A stretch of 64,000 nt of DNA. It comes from Solobacterium sp. (GTDB lineage Bacteria; Bacillota_I; Bacilli_A; Erysipelotrichales; Erysipelotrichaceae). The stretch lies in NCBI GenBank assembly GCA_017404505.1, contig JAFRCE010000007.1, forward strand, positions 1 through 64,000. The letters are read 5' to 3'. The notes below the pieces were generated by a model. That model was given only the letters and a program-made list of their open reading frames with translations. It was not told where the DNA came from and did not search any database. Below are positions 1 to 64,000 of this stretch, piece by piece. The first letter of the stretch is position 1. Each line of letters starts with the position of its first letter. The translations under genes and the position numbers were made by a program.

Positions 1-629
1 AAATTCATAAACCACTCAGCAACATCCTTCTCTGTAAGGATTGAAACATTGTTTCTTTCTTCAAAGTCCTTGTACAGCATCGTCAAAGCCTGATACTTTG
101 CATAGTCTTTCCGATCCATATAAACACCTTCAAAGTTAATGCAGTTCGAGGAGTCCTTACTGATTTCTTCATCACAAGTCTGTTTGTATTCAATTGCCTG
201 GGCTTTTTGTGTTTCCGGCAGCACTTCGGTTGTTTCGCCAGTCAGAATTCCATGCTGTTTGATATATTCTTTTTCACTTTCTGTCATGCTCTGTAGAAGA
301 ACTGGATATTTGTCAATACAGGCCTGAAAGCCCTTTATATCAAAACTGGATCTGTATTTACCGTTACGCATTTTGCGGTTTGCGTTGAATACACTTGGAA
401 TAAAGCAGTAATACGCATCAACAGGCCATACAAGATCAGATTTATATAATGACTCCATCAGATCTGCTTTAATCCGGCTGTCATTCCATACGTAATATAG
501 ATTTCCGACACCCATACGATCAGATGTACCCACCAGCTGCACAAATCTGGTCTGTGCATCCATGCTAAGTTCCAGGAATGCCGGACTCAGGAAAATCCGA
601 AAATCCATCATCGCGTAATACGGTTCCAT
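1..629 (-). CDS. Phage-type replication-initiation-like protein (partial, C-terminus off window)
   Basis: The frame is open from ATG at 629 to the window edge, giving 209 residues with no stop. The first 80 residues contain a segment with LSMDAQTRFVQLV and SDRMGVGN, which resembles the winged-helix domain at the N-terminus of phage replisome organisers (FLxLSxxAQxLYxxLLxxADxxG-type pattern). The later part is charged and ends with VAEWFMN at the edge. The start is preceded by GGAG, and its ATG overlaps the TGA of the upstream gene, so the two are probably translationally coupled. The family assignment rests on pattern memory only. The protein is absent from ordinary Firmicutes core gene sets, fitting a mobile element. 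Confidence 0.5.
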   Translation of the reverse strand, partial: MEPYYAMMDFRIFLSPAFLELSMDAQTRFVQLVGTSDRMGVGNLYYVWNDSRIKADLMESLYKSDLVWPVDAYYCFIPSVFNANRKMRNGKYRSSFDIKGFQACIDKYPVLLQSMTESEKEYIKQHGILTGETTEVLPETQKAQAIEYKQTCDEEISKDSSNCINFEGVYMDRKDYAKYQALTMLYKDFEERNNVSILTEKDVAEWFMN

Positions 630-925
630 CAGTTTGTCTCCAATGTTACCTGCTGGATAGCTGCCTCGTCTTTCGCCCACCGGCGGATATCCTGCTCTGT
701 CATGTGGTAATGCTTCAGGACTCTTTCGATTTCAATTCCATACCAGGCAACTTCCTTGCCCTCTGACAGCATGATTTCCCTTGCAATTGTCTGATATTCT
801 GCCTGTGCTTTGGATCTGGAAGCCGGAATAAACTTTTGAAGATCAGAAACATTCGCATGGCCTTTCCGGATAATTCTTAAACGATCATGATTCAACATAG
901 GACTCACTTTAATTGCTTTTGGCAT
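629..925 (-). CDS. Small phage-like early protein, function unknown
   Basis: A 98-residue, basic, soluble protein and the first gene leftward from the divergent switch region. Its start has a near-perfect AGGAGG ribosome binding site about 7 bases upstream. The C-terminal half (ERVLKHYHMTEQDIRRW) could hold a small helix-turn-helix, but I do not recognise a family. By position it corresponds to the first early gene controlled by the neighbouring repressor, which suggests a DNA-binding or replication accessory role. It overlaps the next gene by three bases (ATGA). The gene is real judging by its ribosome binding site, promoter and coupling; its function is unknown. Confidence 0.65.
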   Translation of the reverse strand: MPKAIKVSPMLNHDRLRIIRKGHANVSDLQKFIPASRSKAQAEYQTIAREIMLSEGKEVAWYGIEIERVLKHYHMTEQDIRRWAKDEAAIQQVTLETN

Positions 926-957
926 GTTTTTACCTCCTATTGTTTCCTTTTAGAAAT

Positions 958-979
958 ATATACTCGAATTAAAGTATAT
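958..979. promoter_or_regulatory. Repressor operator copy 1 (ATATACT-N8-AGTATAT)
   Basis: This is a perfect 7-base inverted repeat with an 8-base spacer in the divergent intergenic region. It is identical in both arms and in spacing to a second copy 33 bases away, about three helical turns. It lies just downstream of the leftward -10 element. It is interpreted as an operator for the adjacent CI-like repressor. Confidence 0.75.
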
Positions 980-989
980 TTATATTTCT

Positions 990-1017
990 AATATACTCTT
1001 TTTTTAGTATATGTCAA
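990..1017 (-). promoter_or_regulatory. Leftward early promoter of the mobile element
   Basis: On the minus strand a consensus -35 TTGACA (1017-1012) is followed by a 16-base spacer and -10 TATATT (995-990). Operator copy 2 occupies the spacer and both element edges, so a bound repressor would block this promoter. It drives the 98-residue gene and the replication-type gene. Confidence 0.75.
991..1012. promoter_or_regulatory. Repressor operator copy 2 (ATATACT-N8-AGTATAT)
   Basis: This is the second perfect copy of the inverted repeat, with the same arms and the same 8-base spacing as at 958-979. It sits directly on the leftward early promoter, the classical arrangement for lysogenic repression. 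Confidence 0.78.
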
Positions 1018-1018
1018 A

Positions 1019-1046
1019 TTGAATATACGTTTTGTTATCATATAAG
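1019..1046 (+). promoter_or_regulatory. Rightward repressor promoter
   Basis: TTGAAT (1019-1024), a 16-base spacer and TATAAG (1041-1046) form a plausible promoter for the repressor. The predicted transcript start falls almost on the ATG at 1050, so the mRNA may be leaderless, as is known for the lambda cI maintenance transcript. Confidence 0.55.
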
Positions 1047-1049
1047 AGT

Positions 1050-1643
1050 ATGAAAAAAGACAAAATTATAAACACTAAAGGCTTCCCGCATTATAAAGAA
1101 GGAGAAAGAATTCGGAATACATGGCTTATTTCCGGATATACTTTAGGCCTTCGTCTTATGCTTGCTCGAAGCGAAAAAAATCTGACTCAGTCTGAACTGG
1201 CCAAATCTATTGACACACTTTATCAGCGAGTGCATGAATGGGAGCATGATTGGAAAAGACCCTCTGATAAGTATTTGCAGAAAATTGCAGAAGTCCTGGA
1301 TGTCAGTTTTGATTGGCTGAAATATGGTGACTTCACGGAAGAACCCAGGTATAACTACGAAAGAAATGCTGTCGATCTGAACCCACTTTCAGAAGAAGAT
1401 TATGAAAAACGACTTCAAAACTTGCAGAAATCGAGTGAATTGTTATCTTTTCTGAGTGCTGAGTCGTTGGAAATGATCACTATTATACTGCCAGTATTGT
1501 ATGCAGTAGATGCAAATAGAATGAGCGACGGCCAAGAATATACTTTTAAACCAAATCAATATCAGGAAAAAGAAGCTGAAAGATTGAAGAAAGCCTGCCA
1601 ATACATAATGAAAAAACTCGGTCAACAAGACAGTAGTGATTAA
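1050..1643 (+). CDS. CI-like phage repressor (HTH-XRE family)
   Basis: A 197-residue protein. Residues about 36-95 form a Cro/CI-type helix-turn-helix: GLRLMLARSEKNLTQSELAK, then a recognition-helix segment and IAEVLDVSFDWL. The C-terminal half is charged and helical, without an obvious LexA-like Ser/Lys protease domain, so induction by self-cleavage is not evident. It is divergent from the early genes, with two identical inverted repeats between them. ATG 1050 was chosen over the upstream ATG 1032 because it sits at the predicted transcript start; neither has a good ribosome binding site. The likely role is to keep the element silent by repressing the leftward promoter. Confidence 0.8.
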   Translation: MKKDKIINTKGFPHYKEGERIRNTWLISGYTLGLRLMLARSEKNLTQSELAKSIDTLYQRVHEWEHDWKRPSDKYLQKIAEVLDVSFDWLKYGDFTEEPRYNYERNAVDLNPLSEEDYEKRLQNLQKSSELLSFLSAESLEMITIILPVLYAVDANRMSDGQEYTFKPNQYQEKEAERLKKACQYIMKKLGQQDSSD

Positions 1644-1662
1644 CGCTACTGTTTCTTTCTTT
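1631..1662 (+). terminator. Intrinsic terminator after the repressor gene
   Basis: A CAGTAG / CTACTG stem (1631-1636 and 1646-1651) with a 9-base loop is followed by a T-rich run. It overlaps the last codons of the repressor gene. Confidence 0.6.
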
Positions 1663-1716
1663 TTTCTTTGTTTTATTTCACTTTATTTCTGTTCGTTTTA
1701 TTTATCGGAATTCTGA

Positions 1717-1809
1717 TTTCGAAGAACGCAAAAAGAAAAAGTCGGTCCCAAAGTCGGTCCCAACGCATTTTTGAGTATACTTGAAAATGTGAAAAATGCC
1801 GAAAAATAA
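1717..1809 (+). pseudogene. Possible 3' remnant of a tyrosine integrase gene
   Basis: A 30-codon open stretch with no start codon lies between an in-frame TGA (1714-1716) and a TAA (1807-1809). It encodes QKEKVGPKVGPNAF followed by LSILENVKNAEK. A doubled xVGPxVGP-type motif near a charged C-terminus is, from memory, typical of the tails of some Firmicutes phage integrases. Its end abuts the tmRNA terminator and attachment region, where an integrase gene would be expected. The doubling is also visible as a 12-base tandem repeat in DNA. It is too short to be sure. Confidence 0.3.
1740..1763. repeat. Two tandem copies of the 12-mer AGTCGGTCCCAA
   Basis: This is a perfect 2 x 12-base direct repeat about 80 bases from the tmRNA 3' end. 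It reads as a doubled VGPK / VGPN peptide in the plus-strand frame of the suspected integrase tail, which explains it better than an iteron would, since only two copies exist. Confidence 0.85.
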
Positions 1810-1834
1810 AGGGGATTTGAGCAATCCCCTTTAT
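1807..1834 (-). terminator. Terminator of the tmRNA gene
   Basis: A strong AAAGGGGATT / AATCCCCTTT hairpin lies immediately downstream of the tmRNA 3' end, followed on the minus strand by ATTTTTC. Confidence 0.8.
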
Positions 1835-1841
1835 TAGGTAG

Positions 1842-2194
1842 TGGAGCTGAGGGGAGTCGAACCCCTGTCCAAGAAGCGTCCCACATTCAGGAATCTACAG
1901 TTTATCCCACTGTTGGATAAGACAGCTGATATGACAGTGAGCGAACCGTCAGCTGAATCTGCCTGTCAATTGTCGGGATCCTCTTACAGGCTTTGGATTC
2001 ACCTTATCCGTTTCAGTTACGCAGTCAGGTGATAACGGCTAAACCCTGACCGGGTCGCTGCAGCGTCTTAAGCGCAATTAGGCAGCGAATGCGAAACTAT
2101 TGTTTCTGTTAGCGTTTAAATTTAGATAGTGATATGGTCACAACTCCACTGCATCCCGAATCAAACAACAACCTGTCGAAACCTTTACAACCCC
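1842..2194 (-). ncRNA. ssrA: Transfer-messenger RNA (tmRNA)
   Basis: This RNA rescues stalled ribosomes and tags truncated proteins, acting with SmpB, whose gene is just upstream. The 5' end GGGGTTGTAAAGG and 3' end CAGCTCC form a 7-bp acceptor stem with wobbles. The T arm is GGGGTTCGACTCCCC. The tag reading frame starts at the GCT resume codon (2113-2111) and reads ANRNNSFAFAA before TAA (2080-2078), a typical hydrophobic ...AA-COOH degradation tag. After the discriminator A the DNA reads CTA rather than CCA, so the tail would need to be added post-transcriptionally or was altered by integration. The pseudoknot region lies between the tag and the 3' end. Confidence 0.95.
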
Positions 2195-2226
2195 GTGTGT
2201 CTGACTGCACATCTCTGTGCATTCGA

Positions 2227-2254
2227 AATATATCACGTTCTGTACTGTTGTCAA
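2227..2254 (-). promoter_or_regulatory. Promoter of the tmRNA gene
   Basis: On the minus strand, TTGACA (2254-2249), a 16-base spacer and TATATT (2232-2227) lie between the smpB stop and the tmRNA 5' end. A short TGCACA/TGTGCA hairpin lies in the trimmed 5' leader. Confidence 0.75.
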
Positions 2255-2258
2255 TCCC

Positions 2259-2723
2259 TCAGCGCAGCTTGAGAGCTTTCTCCATTTCCCTCTTAGCATC
2301 ACGCAGTTTGGCATCTTCTCTCTTATCGATCAGGTTTTTACCCTTGGCAAGAGCGATTTCCAGTTTGGCTTTGCCGTTTTTCAGATACATCCGCACCGGC
2401 ACCAGTGTATAGCCCTTTGTCTTGACTTTCTGATACAGCTTGCGGATCTCGTATTTATGAAGCAGCAGTTTCCTGTCTCTTGTTTCATCCACGTTGAAAA
2501 CGTTGCCGTATTTATAGGGAGAAATATGCATGCCTTTGATCCATGCCTCACCCTGATAAATGGATATATAGGAATCCTTGAACTGGACTTTGCCGGCTCT
2601 GATCGACTTGATTTCGGTTCCGGTCAGAACCATGCCGCATTCATATTTCTCTTCCAGAAAATAATCATGGGAAGCCCGGCGGTTCAGTACAACGGTTTTC
2701 TCACTTTTTCCTTTTCCTTCCAC
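2259..2723 (-). CDS. smpB: SsrA-binding protein SmpB
   Basis: A 154-residue protein of standard SmpB length. It binds the tRNA-like part of tmRNA and delivers it to stalled ribosomes. Family features visible are NRRASHDYFLEEKYECGMVLTG near the N-terminus (the TGTEIKSIRAGK core), WIKGMHISPY, and a basic C-terminal tail rich in KR that inserts in the mRNA channel. The start is GTG at 2723 with an AAAGGA ribosome binding site. It overlaps the end of rnr by 23 bases and is followed by the tmRNA gene, so both partners of trans-translation and RNase R, which degrades the faulty mRNA, are adjacent. Confidence 0.97.
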   Translation of the reverse strand: MEGKGKSEKTVVLNRRASHDYFLEEKYECGMVLTGTEIKSIRAGKVQFKDSYISIYQGEAWIKGMHISPYKYGNVFNVDETRDRKLLLHKYEIRKLYQKVKTKGYTLVPVRMYLKNGKAKLEIALAKGKNLIDKREDAKLRDAKREMEKALKLR

Positions 2724-4878
2724 GCCTGTTCCTTTCTTCAGACTTTCTGTCGTCTTTCCTCTCCTTGAAAATCCTGCCGTTTTTCCCGTGCAGGATAAAA
2801 TCGACCGTCTGTTCTTCCCGGCTGGCCGCGAAAACTTCCACCCGGACTTTCATACCCATCGTATACATGCGCTTACTGCGCTCACCGACGAGTCTCATCA
2901 TGGCACTGTCAAACATGTAGAAATCATCATCCAGGGTATTCAGATGAACCAGTCCCTCAATGGTATTGTCCAGCTGTACATAGAAGCCATACGCTGTGAC
3001 GCCGTCGATAATGCCTTCGTAGACTTCACCGATGTGGTCTTCCATGTATTCTGCTTTCTTCATGTCCTCACAGGCAAATTCAGCAGCCTGGCTTTCTCTT
3101 TCCCGGATGCTGGACTGTTCGGCATAAGCCGCGCACTTTTCTTCGTCCATCATCCTCTCATCCATATCCAGATTCTGCCGGAAGCCGTACTTCCTCAGCA
3201 TGCGGTGGACGATCAGGTCAGGATAGCGGCGAATCGGTGACGTAAAGTGAAGATATTCTTCCTCCGCCAGACCGAAATGGCCGATACAGCTGGCGTCATA
3301 TCTTGCCTTCTGCATGCATCTGAGCAGCAGTTTGCTTAAAACCGGATATTCATCGGTATCCTCGACGGATGCCAGATAGTTCTGGATCTCATTGGGATGC
3401 ACAGCCGATTTGCCGACGATGAATTTATGGCCCATGACTTCCGAAACCTGAACGAAACTCTTGATACGTCTCGCCTGCGGTTCTTCATGAACACGGTAAA
3501 TAGCCGGAATGTCCTGCCATTTCAGGAAATCCGCGACACAGACATTGGCGGCAATCATGCAGTCTTCGATCATCCGCTCGCCATGACCTCTTTCCCGGAC
3601 GGTGACATCGATCGGCTTGCCCTTTTCATCCACTTTGATTTCCGCTTCTTCCGTTTCAAATTTGATGGCGCCTTTGGCAATACGGGAAGCACGGATGGCA
3701 TCCGCACAGTCTCTGAGGTCCGTCAAAAGACTGCCAAGATGTGCGTATTTCGCATTCAGTTCCTCATCACCGTCGAGGATCAGATTGACGTTGTGATACG
3801 TCATGCGTTCGGTCGAATTAATCACAGAAGGATACAGTTTATAGTCTTTCACCGTGCCGTCTTTCAGGACATGCATTTCGCAGGTAATGGTCAGACGGTC
3901 GACATGCGGATTCAGCGAACAGATGCCGTTGCTCAGCAGATGCGGCAGCATCGGCACGACATAATTGGTGACATAGGTCGAAGTGCCGCGCTTCAAAGCT
4001 TCCATGTCGAGCGGCGAATCCTCTGTTACATAGTGGGATACGTCAGCAATGGACACTTTCAGCAGCCAGCCTTCTGCATTGGCATGAATACTGACAGCAT
4101 CGTCGAAATCCTTGGAGTCATCGCCGTCGATCGTGATCGTGATTTCCTCACGCAGGTCCGTGCGGCCTTCCCTATCCGCTTCGGAAACCGTCTGCGGTAT
4201 CGCTTCGGCCTGTTCCATGACTTCATCCGGGAAAACAGGGTCGATGTCATGATCGAGAAGGATCGACAGAAGGTCGATGCCGGGATCGTCCTTGTGGCCG
4301 ATAACCTTATCCACCCGGATCGTCAGAGGTCCGGAGTATTTTTCGATCACACAGCGGACTTTCAGACCGTCCACCGATGTGACATCGCGGTTGTCCAGCA
4401 GTTTGAAAGGCTTGTCTCTGAGCCGTTCGTCATCAATGACAAGTTTCAGACCATGACCGTTGTCTTCATATGTGCAGATCAGATGATCACGGTTGCGCTG
4501 AAGGATCTGAACGATTCTTCCCTCATACTGCCAGGGCGGACATTCCGCCAGTACCAGATCGCCGTCCATGGCATCCAGCTGATCCGATTCATCGATCCGG
4601 ATGGAGGATCCGTCGTCTCTTGTGACATAGCCGATACCGGATTTGTTGATCTTGATGCGGCCTTCTTCAATATTCGCCTGATGACGGGTCTCATAATGAC
4701 CGTCCGGCTGTTCAAAAAGGAGATATTCGCTTTTCAGTTCCGCGATGGCTTCACGCAAAAGACCGTAATCCACTTTATCGGACATATCCAGTCCTTCCGC
4801 GATTCCGTCAATTCGGCGATTCCCTTTTCGATGATCTTCGACATATTCGAGGATCCTGTCTTTCAATGTTTCTGTCAT
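2701..4878 (-). CDS. rnr: Ribonuclease R
   Basis: A 725-residue 3'-5' exoribonuclease of the RNase II/R family. Residues 1-60 form an N-terminal helix-turn-helix-like segment, followed by cold-shock domains (about 65-230). The RNB catalytic core (about 250-580) has the Mg-binding cluster DGDDSKDFDDAV, and an S1 domain is near 635-700 (GEVYEGIIDGVTAYGFYVQL). The lysine/arginine-rich tail (RNRRGRKRKK) is typical of RNase R. RNase R removes structured RNA and defective mRNAs released by trans-translation, so its overlap with smpB makes functional sense. The ribosome binding site is weak (AGAAAG). Confidence 0.97.
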   Translation of the reverse strand: MTETLKDRILEYVEDHRKGNRRIDGIAEGLDMSDKVDYGLLREAIAELKSEYLLFEQPDGHYETRHQANIEEGRIKINKSGIGYVTRDDGSSIRIDESDQLDAMDGDLVLAECPPWQYEGRIVQILQRNRDHLICTYEDNGHGLKLVIDDERLRDKPFKLLDNRDVTSVDGLKVRCVIEKYSGPLTIRVDKVIGHKDDPGIDLLSILLDHDIDPVFPDEVMEQAEAIPQTVSEADREGRTDLREEITITIDGDDSKDFDDAVSIHANAEGWLLKVSIADVSHYVTEDSPLDMEALKRGTSTYVTNYVVPMLPHLLSNGICSLNPHVDRLTITCEMHVLKDGTVKDYKLYPSVINSTERMTYHNVNLILDGDEELNAKYAHLGSLLTDLRDCADAIRASRIAKGAIKFETEEAEIKVDEKGKPIDVTVRERGHGERMIEDCMIAANVCVADFLKWQDIPAIYRVHEEPQARRIKSFVQVSEVMGHKFIVGKSAVHPNEIQNYLASVEDTDEYPVLSKLLLRCMQKARYDASCIGHFGLAEEEYLHFTSPIRRYPDLIVHRMLRKYGFRQNLDMDERMMDEEKCAAYAEQSSIRERESQAAEFACEDMKKAEYMEDHIGEVYEGIIDGVTAYGFYVQLDNTIEGLVHLNTLDDDFYMFDSAMMRLVGERSKRMYTMGMKVRVEVFAASREEQTVDFILHGKNGRIFKERKDDRKSEERNRRGRKRKK

Positions 4879-4926
4879 ATTCTTTCTACCTGTTCAGACG
4901 TACGAGACGCCTGATAATGCTGCTGG

Positions 4927-5823
4927 TTAAAGTTTGGCGGAGATTTCCAGAACCGAAGGCAGGATCGAGAATTCGATTTCCTCGGCAACGCCTCCGTATT
5001 CTCCGTCAATGGTCCATTCCGTATGGCTGTCGGTATAGATCTTCGCCGCCTTGATATGGCGCATCTCGACAAAGCCGTTGTTGTAATTGCCGCTGAGCAG
5101 GGCATCCGCGATGCTCAGCAGATCATTTCCGTCCTTCGGGAATCTGATCAGGGTCAGTTCAAAGAGACCGTCACTGAGGTTCTCCCGCGTCAGTCCGTTG
5201 ACCTTCATACCGGCCACGGACAGCGAATTGCTGAGAGCGCCGAAAATATAGTCTCCCTCTGTCACGCCTTCATCCGTCTCAATTCGGACGTGGCAGCTGG
5301 ACGACATGATCTCACCCAGCGAGCCGATGCCGTTGAGGATATATGCCGCATAGCCAAACATGTCCTTGGCTTTCTGGTCCGTGTTGTAGCTGGTGGCGGA
5401 CAGCGGGCCGAAAGAAGCGACATAATTGAAGTAACTGTCATTGAATTTGCCGAGATCGTATTTCACGCTTTCGCCCGAAGCGATGATTTCACAGGCTTCT
5501 TCAACATCCGGGGTCAGATTGAAGTTTCGGGAAAAATCATTGGTGGTGCCGGCCGGGATATAGCCGATCACCGGATGATAGTCCAGTTTCATAATATCGT
5601 TGACTGTGTGGCTGAGCGTTCCGTCACCGCCGACACAGACGATCTGTTCATATCTGCACTCTTTCAGATATTCCTGAATATCCAGGTCCGAATCCTGGAA
5701 AACAGGAAATACAGTCACTTCATAGCCATGCTTAGAGAGACTTTTAACGATATCGAACGTCTTGCCGGCATTGCGGTTGTTGCCGGTTATGTTATTCACG
5801 ATCAGAAGCAGTTTTTTCATCAT
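4927..5823 (-). CDS. Diacylglycerol/lipid kinase family protein (DagK-YegS-LCB5 type)
   Basis: A 298-residue cytosolic kinase-fold protein. The nucleotide-binding signature GGDGTLSHTVNDI is near residue 65, followed by GYIPAGTTNDFSR, both hallmarks of the diacylglycerol kinase catalytic domain. Members phosphorylate diacylglycerol or other lipids with ATP, and in Firmicutes one member recycles diacylglycerol released from lipoteichoic acid synthesis. The substrate cannot be read from sequence. ATG 5823 was chosen because AGAAGG lies just upstream; an in-frame ATG 13 codons earlier has no such site. It lies between secG and rnr, a spot occupied by other genes in many Firmicutes. Confidence 0.88.
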   Translation of the reverse strand: MMKKLLLIVNNITGNNRNAGKTFDIVKSLSKHGYEVTVFPVFQDSDLDIQEYLKECRYEQIVCVGGDGTLSHTVNDIMKLDYHPVIGYIPAGTTNDFSRNFNLTPDVEEACEIIASGESVKYDLGKFNDSYFNYVASFGPLSATSYNTDQKAKDMFGYAAYILNGIGSLGEIMSSSCHVRIETDEGVTEGDYIFGALSNSLSVAGMKVNGLTRENLSDGLFELTLIRFPKDGNDLLSIADALLSGNYNNGFVEMRHIKAAKIYTDSHTEWTIDGEYGGVAEEIEFSILPSVLEISAKL

Positions 5824-5907
5824 TCTTGTATCCCTTCTGTTTTGTCTGTATTTCAGAAACAATTACCTGATACTATGGTAACGGTTTTCCGGCCGGATTG
5901 ATACCAG

Positions 5908-5942
5908 AAAAAAACAGCCGGAACCGTGGATTCCTGACTGTT
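5908..5942 (-). terminator. Terminator after secG
   Basis: An AACAG-type stem (5931-5942 with 5913-5923, one bulge and one G-U pair) is followed on the minus strand by seven T residues. Confidence 0.75.
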
Positions 5943-5976
5943 TCTTCATCACTCTGTATGCCGGATACGGCGTTTG

Positions 5977-6198
5977 TTATACGATTCTGACCAGAATAAT
6001 CAACGCAAAGTATACAACACCCAGAACGAGTGTCATATTGGAAATAATCTTTTCTGATCCTCTCTCCTTCGTATTGGCAAAGAGATTCAAACCGCCGCGG
6101 CCAGAGAAGGCCCCGGAGATACCGTCGGATTTTCCACTTTGAAGCAATGACAGAATAATGATCATTGCTGATACGATCATAATTAACGCGTTAAGCAT
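5977..6198 (-). CDS. secG: Preprotein translocase subunit SecG
   Basis: A 73-residue protein with two membrane segments (about 4-22 and 52-71). They are separated by a glycine/serine-rich loop containing SGAFSGRGG and NLFANTKERGSEK, the conserved SecG loop. SecG assists SecYEG-mediated protein export at the cytoplasmic membrane. ATG 6198 was chosen for its AGGAG ribosome binding site; upstream in-frame ATGs would run through the promoter. The order secG, (gene), rnr, smpB, ssrA is a known Firmicutes arrangement. Confidence 0.93.
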   Translation of the reverse strand: MLNALIMIVSAMIIILSLLQSGKSDGISGAFSGRGGLNLFANTKERGSEKIISNMTLVLGVVYFALIILVRIV

Positions 6199-6226
6199 GC
6201 AAAGCTCCTTTCGCATATGCTCGATT

Positions 6227-6255
6227 ATTATAGCACCCTGTTCCATTGCATGCAA
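6227..6255 (-). promoter_or_regulatory. Promoter of secG
   Basis: On the minus strand, TTGCAT (6255-6250), a 17-base spacer and TATAAT (6232-6227) with an upstream TG (extended -10). It lies between the eno terminator and secG. Confidence 0.8.
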
Positions 6256-6257
6256 AC

Positions 6258-6290
6258 AGAAAAAAGAGATCCGGATGAGGATCTCTTTTC
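6258..6290 (-). terminator. Terminator after eno
   Basis: An AAAAGAGATCC / GGATCTCTTTT stem (6262-6272 and 6279-6289) with a 6-base loop, followed by T residues on the minus strand. Confidence 0.88.
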
Positions 6291-6323
6291 CTGGTTAATC
6301 AATCAGTTAACTGTGTGAATGAA

Positions 6324-7685
<1,362 letters not shown>

Positions 7686-7727
7686 CTATTGATTACCTAT
7701 TCTCTCAGTGATTTCTGAGTAGAAAAC

Positions 7728-8480
7728 TTATTTTGTTGCGTCGATGATTTCCTTAAAGGAATCAACTTTCAGAGAAGCGCCGCCGATCAGAGCACCGTCG
7801 ATGTCCGGGCATGCCATGTATTCAGCGATGTTGTTCGGTTTAACGGATCCGCCATACTGAATGCGAACTGCTTCAGCTGTAGCCTCGTCATAGAGAGCCT
7901 TGACGTTTTCACGAACGCACTTGCAGCAGTCTTCCGCGATTTCCTTTGTCGCGCTCTTACCTGTGCCGATTGCCCAGATCGGTTCATAAGCGATGACCAT
8001 CTTGGCAACTTCGTCGGCTGTCAGACCTGCCAGGGAACCGGTCAGCTGGTTCTTGATGACTTCAGCTGTTTCACCGGCATCATACTGTGCTTCTGTTTCA
8101 CCGATGCAGAGAATCGGAACGATGCCGTCGGCCAGCAGTCTCTTGCACTTGGCAGCGCAGGCAGCGTCTGTTTCAGCATAGTATGTACGTCTTTCGGAAT
8201 GGCCGATGATGCAGTGGCTGACGCCTACTTCCTTCAGCATCGGAACAGATACTTCACCGGTATATGCACCGCTGTCCTTTTCGTTGCAGTTTTCTGCAGC
8301 GATCAGGAGGTTCTTGGCGTTCTTGACGCAGACATCCAGGTCTACGAACGGAGCACCGACACCATAGTCAGCAGCTTCTGTACCTGTCAGTACTTCTTCA
8401 ATACCCTTCATGAACTCGAGAGCTTCAGAAGGAGTTTTATTCATTTTCCAGTTACCAAAAATTACAGGTTTTCTTGCCAT
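7728..8480 (-). CDS. tpiA: Triosephosphate isomerase
   Basis: A 250-residue TIM-barrel enzyme that interconverts dihydroxyacetone phosphate and glyceraldehyde 3-phosphate. Catalytic residues are visible: Lys in FGNWKMN, His in IGHSERR, Glu in VIAYEPIWAIGTGKSA, and the phosphate loop YGGSVKPNN. It starts five bases after the pgk stop codon, so the two are cotranscribed. Length is standard. Confidence 0.98.
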   Translation of the reverse strand: MARKPVIFGNWKMNKTPSEALEFMKGIEEVLTGTEAADYGVGAPFVDLDVCVKNAKNLLIAAENCNEKDSGAYTGEVSVPMLKEVGVSHCIIGHSERRTYYAETDAACAAKCKRLLADGIVPILCIGETEAQYDAGETAEVIKNQLTGSLAGLTADEVAKMVIAYEPIWAIGTGKSATKEIAEDCCKCVRENVKALYDEATAEAVRIQYGGSVKPNNIAEYMACPDIDGALIGGASLKVDSFKEIIDATK

Positions 8481-8485
8481 AGTGA

Positions 8486-9667
8486 TTATTCCTTATCCGG
8501 GATGATGGAGATACCCGGCAGATCCTTTCCTTCCATGAATTCGAGAGATGCGCCGCCGCCGGTGGAGATGTGGCTGAATTTCTCTGCGAAGCCAAGGTTC
8601 TTGGCTGCGGAAGCAGAGTCACCGCCGCCGATGATGGTTGTTGCACCTTCGAGGTTGGCCAGTGTTTTGCAGATTTCAATTGTGCCTACAGCGAATCTTT
8701 CGTCTTCGAATACACCCATCGGGCCATTCCAGAAGACTGTCTTTGCGCCTTCGAGCTGCTTCTTGAAGAGTTCAACAGTTTCCGGACCAATATCCAGACC
8801 CATGAAGCCATCAGGGATTTCGCCTGCTTTTACAGTCTTGATCTCTGTCGGATTGGAGAAATCATTGGCAACGACTGTGTCAACAGGTAAGAACAGTTTG
8901 CCTTCACCCTTCTTCAGGAATTCTTTTGCCAGTTCAACTCTGTCAGCTTCGAGCAGGGATGTACCGATCTTGCCGCCCTGAGCAACAGAGAATGTGTAGG
9001 ACATACCGCCGCCGATCAGAACTTTGTCAGCGATCTTCAGCAGGTTTTCAATAACAGCGATCTTGTCGGAAACCTTAGCGCCGCCAAGGATAGCAACTAA
9101 CGGTCTTTCCGGTTCATTTAATGCCTTGCCCAGTACATTGACTTCCTTTTCAACCAGGAAACCAAGGGCGCTCGGCAGATGAGAAGCGATACCGGCTGTC
9201 GAAGCGTGAGCTCTGTGAACAGAACCGAACGCGTCTTCAACGAACAGATCACCCAGGGAAGCCCAGTAAGCACCGAGTTCCGGATCGTTCTTGGATTCGC
9301 CCTTCTCATAACGTGTGTTCTGCATCAGAACGATGGTTCCATCTTCCTGTGCCTTGACAGCTTCTTCGAGTTCCGGACCTCTTGTCGCGTTGACGAATGT
9401 TACCGGAGCGCTCTGAACTTCTGCCAGACGCTTTGCGACGATGGACATATCATTCTTAGCTTTGTCTTCGTCGGTCTTAACCTTGCCTAAGTGGCTTAAG
9501 AGCAGTACTTTTGCACCGTTCTCTGTCAGGTAATTGATGGTTGGGAGCGCTGCACGGACACGATTATCGTCTGTGATGACGTCTCCTTTGTGAGGTACGT
9601 TAAAATCAACACGTACAATTACGTGCTTGCCTCTAACGTCCAGGTCTTTCACCGTAACTTTGGACAT
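8486..9667 (-). CDS. pgk: Phosphoglycerate kinase
   Basis: A 393-residue enzyme of standard length that transfers phosphate from 1,3-bisphosphoglycerate to ADP. Signatures are VRVDFNVP near the N-terminus, the substrate loop [25 protein letters not shown] and the nucleotide-binding [11 protein letters not shown] 9667 was chosen for its AAGGAGG ribosome binding site. The in-frame ATG 30 codons upstream would read through the promoter. It is the first gene of the pgk-tpiA-eno cluster. Confidence 0.98.
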
Positions 9668-9701
9668 ATATAAATTATTCCTCCTTCTTGTCGTTACGCA
9701 T

Positions 9702-9707
9702 ATTATA
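9702..9707 (-). promoter_or_regulatory. Extended -10 promoter of the pgk-tpiA-eno operon
   Basis: On the minus strand TGG precedes TATAAT (9707-9702) but no good -35 is visible. A CCCAT-N8-ATGGG inverted repeat lies just upstream of the -10 and could be a regulator site. Confidence 0.6.
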
Positions 9708-9833
9708 CCACCCCATACGTTTGAATGGGAGTTGGCAATGGATTTTTTTGATGACATTTGAAACCGAAAGACCGGTTTTTATTCCCCTTCTTTTCACATG
9801 CTGGCAAAACCTGTTTCCCGGGAAATAAAGACG

Positions 9834-9865
9834 GAAAAGCCAGCCCGTTTTCAGGACTGGCTTAA
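9834..9865 (-). terminator. Terminator after glgA
   Basis: An AAGCCAGTCC / GGGCTGGCTT stem (9837-9846 with 9854-9863) is followed by a short T run on the minus strand. Confidence 0.75.
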
Positions 9866-9891
9866 CTCATTTTACAGATTGCTGAACAGGA

Positions 9892-11346
9892 TTATTCATC
9901 CGGCCAGTTGCAGATCGTGTAGTACAGTTCTTCATAGATATCTGCACTCTGATCCCAGCTGACGTCTGTGTTCATGGCACTCTTGATGAGGCCCTTCCAG
10001 CCCGGCTTGTTGTTATAGTACTGCTCAACTGCCCAGCGCAGTGTGTATACCATATCGTCAGCGTTGGCTGCCCAGAAGGAGAAGCCGTTGCCTTCGCCGG
10101 TGTACTGGTTGTAAGGATGCACGGTGTCTTTCAGACCACCGGTTTCACGTACGAGCGGCAGGGTGCCGTAACGCATTGAATTCAGCTGGCCGATTCCGCA
10201 CGGCTCATACAGGGACGGCATCAGGAACAGGTCGGCACCGGCATAGATGCGGTGAGCCAGTTCTTCGTTATAGCCGCAGTAGTAAACTGCCTTGCCCTTG
10301 TATTCGCTCTCCATCCACTTGAAGGCATTTTCAGCATTTGCTTCACCGGTTCCCAGAACAGCGAACTGAACGTCCATCGCCATGATTTCTCTGATTCTGT
10401 CAGTGATCATGTAGATGCCCTTCTGGTTCGTCAGACGGGATACCAGACCGATCAGCGGTACATCTTCTCTGACTTCCAGTCCGAGTTCTTCCTGCAGAGC
10501 CTTCTTGTTGGCTTTCTTGCCGGATACATAGGAACGGACGTCATAGTTCTTGACCAGCAGCGGGTCTGTCTTCGGGTCCCACTGAACGGTATCGATACCG
10601 TTGACAATGCCCCACAGATCTTCTCTTCTGTAACGGAGGACGCTGTCCATTCTCTCGCCGTATGCTTCCGTCAGGATCTCGTTGGAGTATGTCGGAGAAA
10701 CGGTCGTGATCTTGTCAGCATATACGATACCGGCCTTCATGAAGGAAATACCGGAATCGAACTTGATGGAACCGTTGTCAAAATAACTGTAATCCAGGCC
10801 CAGGCAGCTCGGCAGCATATCGACGCCGAAGTTACCCTGGAAAGCCAGGTTGTGGATCGTATAGACATGCTTGATCTGCTGATAGCGATAGTCATCCGCA
10901 TAGCATGCGTGGCAAAGCAGCGGAATCATACCTGTCTGCCAGTCATTGCTGTGGATGATGTTAGGCCACCAGTTGATGAAGTAGATCATGTCCAGAACGG
11001 ATCTCTGGAAGAATGCGAATCTTTCGCCGTCATCTTCATAGCCATACAGAGCGTCTCTTTCAAAGTAGCCCTGATGTTCAATGAAGTAATAAACGACACC
11101 GTCGACCGTTGCTGTATAATATGTTGCCGGCTGATCGATCCATCCGGAATGAACCTGGATGGTTCCCAGTCTTTCAAGCTGATCATAGTATTTTTCAATG
11201 ACCTTCTTATAGAGCGGGATGACAACACGGACATCATGGCCGCGCTTCGCCAATGCTTTCGGCAAGGCGCCGAGAACATCCGCAAGTCCGCCGGTCTTGA
11301 TGAACGGCAGTGCTTCGCCGCCAACAAACAGTATGGATCTTGTCAT
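9892..11346 (-). CDS. glgA: Glycogen synthase
   Basis: A 484-residue GT5 glycosyltransferase that extends alpha-1,4-glucan chains from ADP-glucose. The N-terminal KTGGLADVLGALPKAL holds the ADP-glucose-binding KxGGL motif at residues 17-21. HSNDWQTG and YTIHNLAFQG lie in the N-terminal domain. The C-terminal nucleotide-binding half carries LVSRLTNQKG, PSLYEPCGIGQLNSMRYG and VRETGGLKDTV, with the catalytic Glu in EPCG. It is the last gene of the glgC-glgD-glgA operon, starting 24 bases after glgD. Confidence 0.97.
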   Translation of the reverse strand: MTRSILFVGGEALPFIKTGGLADVLGALPKALAKRGHDVRVVIPLYKKVIEKYYDQLERLGTIQVHSGWIDQPATYYTATVDGVVYYFIEHQGYFERDALYGYEDDGERFAFFQRSVLDMIYFINWWPNIIHSNDWQTGMIPLLCHACYADDYRYQQIKHVYTIHNLAFQGNFGVDMLPSCLGLDYSYFDNGSIKFDSGISFMKAGIVYADKITTVSPTYSNEILTEAYGERMDSVLRYRREDLWGIVNGIDTVQWDPKTDPLLVKNYDVRSYVSGKKANKKALQEELGLEVREDVPLIGLVSRLTNQKGIYMITDRIREIMAMDVQFAVLGTGEANAENAFKWMESEYKGKAVYYCGYNEELAHRIYAGADLFLMPSLYEPCGIGQLNSMRYGTLPLVRETGGLKDTVHPYNQYTGEGNGFSFWAANADDMVYTLRWAVEQYYNNKPGWKGLIKSAMNTDVSWDQSADIYEELYYTICNWPDE

Positions 11347-11370
11347 ATTCTATCTCCTTCTCGATGTGAC

Positions 11371-12483
11371 TCAGATCCGGTCTCTTCTTGCAACGTAAAC
11401 CGGTTCTTCGTCTGTACCTTTCAGTTCCTTTACATGGTGGATGATGGCATACTTGTCAACAACTACGTGATCCAGTTTTGCCTTTTCACCGATGAATGCA
11501 CCTGGCAGGAGGATGCAGTTCTTGACAACTGCGCCTTTGGAAATCGTAACGCCACGGCTGATAATGGAATTCTCAACCTTGCCCTCGATCACGGCGCCGT
11601 TGGCAACAACGCTGCCGGTGACACTTGAGCCGGTTCTGTACATTGTCGGGCTGGAGTCGCTGGTCTGTGTGTAGACCGGCCATCCCGGCTTGAAGAGTCC
11701 GTCGGCGACACTTCTGTCTCTCAGTGCCATGCTTGTCTTGAAGTAAGCTTCAAGAGTGTTGATGCAGGCAACGAAACCTCTGACCGGATAACCCTTGATC
11801 TTCAGTTCGCCGAGTGAATCTCTGAGGATGTCCTTGAACCAGTACAGAGAGGAGGTAGCAGCAGCTTTCTTGACCAGTTCAATGAACAGCTTCTTTGTCA
11901 TGACATAGGCTTCAAGTGATACATTCTTTGTCTTTGTGTTGCCGCGGTTCTTGTCAAATGCGGTAACGTTCTTTTCTTTGTCCAGTGTCAGGACGTCGCA
12001 GCCCAGGAAGCTTGTCTTTGCTTCACTTGTGGAAGTATAGAGGACTGTTACGTCTGCGCCGGATTCGACATGAGCGTCGAGTACAGTGCTGAAATCCAGG
12101 CTGTAAACGAAATAGCTCGGTGCGACGACGACATACGGATTGCGGTCGCCTTCGATGTACTGCATGTTGAGCATGTAGTTGGCGATATCATGGTTGTATA
12201 CCGGTGAAGAGAAGTTCTTTTCACCATACAGAACACGCAGCTTGCCGCGCTTGGAGTTGATGTTGTAATTTGTGCCTTCGCCCAGATGTTCGATTAAGTT
12301 ACGTGGTTTTTCCTTGCAGTAAACCTGAACATTGTCCATTCCGGAGTTTGTCATGTTACTGAGGATAAAGTCGATCACGCGATAGCGACCCAGGAAAGAG
12401 ATCGCCGGTACCGGACGGTGTTCCTCCAGACCTTCGACATGAGCGGTATTGTCTTCAAAACTAATGATACCCAGTGCTTTCAT
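11371..12483 (-). CDS. glgD: GlgD, ADP-glucose pyrophosphorylase regulatory subunit
   Basis: A 370-residue GlgC paralogue. The N-terminal nucleotidyltransferase domain keeps the fold (RYRVIDFILSNMTNSGM) but lacks the GGxGTRL pyrophosphate-binding loop that GlgC has. The C-terminal half is a left-handed beta-helix with hexapeptide repeats (GSVVANGAVIEGKVENSII). In Firmicutes GlgD pairs with GlgC to form a more active, differently regulated heterotetramer. The gene lies directly between glgC and glgA with short gaps. Confidence 0.95.
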   Translation of the reverse strand: MKALGIISFEDNTAHVEGLEEHRPVPAISFLGRYRVIDFILSNMTNSGMDNVQVYCKEKPRNLIEHLGEGTNYNINSKRGKLRVLYGEKNFSSPVYNHDIANYMLNMQYIEGDRNPYVVVAPSYFVYSLDFSTVLDAHVESGADVTVLYTSTSEAKTSFLGCDVLTLDKEKNVTAFDKNRGNTKTKNVSLEAYVMTKKLFIELVKKAAATSSLYWFKDILRDSLGELKIKGYPVRGFVACINTLEAYFKTSMALRDRSVADGLFKPGWPVYTQTSDSSPTMYRTGSSVTGSVVANGAVIEGKVENSIISRGVTISKGAVVKNCILLPGAFIGEKAKLDHVVVDKYAIIHHVKELKGTDEEPVYVARRDRI

Positions 12484-12496
12484 TGATCAGATCCTC

Positions 12497-13630
12497 CTAC
12501 TCTGTAACCTTTTTGGCGATCAGTTCGATGTTCTCGCTGTCAGCGGAACCGACAACTGCGCCCGGTGCGATTTCGACATCATCCGCGACGATGCAGCGTG
12601 TGACCTTTGCACCTTCACCGATCTTGGCACCCGGGTTGACAACCGTGTCAACGACCTTGGCACCCTTGCCTACATAGCAGTTCGTACCGAGGACAGAATT
12701 CTTGACTGTACCCAGAACAACGCTGCCCTGTGTGATATAGGAGTTGTCGATCTTCGCTTCTTCACCGATGTACTGAGGCAGAGCATTGACATCTTCGGTA
12801 TAGATCTTCCAGGAATCATCACCGAGATCCAGTTCATTGTTCTGCTTGAGCAGGTCCATGTTGGATTCCCAGAGAGAATCAACGGTTCCTACATCCTTCC
12901 AGTAGCCCTTGAATCTCCAGGCTGCCAGAACCTTGCCGTCATTCAGATAAGCCGGAATCAGGTCATGACCGAAGTCATGGCTGGAATTCGGATTCTTGTC
13001 ATCGGCGAGCAGGTATTTTCTCAGTGTCTTGTATGTGAAGATGTAGATACCCATGGATGCGAGAGTGGACTTCGGATGAGCCGGTTTTTCTTCGAACTCA
13101 TAGATCATGTCGTTCTCATCGCAGTTCATGATACCGAAACGGGATGCTTCCTTCAGAGAAACCTGCAGAACGGCAATTGTCGCGTCTGCCTTCTTTTCTT
13201 TGTGGTACTGCAGCATCTTGTCATAGTTCATTTTGTAGATGTGGTCACCGGAAAGAACCAGGACATATTCCGGATCGACCTGATCCAGGAAGTCGATATT
13301 CTGGGTGATGGCATCTGCTGTTCCACGGTAAACGTCAAAACCTTTCTGGTCTGTTTCACGCGGTGTCAGAACATAAACGCCGCCGTCGTTTGTATCCAGG
13401 CCCCAGAACTGGTCCTTGGCTACATACGCATTTAAAAGAACAGATTCGTACTGTGTCAGAACACCGACCGTGGAAATACCGGAGTTTGCACAGTTACTGA
13501 GTGGGAAGTCGATAATACGGTATTTGCCACCGAAATGGACAGCCGGCTTAGCGACTTTTTTGGTCAAGTCCAAAAGACGGGTACCTCTTCCGCCTGCGAG
13601 GATCATGGCCACCATAGTATTAGCTCTCAT
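12497..13630 (-). CDS. glgC: Glucose-1-phosphate adenylyltransferase
   Basis: A 377-residue enzyme that makes ADP-glucose, the committed step of glycogen synthesis. The loop [19 protein letters not shown] is near residue 13, then [16 protein letters not shown] and LSGDHIYKM. The substrate-binding Lys lies in [10 protein letters not shown], and the C-terminal part is a left-handed beta-helix. Allosteric effectors cannot be deduced. It is the first gene of the glgCDA operon with a strong AGGAGG ribosome binding site. Confidence 0.98.
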
Positions 13631-13668
13631 TATAATTAGCCTCCTGCAACGATTCGCTTTGTATTTTC

Positions 13669-13702
13669 ATTATATTACAGAACCATTTGATTTGTACTGT
13701 AA
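13669..13702 (-). promoter_or_regulatory. glgC promoter with an overlapping inverted repeat
   Basis: On the minus strand a TATAAT -10 (13674-13669) is directly preceded by a TTACAG-N16-CTGTAA inverted repeat (13702-13675) covering the -35 region. No consensus -35 is seen, which suggests an activator- or repressor-controlled promoter. The binding protein is unknown. Confidence 0.5.
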
Positions 13703-13733
13703 AAAACTACATTTCCGGCACATTTCAGCGTTT

Positions 13734-14951
13734 TTATTCACTGTCCCTCAGGTATTCACGGACAACGGAAATAAAATACAGAGAACCAGTGATCAGCGTG
13801 CTTCCGTCTGCCGCAAACGACACCGCTTTTTGGATTGCTTCCTGCCAGTTGTCGACCGTTTCCGCACCCTCGACGGAAAGACCGGCCACGGTGTCAGCCC
13901 GGTAAAATTCGAAGTGGGTGATATACAGTCTGTCACAGCTGTCCTTCAGCATCTGCGCCATCTTGCGGCCCGGTTTGTCACGCAAAGCACTGAAGACAAT
14001 GCGCAAAGGTCTGGGAAGGGAAGCGGCACTTTCGCACAGCGCCCGGACACCCTCTTCGTTATGGGCGCCGTCAATGACGATCAGCGGGTCTTTCGACATC
14101 GTTTCAAAGCGGCCTCTCCACTGCGAAGCGGCGACTGCTTCTCTGACTTTTTCACTGCCGACGTCAAGACCGAGCAGCCAGATCCCGTGCAGGGCCAGAG
14201 CGGCATTGTGCTTCTGATAGTCCCCGCCCTGGATCGTATAGGTATGACCACGGTAAACGAACGCGTGTTCACCAACATCCCGGTACCAGCGCTTCGGGGA
14301 AGAGACAGCGGCGTGGCGGGCATATGCCGTATGGCGGATGATGTTTTCCGCCTTCGGCAGAAGGAAGCCCAGCGCGCAGTTCGCATATGGCATGATGATG
14401 CCGGCCTTTTCAAATGCGATCTGTTCGATCCGGCTACCGAGCAGATCGACATGGTCATAACCGATCGTCGTGATGACATTCAGCACCGGCTTCTTCACGA
14501 TATTGGTATTGGAAAGACGGCCGCCGATACCGCATTCAAGAATCGCGTAGTCCACCTTCTGTTCATAAAACCAGCGCAAGGAAATGACCGTGTCGATTTC
14601 AAACATGCCAAGATCCAGTTCTTCGATGTCATCCATCATTTCTTCCAGATAGGCATTGAAGCGCTCCTCCGTGATCCAGTTTCCGTTGATGCGGATGCGG
14701 TCGAAATGATGTTCCAGATGCGGTGACGTAAAGGTTCCGACTTTATAGCCCAGCGCCATAAGAATATCCCGCAGATAGTTGACCGTGCTGCCCTTGCCGT
14801 TGGTGCCGGCCACGTGGATCACCTTCATCTGATCCTGGGGATCGCCGTATTTCTTCATAACGGTGCGAATCGGCAAAAGGCCATGACTGCGGCTGTGCCG
14901 CGCCATGACCCATTCGACGTCTCTTTTGACATTATTTTCTGTATTACTCAT
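13734..14951 (-). CDS. folC: Folylpolyglutamate synthase / dihydrofolate synthase family
   Basis: A 405-residue Mur-ligase-type enzyme that adds glutamate to folates using ATP. The P-loop HVAGTNGKGST is near residue 45, followed by TSPHLEHHFDRIRING and the family motif ECGIGGRLSNTNI. The C-terminal domain has VIDGAHNEEG, the substrate/ATP-binding DGAHN motif. Whether it also has dihydrofolate synthase activity is not visible. Its ATG overlaps the ung stop (ATGA), implying coupling. It lies between the glycogen and ung genes without a clear functional link. Confidence 0.95.
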   Translation of the reverse strand: MSNTENNVKRDVEWVMARHSRSHGLLPIRTVMKKYGDPQDQMKVIHVAGTNGKGSTVNYLRDILMALGYKVGTFTSPHLEHHFDRIRINGNWITEERFNAYLEEMMDDIEELDLGMFEIDTVISLRWFYEQKVDYAILECGIGGRLSNTNIVKKPVLNVITTIGYDHVDLLGSRIEQIAFEKAGIIMPYANCALGFLLPKAENIIRHTAYARHAAVSSPKRWYRDVGEHAFVYRGHTYTIQGGDYQKHNAALALHGIWLLGLDVGSEKVREAVAASQWRGRFETMSKDPLIVIDGAHNEEGVRALCESAASLPRPLRIVFSALRDKPGRKMAQMLKDSCDRLYITHFEFYRADTVAGLSVEGAETVDNWQEAIQKAVSFAADGSTLITGSLYFISVVREYLRDSE

Positions 14952-15616
14952 AAGTCAGGTACCTGCCAGTTGATTTCTTTCTGTCCATGTTCCTTCAGGA
15001 AAGCGTTCGCCTTTGAAAAGTGGCGGCAGCCGAAAAAACCATGATAGGCACTTAAAGGTGAAGGATGCGCCGCTTCCAGAACCAGATGTCTGCTGCGGTC
15101 GATCATCGGCGCTTTGTTGCGGGCATCTCTGCCCCAGAGCAGAAAGACGACCGGTTCCTTCTTTTCGTTGATCTTCAGAATGGCGTGGTCGGTGAACGTT
15201 TCCCAGCCCCGGCCGGCATGTGAACGGGGATGCGAGTCTTCCACGGTCAGCACCGTGTTGAGCAGAAAGACGCCCTGCTGTGCCCATGGCATCAGATAGC
15301 CGTTGTTGGGCATTCGGCAGTTCAGATCTGTCTGCAGTTCCCGGAAGATATTGACAAGACTTGGCGGGATCTGCACGCCCGGATTGACCGAGAAGCACAT
15401 GCCATGTGCCTGGCCTTTCTGATGATAGGGATCCTGGCCGAGGATCACGACTTTTACATCGTCGATATCGCAGTTCTCAAAGGCTGAGAAGACCTGCTGT
15501 TTCGGCGGATATATCTGTCTGTGCTCGTAGGCTTCATGAATGAATGCAGCCAGCTGAACGAAGTACGGCTGAGCCCATTCTTCCTTCAGCCATGGCGTCC
15601 AGTGATTACGCTTCAT
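14948..15616 (-). CDS. ung: Uracil-DNA glycosylase
   Basis: A 222-residue family 1 uracil-DNA glycosylase that removes uracil from DNA in base-excision repair. The water-activating loop GQDPYHQKGQAHG and the minor-groove loop HPSPLSAYHGF are intact, as is FLLWG. The start is uncertain: ATG 15616 gives the usual N-terminus (MKRNHWTPW), while ATG 15628 is also possible. Both overlap the end of the upstream DUF885 gene, and no good ribosome binding site is seen. Confidence 0.96.
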   Translation of the reverse strand: MKRNHWTPWLKEEWAQPYFVQLAAFIHEAYEHRQIYPPKQQVFSAFENCDIDDVKVVILGQDPYHQKGQAHGMCFSVNPGVQIPPSLVNIFRELQTDLNCRMPNNGYLMPWAQQGVFLLNTVLTVEDSHPRSHAGRGWETFTDHAILKINEKKEPVVFLLWGRDARNKAPMIDRSRHLVLEAAHPSPLSAYHGFFGCRHFSKANAFLKEHGQKEINWQVPDL

Positions 15617-17510
15617 CGCCAAACACATTCTTTCTGCGGATATGGCGGCGCCACAGCCAGGCACCGACGATACCGAGCAGACACACGATTCCGCAGATGA
15701 TCGGAATCAGGTATTTATTGCCTGTCTCCGGTGTTGATGGATCGACGATCGGCAGCGGCGGGATATTGTCCTGTTTGTTTTCCTGGGGAACCGCGCCGTT
15801 GTTTTCGATGTATCTTCTGACATCCGCTTCGACCATATCGAACGGACGGTCACCGCCTCTCAGAAGCACTTCGTGGAAATCCTTCAGATTGAAATCATCG
15901 CCAAGTGAATTCTGGGCCAGATCCTTCAGTTTCAAGAACTGCAGCAGGCCGATGCCGTACGGTGTGATCATTGCCGGATTGGCAACGACATAGTCATACA
16001 TGGAATCTGAGAAGCTGGCATCCAGGCCAAGACCCGTCAGATATTCCGCCAGCTTGTCCCTGCTGTAGCCAAGGCCGTTGACGGCGATGTCACACTGGGC
16101 GTTCAGAAGATAATTGACATTCTGATCCAGACGCTGCAGGTTAGCCGAGCCTTCACTCAGACCGGACAGCCGCCAGGCATAATCCTGCACGTACATCGCC
16201 CAGCCTTCCGTGTAGCCCTGGTTACTGACGACACTGCGCAGCGGATGCGGGTTCTTGTCAAAGAACCAGGTGATCTGATAGCAGTGACCCGGGAAACCTT
16301 CGTGAGCCAATGTGGTGAAAAGCTCGTTGGTATCACCAACGAGATCGCCGTTGATACGAATCACATTATCCGTCACGTCGTCGATCGGCGGTGTCATATA
16401 GTAAGCGACGATGGAAGGACTGGCTACACTCGGATCCAGATAAGATGCGACAAACTGTACTTTCGGTCCTTCCGGGAAATCATCCAGATGATCCTGCAGA
16501 TAATGCAGCACGCTCTCGGCGTCTTCTTCCGGACGGGTTTCATCAAAACTGCCATTACCGTACATGCTGAAGAAATATTCCGACATCATGCTCTGCATAT
16601 ACTGATTGCCAAGATCGAAGATCTCCTGGGCGCTGGCATTGGTGCTGGTCTTCAGTTTCAGCAGGCTTTCATAGTATTCCTTACCGCCGGGCAGATCATA
16701 TACCGCGTCACCGCCCTTGCGGGATCCGCGCAGTTTTTCCAGTTCCTCGCCGGCTTTTTTATAAGCTGGGATATATTCGTTCAGAACGATCTCACGGTTG
16801 CGGTCCTTGTATTCCTGACGTTCGGCGTCGCTGAGACTTTCCATCGCGTCCATGTTCTTATCAAAGATGATGATCAGTTCATTGTCGTCTGTCTTGGCAA
16901 CGAATTTATCGATCGTGTCCAGCGTTTCATCCAGTGCCTGATCACAGAGGAAATATCCTTCCGATGCCTGTTTCTGCGTCACTTCCAGGCATTCGTAGAT
17001 ATAGTCGTCGACGGTGGAAAGAACTTCCAGATAATCGTTGATATCCTCTTCCCGATAGAAGATGAACTCGGTGAAATTGACGGTCAGATTGTCCAGCACG
17101 CCGTTTGGCTCAAAGGCGAAATCAAACAGCGGCATATGGTTGAGTTCCTTGTAGCGTTCCAGATAAAAGAGATAGACATCGTAATTGATCTGGTTCTCTT
17201 CCGACAGCTTGGACCGATCAAAAGTTTTCATTTCTTCAATCGTGTCGACAGCTTCCTGATACGCTTCTTCATAGCTTTCCCAGCTCTGCTCGCCGACGAT
17301 CAGTTCCGGCTTGTCGATATCCATGCCGGAATAGTCTTTTACGGTAAAATGCAGCGTCAGATAGTCGGATTCCATCGCTTCCTTGAATTCACTGTCCATG
17401 AATTCTTCGAATGCGGCATTTTCGTCCCGGTCAGCCTTTACGGCAAGACATGTAAGCGGCATCATGGATGCCATCACTGCGCTCAGCAGTATTCTGTTTA
17501 TTTTTCTCAT
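15606..17510 (-). CDS. Exported DUF885 metallopeptidase-like protein with C-terminal anchor
   Basis: A 634-residue protein. Residues 1-27 are a signal peptide (MRKINRILLSAVMASMM start, cleavage probable after AVKA). The DUF885 body contains LAHEGFPGHCYQ, an HExxxH-type zinc-site pattern conserved in this family, and GYTEGWAMYVQ with a further Glu. Members are presumed zinc peptidases; the substrate is unknown. At 593-597 lies TPETG, then a hydrophobic segment and RRHIRRKN, the layout of a sortase signal with a non-canonical first residue; alternatively it is a simple membrane anchor. Start chosen at ATG 17510; the longer reading would run upstream of the signal peptide. Confidence 0.85.
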   Translation of the reverse strand: MRKINRILLSAVMASMMPLTCLAVKADRDENAAFEEFMDSEFKEAMESDYLTLHFTVKDYSGMDIDKPELIVGEQSWESYEEAYQEAVDTIEEMKTFDRSKLSEENQINYDVYLFYLERYKELNHMPLFDFAFEPNGVLDNLTVNFTEFIFYREEDINDYLEVLSTVDDYIYECLEVTQKQASEGYFLCDQALDETLDTIDKFVAKTDDNELIIIFDKNMDAMESLSDAERQEYKDRNREIVLNEYIPAYKKAGEELEKLRGSRKGGDAVYDLPGGKEYYESLLKLKTSTNASAQEIFDLGNQYMQSMMSEYFFSMYGNGSFDETRPEEDAESVLHYLQDHLDDFPEGPKVQFVASYLDPSVASPSIVAYYMTPPIDDVTDNVIRINGDLVGDTNELFTTLAHEGFPGHCYQITWFFDKNPHPLRSVVSNQGYTEGWAMYVQDYAWRLSGLSEGSANLQRLDQNVNYLLNAQCDIAVNGLGYSRDKLAEYLTGLGLDASFSDSMYDYVVANPAMITPYGIGLLQFLKLKDLAQNSLGDDFNLKDFHEVLLRGGDRPFDMVEADVRRYIENNGAVPQENKQDNIPPLPIVDPSTPETGNKYLIPIICGIVCLLGIVGAWLWRRHIRRKNVFGDEA

Positions 17511-17565
17511 TGTAAAAACCTGCCTGTTTTTTCTTTTTGTACAGTATAACAATAACAAAAACAAA

Positions 17566-17600
17566 AGGGTATTAGAAGATTCCTCCCAATACCCTGATGA
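17566..17600 (-). terminator. Terminator after pulA
   Basis: An AGGGTATT / AATACCCT stem (17588-17595 with 17566-17573) with a 14-base loop, followed on the minus strand by TTTGTTTTTGTT. Confidence 0.75.
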
Positions 17601-17605
17601 CTGTC

Positions 17606-19726
17606 TTACCTGGTGCAGACAAGAACCGAGAGCCGCGGCACGCAGATGTCGCTGCGCTCGCCTTCTTCGCTGTTGCCGTCTTTGTTGAAGACGATTTTCC
17701 AGCCCGGTTCAAATGTATAATATCTGTCATCGTATGTCGGATTGATGATGACACGGATGATATTGATATGATTGACGGCGTCGGTGTAGTTGATGTCATA
17801 GAAGACGATGCCTCCTTCCGCGACCGAAAGGCGCACGTACTTCTGCACATCCTCCGTCGTTTTCAGACGGAAGCCGGGATATTTCGCCCTTAAGGCAATC
17901 GCCTTGCGGGTGAACTCGATGATCTCACGGTTGATCCAGGCTCTTTCCCAGTCGATCTGGTTGATGACGTCACCGGCGTTGTAAGAGTTGGAATTGTCGT
18001 TCTTGGTCGCGCAGAATTCCATACCGGCATGGACAAACGGAATGCCCTGGGAAACAAATTCGGTGATGATCAGCATGCGCTGCCGCTGCTGGCGGGTCGC
18101 TCTGTCCTCGTTGTTGCAGCAGGCTCTCATCTTGTCCCAGAGAGTCGAATTGTCATGCGTCTCCAGTGCGTTGATCGACTGATCCGGTGTCGTGAAACGC
18201 TTGAAATACGGATCGGAAAGCACATTGGCGCTCAGGGCGCTGAGCACTCCGAAGGAAAGACCCAGGTCACCGGTTATATAGCCCTTTTCATATTTCTGAT
18301 CGTCACTGGTCTTGCCTTTGACGATATCGCGGAAATAATCGTTGAAGTGACCGATAAACGGCATCTTGCCCTGATTGAAGATGGTCGCCTTCAGGCCGCT
18401 TTCCAGAACGGTCGGCATTTCCCAGCCTTCCCCGTAGATCATGGCGTCCGGCTTGATGCGGCGGGCCGTGTCACGGATGGCGTTCATGGTCGGCACGTCC
18501 AGAATGCCCATCAGGTCAAAACGGAAACCGTCCACCCCGTACAGGTCCATCAGTTTCTGAATGACAAAGAGAATATATTTCCTGGCCATCGGCTTCTCGG
18601 AGGCGAAATCATTGCCGCAGTAGGTGCCGTTGGACAGGTATCCGGAACTGTTGTAACGGAAGAAATAATAGGGAACCGTGTTCTGGAACGGTGAAGTTTC
18701 GACGTCATAAACATGATTGAAGACGACGTCGAGATTGACCCGCAGCTGATGTTTGTGCAGCATGCATATCAGACGGCGCAGTTCCTTCACGCGGGCATAG
18801 GGATTCTCCGGATCGCTGGAATAGCTTCCTTCCGGCACCAGATAATGCATCGGATCGTAGCCCCAGTTATAACCCTTTTCCGGGTGGTTTTCGTCCACCG
18901 TCGCGAAGTCCATGACCGGCAGAAGCTGCACGTGACTCACACCCAGCGAGGTGATATAGTCAAGCCCGGTCGGTATATCTTTATAAGACGTTCCTTCCTG
19001 GCTGAGGGCCGCGAAAGTTTTATGTTCCGTGGTTCCGCTCAACTGTGAAGCGGTGATATCACGGACGCTGACTTCATAGATCACGGCATCCGTGCCGGTT
19101 TTCTTTTCCTTGAGAGGATAGTCGCGGATCTTACGGATCTCGCTTTCGTCGATCACGGCGCTTTCCCGGCCGTTGGCTGTGGAACTGAGCGCATAGGGGT
19201 CGGCGGTCTCGATGATCCGGCCGTTGCGCTCGACCAGATAGGTATAGGTCGTCCGCTTCAGATCACCGTAAATACGGGCCCGGTATACACCTCTTTCACT
19301 GCGGTGCATCAGGTACGGCTTGACCGTCTTGCCGGAATGCAGCTTCAGAATGACACTGACAGCCGTCGGCGCCCACAGAGCGAAATCGGTATGAGTCTGA
19401 GAATAGGCCGCGCCAAGATCGTCACCGCGGTACATAAAACGGTCATTGAACTGTTTGGTGTTGACGATCATGCGGTGCTCCAGCGGAACACTCTGGCCAT
19501 GCTGTTCACGGATCATATAACGCTTGCCGAATTCCAGTCCGGCCGGCCCGGTCAGATTGTAACGGATGCTGTTCTCATGTTCCTCCACCCCGGTAATGAT
19601 CAGCTCACTGAGATAGCCGCTTTCACCGGTAATATAAAAGGAATCAGAGCGGCCGCCGTAAAAGTTGCGGTTCATCCACACTTTGATCAATCCGAAATCA
19701 TCCAGATAAGCATTGAAATTTGGCAT
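17606..19726 (-). CDS. pulA: Type I pullulanase (glycogen debranching)
   Basis: A 706-residue GH13 enzyme without a signal peptide, so cytosolic. It hydrolyses alpha-1,6 branches. Residues about 100-190 contain a CBM48-like domain (FALWAPTAVSVILKL). The pullulanase signature YNWGYDP is present. GH13 catalytic positions are GFRFDLMGILD (nucleophile Asp), YGEGWE (acid Glu) and ALETHDN (transition-state Asp). ATG 19726 has GAGGA upstream; the longer start at 19777 would lie inside the hairpin after glgP. Downstream of glgP, it would remove the limit-dextrin branches that phosphorylase cannot pass. Confidence 0.95.
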   Translation of the reverse strand: MPNFNAYLDDFGLIKVWMNRNFYGGRSDSFYITGESGYLSELIITGVEEHENSIRYNLTGPAGLEFGKRYMIREQHGQSVPLEHRMIVNTKQFNDRFMYRGDDLGAAYSQTHTDFALWAPTAVSVILKLHSGKTVKPYLMHRSERGVYRARIYGDLKRTTYTYLVERNGRIIETADPYALSSTANGRESAVIDESEIRKIRDYPLKEKKTGTDAVIYEVSVRDITASQLSGTTEHKTFAALSQEGTSYKDIPTGLDYITSLGVSHVQLLPVMDFATVDENHPEKGYNWGYDPMHYLVPEGSYSSDPENPYARVKELRRLICMLHKHQLRVNLDVVFNHVYDVETSPFQNTVPYYFFRYNSSGYLSNGTYCGNDFASEKPMARKYILFVIQKLMDLYGVDGFRFDLMGILDVPTMNAIRDTARRIKPDAMIYGEGWEMPTVLESGLKATIFNQGKMPFIGHFNDYFRDIVKGKTSDDQKYEKGYITGDLGLSFGVLSALSANVLSDPYFKRFTTPDQSINALETHDNSTLWDKMRACCNNEDRATRQQRQRMLIITEFVSQGIPFVHAGMEFCATKNDNSNSYNAGDVINQIDWERAWINREIIEFTRKAIALRAKYPGFRLKTTEDVQKYVRLSVAEGGIVFYDINYTDAVNHINIIRVIINPTYDDRYYTFEPGWKIVFNKDGNSEEGERSDICVPRLSVLVCTR

Positions 19727-19750
19727 ATATATGTCCTCGCGTACGAAATA

Positions 19751-19771
19751 AGGCACCTTTGAAAGGTGCCT
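19751..19771 (-). terminator. Hairpin between glgP and pulA
   Basis: A perfect 10-bp palindrome, AGGCACCTTT / AAAGGTGCCT, with only a short TTATTTC tail. It may be a weak terminator or an mRNA-processing/stabilising hairpin that sets the glgP to pulA ratio. Confidence 0.55.
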
Positions 19772-19781
19772 GTTCATTATA

Positions 19782-22184
19782 TCAGATATTCAACTGCTTT
19801 ACTTTCCAGATTTCAGCAGCGTATTCTTCGATCGTTCTGTCACTGGAGAAGAAGCCGCTCTTGGCAATGTTGATCAGGCAGCTGCGGGCCCAGCCGGCGC
19901 GGTCAAGATAACGTCTTTCGATTTCATCCTGCGCTTTGACATAGGCGTCGAAGTCAGCCAGTACGAAGTATTCGTCATTCTTCATCAGCAATTCGTCGAA
20001 GATGACACGGAAGTCGTCGTGATGCTTGGACCAGGTGCCGTTGATGAAACTGTTCATGACATTGCGGATCCGCTCGTCCGTATCATAGTAGTAATGAGCG
20101 TTGTAGGAATAGCGCATGTTGTTGATCTCATCGACTGTCAGACCGAAAATGACGTCGTTTTCACGGCCGACCAGTCCGTCGATCTCAACGTTGGCACCAT
20201 CCAGCGTGCCGAGCGTCAGAGCGCCGTTCATCATGAACTTCATGTTACCGGTGCCGCTGGCTTCCTTACCGGCTGTACTGATCTGTTCGGAGACATCCGT
20301 ACCCGGCACGAGAATTTCCGACATCGAAACATTGTAGTTCGGCAGGAAGACGACTTTCATCATGCCCTTGACATCCGGATCGTTGTTGACGGTCTGAGCT
20401 ACCCGGTTGATCAGCTTGATCACGCTCTTGGCGAATACGTAGCTGCTGGCCGCCTTGGCCGCGAACAGATAGGTATGCGGATACATCCGGTAGTTCGGAT
20501 CTTTCTTGATGCGCTGATAGCGGTAGATGATATTCATCACGTTCAGCAGCTGACGCTTGTAGGCGTGCAGACGCTTGGCCTGGGTGTCAAAGATGGAATC
20601 CGGATCGATCTGCACGTCGGTCAGGTCATTGACATAATCCGCCAGCAGGATCTTGCGCTGGTGCTTGACGTTCAGGAATTCCTGCTGTACCCGCGGATCG
20701 TCCACATATTTCATCAGACGTTCGAATTCGGAATATCTGTGATGATAGGATTTGCCGATCTTGCGATCGAGCATACGCTTCAGTTCAGGATCGTTGTACA
20801 GCATCCAGCGGCGCGGTGTGATGCCGTTGGTCTTGTTGTTGAAACGGTCCGGATAGATTCTGTTGAAGTCTCTGAACAGGTCGTTCTTCAGAATTTCCGT
20901 ATGCAGAGCGGCTACACCGTTGACACTGTGTGAACCGAGGATGGCGAGGTTGGCCATATGAACCTGGTCGTCACGGATGATACGTACTCTCTCCGCCGAT
21001 GCCACATCACCGTTGCTCATCGTCAGCATATGATGATAGAACCGTCTGTCAAATTCCTCGATGATCATATAGATACGCGGCAGCAGGGTTCTGACATAGT
21101 GAGTCGGCCATTTTTCCAGCGCTTCGCTCATGACGGTGTGGTTGGTGTATGACATGACTTCGCGGACGATATCAAACGCTTCGTCCCACTGATAGCCATA
21201 ATCGTCCAGCAGCACGCGCATCAGTTCCGGAATCGCCAGAACCGGGTGCGTGTCATTCAGCTGAATCGCAACCTTCTTGCCAAGGTTGTTCAGATTCGGA
21301 TATTTCCTCAGATGGGTTTCAATAATACTGTTGACGCCGGCGCAGACAAAGAAATACTGCTGCTTCAGACGCAGATATCTGCCTTCTTCCGTGCTGTCGT
21401 CCGGATAGACATTCAGACAGATGTCATCGACGGAAGACAGATATTTACGGTAGTCAGCACCCTGCGGCGCGACATCGGCCGGTTCCGCCGACCACAGACG
21501 CAGCGTATTGGTCATCTTGGTGTTGGCGCCGATCATCGGCACGTCATACGGTACGGCCAGAATATGCGTGGCACCGACATGACGGAAATGCATGTCGCCC
21601 TTTTCGTCGTAGGAAACATCCAGATGTCCGTACAGTTTTACGTCAACCGAATGCTTCGGCTTGCGGATTTCCCACGGATTGCCGATCCGCAGCCAGTTGT
21701 CCGGCATTTCGACCTGCTCACCCTTCTCGTTGATCAGCTGGCGGAACAGACCGTAACGGTAACGGATGCAGTTGCCGTTGACCGGATAGTTCAGAGAAGC
21801 CGCCGAATCCATGAAGCAGGCAGCCAGACGGCCGAGACCGCCGTTGCCAAGACCCGGATCCAGTTCCAGTTTGGCCAGACTTTCATATTCAATGCCAAGA
21901 TCTTTGAGTCCGTCGACGACGACATCATAAATGCCGAGGTTTTTCAGGTTATTGGTCAGAAGACGTCCGAGCAGGAATTCCATAGAGAAATAATAGACCT
22001 GTTTGGAATTCTGAAAACTGAGGGCTTCCTTGGTGTCTTTCCAGTTCACGCTGGCGTAGTCTCTGACCATGTTGCCCAGCGTCATGTATTTCTCCGTCTG
22101 GTGAGTCTGTTCGATGGCGCAGCCATAGTTCTCGATCAGTCTTCTGGTGAATTCCTTCTTAAACTCCGATTTGTTTTTAAACAT
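19782..22184 (-). CDS. glgP: Glycogen phosphorylase
   Basis: An 800-residue GT35 enzyme that releases glucose-1-phosphate from glycogen using pyridoxal phosphate. The PLP-lysine region EASGTGNMKFMMNGALTLGTLDGAN is intact near residue 640 (the Lys in NMKF). Also visible are the N-terminal LGNGGLGRLAACFMDSAA, NDTHPVLAIPELMR and the substrate loop KRLHAYKRQLLN. It starts 40 bases after glgB and is probably cotranscribed with it. Confidence 0.98.
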   Translation of the reverse strand: MFKNKSEFKKEFTRRLIENYGCAIEQTHQTEKYMTLGNMVRDYASVNWKDTKEALSFQNSKQVYYFSMEFLLGRLLTNNLKNLGIYDVVVDGLKDLGIEYESLAKLELDPGLGNGGLGRLAACFMDSAASLNYPVNGNCIRYRYGLFRQLINEKGEQVEMPDNWLRIGNPWEIRKPKHSVDVKLYGHLDVSYDEKGDMHFRHVGATHILAVPYDVPMIGANTKMTNTLRLWSAEPADVAPQGADYRKYLSSVDDICLNVYPDDSTEEGRYLRLKQQYFFVCAGVNSIIETHLRKYPNLNNLGKKVAIQLNDTHPVLAIPELMRVLLDDYGYQWDEAFDIVREVMSYTNHTVMSEALEKWPTHYVRTLLPRIYMIIEEFDRRFYHHMLTMSNGDVASAERVRIIRDDQVHMANLAILGSHSVNGVAALHTEILKNDLFRDFNRIYPDRFNNKTNGITPRRWMLYNDPELKRMLDRKIGKSYHHRYSEFERLMKYVDDPRVQQEFLNVKHQRKILLADYVNDLTDVQIDPDSIFDTQAKRLHAYKRQLLNVMNIIYRYQRIKKDPNYRMYPHTYLFAAKAASSYVFAKSVIKLINRVAQTVNNDPDVKGMMKVVFLPNYNVSMSEILVPGTDVSEQISTAGKEASGTGNMKFMMNGALTLGTLDGANVEIDGLVGRENDVIFGLTVDEINNMRYSYNAHYYYDTDERIRNVMNSFINGTWSKHHDDFRVIFDELLMKNDEYFVLADFDAYVKAQDEIERRYLDRAGWARSCLINIAKSGFFSSDRTIEEYAAEIWKVKQLNI

Positions 22185-22223
22185 ATAAATGTTCCCTTTC
22201 TATATACCGGCGGAAGAGAATGA

Positions 22224-24104
22224 TTACTGCTTCACTGTGTCTGATTTCTCTTTCACCGTTTTCTTTCTTTTCGGGCAGGTCAGCCAGACAGCCGACCACG
22301 GCGCAATACGGATGGTGATCGAATACTCCAGATCGCCCTGTGCTTTTTTGTTCTTCCAGGCTTTCACCGGTTCGAAATTGCACATGTTGCAGCCGTTGTA
22401 AATATCTTTTTCACTGTTCAGCACTTCTGTATACTTGCCGCTCTGCGGAACGCCGATATCGAACTGTTCATAGGAGGCAGCCGTCATGTTCAGAACACAG
22501 ACCAGATATTCCCTGTCATCCTCGCGGTAGAAGGAGTAAATGCTCTGCTTCGCATTGTCGGCGTCAATCCACTTGAACCCTTTCTGATAATCATAGTCAT
22601 ACTGATACAGACAGGCGTGTGACTTATAAATTTTATTCAAATCTGTGATATAACGCAAGAAGGCATCGTGCCGGGGATAGGAAAGCAGGAACCAGTCGAG
22701 TTCCTTCTTCTCGTCAAATTCCCGGAAAGAAGCGATCTCATTGCCCATAAAATTCAGTTTCTTGCCCGGATGCGCATACATGTACGCATACAGATTGCGG
22801 ACCTGGGCGAACTTCATGTCATAGTCACCGAACATCCGGTCGATGACGGTTTTCTTGCCGTGGACGTTTTCATCGTGGCTGAGCGGCAGCAGGAAACGTT
22901 CACTGTAGAAATAAGCCATTGAGAAGGTCAGCTTATGGTGATCCCAGACCCGGAAAATCGGATCGGTCGCGTAATACTTCAGGGTATCGTTCATCCAGCC
23001 AAGGTCCCATTTATAGTCAAAACCAAGACCGTTGTCCAGGGTCGAAGCGGTGACCTTCGGGAAATCGGAACTGTCTTCGGCAATCAGCATGACACTCGGG
23101 AATTCCTTGTTGAGATAATAATTCATGCGCTTGACGAAATTCAGCGAGCCTTCGTTGGTGCCGCGGTTGCTGTTGCCGCCCCAGTAGATCAGATTGGCGA
23201 CAGCGTCGATGCGAATCCCGTCGATATGATAGACATCGCACCAGAAAATGGCAGCCGACATCAGGAAAGAGCGGACTTCTTCGCTCCACAGGTCGAAATT
23301 CATCGTTCCCCACTGGGATTCGGCATCATTTCTGTCTTTGTATTCATACAGCGGCTCACCGTCGAAATAGCGCAGGCCGAAAGCGTCCTTGACAAAGTGC
23401 ACCGGCACCATGTCCATGATGACACCGATGTCGTTCTTATGGCATTCATTGACGAAATCAGCGAATTCCGTCGGATTTCCATAGCGGGAAGTAACGGAAT
23501 AATAGCCGCTTGCCTGATAGCCCCAGGATCCGTCAAACGGATATTCGTTGAGCGGCATCAGTTCGATATGTGTATAGCCGTGTTCCTTGACATAAGGAAG
23601 AAGATTTTCCTTCAGCATCGTATATGTATAGGGATATTCGCCGTTTTTCTTCCAGCCGCCGGCGTATACTTCATAGATATTGACCGGCTTGTCATAGTTT
23701 TTGGAACGCTTTTTCAGCCATTTCTGATCAGACCAGCGGATATCGTCCAGGTCATAGACCTTGGATGCCGTCTCCGGTCTGGTCTCGCTGTAAAACGCGT
23801 ACGGGTCAGCTTTATGGATCAATTCCCCGTTTCTGCTTTCAATCAGATATTTATAGGATTCCCATTCCTTCACACCGGAAATGAAAACACTCCAGATGCC
23901 GTCAAAATCAGAACGTTCCATATTCACAGGCCGTGCATCCCAGTCCGTGAACGTGCCGATCACACTCACTTTTCTGGCATGCGGGGCATAGACAGTGAAT
24001 CGGACGCCTTCACTTCCCTCATAAGCAAAATGCGCACCAAAAAAACGGTAGGCATTCGTGCAGTTACCCTGATGGAAACTCTCCACAATTCTCATTCGGT
24101 CCAT
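22224..24104 (-). CDS. glgB: 1,4-alpha-glucan branching enzyme
   Basis: A 626-residue GH13 branching enzyme. The N-terminal CBM48 region (VRFTVYAPHARKVSVIGTFTDWD) is near residues 30-55. The catalytic barrel has HIELMPLNEYPFDGSWGYQ, DGIRIDAVANLIYWG (nucleophile Asp), LIAEDSSDFPKVT (Glu) and LSHDENVHGKK (Asp). It introduces alpha-1,6 branches. It is the first of the glgB-glgP pair, with a CAGGAG ribosome binding site. Confidence 0.97.
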   Translation of the reverse strand: MDRMRIVESFHQGNCTNAYRFFGAHFAYEGSEGVRFTVYAPHARKVSVIGTFTDWDARPVNMERSDFDGIWSVFISGVKEWESYKYLIESRNGELIHKADPYAFYSETRPETASKVYDLDDIRWSDQKWLKKRSKNYDKPVNIYEVYAGGWKKNGEYPYTYTMLKENLLPYVKEHGYTHIELMPLNEYPFDGSWGYQASGYYSVTSRYGNPTEFADFVNECHKNDIGVIMDMVPVHFVKDAFGLRYFDGEPLYEYKDRNDAESQWGTMNFDLWSEEVRSFLMSAAIFWCDVYHIDGIRIDAVANLIYWGGNSNRGTNEGSLNFVKRMNYYLNKEFPSVMLIAEDSSDFPKVTASTLDNGLGFDYKWDLGWMNDTLKYYATDPIFRVWDHHKLTFSMAYFYSERFLLPLSHDENVHGKKTVIDRMFGDYDMKFAQVRNLYAYMYAHPGKKLNFMGNEIASFREFDEKKELDWFLLSYPRHDAFLRYITDLNKIYKSHACLYQYDYDYQKGFKWIDADNAKQSIYSFYREDDREYLVCVLNMTAASYEQFDIGVPQSGKYTEVLNSEKDIYNGCNMCNFEPVKAWKNKKAQGDLEYSITIRIAPWSAVWLTCPKRKKTVKEKSDTVKQ

Positions 24105-24222
24105 AGCAAATCTCCTGGCAGATGATATAAAAAACTACTTTATCATTTTAACATTATTCGCCTTTGCTTGGACACCCCTCAGATGTCAGAAATATACGTC
24201 ATTTCCACCCGTTTGAATAATA

Positions 24223-24251
24223 AAAAAGAGTATGGGTCAGACCCATACTCT
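24223..24251 (-). terminator. Terminator after the phosphoglucomutase gene
   Basis: A 12-bp AGAGTATGGGTC / GACCCATACTCT stem followed by TTTTTTA on the minus strand. Confidence 0.88.
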
Positions 24252-24267
24252 CCGGTTTGTTTTCCGA

Positions 24268-25950
24268 TCAGGAAAGAATTGGTTTGCAGGCTTCCGCAAG
24301 TGCGTCTTTTTCCGCCTGTGCTTCCGCAAGATCCTTGCCCAGAGTCGTGAAGTATGTCTTTACCTTCGGCTCTGTTCCGGACGGACGGACGATAACCTTG
24401 GCGCCGTCTTCCAGTTCATAAATGAGGACGTTTGCCTTCGGCAGGCCTGTCTCTTCCGGCTTCAGGTAGTCGATAACCTTGGCAACGGACTTGCCGGCGA
24501 ACTCTGTCGGCGGAACAGTTCTGAGTCTTTCCATGATGGACTTCATCTTGTCCATACCGGACAGACCCGGGAATTCGAAGCTGTCGACCTTGTTCAGGTA
24601 ACGGCCGTATTCAGCATAGATTTCTTCCAGTCTCTGCTTGATGGAGGAGCCGATGCTTCTGTAGTAAGCAGCCATTTCACAGATCAGCATGGAACCGATA
24701 ATGGCATCCTTGTCACGTACATACGGTCCGGCCAGATAGCCGTAGCTCTCTTCGAAACCGAAGATGAAGCGGTCAACTTCACCGGCAGCTTCCAGACGGG
24801 CGATCTGATCGCCGATCCACTTGAAGCCGGTCAGTGTGTGTCTCAGTTCGACACCATAGTGCTCGGCGACCTTGTCAGCCAGCGGTGTGGAAACGATCGA
24901 CATGACTGCTACCGGGTTCTTCGGCATCGTGCCGTTCTCAATTCTGCCTGCGCAGATGTAGTCGAGCAGCAGGACGCCCATTTCGTTACCGGATACGAGC
25001 TCATAGGAGCCATCCGGACACTTCATGGCGATACCAACACGGTCCGCATCCGGGTCCGTTGCCAGCATCAGGTCAGCGCCGACTTCCTTGGCGAGGTTCA
25101 GACCTTTTTCCAGAGCCTCGAAGATTTCCGGGTTCGGATACGGGCAGGTCGTGAAGTAGCCGTTCGGATATTCCTGCTCCGGAACGATCGTGATGTCGGT
25201 AATGCCCATGTCGTTGAGGATACGGGTTACCGGAACCAAACCGGTTCCGTTCAGCGGTGAATAAACAAGCTTCAGGCCAGCTGTGCGGCAGAGGCCAGGT
25301 CTTACCTGACGGGCTTCGATTGCTTCATACAGAGCTTCCTTGCATTCGTCGGAAACGAATCTGATCAGACCCTTTTCAACACCTTCCGCAAAGGACATGT
25401 ACTTCGCACCGGTCAGAACGTCTGTCTTCTGAATGGAATCATAAACAACGGCAGCGGCGTCGTCTGTCATCTGGCAGCCGTCCGGTCCGTAAGCCTTGAA
25501 GCCATTGTATTTTGCCGGGTTGTGGGAAGCGGTTAACATGATACCGGCATTGCAGTGATAGTAACGTGTCGCGAAGCTCAGAGCCGGAACCGGCATCAGT
25601 TCATCATAGATCACGACATTGATGCCATTGGCAGCCAGAACACCGGCCGCGTCTCTTGCGAAGTTCCATCCCTTCAGACGGCTGTCATAGCTGATTGCCA
25701 CCAGCTGTTTGCCGCCCTGTGTCTTGACCCAGTCAGCGACACCCTGAGTAGCCTGACGGACAACCCAGATGTTCATACGGTTTGTGCCCGCGCCTAAAGT
25801 GCCGCGCAGACCAGCGGTACCAAACTGCAGAGAAACAGCGAATCTTTCCTTGATGGCTTCATCGTCGTCAGCGATGTTCAGAAGTTCTTTCCGCAGATCG
25901 CAGTCGATCAGATCAGCTTCCAGCCAACGCTTATACTCATCTCGATACAT
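24268..25950 (-). CDS. pgcA: Phosphoglucomutase (alpha-D-phosphohexomutase family)
   Basis: A 560-residue enzyme interconverting glucose-1-phosphate and glucose-6-phosphate. The phosphoserine loop TASHNPAKYNGFKAY is near residue 140. Also visible are FGTAGLRGTLGAG near the N-terminus, the metal loop ATDPDADRVG, the sugar loop GFEESYGYL and the C-terminal phosphate loop VRPSGTEPK. The length and GTAGLRG start match the PgcA/PGM2-type branch. In this neighbourhood it links phosphorylase product to glycolysis and supplies glucose-1-phosphate for GlgC. Confidence 0.93.
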   Translation of the reverse strand: MYRDEYKRWLEADLIDCDLRKELLNIADDDEAIKERFAVSLQFGTAGLRGTLGAGTNRMNIWVVRQATQGVADWVKTQGGKQLVAISYDSRLKGWNFARDAAGVLAANGINVVIYDELMPVPALSFATRYYHCNAGIMLTASHNPAKYNGFKAYGPDGCQMTDDAAAVVYDSIQKTDVLTGAKYMSFAEGVEKGLIRFVSDECKEALYEAIEARQVRPGLCRTAGLKLVYSPLNGTGLVPVTRILNDMGITDITIVPEQEYPNGYFTTCPYPNPEIFEALEKGLNLAKEVGADLMLATDPDADRVGIAMKCPDGSYELVSGNEMGVLLLDYICAGRIENGTMPKNPVAVMSIVSTPLADKVAEHYGVELRHTLTGFKWIGDQIARLEAAGEVDRFIFGFEESYGYLAGPYVRDKDAIIGSMLICEMAAYYRSIGSSIKQRLEEIYAEYGRYLNKVDSFEFPGLSGMDKMKSIMERLRTVPPTEFAGKSVAKVIDYLKPEETGLPKANVLIYELEDGAKVIVRPSGTEPKVKTYFTTLGKDLAEAQAEKDALAEACKPILS

Positions 25951-26002
25951 TTTTTAATTATCCTTTCATGTAAAAACAATTATAAATTTGTTAGTTTGCT
26001 GG

Positions 26003-26038
26003 AAAAAAAGTGGACACTTCAGAAGCGTCCATTTTTTT
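26003..26038 (-). terminator. Terminator after ptsH
   Basis: A TGGACACTTC / GAAGCGTCCA stem (26011-26020 and 26022-26031) flanked by A and T runs. It works best on the minus strand after ptsH. Confidence 0.82.
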
Positions 26039-26047
26039 CATTTGACC

Positions 26048-26320
26048 TTAGTCAGCAGCAATGACTTTCTGTTCTTTCAGAACCTGTGCGATTGCTTCGA
26101 TGGCGACGTCTTCGTCTTCTCCCTCACAGCTGATGGTAATTTCGGACTGTGTCGGAATACCTAAGGACATGACGCCCATGATTGATTTCATGTTAACTGA
26201 ACGTCCCTTGTAGCCAACCTTAACTTCACTCTTGAATTTGCTGGCTGCATTGACGGCGACAGTAGCCGGACGTGCATGTAATCCAACAGGGTCAACAACT
26301 GTTACTGAAATCTCTTTCAT
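26048..26320 (-). CDS. ptsH: HPr, phosphocarrier protein of the PTS
   Basis: A 90-residue HPr. The catalytic His is in VGLHARPAT (position 15) and the regulatory Ser is in the helix VNMKSIMGVMSLG (about position 46), so it can be phosphorylated by Enzyme I and by HPr kinase as in other Firmicutes. It carries phosphate to sugar permeases and, as HPr-Ser-P, co-represses with CcpA. It stands alone between malQ and the phosphoglucomutase gene, with its own promoter and terminator and no ptsI next to it. The ribosome binding site is GGGAGG. Confidence 0.96.
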   Translation of the reverse strand: MKEISVTVVDPVGLHARPATVAVNAASKFKSEVKVGYKGRSVNMKSIMGVMSLGIPTQSEITISCEGEDEDVAIEAIAQVLKEQKVIAAD

Positions 26321-26357
26321 ATCGAATTATACCTCCCGTTTCTTATTGACTACTTGT

Positions 26358-26386
26358 ATTTTAATACAATAGAGTACGCTCCGCAA
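26358..26386 (-). promoter_or_regulatory. Promoter of ptsH
   Basis: On the minus strand, TTGCGG (26386-26381), a 17-base spacer and TAAAAT (26363-26358). Confidence 0.72.
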
Positions 26387-26441
26387 GCGGTTACATTTGT
26401 TTTTTAGTGATCGCGGAAGCTGGCAAAGACACGGACAGGGC

Positions 26442-26473
26442 AGAAAAAAAACCGGATGTTTTCCATCCGGTTT
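26442..26473 (-). terminator. Terminator overlapping the end of malQ
   Basis: An AAACCGGATG / CATCCGGTTT stem (26464-26473 with 26449-26458), a 5-base loop and eight T residues on the minus strand. Confidence 0.92.
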
Positions 26474-27999
26474 CATGCATGTTTTCCGTGCTGCGGGGAA
26501 GGATGTTTTGCCTGCCAGTTGTTGCGGCAGTACAGCAGCATCTTCTCCTTCAGTTTGGCGGCCAGTTCTTTCTTGAACACGCCCGGTTTCACACGCCATG
26601 TCCAGGCCGGCGCTTTGCCGCTTGGATCGTTGAAGCGTGCTTCACTGCCGAGTTCCAGAAGGTCCTGCATCTGCACGATGGCAAGATCACAAACCGATCC
26701 GTAGGCAGCTCTGAGGATGCCCCAGGTAAAGCCTTCCTTCTCATTGAGTCCGAGGTATTCCGCGGCCCGTTTGATGCGGGCAGCCTGATTTTTGTCGTTC
26801 TTCCAGCCCATCAGCGTGTCGTTGTCATGGGTACCGGTATAGACCACGGAGTTATGGTCGTACTGGAACGGCATGTAGATCGAACCCGGATCGTTGGGAT
26901 CAAACGCATACTGAAGGATCTTCATGCCCGGATAGCCGCTTTCTCTGACCATGGCCATGAATTCCGGAGTCAGCTGACCGAGATCTTCAACGATGATCTG
27001 CAGTTTGCCGAGCCGCTGTTCCATCTGACGGAACAGATCCAGTCCCGGACCCTTGCGCCAATGGCCTCTGGTCGCGTCTTCGTCATTGGCGGGGATCGCG
27101 AAGAAGGCGTTGTATCCCTGGAAATGATCGATACGGATCATGTCGCACATACTGTCGAGGTGCGCGACGCGGTCGATCCACCAGCGGTAATTGTCGTGCC
27201 GCATGTGTTCCCAGTTGAACAGCGGATTGCCCCACTTCTGGCCGCGAGGATGAGTGCCGTCCGGACCGAAGCCGGAGACAAACGTCATCTCACTGCGGTC
27301 GTTCATTTCGAACTGTTCCGGATGTGACCAGACATCGATGGAATCGGCCGCGATATAGAACGGCAGGTCGCCGATGATCTGAATGCCGCTGTCATTGGCA
27401 TATTTCTTCATCGCTTTCATCTGCTGGAAGAAGAAAAACTGCACGCGCTCATAGAAAAGCACTTCGTCCTTGCATTCTTCCGCCAGTCTTCTGACTTCCT
27501 CGCTGTTGTGGCGGCGCAGTTCATGCGGCCACTGCGTCCACGGCTTGCCCTTCTGATGATCCTTGATGGCCATGAATACGGCGTAGTCACGCAGCCAGGA
27601 AGATGTTCTCAGAAAGTCGAGATAGGCATCCGGATGGCGGAGGGCGAGACGATCGGTCGCTTTATGCAGAAGTTTGTTGCGTTCGTTATAGAGAATGCCG
27701 TAGTCGACATGTTCAATATCCTTGTACCAGACGACTGCCTCGCATTCTTCCCGCGTCAGATAGCCGTCCCTGATCAGATCGTCCAGATCGATCAGATAGG
27801 TGCTGCCGGCAAAGGAAGAGAGTGACTGGTACGGTGAATTGCCGTAGCCGGTCGGGCTGATCGGCAGGATCTGCCAGAATGTCTGTCCGGCGTCCGCCAG
27901 AAAATCTATAAACTCGCGGGCTGCCTTTCCCATCGTGCCGATACCGTATTCCGACGGCAATGATGTGATCGGCATGAGAATCCCTGCACTTCTGATCAT
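26473..27999 (-). CDS. malQ: 4-alpha-glucanotransferase (amylomaltase)
   Basis: A 508-residue GH77 enzyme. It moves maltooligosaccharide units between glucans and so recycles the short chains left by debranching. Signatures are GILMPITSLPSEYGIGTMG at the start, LPISPTGYGNSPYQSLS, IRIDHFQGY (nucleophile Asp), IIVEDLGQLTPEF (Glu) and YTGTHDNDT (Asp). It lies downstream of rlmH in the same orientation but after a terminator and with its own TATAAT-containing upstream region and AAGGAGG site. Confidence 0.97.
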   Translation of the reverse strand: MIRSAGILMPITSLPSEYGIGTMGKAAREFIDFLADAGQTFWQILPISPTGYGNSPYQSLSSFAGSTYLIDLDDLIRDGYLTREECEAVVWYKDIEHVDYGILYNERNKLLHKATDRLALRHPDAYLDFLRTSSWLRDYAVFMAIKDHQKGKPWTQWPHELRRHNSEEVRRLAEECKDEVLFYERVQFFFFQQMKAMKKYANDSGIQIIGDLPFYIAADSIDVWSHPEQFEMNDRSEMTFVSGFGPDGTHPRGQKWGNPLFNWEHMRHDNYRWWIDRVAHLDSMCDMIRIDHFQGYNAFFAIPANDEDATRGHWRKGPGLDLFRQMEQRLGKLQIIVEDLGQLTPEFMAMVRESGYPGMKILQYAFDPNDPGSIYMPFQYDHNSVVYTGTHDNDTLMGWKNDKNQAARIKRAAEYLGLNEKEGFTWGILRAAYGSVCDLAIVQMQDLLELGSEARFNDPSGKAPAWTWRVKPGVFKKELAAKLKEKMLLYCRNNWQAKHPSPQHGKHA

Positions 28000-28042
28000 A
28001 TGAAATTGTCCTCCTTGAAAAACTCATTCAATTATACAACAT

Positions 28043-28079
28043 AAAAAGCGAATCCTGCGATCAGATAGAGGATTCACTT
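28043..28079 (-). terminator. Terminator after rlmH
   Basis: An AGTGAATCCT / AGGATTCGCT stem (28069-28078 with 28047-28056, one wobble) followed by TTTTTAT on the minus strand. It overlaps the rlmH stop codon. Confidence 0.8.
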
Positions 28080-28550
28080 ATGATAAGGCTCATGATGGAG
28101 GATCCGGAAGCTGCGGTAGATCTGTTCGAGGACGATGATGCGGCACAGCTGATGCGGAAACGTGTTGTCAGACAGTTTCCAGCGCATGTCCGCCCTTCTG
28201 ATCAGTGCCTCGGAAACACCCAGCGACCCGCCGATGACAAACGCGATGCGGCTGCGGGAATGATTGTAAAGATCCTGTATCTTCGCCGCCAGACCCTCTG
28301 AATCACATGGCTTACCGGCCAGATCCAGCAGAATGACGTACTCGTCCTCACGCAGCTGCTTCAGGATCTTTTCCCCTTCTTTGTTTTTCACGATCGTGTT
28401 TTCCGCCTCCGAATTGCTTTCCGGCGCTTTCTCGTCGGCGACCTCACACACTTCGATCTTTTCGTACGGCCGGATCCGCTTGAGATATTCCTGAATGCCT
28501 TCCTGCATCCATTTTTCCTTCACCCGGCCGCAGGCAACGATACGGATCAT
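28074..28550 (-). CDS. rlmH: 23S rRNA pseudouridine-1915 N3-methyltransferase
   Basis: A 158-residue SPOUT-fold methyltransferase acting on the large ribosomal subunit. The knot and SAM site are visible in FVIGGSLGVSEAL, and the C-terminal helix LCRIIVLEQIYRSFRILHHEPYHK is strongly conserved in the family. Order walJ, htrA-like, rlmH matches Bacillus and Staphylococcus. The start codon is immediately after the HtrA-like gene. Confidence 0.97.
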   Translation of the reverse strand: MIRIVACGRVKEKWMQEGIQEYLKRIRPYEKIEVCEVADEKAPESNSEAENTIVKNKEGEKILKQLREDEYVILLDLAGKPCDSEGLAAKIQDLYNHSRSRIAFVIGGSLGVSEALIRRADMRWKLSDNTFPHQLCRIIVLEQIYRSFRILHHEPYHK

Positions 28551-29572
28551 TATTCCAGCACCACACTCAGCATGATCGTTTCATGATCACGGAAAACCTG
28601 CAGTTCGACCGTATCACCGTACTGGTACTGATACATGCGGCTCATCAGATCATTGCTGTTGCGGATCGTTTCGCCGTTGATCTGCAGCAGAACATCGCCG
28701 GGCAGAATCCCGTTGTCACTCAGAACGTCACATACCAGCACACCGTTCACAGCGTCCAGCTGCAGACCGCGGGTGCTCTTTTCATAGGAACGAAGATCCG
28801 CGACACTGCGTATCACGGATGCCAGTGATCCGCGGGTGACAGAACCCTCGGTTTTCAGTTCTTCAGCGGCCAGTCTGACTTCATTGATACTGACGGCGAC
28901 ACTGAGCCGTTCGCTGCCGACGGTACTGCGGCCCTGCAGCATACCGATCACGGCGCCGCCCTGATCAAGAAGCGGACCGCCGATGCAGTCCTGCACGATC
29001 TGCGCGTCGGTTTCGATCACGCTGGCCGGCCACAGGGAAGCGCTGCTGAGACGGCGCTGGCCCGGTTCGGAGACGATGCCGAAGCTGACCATACTGCTGC
29101 CGGTGCTGTTCCTGCGGCCGCTGACCGCCAGCACGTATTCACCCTGTTCGATCAGGGAGCTGTCCGCCAGCTTGCTGAGGCGCACTTCAAAGCCGGGCTG
29201 CAGCTTCAGCAACATGATACCGGTCGCTTCGTCACGGCCGACGATGGCTGCCGTAAGCGGCGCGCTGCTGTCAAAGAACACCGTCACTTCACCGCTGTCG
29301 GAATACAGATCGCTGCTGGTAATGATATACAGATCGTTTTCCTCACGGCTGTAGACAAAGCCGCTGCCGGCGCGGGTACCGCTCTGAATCGAGACGACCG
29401 AGCTGCGGTTGGCTTCCAGAATGCCGGTCAAATCCGTCGTGTAGTCGGTTACCGTCGTCTGGGTAATCTGCGGTATACCCGGCTGGGCTGAACTGAGCGA
29501 GCTAAGACTGATTGTCAGCCAGAGATTCCATACCAGCAAACCAGCAAACAGTACCAGGATCCATTTCTTCAT
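28550..29572 (-). CDS. HtrA-like membrane-anchored PDZ protein with no catalytic triad
   Basis: A 340-residue protein with an N-terminal membrane anchor (about 4-24), a trypsin-like domain (about 45-235) and a PDZ domain (about 265-335: GILPGDVLLQINGETI). It sits exactly where htrA sits beside walJ and rlmH in other Firmicutes. All three catalytic positions are changed: the usual THxxH-type His is Asp88 (IITSSDLY), the usual Asp is Gly118 (DEATGIM), and the usual GNSGGP Ser is Ile197 (DCIGGP). It is therefore likely a non-proteolytic binding protein. It overlaps walJ by 71 bases but has a good AGGAG site, so the start is credible. Confidence 0.85.
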   Translation of the reverse strand: MKKWILVLFAGLLVWNLWLTISLSSLSSAQPGIPQITQTTVTDYTTDLTGILEANRSSVVSIQSGTRAGSGFVYSREENDLYIITSSDLYSDSGEVTVFFDSSAPLTAAIVGRDEATGIMLLKLQPGFEVRLSKLADSSLIEQGEYVLAVSGRRNSTGSSMVSFGIVSEPGQRRLSSASLWPASVIETDAQIVQDCIGGPLLDQGGAVIGMLQGRSTVGSERLSVAVSINEVRLAAEELKTEGSVTRGSLASVIRSVADLRSYEKSTRGLQLDAVNGVLVCDVLSDNGILPGDVLLQINGETIRNSNDLMSRMYQYQYGDTVELQVFRDHETIMLSVVLE

Positions 29573-30320
29573 CGCTGTCTCCTTTCCTGATCATTTCAAA
29601 CTGTCCGGCGGCGCAGACGACCAGATCACGGCCGATCTTTTCCGGCTGTTTTCTCAGCTGCGAAGCCGTCGTTTCCAGGGCGAGCTCACGGGTGTTCGCT
29701 TCCTGGGATATATGGGCCAGGATGATCATCCTGGTAGCGGGCGTGATGCAGCGGGAGAGGATATCGGCGCAGTCCTGATTGCACAGATGTCCCTGATCGC
29801 TGTAGATGCGGGCTTTGAGATACTGCGGCCGGCGGGTCCGCATCAGCATCGCCGGATCATGGTTGCTTTCCATGACATAATAATCGGCACCGGCGATCAG
29901 CGGCAGATAGCTTTCGTTGACGTAGCCGGTATCGGTGATATAGACAAGTTTTTCCTGGCCGTTCTCAATGATGTAGCCGCTCGTATTGCGGGCATCGTGG
30001 GACAGGGCAAGCGGCGTGATCGTCAGGGAGCCGACGGAAAACGGCATGCGGCTGACGATGTTGGCCCGGCAGATATCGGCAATATCGACCGGTGAATACA
30101 TTTCATAGCCGGCAAAATGACGGATCTGGGCAATATGGTCGCTGTGGTCATGGGTGATCAGCACGGCGCTGATCTCATCCCGGTTCACCTGCAGGGCACT
30201 GAAACAGGAACGCAGATACTTCAGCGTCGAACCGCAGTCGATGACCAGACGGGTAGAACCGTCGCGGACGATAAAGCAGTTGCCTTTTGATCCGCTGGCC
30301 AGCAGAGCGAAGCGCATCAT
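29502..30320 (-). CDS. walJ: MBL-fold exonuclease-like protein WalJ/YycJ
   Basis: A 272-residue metallo-beta-lactamase-fold hydrolase. The metal-binding motif THDHSDH is near residue 58, with LSHDARN and YITDTGYV further on and a late His in ILAHIS. B. subtilis YycJ/WalJ is a 5'-3' DNA exonuclease-like protein linked to mismatch repair and cell-wall regulation. walR and walK, normally upstream, are absent here; instead an M23 peptidase gene precedes it with an ATGA overlap. The C-terminal tail is acidic and overlaps the next gene. Confidence 0.92.
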   Translation of the reverse strand: MMRFALLASGSKGNCFIVRDGSTRLVIDCGSTLKYLRSCFSALQVNRDEISAVLITHDHSDHIAQIRHFAGYEMYSPVDIADICRANIVSRMPFSVGSLTITPLALSHDARNTSGYIIENGQEKLVYITDTGYVNESYLPLIAGADYYVMESNHDPAMLMRTRRPQYLKARIYSDQGHLCNQDCADILSRCITPATRMIILAHISQEANTRELALETTASQLRKQPEKIGRDLVVCAAGQFEMIRKGDSDEEMDPGTVCWFAGMESLADNQS

Positions 30321-31816
30321 TGGTAAGGCACCGTGTCACACGGCAGATAGCCGTTGCAGGCATCGACGTTCTTGTCGCCGATCTGCACCATGAAGTGCAC
30401 GTGCGGTCCGGTCGCAAGGCCGGTCATGCCGATATGACCGATCACCTGTCCCTTCGTTACGATCGTGCCTTCCGGCAGTTCACTCAGTTCCCGCATGTGG
30501 CCGTAGTACGTTTTATATCCGTTGTTGTGATTGATCACGACATAGTTGCCGTTGATGGCCTGATAGGCGTTGGTTTCAATGACGCCGGTATCCGCCGCGT
30601 AGACGTCGCCCCAGCGGTCATACTGGTTGACGATATCCGTGCCTTCGTGGCCGAAGTAGCAGCCGTAGCCGCATGAGATGGCCGGGTTTTCCACCGGGAA
30701 GCGGTAAACGCCGGTGCCGACGTCGGGCAGCTGCTGGGTGCCCAGGGCGATAACCTCGCTCTGCGGCTCCTGGATCATGACACTCGATTTCTCGGTACCG
30801 TTGACCAGAACGCCGTTGATCCACCGCTCGGCATAGAGAACGTTGCGGGCGCCGTTGATGCCGTTCTGCCGTACTTCCCGCTCACCGAGGATCAGATTGG
30901 AATCCTCCACATAGGCCGTTTCAAAATAGACCGGCATCTGTCTGAGACTGTCTTTTTCGACGATGATATCGATCGGCGGCGTGAAGTAGGTAACACACAG
31001 CTCGTCGCCTTCCTTGAGCAGCTGGTCGACACTGGAAATCTTGTCCCGGTTGATGTTCATGACCTGGGTCGCGGAAAGACCGTGGTTCTTGGAACCGACA
31101 CCGGCCACCGTGTCATAGGCCTGCACGGTATAGTATTCCAGCTGCGGATCGTCACCGTATTTCAGATATTCCAGCACTTCGTATTCGGTCCGCTTGATCT
31201 CCTCGATCGGCGCGTAGTCACGGCTGATGGAGATCGTCTGGGGAATGGAAACGCTGACGTCGCGGCTGCCGTAGGTTGTAAGAGCTGACTGCTGCTGGCC
31301 GACGATCGCGGAAGGATCCACGAAGTAAGAGATATAGGTGTTCATCGCGTTTTCGTAGATATCCTGGTTGCTGACGAAGATACGCGCGTAGACGCCGTCC
31401 TCGTCCGCGAAGCTGATCGCCGTCGCTTCCAGTGTGAACAGACGGTTGTCGTCGATATAGGCGAGGATCTCATCATCCGCGTCCTCATAGACAAAGTAGC
31501 TTTCCTCTTCGGTCAGATAGACATCCATGCCGAGATCGAGACGGGAATTGGGGAAATCGTCTTCATAGCGTTCGCTGTAGACATCCTTCAGCATCTGATC
31601 CAGACGGGCGGTATTGCGCACGGCACCGACCAGTCTGCCGTCCTGATACAGCATATGAACGATCTGCGGCCGTTCGGTCACCTCCGTCACATGCTGATCG
31701 AACAGACCGATGACCTGATCTTCGGCAGATGCTTTTTCCGCGAAAAAGGAGCCGCTGAAAAACACGATGAAAACAGATGCCGCAAAACATACTATGACAG
31801 TCAGAATTTTTTTCAT
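30317..31816 (-). CDS. Membrane-anchored M23 family peptidoglycan endopeptidase
   Basis: A 499-residue protein with an N-terminal signal/anchor (MKKILTVIVCFAASVFIVFF). A long extracellular part includes a LysM-like stretch (YYTVQAYDTVAGVGSK, about 240-290) and a G5-like stretch (about 300-360). The C-terminal LytM/M23 domain has zinc-binding HEGTDI, then NHNNGYKTYYGHM and HVHFMV, so it looks active. Such enzymes cut peptide cross-links in the wall during growth or division. ATG 31816 has an AGGAG site. It overlaps walJ by ATGA, suggesting one transcript. Confidence 0.92.
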   Translation of the reverse strand: MKKILTVIVCFAASVFIVFFSGSFFAEKASAEDQVIGLFDQHVTEVTERPQIVHMLYQDGRLVGAVRNTARLDQMLKDVYSERYEDDFPNSRLDLGMDVYLTEEESYFVYEDADDEILAYIDDNRLFTLEATAISFADEDGVYARIFVSNQDIYENAMNTYISYFVDPSAIVGQQQSALTTYGSRDVSVSIPQTISISRDYAPIEEIKRTEYEVLEYLKYGDDPQLEYYTVQAYDTVAGVGSKNHGLSATQVMNINRDKISSVDQLLKEGDELCVTYFTPPIDIIVEKDSLRQMPVYFETAYVEDSNLILGEREVRQNGINGARNVLYAERWINGVLVNGTEKSSVMIQEPQSEVIALGTQQLPDVGTGVYRFPVENPAISCGYGCYFGHEGTDIVNQYDRWGDVYAADTGVIETNAYQAINGNYVVINHNNGYKTYYGHMRELSELPEGTIVTKGQVIGHIGMTGLATGPHVHFMVQIGDKNVDACNGYLPCDTVPYQ

Positions 31817-31837
31817 CGCAGCTCTCCTTTTCAATTG

Positions 31838-33187
31838 TTACTGTTCCGAAGCGATATTGTACAAAGCGTTGGTCGTGTTTTCAAATGCCAGATACACCTT
31901 GCGGGTCGCGCCGTTACGGTGTTTGGCGATATTGATTTCCAGACGTTCGTTGCCGTCCTTCTGGGCCTGTTCCCGGATCGCCTCGTCATAGTAGGCTTCC
32001 CTGTACAGCATCAGAACGATATCGGCATCCTGTTCGATGGCGCCGGATTCACGCAGGTCGCTGAGCATCGGGTGCTTGTTGTCACGCTGTTCGACGCTGC
32101 GGCTCAGCTGGGAAAGGGCGATGACCGGAACTTCCAGTTCCCTGGCCAGCGCCTTCAGGTTGCGGGAGATATCGGAAATCTCCTGCTGGCGGTTTTCATT
32201 GCGCCGGTTTCCGGATGCGGTGATCAGCTGAATATAGTCGATCAGCACCAGATTCAGCCCGACGTCCGCCTTCAGACGGCGGCACTTGGAGAAGATCTCC
32301 GGCACTTTGATCATCGACGTGTCATCGATATAAATATTAGACATCTTCAGTTCACCGGCCGCTTCGTTCAGACGGTTCCAGTCGGCGTCATTCAGCCGGC
32401 CGGTACGCAGCTTGTCACCGGGAATATGGCTCTTGGCGCTGAGCAGACGCATGGCCAGCTGTTCGGCCGCCATTTCCAGCGAGAAGATGGCAACCGCGCC
32501 GCGCGGCTGATAGGCGGCGACATTCATCGCCATATTCAGCGCCACGGCGGTCTTGCCCATCGCCGGACGGGCCGCCAGAACGATCAGATCGCCTTTCTGC
32601 AGTCCATGCAGGGTATGGTCGAAATCGTTGAAGCCGGTCTTCAGGCCGGTGATATCCGTCCGGTTGTCGGACATTTTCTGAATGTTTTCCAGTACGCCGG
32701 TGATCAGTTCCGGTGAAGTGCGGAATTCATTGGTGCGGCGGTTGCGGGAAATCTCCAGCACCGCCTTTTCGCAGGCGTCGAGATATTCGTTGATATCCGT
32801 CTGGCCGCTGTAGCCTTCCTCCGCCAGGGTTTCCGCCGCTTCGATCATCTTGCGGATGACCGCCTTGTCATGAACCATGTTGACATAGCTTTTGACATTG
32901 GCGCTGGTCACGGAAGCGTCGGACAGATCGGACAGATAGGAAACGCCGCCGCATTTGTCGAGCATATCCATATCTTTCAGGCGGGTCACGACGGTTGTCA
33001 GGTCGATTCTCTCACCCTGTTTATACAGACTGTCGATGGCCAGAAAGATCCGGCGGTTGGCTTCGACGAAGAAATCTTCCTCACTCAGGCCTTCCTCCAT
33101 GGCAATGCGCGCCGCGGAGGGATATACCATCATGTTGCCAAGCAGGGTGGCTTCTGCCTCCGGGGCAGAGGGTAACACTCTGGCCAT
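31838..33187 (-). CDS. dnaB: Replicative DNA helicase DnaB
   Basis: A 449-residue hexameric helicase (called DnaC in Bacillus). The N-terminal domain (1-~150, LPSAPEAEATLLGNMM) precedes the RecA-like core with Walker A AARPAMGKTAVALN, LVLIDYIQLI and the arginine-finger region. The start is ambiguous by two codons: ATG 33187 has better spacing from GGGAG than ATG 33193. It overlaps or abuts rplI, a standard Firmicutes arrangement. Confidence 0.97.
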   Translation of the reverse strand: MARVLPSAPEAEATLLGNMMVYPSAARIAMEEGLSEEDFFVEANRRIFLAIDSLYKQGERIDLTTVVTRLKDMDMLDKCGGVSYLSDLSDASVTSANVKSYVNMVHDKAVIRKMIEAAETLAEEGYSGQTDINEYLDACEKAVLEISRNRRTNEFRTSPELITGVLENIQKMSDNRTDITGLKTGFNDFDHTLHGLQKGDLIVLAARPAMGKTAVALNMAMNVAAYQPRGAVAIFSLEMAAEQLAMRLLSAKSHIPGDKLRTGRLNDADWNRLNEAAGELKMSNIYIDDTSMIKVPEIFSKCRRLKADVGLNLVLIDYIQLITASGNRRNENRQQEISDISRNLKALARELEVPVIALSQLSRSVEQRDNKHPMLSDLRESGAIEQDADIVLMLYREAYYDEAIREQAQKDGNERLEINIAKHRNGATRKVYLAFENTTNALYNIASEQ

Positions 33188-33189
33188 GA

Positions 33190-33636
33190 TCATTCACTCC
33201 CGAGCAGCTGGACCCGGATCGTGCCGATGACGTTCTTATGCAGTTCGACACGCACTTTGGTAATGCCGAGGCTCTGGATCGGACTGGTGTCGAGGATCTT
33301 GCGCTTGTCGATCTTGATGCCCTGCTTGTTCAGGGCTTCGGCGATCTGCTTGGTGGAAACCGAGCCGAATACTTTGCCTTCCTTACCGGATTTGACCTGG
33401 AAGGTCAGAAGCATCTTTTCAAGACGGGCAGCAGTTTCTCTGGCTTCTTCTTCCCGTTTCGCTTCTTCGGCGGCTTCCACAGCCTTCTGATCCGAAAGGA
33501 TCTCAAGGCTCTTTTTTGTTTCCGCCACGGCCAGACCTCTGGCAATCAGAAAATTGCGGGCATATCCGTCGGCCACGTTGACGATATCGCCTTTTTTGCC
33601 GACCTTTTTCACATCCTGTTTAAGAATCACTCTCAT
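33190..33636 (-). CDS. rplI: Large-subunit ribosomal protein bL9
   Basis: A 148-residue ribosomal protein of normal length. The N-terminal RNA-binding domain starts MRVILKQDVKKVGKKGDIVNVADGYARNFLI, followed by a long central helix and a C-terminal domain (FGSVSTKQIAEALNKQGIKIDKRKI). It binds 23S rRNA at the base of the L1 stalk. It overlaps gdpP by 17 bases. Confidence 0.98.
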   Translation of the reverse strand: MRVILKQDVKKVGKKGDIVNVADGYARNFLIARGLAVAETKKSLEILSDQKAVEAAEEAKREEEARETAARLEKMLLTFQVKSGKEGKVFGSVSTKQIAEALNKQGIKIDKRKILDTSPIQSLGITKVRVELHKNVIGTIRVQLLGSE

Positions 33637-35593
33637 CTGCTTTTTCCTCCTTGAAATATGTCTCGAGCGTACTGATCAGTTCGGTACGCAGGGCTTCTAC
33701 GGTTGTTTTCGGACGCTGCAGGGCCGCCGCCGCGAGATGACCGCCGCCGCCCATCAGTTCCATGATGCGCTGCACGTTGATCGAACCGTTGGAACGGGCC
33801 GAGATGCAGGTCTCGCCTTTTTCGTTGTCCGCGATGACAAAGGCCGCGTTGACATCCTGAATGGACAGCAGGGAATCCGCCACCTGGGAAATCAGGGAAC
33901 GTGACACGCCGCGTTCGCTGACCGGCGCGATCATAATACCGCCTGGCAGTTTCTCACTGTTCGACATCACGGAACTCTTCAGGGCGAACTCGTCATAGGT
34001 GTCCTTCAGATAGTCATAGGCCTTCTGCGGATCGGCGCCCATTTTACGCAGTTCACTGGCTGCTTCATAGGTCCTGGCGCCGGTGCGCACACGCCATCTC
34101 TGGGTATCGATGATCATACCCGCCAGCATGAAGGTCGCCGCCGTCTCACTGATATCGGTACGTCGAGATACAAACGGAATCATTTCCGTCAGCAGTTCGC
34201 AGGTCGAAGACGCGCCGGCTTCGATGTAGACCAGCACCGGCTTGACGCCCATGTCGGTGGAGCGGCGGTGATGGTCGATGACCACGACCTTCTTGGCCAG
34301 CTCGAGAACCTTGGCGCCGTTGGACTGCTTGACATTGTGATGGTCGGTCATGATGACCAGCGTGTTGTCCTGCAGCTGGTTGATGGCTTCCCCTTCCGTC
34401 ACGAACGTGACTTCCTTCTTCAGTTCCGCCTCATTGGCTTTCATGGCCGCTTCCAGTTTTTCTTCAATACCGCCGGTCTTGGCGATGATCACGCACGGCC
34501 GCCGCAATGCGGAAGCCATACGGGAAAGACAGAGGGCTGAGCCGATGCAGTCAAAGTCAGCTGTCTTATGGCCGCAGACGATGACATTGGACGAGGCCAG
34601 CATCAGATCACGCAGCGCATGCGACATGACACGCACTCTGACACGGCTGCGCTTTTCCGCCGCTTCCGAAGAACCGCCGAAATACTTGACTTCGCCGCCG
34701 GCTGCCTGCACGGCAACCTGGTCGCCGCCGCGGGTCGTGGCAAGATCCATCAGATTGGATACCATTTCATCCATTTCCAGGAAATCGGAAGAACCGCGGG
34801 CGAAGGCCATCGACAGGGTAATGGAAACATCCATTTTCTGAGCCGCTTTACGGACCTTGTTGAGGATCGAGAAATGATCGGCGACGAGGTCGTTGAAGAT
34901 CTTCTCGTTCAGTACCAGCATGTAGCGGTTGTGATTGTTCAGACGGCGGAACAGAATGCCGTGCTGGCTGCAGTATTCATTGACCGGGGTGCGGACGGCC
35001 ATATTGACGGCCGAGACTTCACCTTCGTCGAGATACTGGGTGCTTTCCTCGTAGTTATCGAAACTGAGCATGCCGATGACGACATGTTCGTTGGCATATC
35101 TTTCTTTATAGTTGCTGAGCTCGGTGATGTCCTTGAAGAAAATGATCTGGGCATCCTCCTTGCGGCGGATCTCATAGATGCGGTCATCCAGATTGACCGT
35201 GACGGTGTCGGACTTGCCGGAGATCAGATCGTCCGCTTCCGGAACCCAGGTCAGCAGTTTGTAGCCGACCCGGTCAATGCCGCGCTCGGCGAACAGTTCG
35301 CTCATCCAGGTGACGACATAGTCGTCGTCATAGATCAGAATGCCGATGCCGCCGCTGAGATACGCTTCCCTTGCGGTGCTGCCCAGGGCGTTTTTGACAC
35401 CGATTGACTGCTCTTCCGAAACACTCTGGAACTGTTCGAACAGATAGAACATGGCGCCGCCTTCGATCAGCACGACGATAAACGGCAGCAGCACTTCCTG
35501 CTTCAGCCACAGCCAGAGAACAGCCAGAATGACCAGCTGGATGGCGATGAGAATGATCATGATCCGTTTCAGTTTATTGATTTTCTGATGCAT
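33620..35593 (-). CDS. gdpP: Cyclic-di-AMP phosphodiesterase GdpP
   Basis: A 657-residue membrane protein. Two N-terminal membrane helices (about 10-50) are followed by a PAS-like domain, a degenerate GGDEF domain (about 170-300) and a DHH/DHHA1 phosphodiesterase domain (about 330-650). The latter carries GHKTADFDCIGSAL, MTDHHN and VIDHHRRSTD, all metal-binding motifs. It hydrolyses c-di-AMP and so sets osmotic, potassium and wall homeostasis. Start and order (yybS-gdpP-rplI-dnaB) match other Firmicutes. Confidence 0.96.
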   Translation of the reverse strand: MHQKINKLKRIMIILIAIQLVILAVLWLWLKQEVLLPFIVVLIEGGAMFYLFEQFQSVSEEQSIGVKNALGSTAREAYLSGGIGILIYDDDYVVTWMSELFAERGIDRVGYKLLTWVPEADDLISGKSDTVTVNLDDRIYEIRRKEDAQIIFFKDITELSNYKERYANEHVVIGMLSFDNYEESTQYLDEGEVSAVNMAVRTPVNEYCSQHGILFRRLNNHNRYMLVLNEKIFNDLVADHFSILNKVRKAAQKMDVSITLSMAFARGSSDFLEMDEMVSNLMDLATTRGGDQVAVQAAGGEVKYFGGSSEAAEKRSRVRVRVMSHALRDLMLASSNVIVCGHKTADFDCIGSALCLSRMASALRRPCVIIAKTGGIEEKLEAAMKANEAELKKEVTFVTEGEAINQLQDNTLVIMTDHHNVKQSNGAKVLELAKKVVVIDHHRRSTDMGVKPVLVYIEAGASSTCELLTEMIPFVSRRTDISETAATFMLAGMIIDTQRWRVRTGARTYEAASELRKMGADPQKAYDYLKDTYDEFALKSSVMSNSEKLPGGIMIAPVSERGVSRSLISQVADSLLSIQDVNAAFVIADNEKGETCISARSNGSINVQRIMELMGGGGHLAAAALQRPKTTVEALRTELISTLETYFKEEKADESDS

Positions 35594-36521
35594 CTGACTT
35601 TCCCCCTTTCAGGACTCTTTCGTGAAGATCCGTGGTGATATACAGAAATCCGAACAGCGCCAGCAGCGGCGCGCCGGTAAACAGCAGCACGATCGCTATG
35701 ACAGCCGCCAGGATTCGCAGAGACGGCCATACCCGCGGCACGATGACCAGCAGGCCGATAAAGCCGAAGACGGCCAGGTAGAACATACTGATGATGCCGG
35801 CTCCCTGCATCAGATTCTGATACAGTTCATTGCTCAGCGGCTTAGCCAGTGACAGGTAGAAACCGGCAAAGCCGACGATGGCAAGATAGCCGCTCCATTT
35901 CGGCGGATAGTAATTCCACAGCGGTGTGGAGGGCGGCATCTTCATATGCATGCGCTTCAGCATGATGCGCGATACCGCGTGGGTGATCAGGCCTTCCAGC
36001 ACACCGGTCAGCACGATCGAGATCAGGAAGATATTCCGGAGCAGGCCGTCCAGATCGACGGATCCGGCCAGCTCGGTGCCGGTTTCCTGGAAAAGCCCCG
36101 ACACGATATTCTTGTATTCATTGATTTCCGTCGTGATGTCGTAGCCGAAGAAGGCCGCAAAGACAAACAGTGCGGTGATCTCCAGCAGAACGCTCATCAG
36201 GATGGTGCGGATCAGGATCCGCTTATTGTCGGTACCGGCATGGATCCCGGCGCCGTACACGGTTCCGATGACCGCCTCAAAGCCGACATAGAAGACCGAC
36301 TGCGGTGTGCCGAGCATGAACAGCAGGGCAAACAGAGCGGCCAGCACCGTCAGCGAATCCTTCCAGCCATACTTGCTGGCATAGAAGACCATCGGCAGCG
36401 GAAACAGATACAGTACAGTTCCGGAAATGGCGCCGGCTGTCTGCCTGTCCAGCAGCATCACTGCTCCCAGGATCGCCAGCATCATCGCTCCGTCGGTTAT
36501 TTTTCTGATATTCTGATTCAT
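35574..36521 (-). CDS. YybS-like DUF2232 integral membrane protein
   Basis: A 315-residue protein with about eight hydrophobic segments, the usual topology of the DUF2232/YybS family found immediately upstream of gdpP. Its function is unknown; S-component-like transport has been suggested for related folds, but nothing here shows it. ATG 36521 has a GAGGAG site; a GTG six codons upstream lacks one. It overlaps gdpP by 20 bases. Confidence 0.85.
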   Translation of the reverse strand: MNQNIRKITDGAMMLAILGAVMLLDRQTAGAISGTVLYLFPLPMVFYASKYGWKDSLTVLAALFALLFMLGTPQSVFYVGFEAVIGTVYGAGIHAGTDNKRILIRTILMSVLLEITALFVFAAFFGYDITTEINEYKNIVSGLFQETGTELAGSVDLDGLLRNIFLISIVLTGVLEGLITHAVSRIMLKRMHMKMPPSTPLWNYYPPKWSGYLAIVGFAGFYLSLAKPLSNELYQNLMQGAGIISMFYLAVFGFIGLLVIVPRVWPSLRILAAVIAIVLLFTGAPLLALFGFLYITTDLHERVLKGGKSDASENQ

Positions 36522-36675
36522 ATTCTCCTCAGCCGGCACGACAAAAAGAACCTGCAGGCTTGGATAGATTATAGCATAACGGAAAGAAAAACATTCATTT
36601 CACTTACGGCATACAGACTGTAAAAGACCGGGACCGCGCGTCCGCAAAAAAACTTCCATGCGGAAGCGGGAGTGC

Positions 36676-36709
36676 TATAATCATGACAATGATTCTTTTC
36701 GGAATCGTT
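36676..36709 (+). promoter_or_regulatory. azlC promoter with downstream inverted repeat
   Basis: An extended -10 TGCTATAAT (TATAAT at 36676-36681) is followed directly by AATCAT-GACA-ATGATT (36680-36695), an inverted repeat over the expected transcript start. A second GATTC/GAATC pair overlaps it. This looks like a repressor operator. Confidence 0.5.
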
Positions 36710-36726
36710 TTAGAAGGAGCGCATCC

Positions 36727-37446
36727 ATGCCATCAGAAAACAGAACCGCGTTGTTACAGGGCATCCGTGACGGTATGCCGATCTGCATCGGCTATGCGGC
36801 CGTGGCGTTTTCCCTCGGCATCGCCATGCGCAATGCCGGCATGAATGCCTTTCAGGGTTTCCTGATCAGTATGCTGAACATGGCCAGTGCCGGTGAATAT
36901 GCCGGCGTGCAGGTCATCGCCGCCGATGCGCCGTATGTCGAGATGATGCTGGTCACCCTGATTGCCAACGCCCGCTACATGCTGATGAGCACGGCGTTGT
37001 CCCAGCGTTTCAGTGAAAAGACGGCCTTTGTGCACCGGCTGTTTGTCGGCTACAGCATTACCGACGAACTCTTCGGCATCGCCATTGCCCAGAAAGGATA
37101 TCTGAATCCGTTTTATTATTACGGTGCCATGCTGGTCGCCATCCCGGGCTGGTCGATCGGCACCGCGCTGGGCATTATCGCCGGCAACATCCTGCCATCC
37201 CGGATCGTCAGCGCCCTTTCTGTCGCCTTATACGGCATGTTCCTGGCCATCATCATCCCGCCGGCCCGCCATGACAGAATCGTCGCGGCGGTCGTCCTGA
37301 GCGGCTTCGCCCTCAGCTGGGGCGCTCAGTATCTGCCTTATCTGAAAGATCTGACAGCCGGTATGAAAACGATCATCCTGACGCTGCTGATCGCCGGATG
37401 CGCGGCATATTTCTTCCCGCATCAGGAGGATCCGCATGAAACATAA
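36727..37446 (+). CDS. azlC: AzlC family branched-chain amino acid exporter, large subunit
   Basis: A 239-residue membrane protein with about seven hydrophobic segments. The family N-terminus (LLQGIRDGMPICIGYAAVAFSLG) is typical of AzlC/YgaZ. With AzlD it forms an exporter of branched-chain amino acids, shown for B. subtilis and E. coli relatives. ATG 36727 has AAGGAG; a longer reading has no such site. The next gene overlaps its end by 11 bases. Confidence 0.93.
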   Translation: MPSENRTALLQGIRDGMPICIGYAAVAFSLGIAMRNAGMNAFQGFLISMLNMASAGEYAGVQVIAADAPYVEMMLVTLIANARYMLMSTALSQRFSEKTAFVHRLFVGYSITDELFGIAIAQKGYLNPFYYYGAMLVAIPGWSIGTALGIIAGNILPSRIVSALSVALYGMFLAIIIPPARHDRIVAAVVLSGFALSWGAQYLPYLKDLTAGMKTIILTLLIAGCAAYFFPHQEDPHET

Positions 37447-37747
37447 TATTTACCTGTATATTCTGATCGCCGGCCTGACTTCCTATCTGATCCGCGTCCT
37501 GCCGCTGACCCTGATCCGCAAGCCGATCCGCAGTCCCTTCCTGAAATCCTTCCTGTATTACGTGCCTTACGCCACGCTGGCGGTGATGACCTTCCCGGCC
37601 ATCGTGCAGGCCACCCAGTCACCGCTCTCCGGCATTCTCGCCCTGGCGGCCGGTGTCATCCTGTCCTGGCACAACAAAAGTCTGCCGCTGGTCGCGACAG
37701 TCTGCTGCATCGTCGTATTTATTACCGAATATCTCTTAATACACTGA
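37436..37747 (+). CDS. azlD: AzlD family branched-chain amino acid exporter, small subunit
   Basis: A 103-residue protein with three or four hydrophobic segments. RVLPLTLIRKPIRSPFLKSFLYYVPYATLAVMTFPAI is the conserved AzlD stretch. It is the partner of AzlC and overlaps it, so the stoichiometric pair is coupled. Its last codon is followed by a bidirectional terminator. Confidence 0.92.
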   Translation: MKHNIYLYILIAGLTSYLIRVLPLTLIRKPIRSPFLKSFLYYVPYATLAVMTFPAIVQATQSPLSGILALAAGVILSWHNKSLPLVATVCCIVVFITEYLLIH

Positions 37748-37782
37748 AGACCGGCTTCTCACCGGTCTTCGTTTTCTTTCTT
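37746..37782 (+). terminator. Bidirectional terminator between azlD and trmD
   Basis: A GAAGACCGG / CCGGTCTTC stem (37746-37754 and 37762-37770) with GTTTTCTTTC on the plus side. It overlaps the last codons of trmD on the minus strand. Confidence 0.8.
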
Positions 37783-38478
37783 CAGTATTTCTCTGTCCGC
37801 TTCGCTCAGCGGATATTCTTCCAGCAGATCGGGACGGTATTTCGCCGTCCATAACAGTGACTGTTCATGTTTCCAGGCCCGGATCTTCGCGTGATCGCCG
37901 CTGAACAGAACGTCGGGAACCTTTTCGCCGTTAAGATCGCGCGGTTTTGTGTACTGGGGATATTCCAGCAGACCGTTTTCAAACGACTCGTCCGCGGTGC
38001 TTTCCGCCCGGATCACACCGGCCATGATCCGGATCAATGAATCGATCATTGCCATGACCGGGATCTCGCCGCCGCTGAGGATATAGTCGCCCAGCGAGAC
38101 CAGTTCGTCGACATGGTCATAGACCCGCGCGTCGATACCTTCATAATGGCCGGCGATCAGGATCAGATGTTCTTCCTTCAGCAGTCTGCGGACGTCCTTC
38201 TGGGTATAGGGATGGCCGGCTGCGGCCGTCAGGATCACATGACTGTTTTCCTGTCTGGCTTCCGCCAGCGCGTCAAGGACCGGTCCGGCCCGCATGATCA
38301 TGCCGGCACCGCCGCCATAGGGAGAATCGTCAATATGCCGGAAGGATCCCCCGGCATATTTTCTGATATCGATCATTTCAACTTCCGCCAGCTGTCTCTG
38401 TATGGCCCGTTTTACCAGCGGACCTTCCAGAAAACTTTCAAACAGCTCCGGAAACATGGTCAGAACCGTTATTTTCAT
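37759..38478 (-). CDS. trmD: tRNA (guanine-37-N1) methyltransferase
   Basis: A 239-residue SPOUT-type enzyme that methylates G37 next to the anticodon and prevents frameshifting. Motifs are MKITVLTMFPELFESF at the start, DDSPYGGGAGMIMRAGPV, the SAM-binding LIAGHYEGIDARV, and LGDYILSGGEIPVMAMIDS. It is usually found with rpsP and rimM, but here it stands apart from them, preceded by a small ferredoxin gene in the same direction. Confidence 0.97.
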   Translation of the reverse strand: MKITVLTMFPELFESFLEGPLVKRAIQRQLAEVEMIDIRKYAGGSFRHIDDSPYGGGAGMIMRAGPVLDALAEARQENSHVILTAAAGHPYTQKDVRRLLKEEHLILIAGHYEGIDARVYDHVDELVSLGDYILSGGEIPVMAMIDSLIRIMAGVIRAESTADESFENGLLEYPQYTKPRDLNGEKVPDVLFSGDHAKIRAWKHEQSLLWTAKYRPDLLEEYPLSEADREILKKENEDR

Positions 38479-38522
38479 TCATCAACCGTTTCTATGACCG
38501 GCCGCTGTCATGCTACAGCCGG

Positions 38523-38693
38523 TTACTCTTCGACCTTGGTCAGGACTTCCGTCCAGCCGATCGCGTCGTACGGGTAGGTGTTCTCGCAGCTGCCGCACAT
38601 GGTGCAGTAGGCGTGATCGATGGTCGCGAACGGATTCAGGGTGATGCACTGGGCCGGGCATACTTCAATGCACGCGCCGCAGCCCACGCACAT
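38523..38693 (-). CDS. Small ferredoxin-like protein, 56 residues
   Basis: This short gene reads MCVGCGACIEVCPAQCITL, then YCTMCGSCENTYPYDAI. The first CxxCxxCxxxCP motif is complete (Cys2, 5, 8, 12). The second has Cys30, 33 and 36, but the fourth Cys is Tyr40. In bacterial 2[4Fe-4S] ferredoxins the fourth Cys of one motif ligates the other cluster, so one cluster may be [3Fe-4S], differently ligated or lost. ATG 38693 has an AAGGAG site five bases upstream, and a promoter lies before it. It lies between capA-like and trmD genes; its redox partner is unknown. Confidence 0.82.
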   Translation of the reverse strand: MCVGCGACIEVCPAQCITLNPFATIDHAYCTMCGSCENTYPYDAIGWTEVLTKVEE

Positions 38694-38723
38694 GCCCACT
38701 CCTTTCGCTCTTTCGAGCAGGTC

Positions 38724-38752
38724 AATATATATCTGTTTTCAAGAATTGTAAA
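38724..38752 (-). promoter_or_regulatory. Promoter of the small ferredoxin gene
   Basis: On the minus strand, TTTACA (38752-38747), a 17-base spacer and TATATT (38729-38724) lie between the CapA-like gene and the ferredoxin. Confidence 0.65.
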
Positions 38753-38762
38753 GTCCTTTTGA

Positions 38763-39965
38763 TCAGAAGCCGCCGACCTGGATACTGTCGTCCATGTCGG
38801 TGATGATCTTCGACATGCGGGCATACAGTTCCTGATAGCCCGGGCAGAGCGAATCGTCCAGTTCGCTGAACGGAATGACTCGGATGTTATGCCAGCCGTT
38901 GGCTTCACCGTATGTCCAGTGCAGATCGGCCTTGACGTCCGACAGAGTGATCTCCACCTTGTCACCGACCGTCTTCTTGTGGATCGTGACAGCGCCCATC
39001 ATGCCGACCAGCGAATCGTCGAACTGGGCACTCAACAGGTTGCCCATCGCGTAGAAGCAGATCGTCTTATGGCCGTTGATCCACTGTACCGGCTGGATCA
39101 TATGCGGGTGGTTGCCGATGATGATATCGCAGCCGGCATCCGAGAGAGCCTGGGCAAGATAGATCTGTTCGTCATTCGGATACGTCGCATATTCCGTGCC
39201 CCAGTGAATGGCCATGATGACGACGTCCGCCATTTCCTTGGCGCGTCTCACCTGATCGAGCATTTCGTCTTCATGACCGGTATAGCAGTTGACCAGATAC
39301 TCCATGCCCTCCGGCGGCTGGAAGCCGTTCATTCCGAAGGTCCAGGACAGGAAGGCATAGCTGATGCCGTTGACTTCCCGGACCGGGATCGTCTCCCTGT
39401 CTTCCCAGGAAAGGTTGGTGCCCTGCATGACGATCTCATCCTCATGCGAATGCCAGAAGTTCCAGGAGTTCTCCACGCCGGCCACCCCGGCGTCCAGTGT
39501 GTGGTTGGTCGCGGTGGAAACCAGATTGAAGCCTTCCTCGATCATGTTGAGACCAAATTCCTGCGGTGAATTGAAAGTCGGATAATGGCTCAGACCAAGT
39601 TCCGTACCGCCAAGGATCGTCTCCTGATTGTAATAGCGCAGATCATACTGGCGGGCGATCTCACCGATCCTATCGACCATCGGTTTGAATTCATACGTGC
39701 CGTCCGCCTGCCGCACCCAGTAGTAGACCGCTTCATGCAGCAGACCGTCGCCGACCGCGAACAGTGTCGCGGACGTCTCTTCCACTTTCGGAACGTCGAC
39801 GATCGGAACGTCCAGTTCATGCAGAGAAGCAGAAGGCGTCTGTTTCTTCACAACCGGCGGTCTCGTCAGGACCCAGGCGAAGATACCGCACAGGATCAGC
39901 GCCAGCCCGACAGTTATGCCGATGATGATCTTTCCGGTTTTTCTCATTTTTCTTTTCACAGCCAT
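38763..39965 (-). CDS. CapA family protein (membrane-anchored metallophosphatase-like)
   Basis: A 400-residue protein with a cytosolic basic N-terminus, one membrane segment (about 14-34) and an external CapA/PgsA domain. Motifs are FAVGDGLLHEAVY, YNQETILGG, STATNHTLDAG, AIHWGTEY and IGNHPHMIQPV, which make up the calcineurin-like metal site of this family. Founding members are needed for poly-gamma-glutamate capsule synthesis, but many singletons exist and no capB/capC genes are nearby, so the substrate is open. ATG 39965 was chosen because it begins the basic pre-membrane segment. Confidence 0.88.
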   Translation of the reverse strand: MAVKRKMRKTGKIIIGITVGLALILCGIFAWVLTRPPVVKKQTPSASLHELDVPIVDVPKVEETSATLFAVGDGLLHEAVYYWVRQADGTYEFKPMVDRIGEIARQYDLRYYNQETILGGTELGLSHYPTFNSPQEFGLNMIEEGFNLVSTATNHTLDAGVAGVENSWNFWHSHEDEIVMQGTNLSWEDRETIPVREVNGISYAFLSWTFGMNGFQPPEGMEYLVNCYTGHEDEMLDQVRRAKEMADVVIMAIHWGTEYATYPNDEQIYLAQALSDAGCDIIIGNHPHMIQPVQWINGHKTICFYAMGNLLSAQFDDSLVGMMGAVTIHKKTVGDKVEITLSDVKADLHWTYGEANGWHNIRVIPFSELDDSLCPGYQELYARMSKIITDMDDSIQVGGF

Positions 39966-39980
39966 ATTGATTTCCCCCAA

Positions 39981-40427
39981 TTATCGCTCATGTTTCAGCA
40001 GATATTCTTTTTTGTCCAGACCGCCGCCGTAACCGGTCAGACGGCCGTCGGCACCGATCACCCTGTGACAGGGCACGACGATCACGATCGGATTGACATG
40101 ATTCGCCATCCCGACTGCCCTAGCAGCCTTTGGCCGGCCGATGACGCGGGCAATCTCGCCATAGGACCGTGTCGCGCCGAACGGAATGTCTCTCAGGGCC
40201 TGCCAGACAAGCTTCTGAAATTCCGTGCCTTGCGGATCCAGCGGCAGATCAAATACCTTCCTGTTTCCGGCAAAATACTCCCGCAGCTGCTTTTCCGTTT
40301 CCTTCAGCAGCGGATGATCTGTTTCCCTGAGAGATTCTGCACAGAAGGCAATGCCGCTGATCCCCTTATCCGTCGCCGTGATCTTCAGCGGTCCAAGCGG
40401 TGAATCCATGACACAGTATTCTTCCAT
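39981..40427 (-). CDS. ogt: Methylated-DNA-[protein]-cysteine S-methyltransferase
   Basis: A 148-residue DNA repair protein that takes alkyl groups from O6-alkylguanine onto its own Cys. The active-site motif [13 protein letters not shown] and the DNA-binding [18 protein letters not shown] are intact. This is the short, one-domain form without an Ada part. It starts 15 bases upstream of the CapA-like gene on the same strand, probably cotranscribed. Confidence 0.96.
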
Positions 40428-40514
40428 AACATTATTATTCTAATATAAAAACCACCGGATGTGCGAGCAGTCATCTGCCGGGAATTTCTGTTCTTTTTAT
40501 ATTATCATTCATGT

Positions 40515-41354
40515 ATGAAGTATCTGACCTTAAATCATCAGAAAGTCTCTGCCATCGGACTGGGAACGACCGGTTTCTGGTCCGGTAAGAATCAGGGACT
40601 GGAAGACTGTATTCTGACGGCGGTCAATGACTACGGCGTGAATCTGATCGACACGGCGGAAATGTACGGATCCGGCAAATGCGAAACGGCACTGGCAAGA
40701 GCGATTGCCAACCTGCCGCGGGAAAAAGTATTTCTTGTCGATAAGATCCTGCCGGACAATGCCACTGAGGAATCCTTCTTCCCCAGTCTCCACCGCAGTC
40801 TCAGTCTGCTGGGCGTCGACGAAATCGATCTTTACCTTCTGCACTGGCGGGAAAACGCCGATCTGGCCTTTGTCGTGCAGGCGATGCGCCAGGCTGTGCA
40901 GCAGGGTCTGATCAAAGCCTGGGGTGTTTCCAACTTTGACACCAGCGACCTCAAAGACCTGCTGGCCTGCGGCGGTCATGACTGCGCCTGCAACCAGATT
41001 TTCTACAATATTTACGAACGAGGCTGTGAATATGAACTGCTGCCGTTCATGAAGGAACACGGTATCCTGCCGATGTCCTATTCTTCGCTTGGCTCCGATT
41101 ATCATCCGCATCCGGACATCCATCGCAATACAGCAGTCATGGAGGCCTGCCGCGCATATGGAATCGCACCGGAAGCAGTCATGCTGAGAATGAACACGGA
41201 ACAGGGCTTCGCGGCTCTTTTCAGCACATCCTCTCTTTCGCATCTGCACAGCAATCTTCAGGAAGTCCCCGATGAGGCATACCGGGAAATCTTCGCCCGC
41301 ATGGATCAGGAATTTCCCGCTCCCGACCACGGTTACCCGCTGGTCAAGATCTGA
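40515..41354 (+). CDS. Aldo/keto reductase
   Basis: A 279-residue TIM-barrel NADPH-dependent reductase of the AKR superfamily. The tetrad is visible: Asp and Tyr in LIDTAEMYGSG, Lys in FLVDKIL, and His in LYLLHWREN, with the cofactor-side GVSNFD. The physiological substrate is unknown. ATG 40515 lacks a ribosome binding site and lies very close to a TATATT element at about 40499, so the mRNA may be leaderless. It is divergent from ogt. Confidence 0.93.
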   Translation: MKYLTLNHQKVSAIGLGTTGFWSGKNQGLEDCILTAVNDYGVNLIDTAEMYGSGKCETALARAIANLPREKVFLVDKILPDNATEESFFPSLHRSLSLLGVDEIDLYLLHWRENADLAFVVQAMRQAVQQGLIKAWGVSNFDTSDLKDLLACGGHDCACNQIFYNIYERGCEYELLPFMKEHGILPMSYSSLGSDYHPHPDIHRNTAVMEACRAYGIAPEAVMLRMNTEQGFAALFSTSSLSHLHSNLQEVPDEAYREIFARMDQEFPAPDHGYPLVKI

Positions 41355-41439
41355 ATGCCATATGCATGTATACGGAGCGGCCAGTTTCCTGTATGATGAG
41401 AGTGATCGGAAATGATTGAATTGCAGGAGGTGCAGAAAC

Positions 41440-42060
41440 ATGAAAAGAACGATAACCGCGCTGATCATACTGGTGCTGGCAGCAGGATGCTCGGCACCAG
41501 CCGCGGAAACACAGATCTATAACGGCGGAAATGCCGAAGACTTTGTCATCACGCCGCAGCCGGATGAAAGCGCCGCAACGAATCCGGGTGAGTTTGATAT
41601 CAGCAAACTCAGTTTTGAACAATTCGACGAATTCTACGGCCGCCTTCCCCAGGATGGACTCTGGGACGATATTATCCGTGAGCCGCTGGGCAATGCCAAC
41701 GGTGTATGGCGATACAATCTCAAGTTCAACAGCGTTGAGGGCGGCAGCGGCCTGCTGAATGAAATCGGCTTCGCGGAGGTGTCTGTCCGCAACGGAAACA
41801 ACCCGCCCGTGCAGATCGTCCTGCATCCAAGACTGGCCAGTGACGGCAGTGAGATCTGGGAAGAATCCGATCAGGGCACGGGTTATGAACCCTTCGGCGG
41901 CGGTCTTGATGAAAACAACAATATGAAACTGACCGGCAACGACTGTGTTCTGGTTCTCGAGCAGTTCTTCGCCTATGAAGGAAGAGAATACCTGATGGGC
42001 ACACTGTGGCTGTCGGAAGAAACAACAGCCCCCTTCCTGCTGATCCGAGGCCAGGACTGA
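41440..42060 (+). CDS. Lipoprotein of unknown function
   Basis: A 206-residue protein. Residues 1-16 form a lipoprotein signal peptide ending in LAAGC, so Cys17 is the expected lipidated residue and the protein would sit on the outer face of the membrane. A short, low-complexity linker (AETQIYNGGNAEDF onward) precedes a folded domain with no family I recognise. ATG 41440 follows an AGGAGG site nine bases upstream. It follows the aldo/keto reductase gene by 85 bases with no terminator between them. Confidence 0.82.
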   Translation: MKRTITALIILVLAAGCSAPAAETQIYNGGNAEDFVITPQPDESAATNPGEFDISKLSFEQFDEFYGRLPQDGLWDDIIREPLGNANGVWRYNLKFNSVEGGSGLLNEIGFAEVSVRNGNNPPVQIVLHPRLASDGSEIWEESDQGTGYEPFGGGLDENNNMKLTGNDCVLVLEQFFAYEGREYLMGTLWLSEETTAPFLLIRGQD

Positions 42061-42090
42061 AACACGATAAACAGATCATCCGAAAACGAA

Positions 42091-42114
42091 AAAGAGGCTT
42101 CAGCCTCTTTTCCT
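42091..42114 (+). terminator. Bidirectional terminator between the lipoprotein and gpx genes
   Basis: An AAAGAGGCT / AGCCTCTTT stem (42091-42099 and 42102-42110) flanked by A and T runs; it serves both converging genes. Confidence 0.85.
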
Positions 42115-42138
42115 TTGTTTCAGCAGAACGGTTCACCC

Positions 42139-42678
42139 TTACAGCAGTGATACAGCGCAGGCTTCCACTTCCGCCATGTCCGCAGTCGGTTCAAAGCGGG
42201 CAACGACATTGCCTTCGCGGTCGACGACGAATTTGGTGAAATTCCATTTGATATTCGGATTGTTTTCAAAGTCGGGATCGATCTTGGCCAGATGCTTGTT
42301 CATGAATTCCGCGGTCGGACCTGTGAAACCGGCAAAGCCCTTCTGACTCTTGAGCCAGGTGTAGAGCGGCAGCTCATTTTCACCGTTGACATCGGATTTA
42401 TGCATCTGTTCAAACTGCGTATTGTAATGCAGAGTGCAGAATTCATGGACTTCGTCGTCTGTGCCCGGGGTCTGGGCGCCGAACTGGTTGCAGGGGATAT
42501 CGAGTATTTCAAGTCCCTTGTCATGATACTTTTCATACATCGCTTCCAGCGGTTCATAATGCGGGGTAAAGCCGCAGCCGGTTGCCGTGTTGACAACGAT
42601 CACGACCTTGCCTTCAAACTGCTTCATCGGTACTTCATTGCCTTTGCGGTCTGTTACACTGTAGTCATAAAAACCCAT
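42139..42678 (-). CDS. Glutathione peroxidase family thiol peroxidase
   Basis: A 179-residue peroxidase. The catalytic Cys35 is in TATGCGFTPHY, with conserved Gln in PCNQFG and Trp in IKWNFTKF. A further Cys in HEFCTLHY is at the position of the resolving Cys of thioredoxin-dependent members, so it probably uses thioredoxin rather than glutathione. It would reduce hydrogen and lipid peroxides in the cytosol. It stands alone on the minus strand. Confidence 0.94.
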   Translation of the reverse strand: MGFYDYSVTDRKGNEVPMKQFEGKVVIVVNTATGCGFTPHYEPLEAMYEKYHDKGLEILDIPCNQFGAQTPGTDDEVHEFCTLHYNTQFEQMHKSDVNGENELPLYTWLKSQKGFAGFTGPTAEFMNKHLAKIDPDFENNPNIKWNFTKFVVDREGNVVARFEPTADMAEVEACAVSLL

Positions 42679-42783
42679 TATAGAATCCTCCTGTTCTCTG
42701 TCTTTCTGATGTCATCTTAAACTGTCAAAAAACAAAAAATCAACGTTTCTGCATTTTTATGTGCAAAAATAAAAATGATGTGC

Positions 42784-42789
42784 TAATAT
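42784..42789 (+). promoter_or_regulatory. Promoter -10 of tRNA-Pro
   Basis: TGTGC precedes TAATAT (42784-42789), an extended -10 shortly before the tRNA 5' end; the -35 (GTGCAA at 42761) is weak. Confidence 0.5.
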
Positions 42790-42800
42790 AGTAGGGCACT

Positions 42801-42877
42801 CGGGGTGTGGCTCAGCTTGGTAGAGCGCTTCGTTCGGGACGAAGAGGTCGCGTGTTCAAATCCCGTCACCCCGACCA
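42801..42877 (+). tRNA. tRNA-Pro (anticodon CGG)
   Basis: A 77-base cloverleaf: acceptor CGGGGTG / CACCCCG, D arm GCTCAGCTTGGTAGAGC, anticodon stem CTTCG / CGAAG around loop TTCGGGA with anticodon CGG, T arm GTTCAAATC, and an encoded CCA tail (42875-42877). It reads CCG codons. It is a single gene with its own promoter and terminator, not part of an rRNA operon. Confidence 0.97.
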
Positions 42878-42882
42878 TAAGA

Positions 42883-42914
42883 AAAGAGTTCTGGTAACAG
42901 AGCTCTTTTTTTGT
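42883..42914 (+). terminator. Terminator of the tRNA-Pro gene
   Basis: An AAAGAGTTCTG / CAGAGCTCTTT stem (42883-42893 and 42898-42908, one wobble) followed by T residues. Confidence 0.85.
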
Positions 42915-42964
42915 CCCATCGCTCAGATTGTTTTGCGCGTGGTCTTATGATAAGGTTATCAGCG

Positions 42965-43819
42965 ATGAAACGGGAACTGAGTGACATTCAGATAATCGAA
43001 CGCTCGATTATCAAAAAATACCGGAAACAGCTGTGGGCGCCTTTTCTGACAGCCATCCGCCGTTATGACCTGATCCAGGCCAATGACCATATTGCCGTAT
43101 GTATCTCCGGCGGCAAGGATTCGATGTTGATGGCGAAGATGATGCAGATGCTGCAGAAGCACAGTGACGTTCCTTTTGAACTGACCTTTCTGAGCATGGA
43201 CCCCGGTTACAACGAGGCCAACCGGAAGAAGATCGAAGAAAACGCCGCCCGTCTGCAGATTCCACTGACGATCTTTGAGACGAGGGTGTTTGGCATTGCC
43301 AACGCTCAGACGAAGAGCCCCTGCTATCTCTGTGCCCGCATGCGCCGCGGTTATTTATACCACGAGGCGCAGATCCGCGGCTGCAACAAGATCGCTCTCG
43401 GCCACCATCTCAACGACGCGATCGAGACGACCGTCATGGCGATGTTCTATTCCAGCAAACTGGAAACGATCGTGCCGAAATGTCCGAGCGAAAACTTCGC
43501 CGGCATGGAACTGATCCGGCCGATGTATTGCATCAAGGAAGACGCGGTCCTGGACTGGTGCCGCTACAACCATCTGGAATTTATCCGCTGTGCCTGCCGC
43601 TTCACGGAGAACAACGCCGCAGAAAACGCCGAAACGGCATCCAAGCGGAAGGAAGTCAAGGAACTGATCCGGCAGCTGAAACAGAACAATCCGGAAATCG
43701 AAGACAATATTTTCCGCGCCCTGCATGCCGTCCATATCGAAACCTTCCCTGGCTATAAAAAAGACGGAACGATGCACAGTTTTCTGGAAAACATGCCGGA
43801 AAAAGGGGGAGAAAAATGA
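42965..43819 (+). CDS. TtcA-like ATP-dependent tRNA thiolation family protein
   Basis: A 284-residue PP-loop ATPase. The nucleotide motif CISGGKDSMLM is near residue 47. PCYLCARMRRG holds the CxxC of the iron-sulfur-bound TtcA family, and LGHHLNDAIETTVM follows. TtcA introduces 2-thiocytidine at tRNA position 32, but Firmicutes members are less characterised, so substrate is inferred. ATG 42965 is preceded by AAGG at longer spacing; alternative upstream starts exist. It overlaps the Nudix gene by four bases. Confidence 0.85.
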   Translation: MKRELSDIQIIERSIIKKYRKQLWAPFLTAIRRYDLIQANDHIAVCISGGKDSMLMAKMMQMLQKHSDVPFELTFLSMDPGYNEANRKKIEENAARLQIPLTIFETRVFGIANAQTKSPCYLCARMRRGYLYHEAQIRGCNKIALGHHLNDAIETTVMAMFYSSKLETIVPKCPSENFAGMELIRPMYCIKEDAVLDWCRYNHLEFIRCACRFTENNAAENAETASKRKEVKELIRQLKQNNPEIEDNIFRALHAVHIETFPGYKKDGTMHSFLENMPEKGGEK

Positions 43820-44349
43820 TCGAAATGAATTACTGCATGCATTGCGGCACGAAACTGGAAGAGAAGTATCTCGCTTCCGAAGGAAGAAATATCCCTTACT
43901 GCCCGCACTGTCAGGATTACCGCTTTCCGGTATTCAATGCCGGGGTATCGATGATCATCGTCAATCCGGCCGAAGACAGGATCCTGATGATCCGCCAGTA
44001 CGGCGGCAGTGAATACATTCTCTGCGCCGGCTATATCAACAAAGGCGAAGATGCCGAAGACGCCGCCATCCGGGAAGTCCGGGAAGAACTCGGCTTCGCG
44101 GTAAAAAACATCCGCTTCAACCATTCCCATTACTACGCCCCGTCCAATACCCTGATGTTCAACTTCACCGTCACGGTCGAGGATGAAGCAGCCCGGCCGA
44201 ACGAGGAAATCGACACCTGGTCATGGTTCAGCCGCGAAGAGGCCCGTGAAGCAGTCCGGAAAAACAGTCTGGCCAAAGCCTTCCTGACTGGCTATCTCGA
44301 TGGCAGGTATGAATTTCCCGACGCGCCGGAAAAACCTTATAAACAGTAA
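43816..44349 (+). CDS. Nudix hydrolase with N-terminal zinc ribbon (NudC-like)
   Basis: A 177-residue protein. Residues 5-37 form a zinc ribbon (CMHCG and CPHCQD). The Nudix box is complete: G-x5-E-x7-REVREELGF, in YINKGEDAEDAAIREVREEL. The zinc ribbon plus Nudix layout recalls NAD+ diphosphatase NudC, but the full NudC N-terminal domain is missing and the NudC-specific SQPWPFP motif is not seen. The substrate is a nucleotide diphosphate or similar. It starts inside the TtcA-like gene end (ATGA) with GGGGGAG upstream. Confidence 0.9.
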   Translation: MIEMNYCMHCGTKLEEKYLASEGRNIPYCPHCQDYRFPVFNAGVSMIIVNPAEDRILMIRQYGGSEYILCAGYINKGEDAEDAAIREVREELGFAVKNIRFNHSHYYAPSNTLMFNFTVTVEDEAARPNEEIDTWSWFSREEAREAVRKNSLAKAFLTGYLDGRYEFPDAPEKPYKQ

Positions 44350-44390
44350 ACGAGCACGGATCAAATATGATCCATGCTCGTTTTTTTTAT
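44350..44390 (+). terminator. Terminator between the Nudix and ABC exporter genes
   Basis: A 13-bp stem starting ACGAGCACGGATC (44350-44362), pairing with 44369-44381, followed by eight T residues on the plus strand. The minus-strand ABC gene ends inside it. Confidence 0.88.
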
Positions 44391-46201
44391 GCTGTGACGG
44401 CGTTGACGACCATCTCTTCATACTGTCTGGTATAGAGGTCGTAGTAATAGCCTTTGCGGCGCATCAGTTCCCGGTGGGTGCCGCGTTCGATGATCTTGCC
44501 GTCCTTGACGACCAGGATCACGTCGGCGTCGACGATCGTCGAAAGACGGTGGGCGATGACGAAGGATGTTCGGCCTTTGATGACCGTGGCAATCGCATCC
44601 TGAATGGCTTTCTCCGTCAGGGTGTCAATCGAGGCAGTCGCTTCGTCGAGAACGAGGATGCGGGGATCGGCCAGAATGGCCCGGGCAAAGGACAGCAGCT
44701 GTTTTTCACCGGTCGAGAGAAGGTCGCCGCCTTCGCCGACTTCACTGTCGAGACCCTTGTCCATCTTCGCCAGCACGAAGTCCGCCGAGACCAGCTTCAG
44801 CGCCGCCAGGATCTCTTCGTCACTGGCATCCGGTTTGCCATAGCGCAGATTGTCCCTTACCGTTCCCGAGAACAGGTGCGGGGTCTGCAGCACGTAGCCG
44901 ATATTGGAATGGAGCCAGAGCTGGGAGCGGTCACGGGCATCCCGGCCGTCGATCAGCACCTGGCCTTCGGTCGGTTCAAAGAAACGGCAGACGAGGTTGA
45001 CCAGAGTGCTTTTGCCGGCGCCGGTTTCCCCGACGATCGCCACGTTGGTACCTTTCGGCACGGTCAGATCAAAGTGTTCAAGCACCATCTCATTGCCGTC
45101 CGGATACATGAAACTGACATCGCGGAATTCGACGTCGCCTTCCAGCGGTTCCCAGTTTTCCTTTTTCGGATTGAACGTGTCACCGTATTTTTCAATGACT
45201 TCCGGACGGTCCGCCACATCCGATTCGGTTTCCATCAGTCTGGTAAAACGTTCGATGTTGACCTGAATGGCAATCAGGGCGGCAATCGTCTCGATGATCA
45301 TGGTGATCGGTTCCATCATGCCCAGCGCATAGCTCATAAAGACGGATAACGTACCGATCTGCAGGACGCCTTCCATATTCAGACGGCCGCCCTGCCAGAG
45401 GATCAGCGCCAGAGCGATCGAACTCATCATTGTCCAGGTCGCCGAGAAGAAGGCGGAATATCTTGTCGCATGCACGGAAGTCCGGCGCATGTCGAGCGTG
45501 TCTTTTTTGAAGTCGTCGCCGATCGTTTCTTCCACGACCAGTGTCTTGATCGATTTCGCGCCGGTGATGCCTTCATTGAAGTTGCCGGTGATCTTGGAAT
45601 TGATTTCCCGGATGCGACGGTTGAGCGTCACCAGATGTTTCTGGAAATAGGAGACAGCCACGACAGCGATCGGCACCAGGACGGCGATATACATGGTCAG
45701 GTGAGCGTTGATGCCCAGCATGACGGCGAAGACAAACAGCAGATAGGAACCGTTCCAGACGATATCCATCAGACGCCAGGCAACCAGTTCACCGATCTTG
45801 CCGGTGTCGCTCATGACACGGGCGTGAATATAACCGACGTTGTTCTGGTTGAAGTAGGCAAAGGACAGTTCCTGCAGATGATTGAAGGAAGCGTCGCGCA
45901 GATCGCGGTCGACATCCATTTCCGTCTTGCCGGCCCAGTACAGACTGATATAGTTCAGGATCACCTGCACAGCCAGCACCAGCAGGAAGAGGACAACGAA
46001 GATACCGATGGTATCGAGTGTCTTTTCACCGATAAAGTGATCGATCGCATAGCGGTTGAACAGTGGGAAGATCGAGTCGATCAGACTGGCGACGATACCC
46101 ATCAGGACCATACTGATGATCCGTTTCCGGTATTTCCTGGTATAGGGAAGCAGCTTCGGCACACCGAAGAACGGCAGTTTCACATTCGTTTTCTCACTCA
46201 T
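44387..46201 (-). CDS. ABC exporter subunit, YheH/BmrD-like (catalytic half)
   Basis: A 604-residue half-transporter with six membrane helices (about 30-320) and an ATPase domain (about 370-600). Walker A is GETGAGKST and Walker B is ILVLDEATASID with the catalytic Glu intact. The signature is the degenerate LSTGEKQ instead of LSGGQ. This pattern is the mirror image of its partner upstream, as in heterodimeric exporters of the BmrCD/YheIH type. It overlaps the partner by eight bases. Likely exports drugs, lipids or peptides; the substrate is unknown. Confidence 0.92.
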   Translation of the reverse strand: MSEKTNVKLPFFGVPKLLPYTRKYRKRIISMVLMGIVASLIDSIFPLFNRYAIDHFIGEKTLDTIGIFVVLFLLVLAVQVILNYISLYWAGKTEMDVDRDLRDASFNHLQELSFAYFNQNNVGYIHARVMSDTGKIGELVAWRLMDIVWNGSYLLFVFAVMLGINAHLTMYIAVLVPIAVVAVSYFQKHLVTLNRRIREINSKITGNFNEGITGAKSIKTLVVEETIGDDFKKDTLDMRRTSVHATRYSAFFSATWTMMSSIALALILWQGGRLNMEGVLQIGTLSVFMSYALGMMEPITMIIETIAALIAIQVNIERFTRLMETESDVADRPEVIEKYGDTFNPKKENWEPLEGDVEFRDVSFMYPDGNEMVLEHFDLTVPKGTNVAIVGETGAGKSTLVNLVCRFFEPTEGQVLIDGRDARDRSQLWLHSNIGYVLQTPHLFSGTVRDNLRYGKPDASDEEILAALKLVSADFVLAKMDKGLDSEVGEGGDLLSTGEKQLLSFARAILADPRILVLDEATASIDTLTEKAIQDAIATVIKGRTSFVIAHRLSTIVDADVILVVKDGKIIERGTHRELMRRKGYYYDLYTRQYEEMVVNAVTA

Positions 46202-48026
46202 GGTCCGCCTCCTCTTCAATATTGCTCTGCTGCATCTGCAGGTCATAGATACGCCGGTAGATGCCGTTCTGTTCGAGCAGCTGCTCATGATTGCCACGCT
46301 CGACGATACGGCCCTGATCCATGACGATGATCTGATCCGCGTTCATCAGAGTGGTAATGCGGTGCGCGATCAGAATGACTGTCGCATCCCCGACGTTTTC
46401 CTTCAGGGCAGCTCTGATCCGGGCGTCCGTTTCTGCGTCGACCGCTGAAAGCGAGTCGTCGAAGATCATGACCGGCGGTTTCCGGATCAGCATCTGGGCA
46501 ATTGCCGTGCGCTGTTTCTGGCCGCCGGAAAGCGTCACGCCGCGCTCGCCGACATAGGTGTCATAGCCCTCGCTGAAATGATCGATAGCGTCATCCAGCG
46601 AAGCGATTCTTGCGGCATTGCGGACATCCTTCATATCCGAGGACTGCCGGGCAATGCGGATGTTTTCTGATAACGTTCTTGAGAACAGATACGGTTCCTG
46701 CAGAACCATGCCGATATTCTGCCGCAGCCACGATGTTTTGATCGTGCGGATATCCACACCGCCGACGGTGATCGTTCCGCCGCCTTCCGGAATGTCATAA
46801 AGTTTATCCAGCAGATACATCAGGGTCGACTTGCCGGAGCCGGTGCCGCCGAGAATGCCGATCGTCGATCCGGCTTTGATATCCAGCGAGATGTCATTCA
46901 GAATTTCGGCGCTGCCATTTTCATAAGCGAAGCTGACATGGTCAAAACGGATGTCGGCATGCATGTCCGGTGTCACGGCATCCGGCATGTCTTTTTCTTC
47001 TTCGCTGTTCATGATATAGCGCAGACGGTCAACGGAAATGCCGGCTTTCGACATGTTGGCGATCACCCTTCCAAGACCTCTGACCGGCCAGGTCAGCATC
47101 GTGTTGTAAGACACAAAAGCGATGTAGTTGCCGGCGGTCAGCTGGTTGGTGACACAGAGATACGATCCGAACAGGATCACGGCCAGATACTGGCCATAGG
47201 AGAAGATATCACCGGTGGACCAGAAGGCGGCCATCAGCTGCAGCAGTCGGATCCAGAGGTCGGTATAATAATGGTTCTGTTTTTCAAAACGCTCACGTTC
47301 ATATTTCTCACGGCCGAACGCCCGCACGACACGCACGCCGGTCAGGTTTTCCTGGGCAATCGAGGAAAGCTTTCCTTCTTCCTCGTCGACGATGCGGAAC
47401 TGGGCGCCGATCTTGCGGTGGAAGTAAAAACTGTAGCCGATGATGATCGGAATGAACGAAAAGGAAAGCGCCGTCAGCGGACCGCTGATACTGCTCATAA
47501 AGACAAGCGCCAGCAGGATCAGCATGATGCTTCGGATCAGCATGACCAGCTGTTCGGCCAGAAACATCTTGATCTGTTCGACGTCGGAAGTGCAGCGCTG
47601 AATGATATCACCGGTGCGGTTTTCGCTGTGCCATTTGAACGGCAGCCGCAGAATGTGATCAAACAGGTTGTTGCGCATCCGCTGCACGAGAGTTTCTGCC
47701 GCGATCGAATTGCAGAGACGGAACATAAAGCGGCAGAAGGCACTCAGCAGAGCGACGATCAGCACAGCGCCTGCGACATAGACCAGATGGCCGCGGAAAA
47801 ACGCTGCGCCGCCCAGTTCCTCCAGCTTCACGTTGACAAAAGCAGGAAGCGAGGAAGGCAGTCCGTTGAGGATCGTGTCGATCGTATAGCCGATGATCTT
47901 CGGATTGATCAGATCGGTCACGGACACCATGGCCGCAAAAAAGACCGCAAGAGCGAACCAGCGCTTTGCCCCTTTCAGGAAATACAGCAGCAGTGATGCT
48001 TTCGTTTTAAACTTCTGTTCCGGCAT
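46194..48026 (-). CDS. ABC exporter subunit, YheI/BmrC-like (non-canonical half)
   Basis: A 610-residue half-transporter with an N-terminal six-helix domain (about 20-330) and an ATPase domain (about 370-600). Walker A is GGTGSGKST and the signature LSGGQKQR is canonical. Walker B reads IFDDSLSAVD, so the catalytic Glu is Asp, as is usual for one subunit of heterodimeric exporters. Together with the downstream subunit the pair has one consensus and one degenerate ATP site. ATG 48026 with AGGTG upstream; a longer reading lacks a site. Confidence 0.92.
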   Translation of the reverse strand: MPEQKFKTKASLLLYFLKGAKRWFALAVFFAAMVSVTDLINPKIIGYTIDTILNGLPSSLPAFVNVKLEELGGAAFFRGHLVYVAGAVLIVALLSAFCRFMFRLCNSIAAETLVQRMRNNLFDHILRLPFKWHSENRTGDIIQRCTSDVEQIKMFLAEQLVMLIRSIMLILLALVFMSSISGPLTALSFSFIPIIIGYSFYFHRKIGAQFRIVDEEEGKLSSIAQENLTGVRVVRAFGREKYERERFEKQNHYYTDLWIRLLQLMAAFWSTGDIFSYGQYLAVILFGSYLCVTNQLTAGNYIAFVSYNTMLTWPVRGLGRVIANMSKAGISVDRLRYIMNSEEEKDMPDAVTPDMHADIRFDHVSFAYENGSAEILNDISLDIKAGSTIGILGGTGSGKSTLMYLLDKLYDIPEGGGTITVGGVDIRTIKTSWLRQNIGMVLQEPYLFSRTLSENIRIARQSSDMKDVRNAARIASLDDAIDHFSEGYDTYVGERGVTLSGGQKQRTAIAQMLIRKPPVMIFDDSLSAVDAETDARIRAALKENVGDATVILIAHRITTLMNADQIIVMDQGRIVERGNHEQLLEQNGIYRRIYDLQMQQSNIEEEADHE

Positions 48027-48097
48027 TGTTTTCACCTGAGAAGAATTATAGCAAATGCATGTAACGGATGCGACTGTGATACATGCTGTTTTCCACC

Positions 48098-48128
48098 AAA
48101 AAAGATCCCTCTTCACAAGGGATCCTTT
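48098..48128 (-). terminator. Terminator after the TGS-kinase gene
   Basis: A GATCCCT / AGGGATC stem (48104-48110 and 48118-48124) with a 7-base loop followed by six T residues on the minus strand. Confidence 0.8.
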
Positions 48129-48133
48129 CCCAC

Positions 48134-49795
48134 TCAGGAAACGAGGATACTGCCGCCGATGAATTCCCGGATGATGGAATTGTTGGCGATCACGCTGTCA
48201 TCCTCGATGGAAACGAAGAACGAAAGGAATTTCAGCATGCGCTGCGCCTCTTCATATTCCGCCATGTCTTCCGTGATGGCCGAAAGCAACGGCTCGGCAT
48301 ATTTCTTCAGCACGGCCAGTTCATACAGACAGGTACTGTTGAAGAAGACGTCCGCCTCACTGTTGTACGGGAAGATATTCACGTCTTCGCCGGCTCTGAC
48401 CAGCGGCCATTCGCGGATCGTCGTGGCGGCGTCACGGCCGCGTGTGCGGCTGTCCCTGACCATTCTTCTAAGCATTCGCGCGTCGGTCGTCGGAATGCGG
48501 TGATGCTGGTCGATATTCAGCTGTGTCAGCGGACTGATATAGATCTTGAATTTCTGTTCTTCGGCGATTTCGTCGGTCATGTCCGGATTCAGACCATGGA
48601 TGCCTTCAATGACGATCGGCTGCGTCTCGTCGATCGACGTGATGCGGCTGCCGTAACGCTTGACGCCTTCGATAAAGTCAAAGGTCGGAATGTCGACTTT
48701 CTTGCCGGCCAGCAGATCGTTCATCTGGCTTTCGAACAGTCTGACGTCAACGGCCGACAGGCTCTCAAAATCCAGGTTGCCGTTTTCATCGGGGATCAGC
48801 TCACTGCGGTCCAGGAAATAATCGTCGGTGCCAAGATAGAGCGGCTTCAGACCGATGACCCGCAGCTGAATGCAGAGCCGCTTGGCAAAGGACGTCTTGC
48901 CGGAAGAAGAAGGTCCGGCGATCAGAATGATGCGTTTGCCGGAGGCGTGGATCATCTCGGCGATCTCGGCGACCTTTTTTTCATGCAGGGCCTCACTCAG
49001 CATGATCAGATCTTTGTATTCCCGGTTCTTCACCTTGCGGTTCAGATCCGCCACGAATTCGACGTTCATCAGCTGGCACCAGTGCGTCTCTTCCGAGAAG
49101 GCTTCGTACAGCTGTTTCTGTTCCTTGAACGGCGGCAGAACGTCGGGCTTGCTGTAATACGGGAAGCGCAGCAGGATACCGTTGCGGTAGCGGCGCACCT
49201 CAAACAGTTTCAGGAAACCGGCGGACGGCACAAGATGAACATAGGACAGACCCATCTCGTCGGCGACCTGCACCAGCTCGGCTTCCCGCAGGTCTTCCGC
49301 CGATTCGATCAGGCGGTATTCGTCTGTCCGGTTGTTTTCTTTGAGATACTGCAGGATCTCTGCCCGCTCGATATGCTTTTCAAGGATGATGAGATCTTTG
49401 GCGACCATGGCCCGCATGCGCTCCTGGATCTGCTCGGCGGTTTCCTCGCTGATACCGGCGTGGATCCGGGTAAAGAGTCCCTGCGAAAGGGAATTGGCGA
49501 TCGTCACTTTGACATCCTTGCCGAACACGTCGTGAACCGCCGCGATATAGAGCAGGGAAAGCGAACACTGATAGCTCATATTGCCGTACGGCGAACGCAT
49601 GTCCATCAGCTCGATCCGGCAGTCTTCCATCAGCGGCATATCCAGCCGGCGGTTATGATGATTCACACTGACAGCCAGCACCTGATAGGGACAGTGGCCG
49701 GGATGCCTTTCGGCGATCTGCAGCGGCGTGATCCGCTCTTCACATTCATATTCACGCTGTTCCCCGTCCGGGAACATCACATTTATTCTGATCAT
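48134..49795 (-). CDS. Nucleoside kinase with N-terminal TGS and ThrRS-like domains
   Basis: A 553-residue fusion. Residues 1-60 are TGS-like, 60-190 resemble the second N-terminal domain of threonyl-tRNA synthetase, and about 280-500 form a uridine-kinase-type P-loop domain. The latter has ILIAGPSSSGKTSFAKRL, TDDYFLDR and VIEGIHGLNP. No synthetase catalytic domain exists. Such fusions are widespread in Firmicutes and Thermotoga and are annotated as nucleoside kinases of unknown role. Its ATG overlaps the stop of the GNAT pseudogene. Confidence 0.9.
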   Translation of the reverse strand: MIRINVMFPDGEQREYECEERITPLQIAERHPGHCPYQVLAVSVNHHNRRLDMPLMEDCRIELMDMRSPYGNMSYQCSLSLLYIAAVHDVFGKDVKVTIANSLSQGLFTRIHAGISEETAEQIQERMRAMVAKDLIILEKHIERAEILQYLKENNRTDEYRLIESAEDLREAELVQVADEMGLSYVHLVPSAGFLKLFEVRRYRNGILLRFPYYSKPDVLPPFKEQKQLYEAFSEETHWCQLMNVEFVADLNRKVKNREYKDLIMLSEALHEKKVAEIAEMIHASGKRIILIAGPSSSGKTSFAKRLCIQLRVIGLKPLYLGTDDYFLDRSELIPDENGNLDFESLSAVDVRLFESQMNDLLAGKKVDIPTFDFIEGVKRYGSRITSIDETQPIVIEGIHGLNPDMTDEIAEEQKFKIYISPLTQLNIDQHHRIPTTDARMLRRMVRDSRTRGRDAATTIREWPLVRAGEDVNIFPYNSEADVFFNSTCLYELAVLKKYAEPLLSAITEDMAEYEEAQRMLKFLSFFVSIEDDSVIANNSIIREFIGGSILVS

Positions 49796-50311
49796 TTCAG
49801 TTCCTCCTGATTCCTGTTTCCGGCGGCCGTCTGTTCTGCCAGACAGACATATTCTTCCATGTTTTCGCTTCCGCCGGTTTTTATAAAGCCGCTGTGCCGC
49901 AGCAGACGCCGCGAATATTCATTGTCTTTCTTCACACGGGCATGGATCTCTTCGATGCCGTATTCTGCAAAGACTGTCTGTCGAAAGAGACGGAGTGCCT
50001 CTGAGGCATAGCCACGATGCCGGTACGGCTTTTTGATCCGATAGCCGATTTCAAGACGGAGAGGACTTTTGACTCTCACTTCAAGAAATGCCCCGCAGGA
50101 TCTTTTCCTTCTGATCCAGAACAGCCAGAACAATGGTTCCGTTTTCTTTCGCCTGCATCAGCTGCCGCGCCATTTCCCGGCTTCTTCCTTCCACCAGCGG
50201 AAAGTCAAACAGATCCCTGAGCGCCGCACTGTCAGCTTCTCCCAGCGGCCGCAGAAGGATTTTGTCATTTTCTGAATATAATGGCTTACTCAGGAAATTA
50301 TGCATCCTCAT
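49792..50311 (-). pseudogene. GNAT acetyltransferase gene broken by a frameshift
   Basis: Two frames together make one RimJ/RimL-like acetyltransferase of about 165-170 residues. The N-terminal part (50311 to about 50081) has ILLRPLGEADSAALRDLF and ends with KILRGIS before TGA. The C-terminal part continues with AFLEVRVKSPLRLEIGYRI, then acetyl-CoA-binding RHRGYASEALRLF and NEYSRRLLRHSGF. The frames join at a run of four G on the minus strand (50094-50091), consistent with a one-base change. It could be a true pseudogene, an assembly error or programmed slippage. Confidence 0.75.
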
Positions 50312-50408
50312 TTCTCTTTCTGGTCTTGAAAAACAGTCTCTTTCTGATTATATCCTTTCCCTGTTTCCGGTTCTACAATATCACATGGAAAAAAGGAGGG
50401 ATCTGTTT

Positions 50409-51239
50409 ATGAAAAAGATCGCTACCATGCAGGATATTTCCTGTGTCGGCAAATGTTCTCTGACCGTCGCCCTGCCGGTGATTTCCGCCATGTGCATTGA
50501 GACAGCGGTCATTCCAACCGCAGTTTTATCGACGCATACGATGTTCAGTGGCTTCACCTTCCACGATCTGACCGGCGAGATCGTCCCGATCATGGATCAC
50601 TGGCAGAAGGAAGGCTTCGCCTTCGACGCGTTATATACCGGCTACCTCGGTTCCTTTGAACAGCTCAATATCGCCGCTTCCCTGTTTGCCCGCTTCGGCG
50701 CCGCTTCCCTGAAGATCGTCGATCCGTGCATGGCGGACAACGGCAAACTCTATGCCGGCTTCACCAAGGAATTCGCCCAAGCCATGAAAGGCTTATGCGC
50801 CAAAGCGGACATCATCTGCCCGAATATGACGGAAGCTTCCTTCCTGCTCGATATTCCCTATCAGACAGAATACGATGAAGTCTATGTCCGTGACGTACTC
50901 AGACAGCTGACCGACCTCGGTGCGAAGAAAGCCGTTCTGACCGGCATCTCCCTGGCCAAGGGAAAACTCGGCGCCTATGCCTACGACAGTGAGACGGATA
51001 CGTTCCTCTCCTACTTCAACGACGAAGAAGCTGAACACTTCCACGGCACCGGCGACATCTGGGCCAGCACCCTGTGCGGCGGCCTGGTGAACGGCAAATC
51101 CTTCGCGGAAGCCATTGCCATCGCCTGTGACTTCGTCAAGGAATGCATTCATGTCACACTGCAGGAAGAAAACCACAACACCTACGGTGTCAACTTCGAA
51201 CAGGCGATTCCCTATCTGATTCAGCGTCTGAACGGTTAA
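50409..51239 (+). CDS. pdxY: Pyridoxal/pyridoxamine kinase
   Basis: A 276-residue ribokinase-fold enzyme that phosphorylates vitamin B6 vitamers. The N-terminus (QDISCVGKCSLTVALP) and PTAVLSTHT match PdxY-type kinases. The anion-hole and catalytic region is HGTGDIWASTLCGGL, with the catalytic Asp in GTGD. ATG 50409 has an AAGGAGG site nine bases upstream; an upstream longer frame would overlap the opposing GNAT gene. Relevant to the window because glycogen phosphorylase needs pyridoxal phosphate, though no physical link is claimed. Confidence 0.92.
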   Translation: MKKIATMQDISCVGKCSLTVALPVISAMCIETAVIPTAVLSTHTMFSGFTFHDLTGEIVPIMDHWQKEGFAFDALYTGYLGSFEQLNIAASLFARFGAASLKIVDPCMADNGKLYAGFTKEFAQAMKGLCAKADIICPNMTEASFLLDIPYQTEYDEVYVRDVLRQLTDLGAKKAVLTGISLAKGKLGAYAYDSETDTFLSYFNDEEAEHFHGTGDIWASTLCGGLVNGKSFAEAIAIACDFVKECIHVTLQEENHNTYGVNFEQAIPYLIQRLNG

Positions 51240-51263
51240 TGCTGTAACTGAAAGGATCTGAAC

Positions 51264-51299
51264 AAAAAATGCCAAAGAGCACAGCTCCTTGGCATTTTT
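51264..51299 (+). terminator. Bidirectional terminator between pdxY and PAP2 genes
   Basis: A long stem, AAAATGCCAA plus GAGC pairing with GCTC and TTGGCATTTT (51265-51298), flanked by A and T runs. Confidence 0.85.
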
Positions 51300-52244
51300 C
51301 TATTTGATCATTTTTCTTCTGACGGCGGTAAACAGCAGCGGATACAGGAACATGGCATACAGGCCCAGAGCCAGGCCGGTCAGAAAGCTGGACAGTCTGG
51401 CTTCGACAAAGGCAAGAAGACGAACCTTGTGCAGCAGAGCGATTGCCGCCATGCCGATACTGCCGACGATAAAGCGCAGCGTCTTTTCTTTTTTCGAACC
51501 GTCCGTCTGGAAATTCAGATATTTCACTTCCAGCGCCGTGCCGGCAAACATACCGAAGAACACGCCGATGCACAGCATCGCGTCTTTCATCATATCAATG
51601 GGATCGACGATCAGTTCACCATTTGCGTAATCCATCGGATACGGACGGTTGAGGGCGTACCAGATACCGGCGGCGGAGAATGCCGCGGCGATCCATGGCA
51701 GATAACGGCGGTATTCCGGATGTGTATCGACAATGTTGTCACCCTTGTTGATCAGAAACATACTGACCGCCGCGATCACAAGTCCGGCCGCCACGTCCCG
51801 GAAGGTATGAACGCCGAGATACATGCGGCTGATGCCGATAAACACCGGTATGATAAGACACAGAAGCGCCTGCGGTTTCCGGCTGTCCTTCAGCATCCAG
51901 GCAATACTGCCGTAGACCGTACCGCTGACCTGGGTATGGAAGCTGGGAAAGGAGTAGCCGGAGGCGAATCTGGTTCCGGCCGGCGAAGGAACGATTCTTT
52001 TATCCAGGATCCAGGGACGGTAGATACTGAATGTCACTTTGAGAAACTGGTTCAGATACATACTGATGCCAAGCGCCAGCAGAATGTCCTTCCCTTCTTC
52101 CTTATCGCTGCACCAATAAAACAGAAACGGTATGACGGCAGCCGTGAAGGCGGTAATATCTGAGGCATAGGCAGCAATGAAATCAAATACCGGTCCGAGT
52201 ATTTCGCGGATATTCTGAAACCAGAGGAGAATCGATATTCCCAT
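51300..52244 (-). CDS. PAP2 superfamily membrane phosphatase
   Basis: A 314-residue integral membrane protein with six or more hydrophobic segments. The phosphatase motifs are all present: KVTFSIYRPW (KxxxxxxRP), SFPSFHTQ (PSxH type, His catalytic) and SRMYLGVHTFRDVAAG (SRxYLGxHxxxDV). Relatives dephosphorylate lipid phosphates such as undecaprenyl diphosphate or phosphatidic acid outside the membrane. A C-terminal extension of several helices is longer than usual. The next gene, tex, is in the same direction, 19 bases upstream. Confidence 0.92.
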   Translation of the reverse strand: MGISILLWFQNIREILGPVFDFIAAYASDITAFTAAVIPFLFYWCSDKEEGKDILLALGISMYLNQFLKVTFSIYRPWILDKRIVPSPAGTRFASGYSFPSFHTQVSGTVYGSIAWMLKDSRKPQALLCLIIPVFIGISRMYLGVHTFRDVAAGLVIAAVSMFLINKGDNIVDTHPEYRRYLPWIAAAFSAAGIWYALNRPYPMDYANGELIVDPIDMMKDAMLCIGVFFGMFAGTALEVKYLNFQTDGSKKEKTLRFIVGSIGMAAIALLHKVRLLAFVEARLSSFLTGLALGLYAMFLYPLLFTAVRRKMIK

Positions 52245-52262
52245 TCCCTTCTCCTTTCTTTT

Positions 52263-54533
52263 TTATTTGCCGAAGCGTTCCATCAGACGGGCCATGGCAT
52301 CGTCCATGGTCACTTCTTTCTTCTTCGGTTTCTCGTTATGTTTCTTGTTGTTCTTATTGTTCTTGTTCTTGCGGTACTTGTAGGCAGCCTGCTTTTCCTG
52401 CAGTTTTTCCAGCGGCAGGAAGCTCAGTGACACTCTGCCTCTTTCCTCGTCGATTTCATAGACATAGACATCGACGATATCACCGACGGACACGACTTCG
52501 GTCGGAACAGCGTTTCTCTGCATGGTCATGCGGGAAATGTGCACCAGACCGTCTTCGTGCAGACCGATATCGACGAAGGCACCGAAATCGACGACGTTTC
52601 TGACCGTGCCGGAGAGTTTGTCACCGACATGCAGGTCGCTGATCTCGAGGACGTCGCTTCGTAACAGGGCGCCTTCAAACTGGTCACGGTAGTCGCGCAG
52701 CGGCTGGCGGATCGCGTCTTCGATATCCTTCAGCGTGTAGCTGTCAATGCCGAGGTCCTTTGTCTTTTCCGCCGGGAATTCGGCGTCCTTGACACCCAGG
52801 GTGGTAATGCCGCAGGCATCCATCAGGGCTTTCGCGGCGGCGTAGCTTTCCGGATGGATCGATGTCTGATCCAGCGGTTCCTCACCGTCGGTGATGCGCA
52901 GGAAGCCGGCGCACTGAGTGAAGGCTTTCGGACCCAGTTTCTTGACTTTCAAGAGCTGCTGACGGTTGGTGAAACGGCCGTTTTCATTACGGTAGCTGAC
53001 GATTTCCCGGGCTGTCGCGCTGTTGAGACCAGAGATGTGGGTCAGCAGTTCCTGGGATGCGGTATTCAGATCGGCGCCGGTGCGGTTGACGCACTTCATG
53101 ATCGCTTCGTCGAGCCGTTCACTCAGTGCCTTCTGCGGCAGATCGTGCTGATACTGGCCGACACCGATCGATTTTGGATCGATCTTGATCAGTTCGGCAA
53201 GCGGGTCAAGCAGACGGCGGCCGATTGAGACAGCCGATCTTTCTTCGACCTGCAGGTCCGGGAATTCCGCGCGGGCCGCTTCCTGAGCGGACCATACAGA
53301 GGCACCGGCCTCGGATACGATGGCATAGCTGACATGCAGACCGTATTCACGGATCGTCTCAGCGACCAGTTTTTCACTTTCCCGGGAAGCCGTGCCGTTG
53401 CCGATGGCAATGATCTGCACGTCATAACGGTCGACCAGTTCTGCCAGTTTCTTACGGGATGCGGCTTCGTCCTCGCCTTTGCGGGAGAACGGGAAGATCT
53501 TGCCGACGGTCAGCATCTTGCCGGTCTCGTCGATGACGGCAAGTTTGCAGCCATTGTAGTAACCCGGGTCGAAACCGAGCACGACACGTCCCTTTAAAGG
53601 CGGCTGCAACAGCAGTTTCTCCAGGTTGGTGGAGAAGATCTCAATGGACTTCATCTGGGCTCTCTCACTCAGATCCGAGCGGATCTCACGTTCGATCGAC
53701 GGGAACAGCAGACGGTCGCAGCCATCCTCGGCTGCCAGTTTCAGTTCGTTTTCAACGATCGTCGTCTCACCCTTGAGCAGTGCCTTGAGGGCTTCGTCCT
53801 TCAGATGCGCCTCGTCAAAGGTAAGTGATACGGTGATGACCTTTTCCTTCTCGGCGCGGTCGATCGCCATGATGCGGTGATCGGCTACCGTGCTGATCTT
53901 TTCGGAATAGTCGTAATAATTCTGATAGACTTTCTTTTCGTCCTGGGCGTCCTTCTTCAGCTTGGTGACGATGACGCCGCTCTTCATGATATTTTCCTTA
54001 AAGGCCCATCTCTGTTTGGCATTGTCGGAAACAACTTCGGCGATGATATCCATGGCACCCTGAATGGCGTCCTTGATATTGGCGACTTCCTCGCTCAGAT
54101 ACTTTTCCGCCTCAGCGACGATATCGCCTTCCTTCGGCAATGACAGCATCCAGTCGGCCAGCGGCTGCAGTCCGTTCTTGATGGCGGTTGCCGCACGGGT
54201 CTTTTTCTTCTGGGCGTAAGGCCGGTAGATATCCTCGACCTGGGAAAGTTTCGTGCACTCGGCGACGCTCTTGCGGATCTCATCGGTCAGCTTGCCCTGT
54301 TCTTCGATCAGTTTCAGAACGTTCTCCTTGCGTTCCGCCAGCTTCAGCTGATAATCATACTGTTTCTGGATAAACAGGATCTGTTCTTCGTCCAGCCCGT
54401 GCGTCTGTTCCTTACGGTAACGGGCAATAAACGGAACCGTGTTTCCTTCTTCCAGGAGGGAGAGTGTATTCTGTACCTGCGCGATCGTGATCTTCAGTTC
54501 GGCAGATATGCTTTTGATGATTTCTTCGTTCAT
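52263..54533 (-). CDS. tex: Tex family transcription accessory / RNA-binding protein
   Basis: A 756-residue cytosolic protein. The N-terminal helical Tex region (1-~320) is followed by a YqgF-like RNase H fold (VVLGFDPGYYNGCKLAVID), helix-hairpin-helix motifs (about 490-560) and an S1 RNA-binding domain near residues 645-715 (LSGTVRNVVDFGAFVDIGLHEDGLVH). A lysine- and asparagine-rich linker (YRKNKNNKNNKKHNEK) ends with a short conserved tail (DDAMARLMERF). Tex affects transcription and toxin expression in pathogens; its mechanism is unclear. Confidence 0.96.
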   Translation of the reverse strand: MNEEIIKSISAELKITIAQVQNTLSLLEEGNTVPFIARYRKEQTHGLDEEQILFIQKQYDYQLKLAERKENVLKLIEEQGKLTDEIRKSVAECTKLSQVEDIYRPYAQKKKTRAATAIKNGLQPLADWMLSLPKEGDIVAEAEKYLSEEVANIKDAIQGAMDIIAEVVSDNAKQRWAFKENIMKSGVIVTKLKKDAQDEKKVYQNYYDYSEKISTVADHRIMAIDRAEKEKVITVSLTFDEAHLKDEALKALLKGETTIVENELKLAAEDGCDRLLFPSIEREIRSDLSERAQMKSIEIFSTNLEKLLLQPPLKGRVVLGFDPGYYNGCKLAVIDETGKMLTVGKIFPFSRKGEDEAASRKKLAELVDRYDVQIIAIGNGTASRESEKLVAETIREYGLHVSYAIVSEAGASVWSAQEAARAEFPDLQVEERSAVSIGRRLLDPLAELIKIDPKSIGVGQYQHDLPQKALSERLDEAIMKCVNRTGADLNTASQELLTHISGLNSATAREIVSYRNENGRFTNRQQLLKVKKLGPKAFTQCAGFLRITDGEEPLDQTSIHPESYAAAKALMDACGITTLGVKDAEFPAEKTKDLGIDSYTLKDIEDAIRQPLRDYRDQFEGALLRSDVLEISDLHVGDKLSGTVRNVVDFGAFVDIGLHEDGLVHISRMTMQRNAVPTEVVSVGDIVDVYVYEIDEERGRVSLSFLPLEKLQEKQAAYKYRKNKNNKNNKKHNEKPKKKEVTMDDAMARLMERFGK

Positions 54534-54594
54534 GATAAAACCTCCGACCGGTCTATCTTACCACATCCTGAAGAAATCGTGCCTGCCGAGAACA

Positions 54595-54620
54595 GAAAAA
54601 AGCCTGTCCTGAGACAGACT
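54595..54620 (-). terminator. Terminator after the ABC permease gene
   Basis: A GTCTGTC / GACAGGC-type stem (54613-54619 with 54602-54608) and a T6 run on the minus strand. Confidence 0.78.
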
Positions 54621-54626
54621 CATGTT

Positions 54627-55889
54627 TCACTTCATGTCGATGTGATTGTAGTAATACAGGGTCGTGAGGCAGCAGATCAGCATCGGCACGATGATGAACA
54701 GCATCAGGATACCTGCGTAGGATGCCTGCAGCATGCCGTTCAGGATCAGGGCCATGAACATGTTGCCAAGATACAGGAACACGACCAGGAAAACGTACAG
54801 ATAGAACAGCACGACTTCCTGCTGCTTGATCTTCGCGCATTCCTCTTCTGTGTAGCCGAGATGATTCAGCGAACGGAAGTACTTACCGCGGGTGGAAAGC
54901 TCGGTGGAGTATTTGAACATGATGGCCAGTGACAGCAGGATGCTCATGACGACGTACGACAGCAATGTCAGCAGCACTTCCATCGGCTCCCGCTGCTGGG
55001 ATACCAGGATCGAGGCAAGCAGCACCGAGGAAACGATGAAGAGAATGATGTTGTTCTTCATGATCAGGATATCCGTGCGGAAGAAGCCAAGAACCGCCAG
55101 CAGCCGCGGCTGGTCCGTGTATTTATCCTTCAGGACCTTGTTCAGCCAGGGGCCGAGAATATGCTTCATCGCCCCGTTGAAGCCGACCATGCCAAGCGCG
55201 CACCAGCCGACCGAACTGGTCGGCTGCACGTAGAAGAGAATGACCGGCAGGAAAAACAGGATGCCGAACAGGATCGACTTGAACGCTTGAGAAGTCTTCA
55301 TACCGGCCAGGGCGGGGAATTCAAGCTGGATCTTGATACTGCGCTCGTTGAGCAGCGAAGATGCGCTGTTGCGGTAAGCGAACGCCAGATTCAGATAAGT
55401 CGTCCAGAAGACGACGGTCGTCAGAATGATCGTCGTCATGACGACGGCGCTGAAGCGGATCGTGATATGCAGACCGGTACCGGCCAGGGCGGCAATGATG
55501 CCGTTGAGGATCGGAATCGCGATCAGAGCCAGCAGGATACCGGCCGGAATGGCGATGGCCAGCAGGATGAACGTCTGAACCAGCAGGTATTCCGCCAGCT
55601 GCATGTACGTCGCGCCGCAGACCAGCCGGACAGCCAGATCACGGGCTTTGTTTTTGACAAAGAAGTCATTGGCGAAGAAGATGATGATCATGCATATGGT
55701 AATGACGAACACCGTCAGGGTCGTCGCGAAAGATCCTTTGTCATTGATAAAGGTGACACCGACCGCGTCGCTCATCGAAATGTTGAAGAAGATAAAGATA
55801 AACATCGATGTCAGTACGAAGGTCAGCCAGTAGAAGAGCGCTTTGCCGAAGTTGTTCCGCAGGGAGCGTATCGCGTCTTTTATGATCAT
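54627..55889 (-). CDS. FtsX-type ABC transporter permease
   Basis: A 420-residue membrane protein with about eight hydrophobic segments and two FtsX-like blocks (about 60-170 and 290-410). The first block follows ARDLAVRLVCGATYMQLAEYLL, typical of BceB/FtsX-type permeases, but the large external domain of true BceB proteins is missing, so it is a short form. It is downstream of the ATPase gene with a gap of 32 bases. Likely function is antimicrobial-peptide removal or an unknown export role; no sensor kinase genes are nearby. Confidence 0.8.
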   Translation of the reverse strand: MIIKDAIRSLRNNFGKALFYWLTFVLTSMFIFIFFNISMSDAVGVTFINDKGSFATTLTVFVITICMIIIFFANDFFVKNKARDLAVRLVCGATYMQLAEYLLVQTFILLAIAIPAGILLALIAIPILNGIIAALAGTGLHITIRFSAVVMTTIILTTVVFWTTYLNLAFAYRNSASSLLNERSIKIQLEFPALAGMKTSQAFKSILFGILFFLPVILFYVQPTSSVGWCALGMVGFNGAMKHILGPWLNKVLKDKYTDQPRLLAVLGFFRTDILIMKNNIILFIVSSVLLASILVSQQREPMEVLLTLLSYVVMSILLSLAIMFKYSTELSTRGKYFRSLNHLGYTEEECAKIKQQEVVLFYLYVFLVVFLYLGNMFMALILNGMLQASYAGILMLFIIVPMLICCLTTLYYYNHIDMK

Positions 55890-55921
55890 AGGCAGTTCTC
55901 ACTTTCAGATAGGTATTTCTG

Positions 55922-56692
55922 TTACTGCTGCAGGATTTCCCGGGACTCGGCGGAGTTGATCTCGACGATCTTCTGGAAGTATTCGTCCTGGGTCATATCG
56001 CCCTTTTCAAGAACCGTTTCGATATTGCCGTCCCGGATATACAGCAGGCGTGAGGAATAGGAAGTGATCAGCGGGTCATGGGTAACCATGACGATGGTAA
56101 CGCCGTTTTCTTTGTTCAGCTTCTGCAGGATCTTCATCAGTTCCGCCGAATTGGCACTGTCGAGGTTGCCGGTCGGTTCGTCGGCGACGATGATACGCGG
56201 ATTGTTGATCAGCGCCCGGCAGATGGCGGCACGCTGACGCTGGCCGCCCGAACACTCATTCGGGAATTTATCCAGCAGGGTCTCGATATCCATCTGTTTT
56301 GCCAGCTTCGTGATCCGCTCACGGATCTCATCGCGGTTGACATGGGCAAGCGACAGCGGCATGGCGATATTCTCATACATCGTATGGGAATCCAGCAGGT
56401 TGAAATCCTGGAAGATGAAACCCAGATTCTGATAGCGGAAGCGGCCGATCTCATTGGAACTCATGGAACGGACTTCCTTGCCGTTGATATACACTTTGCC
56501 GGCGGTCGGCAGATCGATCGTCGATATATTATTGATAAATGTTGATTTACCGGAGCCGCTCGGTCCCATGATGGCGACAAAATCCCCTTCTTCTACCTGA
56601 AAGGAAATGTTGTGCAGTGCTTCAAATGCGTTGGCGGTATTGAAATTGTAGACTTTCTTCAGATTTTTCGCTTCCAGTACGGTATCCGTCAT
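55922..56692 (-). CDS. ABC transporter ATP-binding protein (LolD/MacB/BceA type)
   Basis: A 256-residue ATPase. Walker A is GPSGSGKST, the signature SGGQRQRAA, Walker B IIVADEPTGNLD, with Q-loop FIFQDFNLL and H-loop VTHDP. The sequence group serves FtsX-type permeases, and the next gene is one. A C-terminal tail of about 30 residues extends past the usual end. No bceRS-type regulator is adjacent. Transcription starts from a poorly defined promoter in the divergent region facing the riboswitch. Confidence 0.94.
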   Translation of the reverse strand: MTDTVLEAKNLKKVYNFNTANAFEALHNISFQVEEGDFVAIMGPSGSGKSTFINNISTIDLPTAGKVYINGKEVRSMSSNEIGRFRYQNLGFIFQDFNLLDSHTMYENIAMPLSLAHVNRDEIRERITKLAKQMDIETLLDKFPNECSGGQRQRAAICRALINNPRIIVADEPTGNLDSANSAELMKILQKLNKENGVTIVMVTHDPLITSYSSRLLYIRDGNIETVLEKGDMTQDEYFQKIVEINSAESREILQQ

Positions 56693-56804
56693 AATTGTTC
56701 TCCTGCCTGTTTTAACAGTATTATTGTACTGGAAGATTCCGTTCTTGCCATGAATTAACTGTTCCGTACATTTAAAAATTTTGTTAATTAATTCACGAAA
56801 AGTA

Positions 56805-56832
56805 TTGACTGCCGGTCAGTTTATGCTATGAT
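56805..56832 (+). promoter_or_regulatory. Promoter of the riboswitch-controlled operon
   Basis: TTGACT (56805-56810), a 16-base spacer and TATGAT (56827-56832) with TGC upstream (extended -10). TGAC-N5-GTCA inside it could bind a regulator. The predicted transcript start is just before the riboswitch aptamer. Confidence 0.75.
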
Positions 56833-56840
56833 AGTCTCAA

Positions 56841-56994
56841 ATGAGGGAGTAACCAGTACAGCAAGTCTGTATGGTGCGGATCGTCATCACGGTAAATACC
56901 CGGTCCGCAGAGAATGGTAAGACTCATAAAAAGTCTGCCGTTGACTCCGCATATAAGGATGTAAAGGATACGGCAGATGCTGTATCCTTTTGTA
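56841..56994 (+). promoter_or_regulatory. yybP-ykoY-like (Mn2+) riboswitch with terminator expression platform
   Basis: The aptamer candidate spans 56841-56927. P1 is ATGAG / CTCAT (56841-56845, 56923-56927). Directly inside are the family's conserved GGGAGTA (5') and TAAGAC (3') elements. One arm is ACCA-TACAG / CTGTA-TGGT and the other is GCGGA / TCCGC with CGTCATCACGG. Downstream, a 13-bp hairpin (56963-56975 with 56978-56990) forms a terminator with a modest T tract. TCTGCCGT (56934-56941) can pair with ACGGCAGA (56970-56977) as antiterminator. yybP-ykoY RNAs bind Mn2+ and turn genes on. Identification is by eye. Confidence 0.68.
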
Positions 56995-57024
56995 TAAAGG
57001 AACACATCGAAAGGAGTGAATGCG

Positions 57025-58692
57025 ATGAATGTTTCCGCAAAGATGAGAAAGCCGCTTCGGGTCCGTGACTACATTCCGAAGGGAAACGGCAAGGAACGCC
57101 TCGGCATGATTCTGATGCCGCTGCTGATCACCCTGGTGATCAGTGCCCTGCTCTGGTACATGATCCTGCCGCCCGTCAACCTGCAAAGTCCCCTGTTCTG
57201 GATCATGATGATCCTGATGATCATCCTCTACATCCTGATCAAGGGTCTCTACGGAGCGATCAAAAAAGAACAGGTCGTCATACACAGAGCCTTCATTGTA
57301 CTGGTCTGTGTGCTGGCCTTCTTCGTCGTATCCGCCGGCTACAGTGCCAAGCTGTTCCATGCCAAGCGCTACAGCCAGATCCTGAAGGTCGATGAAGGAT
57401 CGGTTGATCTGATTCCTTCGGCGGAAGGTTCTTCCTCCATCGCACTGATGGATACCTCTTCCGCCGAAATGCTGGGCGACCGCCGGATCGGTTCCCTTTC
57501 CCAGGTCGTCAGCCAGTTCAACATCTCCGGCTACACGCAGATCAACTATCAGGACGCACCGTTCAAAGTGGCTGCCCTGTCCTATGATGGCTTCTTCAAA
57601 TGGAACGCCAACAAGGCCAACGGCATCCCGGGCTATGTCATTGTCGACCCGGTCGATATGTCCGCGGATTACGTCGCGCTGAAGGAAGGTATGAAATATG
57701 TGCCGTCCGCCTGGTTCTCACAGAACCTGCAAAGACGCCTGCGCTTCCAGTATCCGACCCTGATGTTCAGCAATCTCCATTTCGAGATCGACGAGGAAGG
57801 CAATCCTTACTATGTCGCTTCCGTCTATGAACACAAGATTGGTCTCTTCGGTGGAACGAACGTCATCGGTGCCCTGATCACGGATCCGGTCACCGGGGAA
57901 ACGACCTATTATCAGGCCGGTTCCGTACCGCAGTGGGCGGATGTCGTCTATGACGGCGATCTGATCTGTGAGCAGTACAACAACTACGCACAGCTGCAGC
58001 ACGGCTTCTTCAACAGCATTTTCTCGCAGACCGACTGCCGGCAGATCACGACTTTGGAAAATGAGGACGAAGACCTCTACAATGACTATGGATACATCGC
58101 CAAGGACGGCGACATCTGGATCTATACCGGTGTCACATCCGTCAACGGTGACAGCTCCAACATCGGCTTCGTTCTGGCCAACGAAAGAACAAGCGAAACC
58201 CGTTATATCTCATGCTCCGGCGCCGACGAATTCTCAGCGATGAAGAGTGCTGAAGGCGAAGTGCAGGAAAAGAGATATCAGGCTTCCTTCCCGAGTCTCA
58301 TCAACATCGAAGGCTCACCGGCCTACATCATGGTTCTCAAAGATGCCAACGGTCTGGTCAAGATGTACGCGATCGTCAATGTTGAACAGTACAACATCGT
58401 CGCCACCGCGTCCACCCAGGCTGACGTCATCGAGAAATACCGCCATCTGATTCACGGGGAAACCTATGAACCGGAACCGGAAAAAGACTATTCATCCTAT
58501 CAGGCAAAAACAATCACTGTATCCCGTATGGAAACACTGGTCCAGAACGGTGATACCTATCTCTACATCGTCGACGAAAACAATCAGATCTATCATGCGA
58601 AGTACGCTGACGTACTGGGCATGTTACTGGTTGACGAAGGTGACACCGTCACGATCCTGACTGACGGTGCGGAATTCATATTAGCTGAGTAA
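57025..58692 (+). CDS. Unrecognised membrane protein with large extracellular domain
   Basis: A 555-residue protein with a basic cytosolic start, three hydrophobic segments in the first 110 residues (about 26-50, 55-75, 90-110) and a long soluble part that is predicted to be outside. The soluble part is acidic in places (ENEDEDLYNDYG) and holds no catalytic motif I can name. It is the first gene after the manganese-type riboswitch and is followed by an SPFH gene, 18 bases later. ATG 57025 has AAGGAG eight bases upstream; GTG 57016 in the same frame is less likely. Function unknown; a role in metal or membrane stress is inferred from its leader only. Confidence 0.8.
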   Translation: MNVSAKMRKPLRVRDYIPKGNGKERLGMILMPLLITLVISALLWYMILPPVNLQSPLFWIMMILMIILYILIKGLYGAIKKEQVVIHRAFIVLVCVLAFFVVSAGYSAKLFHAKRYSQILKVDEGSVDLIPSAEGSSSIALMDTSSAEMLGDRRIGSLSQVVSQFNISGYTQINYQDAPFKVAALSYDGFFKWNANKANGIPGYVIVDPVDMSADYVALKEGMKYVPSAWFSQNLQRRLRFQYPTLMFSNLHFEIDEEGNPYYVASVYEHKIGLFGGTNVIGALITDPVTGETTYYQAGSVPQWADVVYDGDLICEQYNNYAQLQHGFFNSIFSQTDCRQITTLENEDEDLYNDYGYIAKDGDIWIYTGVTSVNGDSSNIGFVLANERTSETRYISCSGADEFSAMKSAEGEVQEKRYQASFPSLINIEGSPAYIMVLKDANGLVKMYAIVNVEQYNIVATASTQADVIEKYRHLIHGETYEPEPEKDYSSYQAKTITVSRMETLVQNGDTYLYIVDENNQIYHAKYADVLGMLLVDEGDTVTILTDGAEFILAE

Positions 58693-58710
58693 ACAGCAAG
58701 GAGAGGAAAA

Positions 58711-59640
58711 ATGCCAGCTTTTGTAAGAATTATTATCTGGGCAGTTGTGATCATTCTGATCATTGCCATTGTGTTCTCCTGCGCCAGCGTTGTGCCGCAG
58801 GAAAACGCGTATGTCATCGAACGTTTCGGCCGCTACAAGACAACGTGGCATGCCGGCCTGCACTTCAAGATCCCTCTGGTTGAAAGGATCTCCCGCCGGG
58901 TTCTCTTAAAGGAACAGGTCGCGGACTTCGCACCGCAGCCGGTTATTACCAAGGACAACGTCACGATGCAGATCGACTCGGTCGTCTACTTCAAGGTCAT
59001 GAATCCGCATGACTACGCATACGGCGTGGAAAATCCGATCATGGCAATGGAAAACCTGACCGCGACGACCCTGCGTAACATCATCGGTGACATGACACTG
59101 GATGACACTCTGACATCCCGTGAAGTCATCAACTCACAGATGCTGCAGACGATCGACCTGGCTACCGACCCGTGGGGCATCAAGGTCACCCGTGTCGAGC
59201 TGAAGAACATTCAGCCGCCGGCGGCCATCCGGGAAGCCATGGAAAAGCAGATGAAAGCAGAACGTGAAAAGAGAGCTGCCATTCTTACCGCCGAAGGTGA
59301 GAAGCAGTCCATGATCCTGACAGCGGAAGGCCGCAAGGAATCCGCCGTTCTGGAAGCGGAAGCGCAGAAGCGGGCCACCATCCTGGCAGCCGAAGCAGCC
59401 AAGGAAAAGGAAATCCGTGAAGCGGAAGGCCGTGCCGAAGCGATCCGCACGGTTCATCAGGCAACCGCTGAAGGTCTTAAGGCCATCAAGGATGCCGGTG
59501 CTGATGAGGCGGTCATCAAGCTGAAGAGTCTCGAAGCATTTGAAGCAGCCGCCAACGGCCAGGCAACCAAGATCATCATCCCTTCTGAGATCCAGGGTCT
59601 TGCCGGTCTGGCGCAGGCTGTCAAAGAAAGCGCTAAATAA
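58711..59640 (+). CDS. SPFH/stomatin-family membrane protein (QmcA-like)
   Basis: A 309-residue protein with one N-terminal membrane helix (about 5-25) and an SPFH domain (about 27-190: VPQENAYVIERFGRYKTTWHAG, PQPVITKDNVTMQIDSVVYFKV). The coiled coil consists of 11-residue repeats such as MILTAEGRKES and TILAAEAAKEK (about 185-250). A glycine/alanine-poor C-terminus follows. SPFH proteins form large membrane-bound cages that organise proteases and lipids. No NfeD gene is adjacent; the small downstream gene takes that place. Its start has AGGAGAGG upstream. Confidence 0.93.
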   Translation: MPAFVRIIIWAVVIILIIAIVFSCASVVPQENAYVIERFGRYKTTWHAGLHFKIPLVERISRRVLLKEQVADFAPQPVITKDNVTMQIDSVVYFKVMNPHDYAYGVENPIMAMENLTATTLRNIIGDMTLDDTLTSREVINSQMLQTIDLATDPWGIKVTRVELKNIQPPAAIREAMEKQMKAEREKRAAILTAEGEKQSMILTAEGRKESAVLEAEAQKRATILAAEAAKEKEIREAEGRAEAIRTVHQATAEGLKAIKDAGADEAVIKLKSLEAFEAAANGQATKIIIPSEIQGLAGLAQAVKESAK

Positions 59641-59912
59641 TGCCCTTTCTGATCATACTCGTCGCCTGGGTCATCATTGTCGCGGCCATCGTCGTCGCCA
59701 GCGCGAGCCGCAATGTCAAATTCCGCCAACCGCCGCGGTCGGATGACGGACATCTCGTCCCGCCGCAGCAGGATCTGACATGTGAAACCCAGTACGGACA
59801 CCGACATGACGCTTCAAAGACCAAGCGCTATATCGTTCATGAAGACCCGCCGCAGGGCTATGTGGTCCTGAACGGCGTCAAGCGCAAGATCAGCGACTGC
59901 AAATATCTGTAG
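59640..59912 (+). CDS. Small single-pass membrane protein downstream of SPFH gene
   Basis: A 90-residue protein with a hydrophobic N-terminus (MPFLIILVAWVIIVAAIVV) and a soluble tail with histidines and aromatic residues (YGHRHDASKTKRYIVHEDPP and NGVKRKISDC). Its ATG shares a base with the SPFH stop (TAATG), so translation is coupled and it may be an SPFH partner. It is not NfeD. I do not recognise the family. His-rich segments could bind metal, which fits the manganese-type leader, but this is inference. Confidence 0.7.
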   Translation: MPFLIILVAWVIIVAAIVVASASRNVKFRQPPRSDDGHLVPPQQDLTCETQYGHRHDASKTKRYIVHEDPPQGYVVLNGVKRKISDCKYL

Positions 59913-59917
59913 ACAGT

Positions 59918-59950
59918 TAAAAACGTCATTCATACGAATGGCGTTTTTTC
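59918..59950 (+). terminator. Bidirectional terminator after the riboswitch operon
   Basis: An AAAACGTCATTC / GAATGGCGTTTT stem (59920-59931 and 59936-59947, one wobble) with T residues; it also ends the converging DUF1294 operon. Confidence 0.85.
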
Positions 59951-60230
59951 ATATTCCTTTCAACAACAGCCATACAAGCAACATCGTCCAGAGGATCACG
60001 CATGCAAGATTGATGATGCGGAAATACACATGTTTTGTTTTGTGGTGAAAGACACGCATGCCAAGATACGCCCCATAGGCTCCCCCGCATACGGCACTCA
60101 TCAGCAGCGCGTTTTCCGGGATCCGCCAGGCCTGTTTCTTCGCCTTGTATTTATCCGTGCCGTACATGACGAAGGCCGCGGCGTTCATGAAGACAAGATA
60201 TGCCACAAGCAGGCGCATCATCTCACTCAT
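59949..60230 (-). CDS. DUF1294 family small membrane protein
   Basis: A 93-residue protein with three hydrophobic segments. The family core is YGTDKYKAKKQAWRIPE, then GGAYGAYLGMRVFHHKTKH, both conserved in DUF1294. Function is unknown. ATG 60230 has an AGGAG site and overlaps the upstream gene by eight bases, making it the last gene of a three-gene unit with the two CydDC-like membrane proteins. Confidence 0.9.
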   Translation of the reverse strand: MSEMMRLLVAYLVFMNAAAFVMYGTDKYKAKKQAWRIPENALLMSAVCGGAYGAYLGMRVFHHKTKHVYFRIINLACVILWTMLLVWLLLKGI

Positions 60231-61053
60231 CTGTTTTCTCCTGAGTGCCGGATATTTCCTCGGCAGCATCCAGAACATCCATCAGGATGTCCGCCGCCCC
60301 GGTGAGTACCAGCAGCGGCTCAAACGAGCACATAAATGTCAGTACGGTGATGAGCGATCCCTCATAATTCAGTACACCCTGCCGGTACAGCAGAATTACG
60401 GCGATAACCAGCATGACAGAAAAGAGAACAGCAAGCAGTTCTGATGCGGCTTTACTGCGGGCACTCACTTCCCCTTCAATCAGTTCTGTCTGTTCATATT
60501 CATCGGTGTCTTCTTCAGTATTCTCTTCACTGTCGCGGCTTTCTTCCCGGACGCTGCGGCTGCGGGAGGCTGCCAGCATCGGCAGGACAGCACCGAGAAC
60601 CAGATAGCTTGATAAGGCAAGCAAGGCCGTCAGAAGATTATATCTGCCGATCAGAATCAGCGCCGCAATGGCATGCAGTACGGCCGCGCAGAACGGCGAG
60701 ACAGCCTCGTCAAAGAAACCTTTCAGCCGCAGAATATGACTGTCCCGTTTCCCGTCTGCCATGTTTTCCATATTCACACGCAGAATATCTTCCGTTCCCG
60801 ATCTGATTTCCATCGTATATTTCTGCCCGGCTTTTCTCAGTACCGGCAGACTGATGCAGCACAGCACTGCGGCAATGCAAAACGCTGTCAGGGACAGGTT
60901 TTTCCTGTGGCCGATGATCTGCAGAATGGCATAGCCCGCCAGCACCGGAATCATCAGTGAGAAAAGATGTTCCATAGCACTCAGAAGGACCTGGACTCTC
61001 ATCCTGCTTTCTAAAGGTTTACACATCTTCAGCAGTTTTCCCACGGTTTTCAT
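60223..61053 (-). CDS. CydC-like ABC transmembrane domain without ATPase domain
   Basis: A 276-residue protein that is only the membrane part of a CydC/CydD-type ABC exporter. It has about six hydrophobic segments, an acidic cytosolic loop (SRDSEENTEEDTDEYEQTE, about 175-195) and an end at the membrane/ATPase linker (MDVLDAAEEISGTQEKTDE). The features matching CydC are the final helix pattern (LITVLTFMCSFEPLLVL) and the linker. No Walker A, signature or Walker B is present, and none is found within the window nearby in a matching position. It may use an ATPase encoded elsewhere or have lost transport function. Confidence 0.68.
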   Translation of the reverse strand: MKTVGKLLKMCKPLESRMRVQVLLSAMEHLFSLMIPVLAGYAILQIIGHRKNLSLTAFCIAAVLCCISLPVLRKAGQKYTMEIRSGTEDILRVNMENMADGKRDSHILRLKGFFDEAVSPFCAAVLHAIAALILIGRYNLLTALLALSSYLVLGAVLPMLAASRSRSVREESRDSEENTEEDTDEYEQTELIEGEVSARSKAASELLAVLFSVMLVIAVILLYRQGVLNYEGSLITVLTFMCSFEPLLVLTGAADILMDVLDAAEEISGTQEKTDE

Positions 61054-61814
61054 CTTGCCTTTTCACCTCCTTCTTCCTTTTCCAGGAAGGTGAAGAAAGC
61101 ATCGCAGGCCTTCCTTCCCTCTTCCGCAGCCGGACGGCTTTTTTCCAGAAGCCGCAGCGGCCGAAGCAGTTCACCTGTCAGCATGATCACCATCAGACAC
61201 CCGTAGATATGAGCATTGTGATTCTTCAGTTCCAGAAGGCATACAACAATTCCCAGAGCCACGCATAAATATGCCGCACAAATCAGAACATCCCGGGTTT
61301 TCCGCGTCAGTTTCTCATTCGGAATCACCGCGATCAGATACAGACCGGCGGCTGCCGGCAGAAGGAGAGCAGCTTTCCAGCAGACAAAGCAGGCAGCGAC
61401 GGTTACTGTCACCGCTGCCAGCGGGGCATAATACAGCTGCGGCAGATATTCGCTGCAGTATTTTTCCATCCGCTCCGCGTTCTCCGTCGCTTTCTGCCGT
61501 TCCTCTTTCTCAGCGTCAGCTTTCAGGGAAAGTCTGCTGTGCAGTACTTCCCTGGTTTTCATGGCGGAAAGAAAACCGCAGCGGAACGATCCCCGCACAC
61601 AGAAATAGCGTACGAACATGGTGCCGGTCGCAGTCATGATGGCAAAGAATGCCAGAAAACCGCCGGAAAGACCGCTGTATAAGGCATCCAGAGTCAGGGC
61701 GGCTGCATAGATCACGGCAATTTCGGCCAGCAGGCCGCCCCATTGCACGAGCACGTTCAGCCGGATATATTTTTTTCCTTCGCCGTTCAGCGAATACAAT
61801 CGTTTCTCAAACAT
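61050..61814 (-). CDS. CydD-like ABC transmembrane domain without ATPase domain
   Basis: A 254-residue membrane protein. The start YIRLNVLVQWGGLLAEIAVIYAAALTL and the middle KTREVLHSRLSLK, then EKYCSEYLPQLYYAPLAAVTV, match CydD-type membrane domains. It ends with LLRPLRLLEKSRPAAEEG and FFTFLEKEEGG, exactly where a nucleotide-binding domain would begin. No ATPase motifs are present. It overlaps the second membrane protein by four bases (ATGA), the arrangement of a heterodimer. Full-length CydC/D proteins have about 550-580 residues; this one is less than half. Confidence 0.68.
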   Translation of the reverse strand: MFEKRLYSLNGEGKKYIRLNVLVQWGGLLAEIAVIYAAALTLDALYSGLSGGFLAFFAIMTATGTMFVRYFCVRGSFRCGFLSAMKTREVLHSRLSLKADAEKEERQKATENAERMEKYCSEYLPQLYYAPLAAVTVTVAACFVCWKAALLLPAAAGLYLIAVIPNEKLTRKTRDVLICAAYLCVALGIVVCLLELKNHNAHIYGCLMVIMLTGELLRPLRLLEKSRPAAEEGRKACDAFFTFLEKEEGGEKAR

Positions 61815-61849
61815 TCCTGATTTCCTTTTTTCTGCCCAATTGTAGCACA

Positions 61850-61875
61850 GAAAAACAGCAGTTTTCTGCTGTTGT
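61850..61875 (-). terminator. Terminator after the aminopeptidase gene
   Basis: An AACAGCAG / CTGCTGTT stem (61854-61861 and 61866-61873) with a 4-base loop and T residues on the minus strand. Confidence 0.8.
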
Positions 61876-61877
61876 TC

Positions 61878-63092
61878 TCAGATGGCGAAATCGCCCTTGT
61901 CAAAGATGACCACTTCTTTTCCGTCTTCGGTCGTGCCGGTAATGTGCATGTCAGCGGTGCCGATCATGAAATCGATATGGATCACGGAATCGTTGAAGGT
62001 GTACTTCGGATCGGCCGGCTGTTTTCTGCTCAGACCGCGGCCCAGAGCGAGATGACAGGATGCGTTCTCGTCGATCAGTGTCGTGTAATAGACGCGGCCG
62101 CTCATGGAAATCGGCGAATGGTATTCCACCAGGGCGCATTCGCCGAGGTAGCCGGCGTTTTCGTCCATCTGAACAAGAGCCTCCAGCATTTCTTTGCCTT
62201 CTTTGGCAATGACTTCGACGACCTTTCCTTTTTCGAAACGGAAGCCGAAGTTTTCGATGCTTTTGCCGCCGAGCACCAGCGGCCGTGAGGCATAGACGAC
62301 ACCCTCGGTGCCGAACTTCTCCGGTGTCGTGCAGATCTCTTCGGTCGGAATATTGGCGTTATGCGGGATGTAGTTCGGCATGACGTCCTTCGGCTTGAAG
62401 CAGAATTTCGAATCCGGCGTCAGTTCCACGGTCAGATCCGTGCCGTTGGAAGCCATATAATGCAGTTTCGTGAAATGATAACTGTCGATCACTTCGCCTT
62501 TGGCCTGCTTGCGCTGATTCTTCTCTTCCCATGTCTTTACGACATCGTTTTCCTCGTCGATGTAGCAGAGCTTCAGAAGCAGCTTCCACAATTCATCGAA
62601 GCGTTCTTCTTCCGGGATGTCGCTCATGATCGTGTCCGCCCATTCTTTCGTCGGAATCATGGCGATCAGCCACTGGCAGTGCTTTTCCCGGGAGGCTTTG
62701 CGCATGATATTGCGGACTGCGTCGATGTGGGCGAATACGGCATTGGCCTGGGCTTCCGGAACGTCCGCCATCAGCGCCGGATTGACCCCTTCGAGACGGA
62801 CAAAGCAGGCGCCTTCGTCAAGATATTTCTGATTCTGCAGTACTTCCCAGTCTTCGACTTTGCGGACGTCCTCGTCGCTGCGGTATTTTGCGGCCACCTT
62901 CAAATTGGCTTCGTCCAGATAGTGAACGATGACGTTGGAAGCTCCGAGCTTATAGCATTCTTCCGCGAAGACGGGTGTGAAGTAGGCACCTTCCACACAC
63001 GCTTCGACGAGCACCGGCTGGCCTTTCTGCACGTTCAGTCCGACACGGGCCAGTGTATAGGCGTATTTTCTCTGCATTTCTTTCATGTTCAT
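61878..63092 (-). CDS. M29 family aminopeptidase (AmpS/PepS type)
   Basis: A 404-residue metalloaminopeptidase of the thermophilic aminopeptidase family. The conserved C-terminal half carries NIPTEEICTTPE and GYLGECALVEYHSPIS (metal-binding Glu residues), YYTTLIDENASCHLALGRG (His), and VIHIDFMIG (His and Asp). It removes N-terminal residues from peptides in the cytosol. ATG 63092 was chosen as the most plausible start; alternatives at 63104 and 63086 exist, and the GAGAGG site is at a longer distance. It follows the DUF2130 gene by 22 bases. Confidence 0.93.
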   Translation of the reverse strand: MNMKEMQRKYAYTLARVGLNVQKGQPVLVEACVEGAYFTPVFAEECYKLGASNVIVHYLDEANLKVAAKYRSDEDVRKVEDWEVLQNQKYLDEGACFVRLEGVNPALMADVPEAQANAVFAHIDAVRNIMRKASREKHCQWLIAMIPTKEWADTIMSDIPEEERFDELWKLLLKLCYIDEENDVVKTWEEKNQRKQAKGEVIDSYHFTKLHYMASNGTDLTVELTPDSKFCFKPKDVMPNYIPHNANIPTEEICTTPEKFGTEGVVYASRPLVLGGKSIENFGFRFEKGKVVEVIAKEGKEMLEALVQMDENAGYLGECALVEYHSPISMSGRVYYTTLIDENASCHLALGRGLSRKQPADPKYTFNDSVIHIDFMIGTADMHITGTTEDGKEVVIFDKGDFAI

Positions 63093-63114
63093 AACAATGC
63101 ACATCCTCTCTTTT

Positions 63115-64000
63115 TTACTGTTCCTTCTTCAGTTCTTCGAACCGTTCCGCCACCGAAGGGGCGTCTTTGGTCAGTTTCTTGATGCTCAGTTCCTGGGCTT
63201 TGTTGTTGGCCAGCCGCAGGTTGTTTTCGCTCGACAGCAGTTCTTCTTTGGTTTTCTGCAGGTGGGCGATCGTCTTGTCGATTTCCTCAATGGCTTTCTG
63301 GAATTTCCGGGATGCCAGGTCGTAGTTGCGGCCGAAAGCGGCTTTGAAGGCGTTCATGTTTTCTTCAAAATGCGTGACGTCAAGGTTGTTGTTCCTCTCG
63401 ATCATCAGCTGCTTTTTATAGCCGAGTGAATTCAGCGCCGCGTTGCGCAGGATGGTGATGATCGGAATGAAGAACTGCGGCCGTACCACATACATTTTCG
63501 GATAGCGGTAGGAGACGTCGACGATGCCTTCGTTATACAGGTCGCTGTCCGCTTCCAGCAGGGAAACGAGCACCGCGTATTCACAGTTCTTTTCCCGTCT
63601 GTCCTTGTCCAGTTCCTTCAGGAAGTCTTCGTTTTTATGCTTCGTCGCGGTCGTTTCGTTTTCGTTTTTCATTTCGAACATGATGGAGATGATCTCGGTA
63701 CCCTCTTCATCATAGTCACGGAAGATAAAGTCGCCCTTTGAGCCGGTGCGGGCGTCGTTGTCCTTTTCGAAATACGCTTTTGGGAACATGCCCATGCGCA
63801 GCCGGTTGAATTCATAGGCGCAGTGCTGTTCCAGTGATTCGCCGACCATCTTGGTGGACTGCCGGGCTTTGAAATCCTTGTACTGTTTCACCAGTTCCTG
63901 CTGGGAGGCGATTTCCTTGTCCTTGGCCGCCACCATTTCGTTGTAGCTTGCCTGCATGGACTGTTCCTTTAAAACCGCTTCTGACTTCAGCGTGTCGATC
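63115..64000 (-). CDS. DUF2130 protein (partial, N-terminus off window)
   Basis: The C-terminal 294 residues of a larger protein; the frame continues past the window edge, so the internal ATG at 63957 is not the real start. The visible part has an upstream coiled coil rich in Lys/Glu/Gln, the DUF2130 core (GESLEQHCAYEFNRLRMGMFP, FEKDNDARTGSKGDFIFRD and MFEMKNENETT) and a C-terminal coiled coil. The core resembles the PD-(D/E)xK nuclease fold (ExK pattern in FEMKN). DUF2130 proteins are often seen in mobile or defence settings, but here it is followed by an ordinary aminopeptidase gene. Confidence 0.88.
   Translation of the reverse strand, partial: IDTLKSEAVLKEQSMQASYNEMVAAKDKEIASQQELVKQYKDFKARQSTKMVGESLEQHCAYEFNRLRMGMFPKAYFEKDNDARTGSKGDFIFRDYDEEGTEIISIMFEMKNENETTATKHKNEDFLKELDKDRREKNCEYAVLVSLLEADSDLYNEGIVDVSYRYPKMYVVRPQFFIPIITILRNAALNSLGYKKQLMIERNNNLDVTHFEENMNAFKAAFGRNYDLASRKFQKAIEEIDKTIAHLQKTKEELLSSENNLRLANNKAQELSIKKLTKDAPSVAERFEELKKEQ

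Follow-up and report, generated by a model that had tools for sequence, protein, structure and literature searches.

Two adjacent genes in the 64,000-nucleotide stretch of the Solobacterium sp. contig JAFRCE010000007.1 that we analyzed (hereafter the window) encode the membrane halves of a CydDC-type exporter stripped of their ATPase domains. We estimate a probability of about 0.7 that this locus specifies a CydDC-derived, ATP-independent membrane complex, which has been kept by selection and has lost the ATPases, coupling loops and heme site. Both genes lie on the minus strand: the CydD-derived one (61050–61814) codes for a protein of 254 aa and the CydC-derived one (60223–61053) for a protein of 276 aa, with six membrane segments retained in each. 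They are clean open reading frames and, as proposed in an earlier reading of the letters alone (the sequence-only reading), they are adjacent, overlap and both end at the linker, with the nucleotide-binding domain being absent from either product. Their 4-nt ATGA overlap (61050–61053, minus strand), which the relatives' full-length operon shares, represents translational coupling. The gene for a small DUF1294 membrane protein (59949–60278, minus strand), whose domain identity is real (Pfam E 8e-25), overlaps the 3' end of the CydC-like gene; the conservation of its start in relatives suggests that it truly begins at about 60230 rather than at 60278. The locus is flanked by two syntenic markers, namely an aminopeptidase gene (61878–63104, minus strand), which we take to be of the M29 type, and a presumably SPFH/slipin-type gene (58711–59640, plus strand), the latter also serving as the marker for our genus survey and species tree. 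In the window as well as in several relatives, the SPFH gene is immediately followed by a gene (59640–59912 in the window) for a small membrane-anchored protein of 90 aa, in which a conserved CETxYGHxH stretch is a possible metal site.

The ancestry of the two halves was examined with public profiles and with profile-profile comparisons. The product of 61050–61814 is CydD-like in an NCBIfam scan (CydD, E 2e-9), and that of 60223–61053 is weakly CydC-like by public profiles (E 0.005). In hhalign comparisons against full-length proteins from the genus itself, the two match CydD with E 1.8e-56 and CydC with E about 4e-44 (4.2e-44), the matches spanning the whole membrane domain in both cases. The identity of the pair as CydD and CydC is unambiguous by this comparison, and at the level of sequence we could show that the split pair descends from CydDC. 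Pfam and NCBIfam scans up to E 10 returned no match of the window proteins to SbmA/BacA.

The sequence-only reading was right about the loss of the ATPase domains; it overlooked that the coupling loops and heme ligands have gone as well. The CydD-like protein is without ~62 aa of ICL2, which the aligned full-length proteins have at the place corresponding to its residues 172 to 176, and also without part of ICL1. The CydC-like protein is without comparable stretches, which make up most of the cytoplasmic loops. In type IV exporters, it is these cytoplasmic loops that dock the ATPase domains. The axial heme ligands of the Escherichia coli CydDC are H85 of CydC and H312 of CydD (PMC10374445). 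Both histidines are present in all full-length proteins compared and are lost in both split pairs identified in this study, with Pro/Gly at the CydD site and Met/Arg at the CydC site; in the window pair the replacements are Pro in the CydD-like protein and Met at the position of E. coli H85 in the CydC-like protein. Further, full-length CydDC is present in many species of the genus, and the cytochrome bd subunit I (PF01654) was found in none of its 70 species in a search with positive controls. Hence, the full-length CydDC of this genus must serve another purpose, and neither a CydDC annotation nor the presence of full-length CydDC in the genus can be used as evidence of cytochrome bd assembly.

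Two of these 70 species, the sister (G106) and a close relative (G017), possess full-length CydD and CydC genes and a DUF1294 gene at the same locus. A search of related genomes for the same pair of ATPase-less membrane domains recovered a second case, G011, which has it together with DUF1294, likewise at this locus; the M29-type gene is a neighbor of this G011 pair as it is of the full-length CydDC in both G106 and G017. Among 316 genomes of the order, nothing else matched the split form contiguously, and the split pair is known from these two species, the window species and G011. The sequence-only reading had regarded full-length homologs in close relatives as the mark of recent decay. They do occur; however, the window pair has diverged too far, and its open reading frames are too well preserved, for recent decay to be likely. 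Real decay is evidently seen in G013, in contrast to the window pair: its broken CydD (136 aa; L081, 7851–8261 and neighbors) has a stop inside the match and a CydC fragment adjacent to it. Short CydD-like open frames are also found elsewhere in the order (G091, G082, G234, G137 and others); most of these retain the loop region, and they may be frameshifts or contig ends.

In six further species (G038, G105, G104, G047, G052 and G014), the locus codes for a single chain of 383–456 aa, the first half of which matches CydD (hhalign E 1.6e-6) and the second CydC (E 1.9e-9); two unrelated membrane proteins used as controls gave far weaker values (E 0.012 and 0.1). In the SPFH tree, which served as the species tree and does not include G047, the other five form one fully supported clade, and no member of that clade lacks the fused form. 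In G052 a full-length CydDC is encoded elsewhere in the genome in addition to the fused chain. Named genomes searched directly with the window protein gave no match; the fused family, for its part, yielded named relatives, by which its carriers belong to the Erysipelotrichaceae. Several of the carriers are metagenome assemblies, and we read the record names as indicating a rumen or stool origin. Weak matches of the fused profile in another genus (G158, G162) look like cation-efflux proteins of the CDF type and were set aside as false positives. In G105 and G106, open reading frames resembling reverse transcriptases, which we take to be of the group II intron type, lie close to the locus (L115, 3184–4650; L118, from 9418).

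The DUF1294 gene, which the sequence-only reading had held to be coupled to the pair, does adjoin the ATPase-less protein in all eight species that have one. However, it is also found at the locus in species without a CydDC beside it, and the link is therefore an association and not proof of a shared function. A literature search returned six papers that mention DUF1294, in none of them as part of the title.

Several lines of evidence bear out the suggestion of the sequence-only reading that this is a selected form and not random decay, beginning with its presence in a second species and as a single chain in six more. In both gene trees the window and G011 pairs form one ATPase-less clade (100% bootstrap each). 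AU tests rejected independent truncation in the two species (p 8e-6 and 6e-4), also when confined to outer-half sites (p 0.001), a result to be read with caution as long branches may affect it. The genes flanking the window pair and its DUF1294 gene are, unlike the pair itself, closest to those of G106; hence, the ATPase-less form was either exchanged between species or sorted differently. As the two pairs are sisters, the pairwise dN/dS between them captures evolution after truncation: it is 0.35 and 0.41 for the two genes, significantly below 1 (2dlnL 27.7 and 17.0), with dS near saturation. The corresponding value among the full-length relatives is 0.08, and two pairs of fused proteins with dS not fully saturated gave 0.26 and 0.27. 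In neutral simulations at 0.5 substitutions per site, a mean of 7.5 and 7.1 stops per gene accumulated, and only 2 and 0 out of 1000 runs for the respective genes stayed free of stops. These codon-level comparisons show the split-pair proteins to be constrained, about four to five times less than the full-length proteins.

The remaining constraint is unevenly placed. With the membrane segments delimited by hand, on visual inspection of hydrophobic stretches, identity between the two split pairs drops from 65% in the outer half to 33% in the inner one (Fisher p 2e-11), whereas the full-length proteins of G106 and G017 show no such difference (outer 77%, inner 80%; p 0.43). Across the full-length proteins it is the inner half that is more conserved. 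In the fused family, the motifs with the strongest conservation lie in the equivalent outer segments. The signal lies in this contrast between the halves, the per-site correlation between full-length conservation and identity of the ATPase-less pairs being nil. This sequence pattern fits a working surface that faces outwards, or else an outer gate that stays closed and so joins the two halves; the need to keep the dimer intact would by itself lead one to expect it too.

Structural models, all of single chains and of moderate confidence, are consistent with the proposed ancestry. AlphaFold2 run on the fused protein of NK3D112 (six sequences) gave a helical bundle with about twelve membrane helices (pLDDT 69, pTM 0.68), which VIA-align superimposed on CydD (Z 19.8) and, over 422 residues, on the complete membrane region of ABCB1 (Z 24.3, rmsd 4.1). 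The fused protein is thus modeled as a complete 12-helix, two-wing membrane domain of the ABC-exporter kind. Modeled alone (pLDDT 60), the CydD-like window protein matched type IV exporter membrane domains with Z of about 15–17 over ~225 residues, with both CydD and CydC among them, as predicted were the fold of the CydDC type. As Foldseek searches against the PDB gave no E below 0.001 (best 0.0027), the evidence for the fold is that of VIA-align Z and coverage and of the sequence profiles.

The sequence-only reading left it open whether the membrane halves use an ATPase encoded elsewhere or form a complex not driven by ATP. The genome does have many ABC ATPases, several of them free-standing, and YddA relatives with membrane and ATPase domains in different genes are known (PMC13316013). 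However, an ATPase acting in trans is very unlikely here, because both halves have lost the cytoplasmic loops on which it would dock. A search of the window genome found no lone CydDC-type ATPase: no free-standing ATPase is nearer to that of CydD than ordinary paralogs, and the best matches have ~32% identity to it, which is typical of unrelated ABC ATPases, although in this fragmented assembly (27 contigs, ~91% complete) absence alone is not proof. Since the option in trans is not supported, the non-ATP-driven complex remains. A free-standing ABC ATPase at 55922–56692 of the window (29% identity to the CydD ATPase) adjoins a ~424 aa permease in relatives; it was rejected as a partner of the pair, being a separate system with that permease. 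We likewise consider it improbable that the pair is a decaying remnant of an operon that fell out of use, perhaps once heme export was no longer required, with the membrane halves now eroding slowly. Given that constraint is four to five times weaker than in the full-length proteins, slow functional erosion remains conceivable, and the broken CydD of G013 shows that decay does occur in the genus. Nevertheless, purifying selection acts on split pairs and fused chains, stops are missing where neutral drift predicts several, and the loss is orderly, comprising exactly the ATPase and coupling parts while the operon overlaps are kept. The retention of the fused form throughout its clade and the genus-wide absence of cytochrome bd, including in species with an intact full-length CydDC, also speak against such a remnant.

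A specific version of the ATP-independent complex would be a secondary transporter of the SbmA/BacA kind, in which an ion gradient drives alternating access and thereby the passage of some substrate. SbmA, a proton-driven relative of the ABC membrane domain thought to stem from a YddA-like ancestor, together with BacA provides the precedent for an ABC membrane domain living without its ATPase (PMC13316013), and the predicted two-wing architecture of the fused protein is in keeping with such a transporter. On the other hand, the inner half, which would contain the inner gate, is weakly constrained (33% identity), and the alignments reveal no acidic membrane residue obviously common to the split and fused forms. 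We therefore regard transport of this kind as possible but doubtful. With the inner half weakly constrained, we think a non-pumping role, as an outward-facing scaffold or receptor acting with DUF1294, somewhat more likely, the lean being slight. In the ATP-independent complex that we favor, the two subunits would remain joined at their outer halves, much like those of the parent exporter. The side facing outwards would be the working surface or an outer gate that stays shut, and heme would no longer be pumped with ATP.

What is known of how an ATP-driven transporter loses its dependence on ATP comes mainly from SbmA/BacA, where the event is an old one. In the present case, related species have a full pump, a split pair or a fused chain at a single locus, so that each step, and what it means for function, can be studied in parallel. 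On balance, we think that this locus represents a second, independent route by which an ABC exporter powered by ATP became a membrane machine that does without it, with several stages seen within one genus and possibly leading to a new outward-facing function with DUF1294.

In comparison with CydDC, a heterodimeric heme exporter of the type IV ABC class, the window pair shares its descent, gene order, gene overlap and the six-helix membrane domain of each half, and occupies the same genomic place as the full-length CydDC of the sister species. It differs in the absence of the ATPase domains, most of the cytoplasmic coupling loops and both axial heme ligands, in the shift of conservation to the outer half, and in belonging to a genus without cytochrome bd. 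With SbmA/BacA (the SLiPT family), it has in common a membrane domain of the ABC-exporter type that is kept as a protein without its ATPase. However, the parent was YddA-like in that family and CydDC here, and the identical protomers of SbmA/BacA are replaced by two different chains or one fused chain. Proton-coupled transport, established for SbmA, is no more than a possibility for the present locus. It is no member of that family by sequence, its closest relatives being CydD and CydC.
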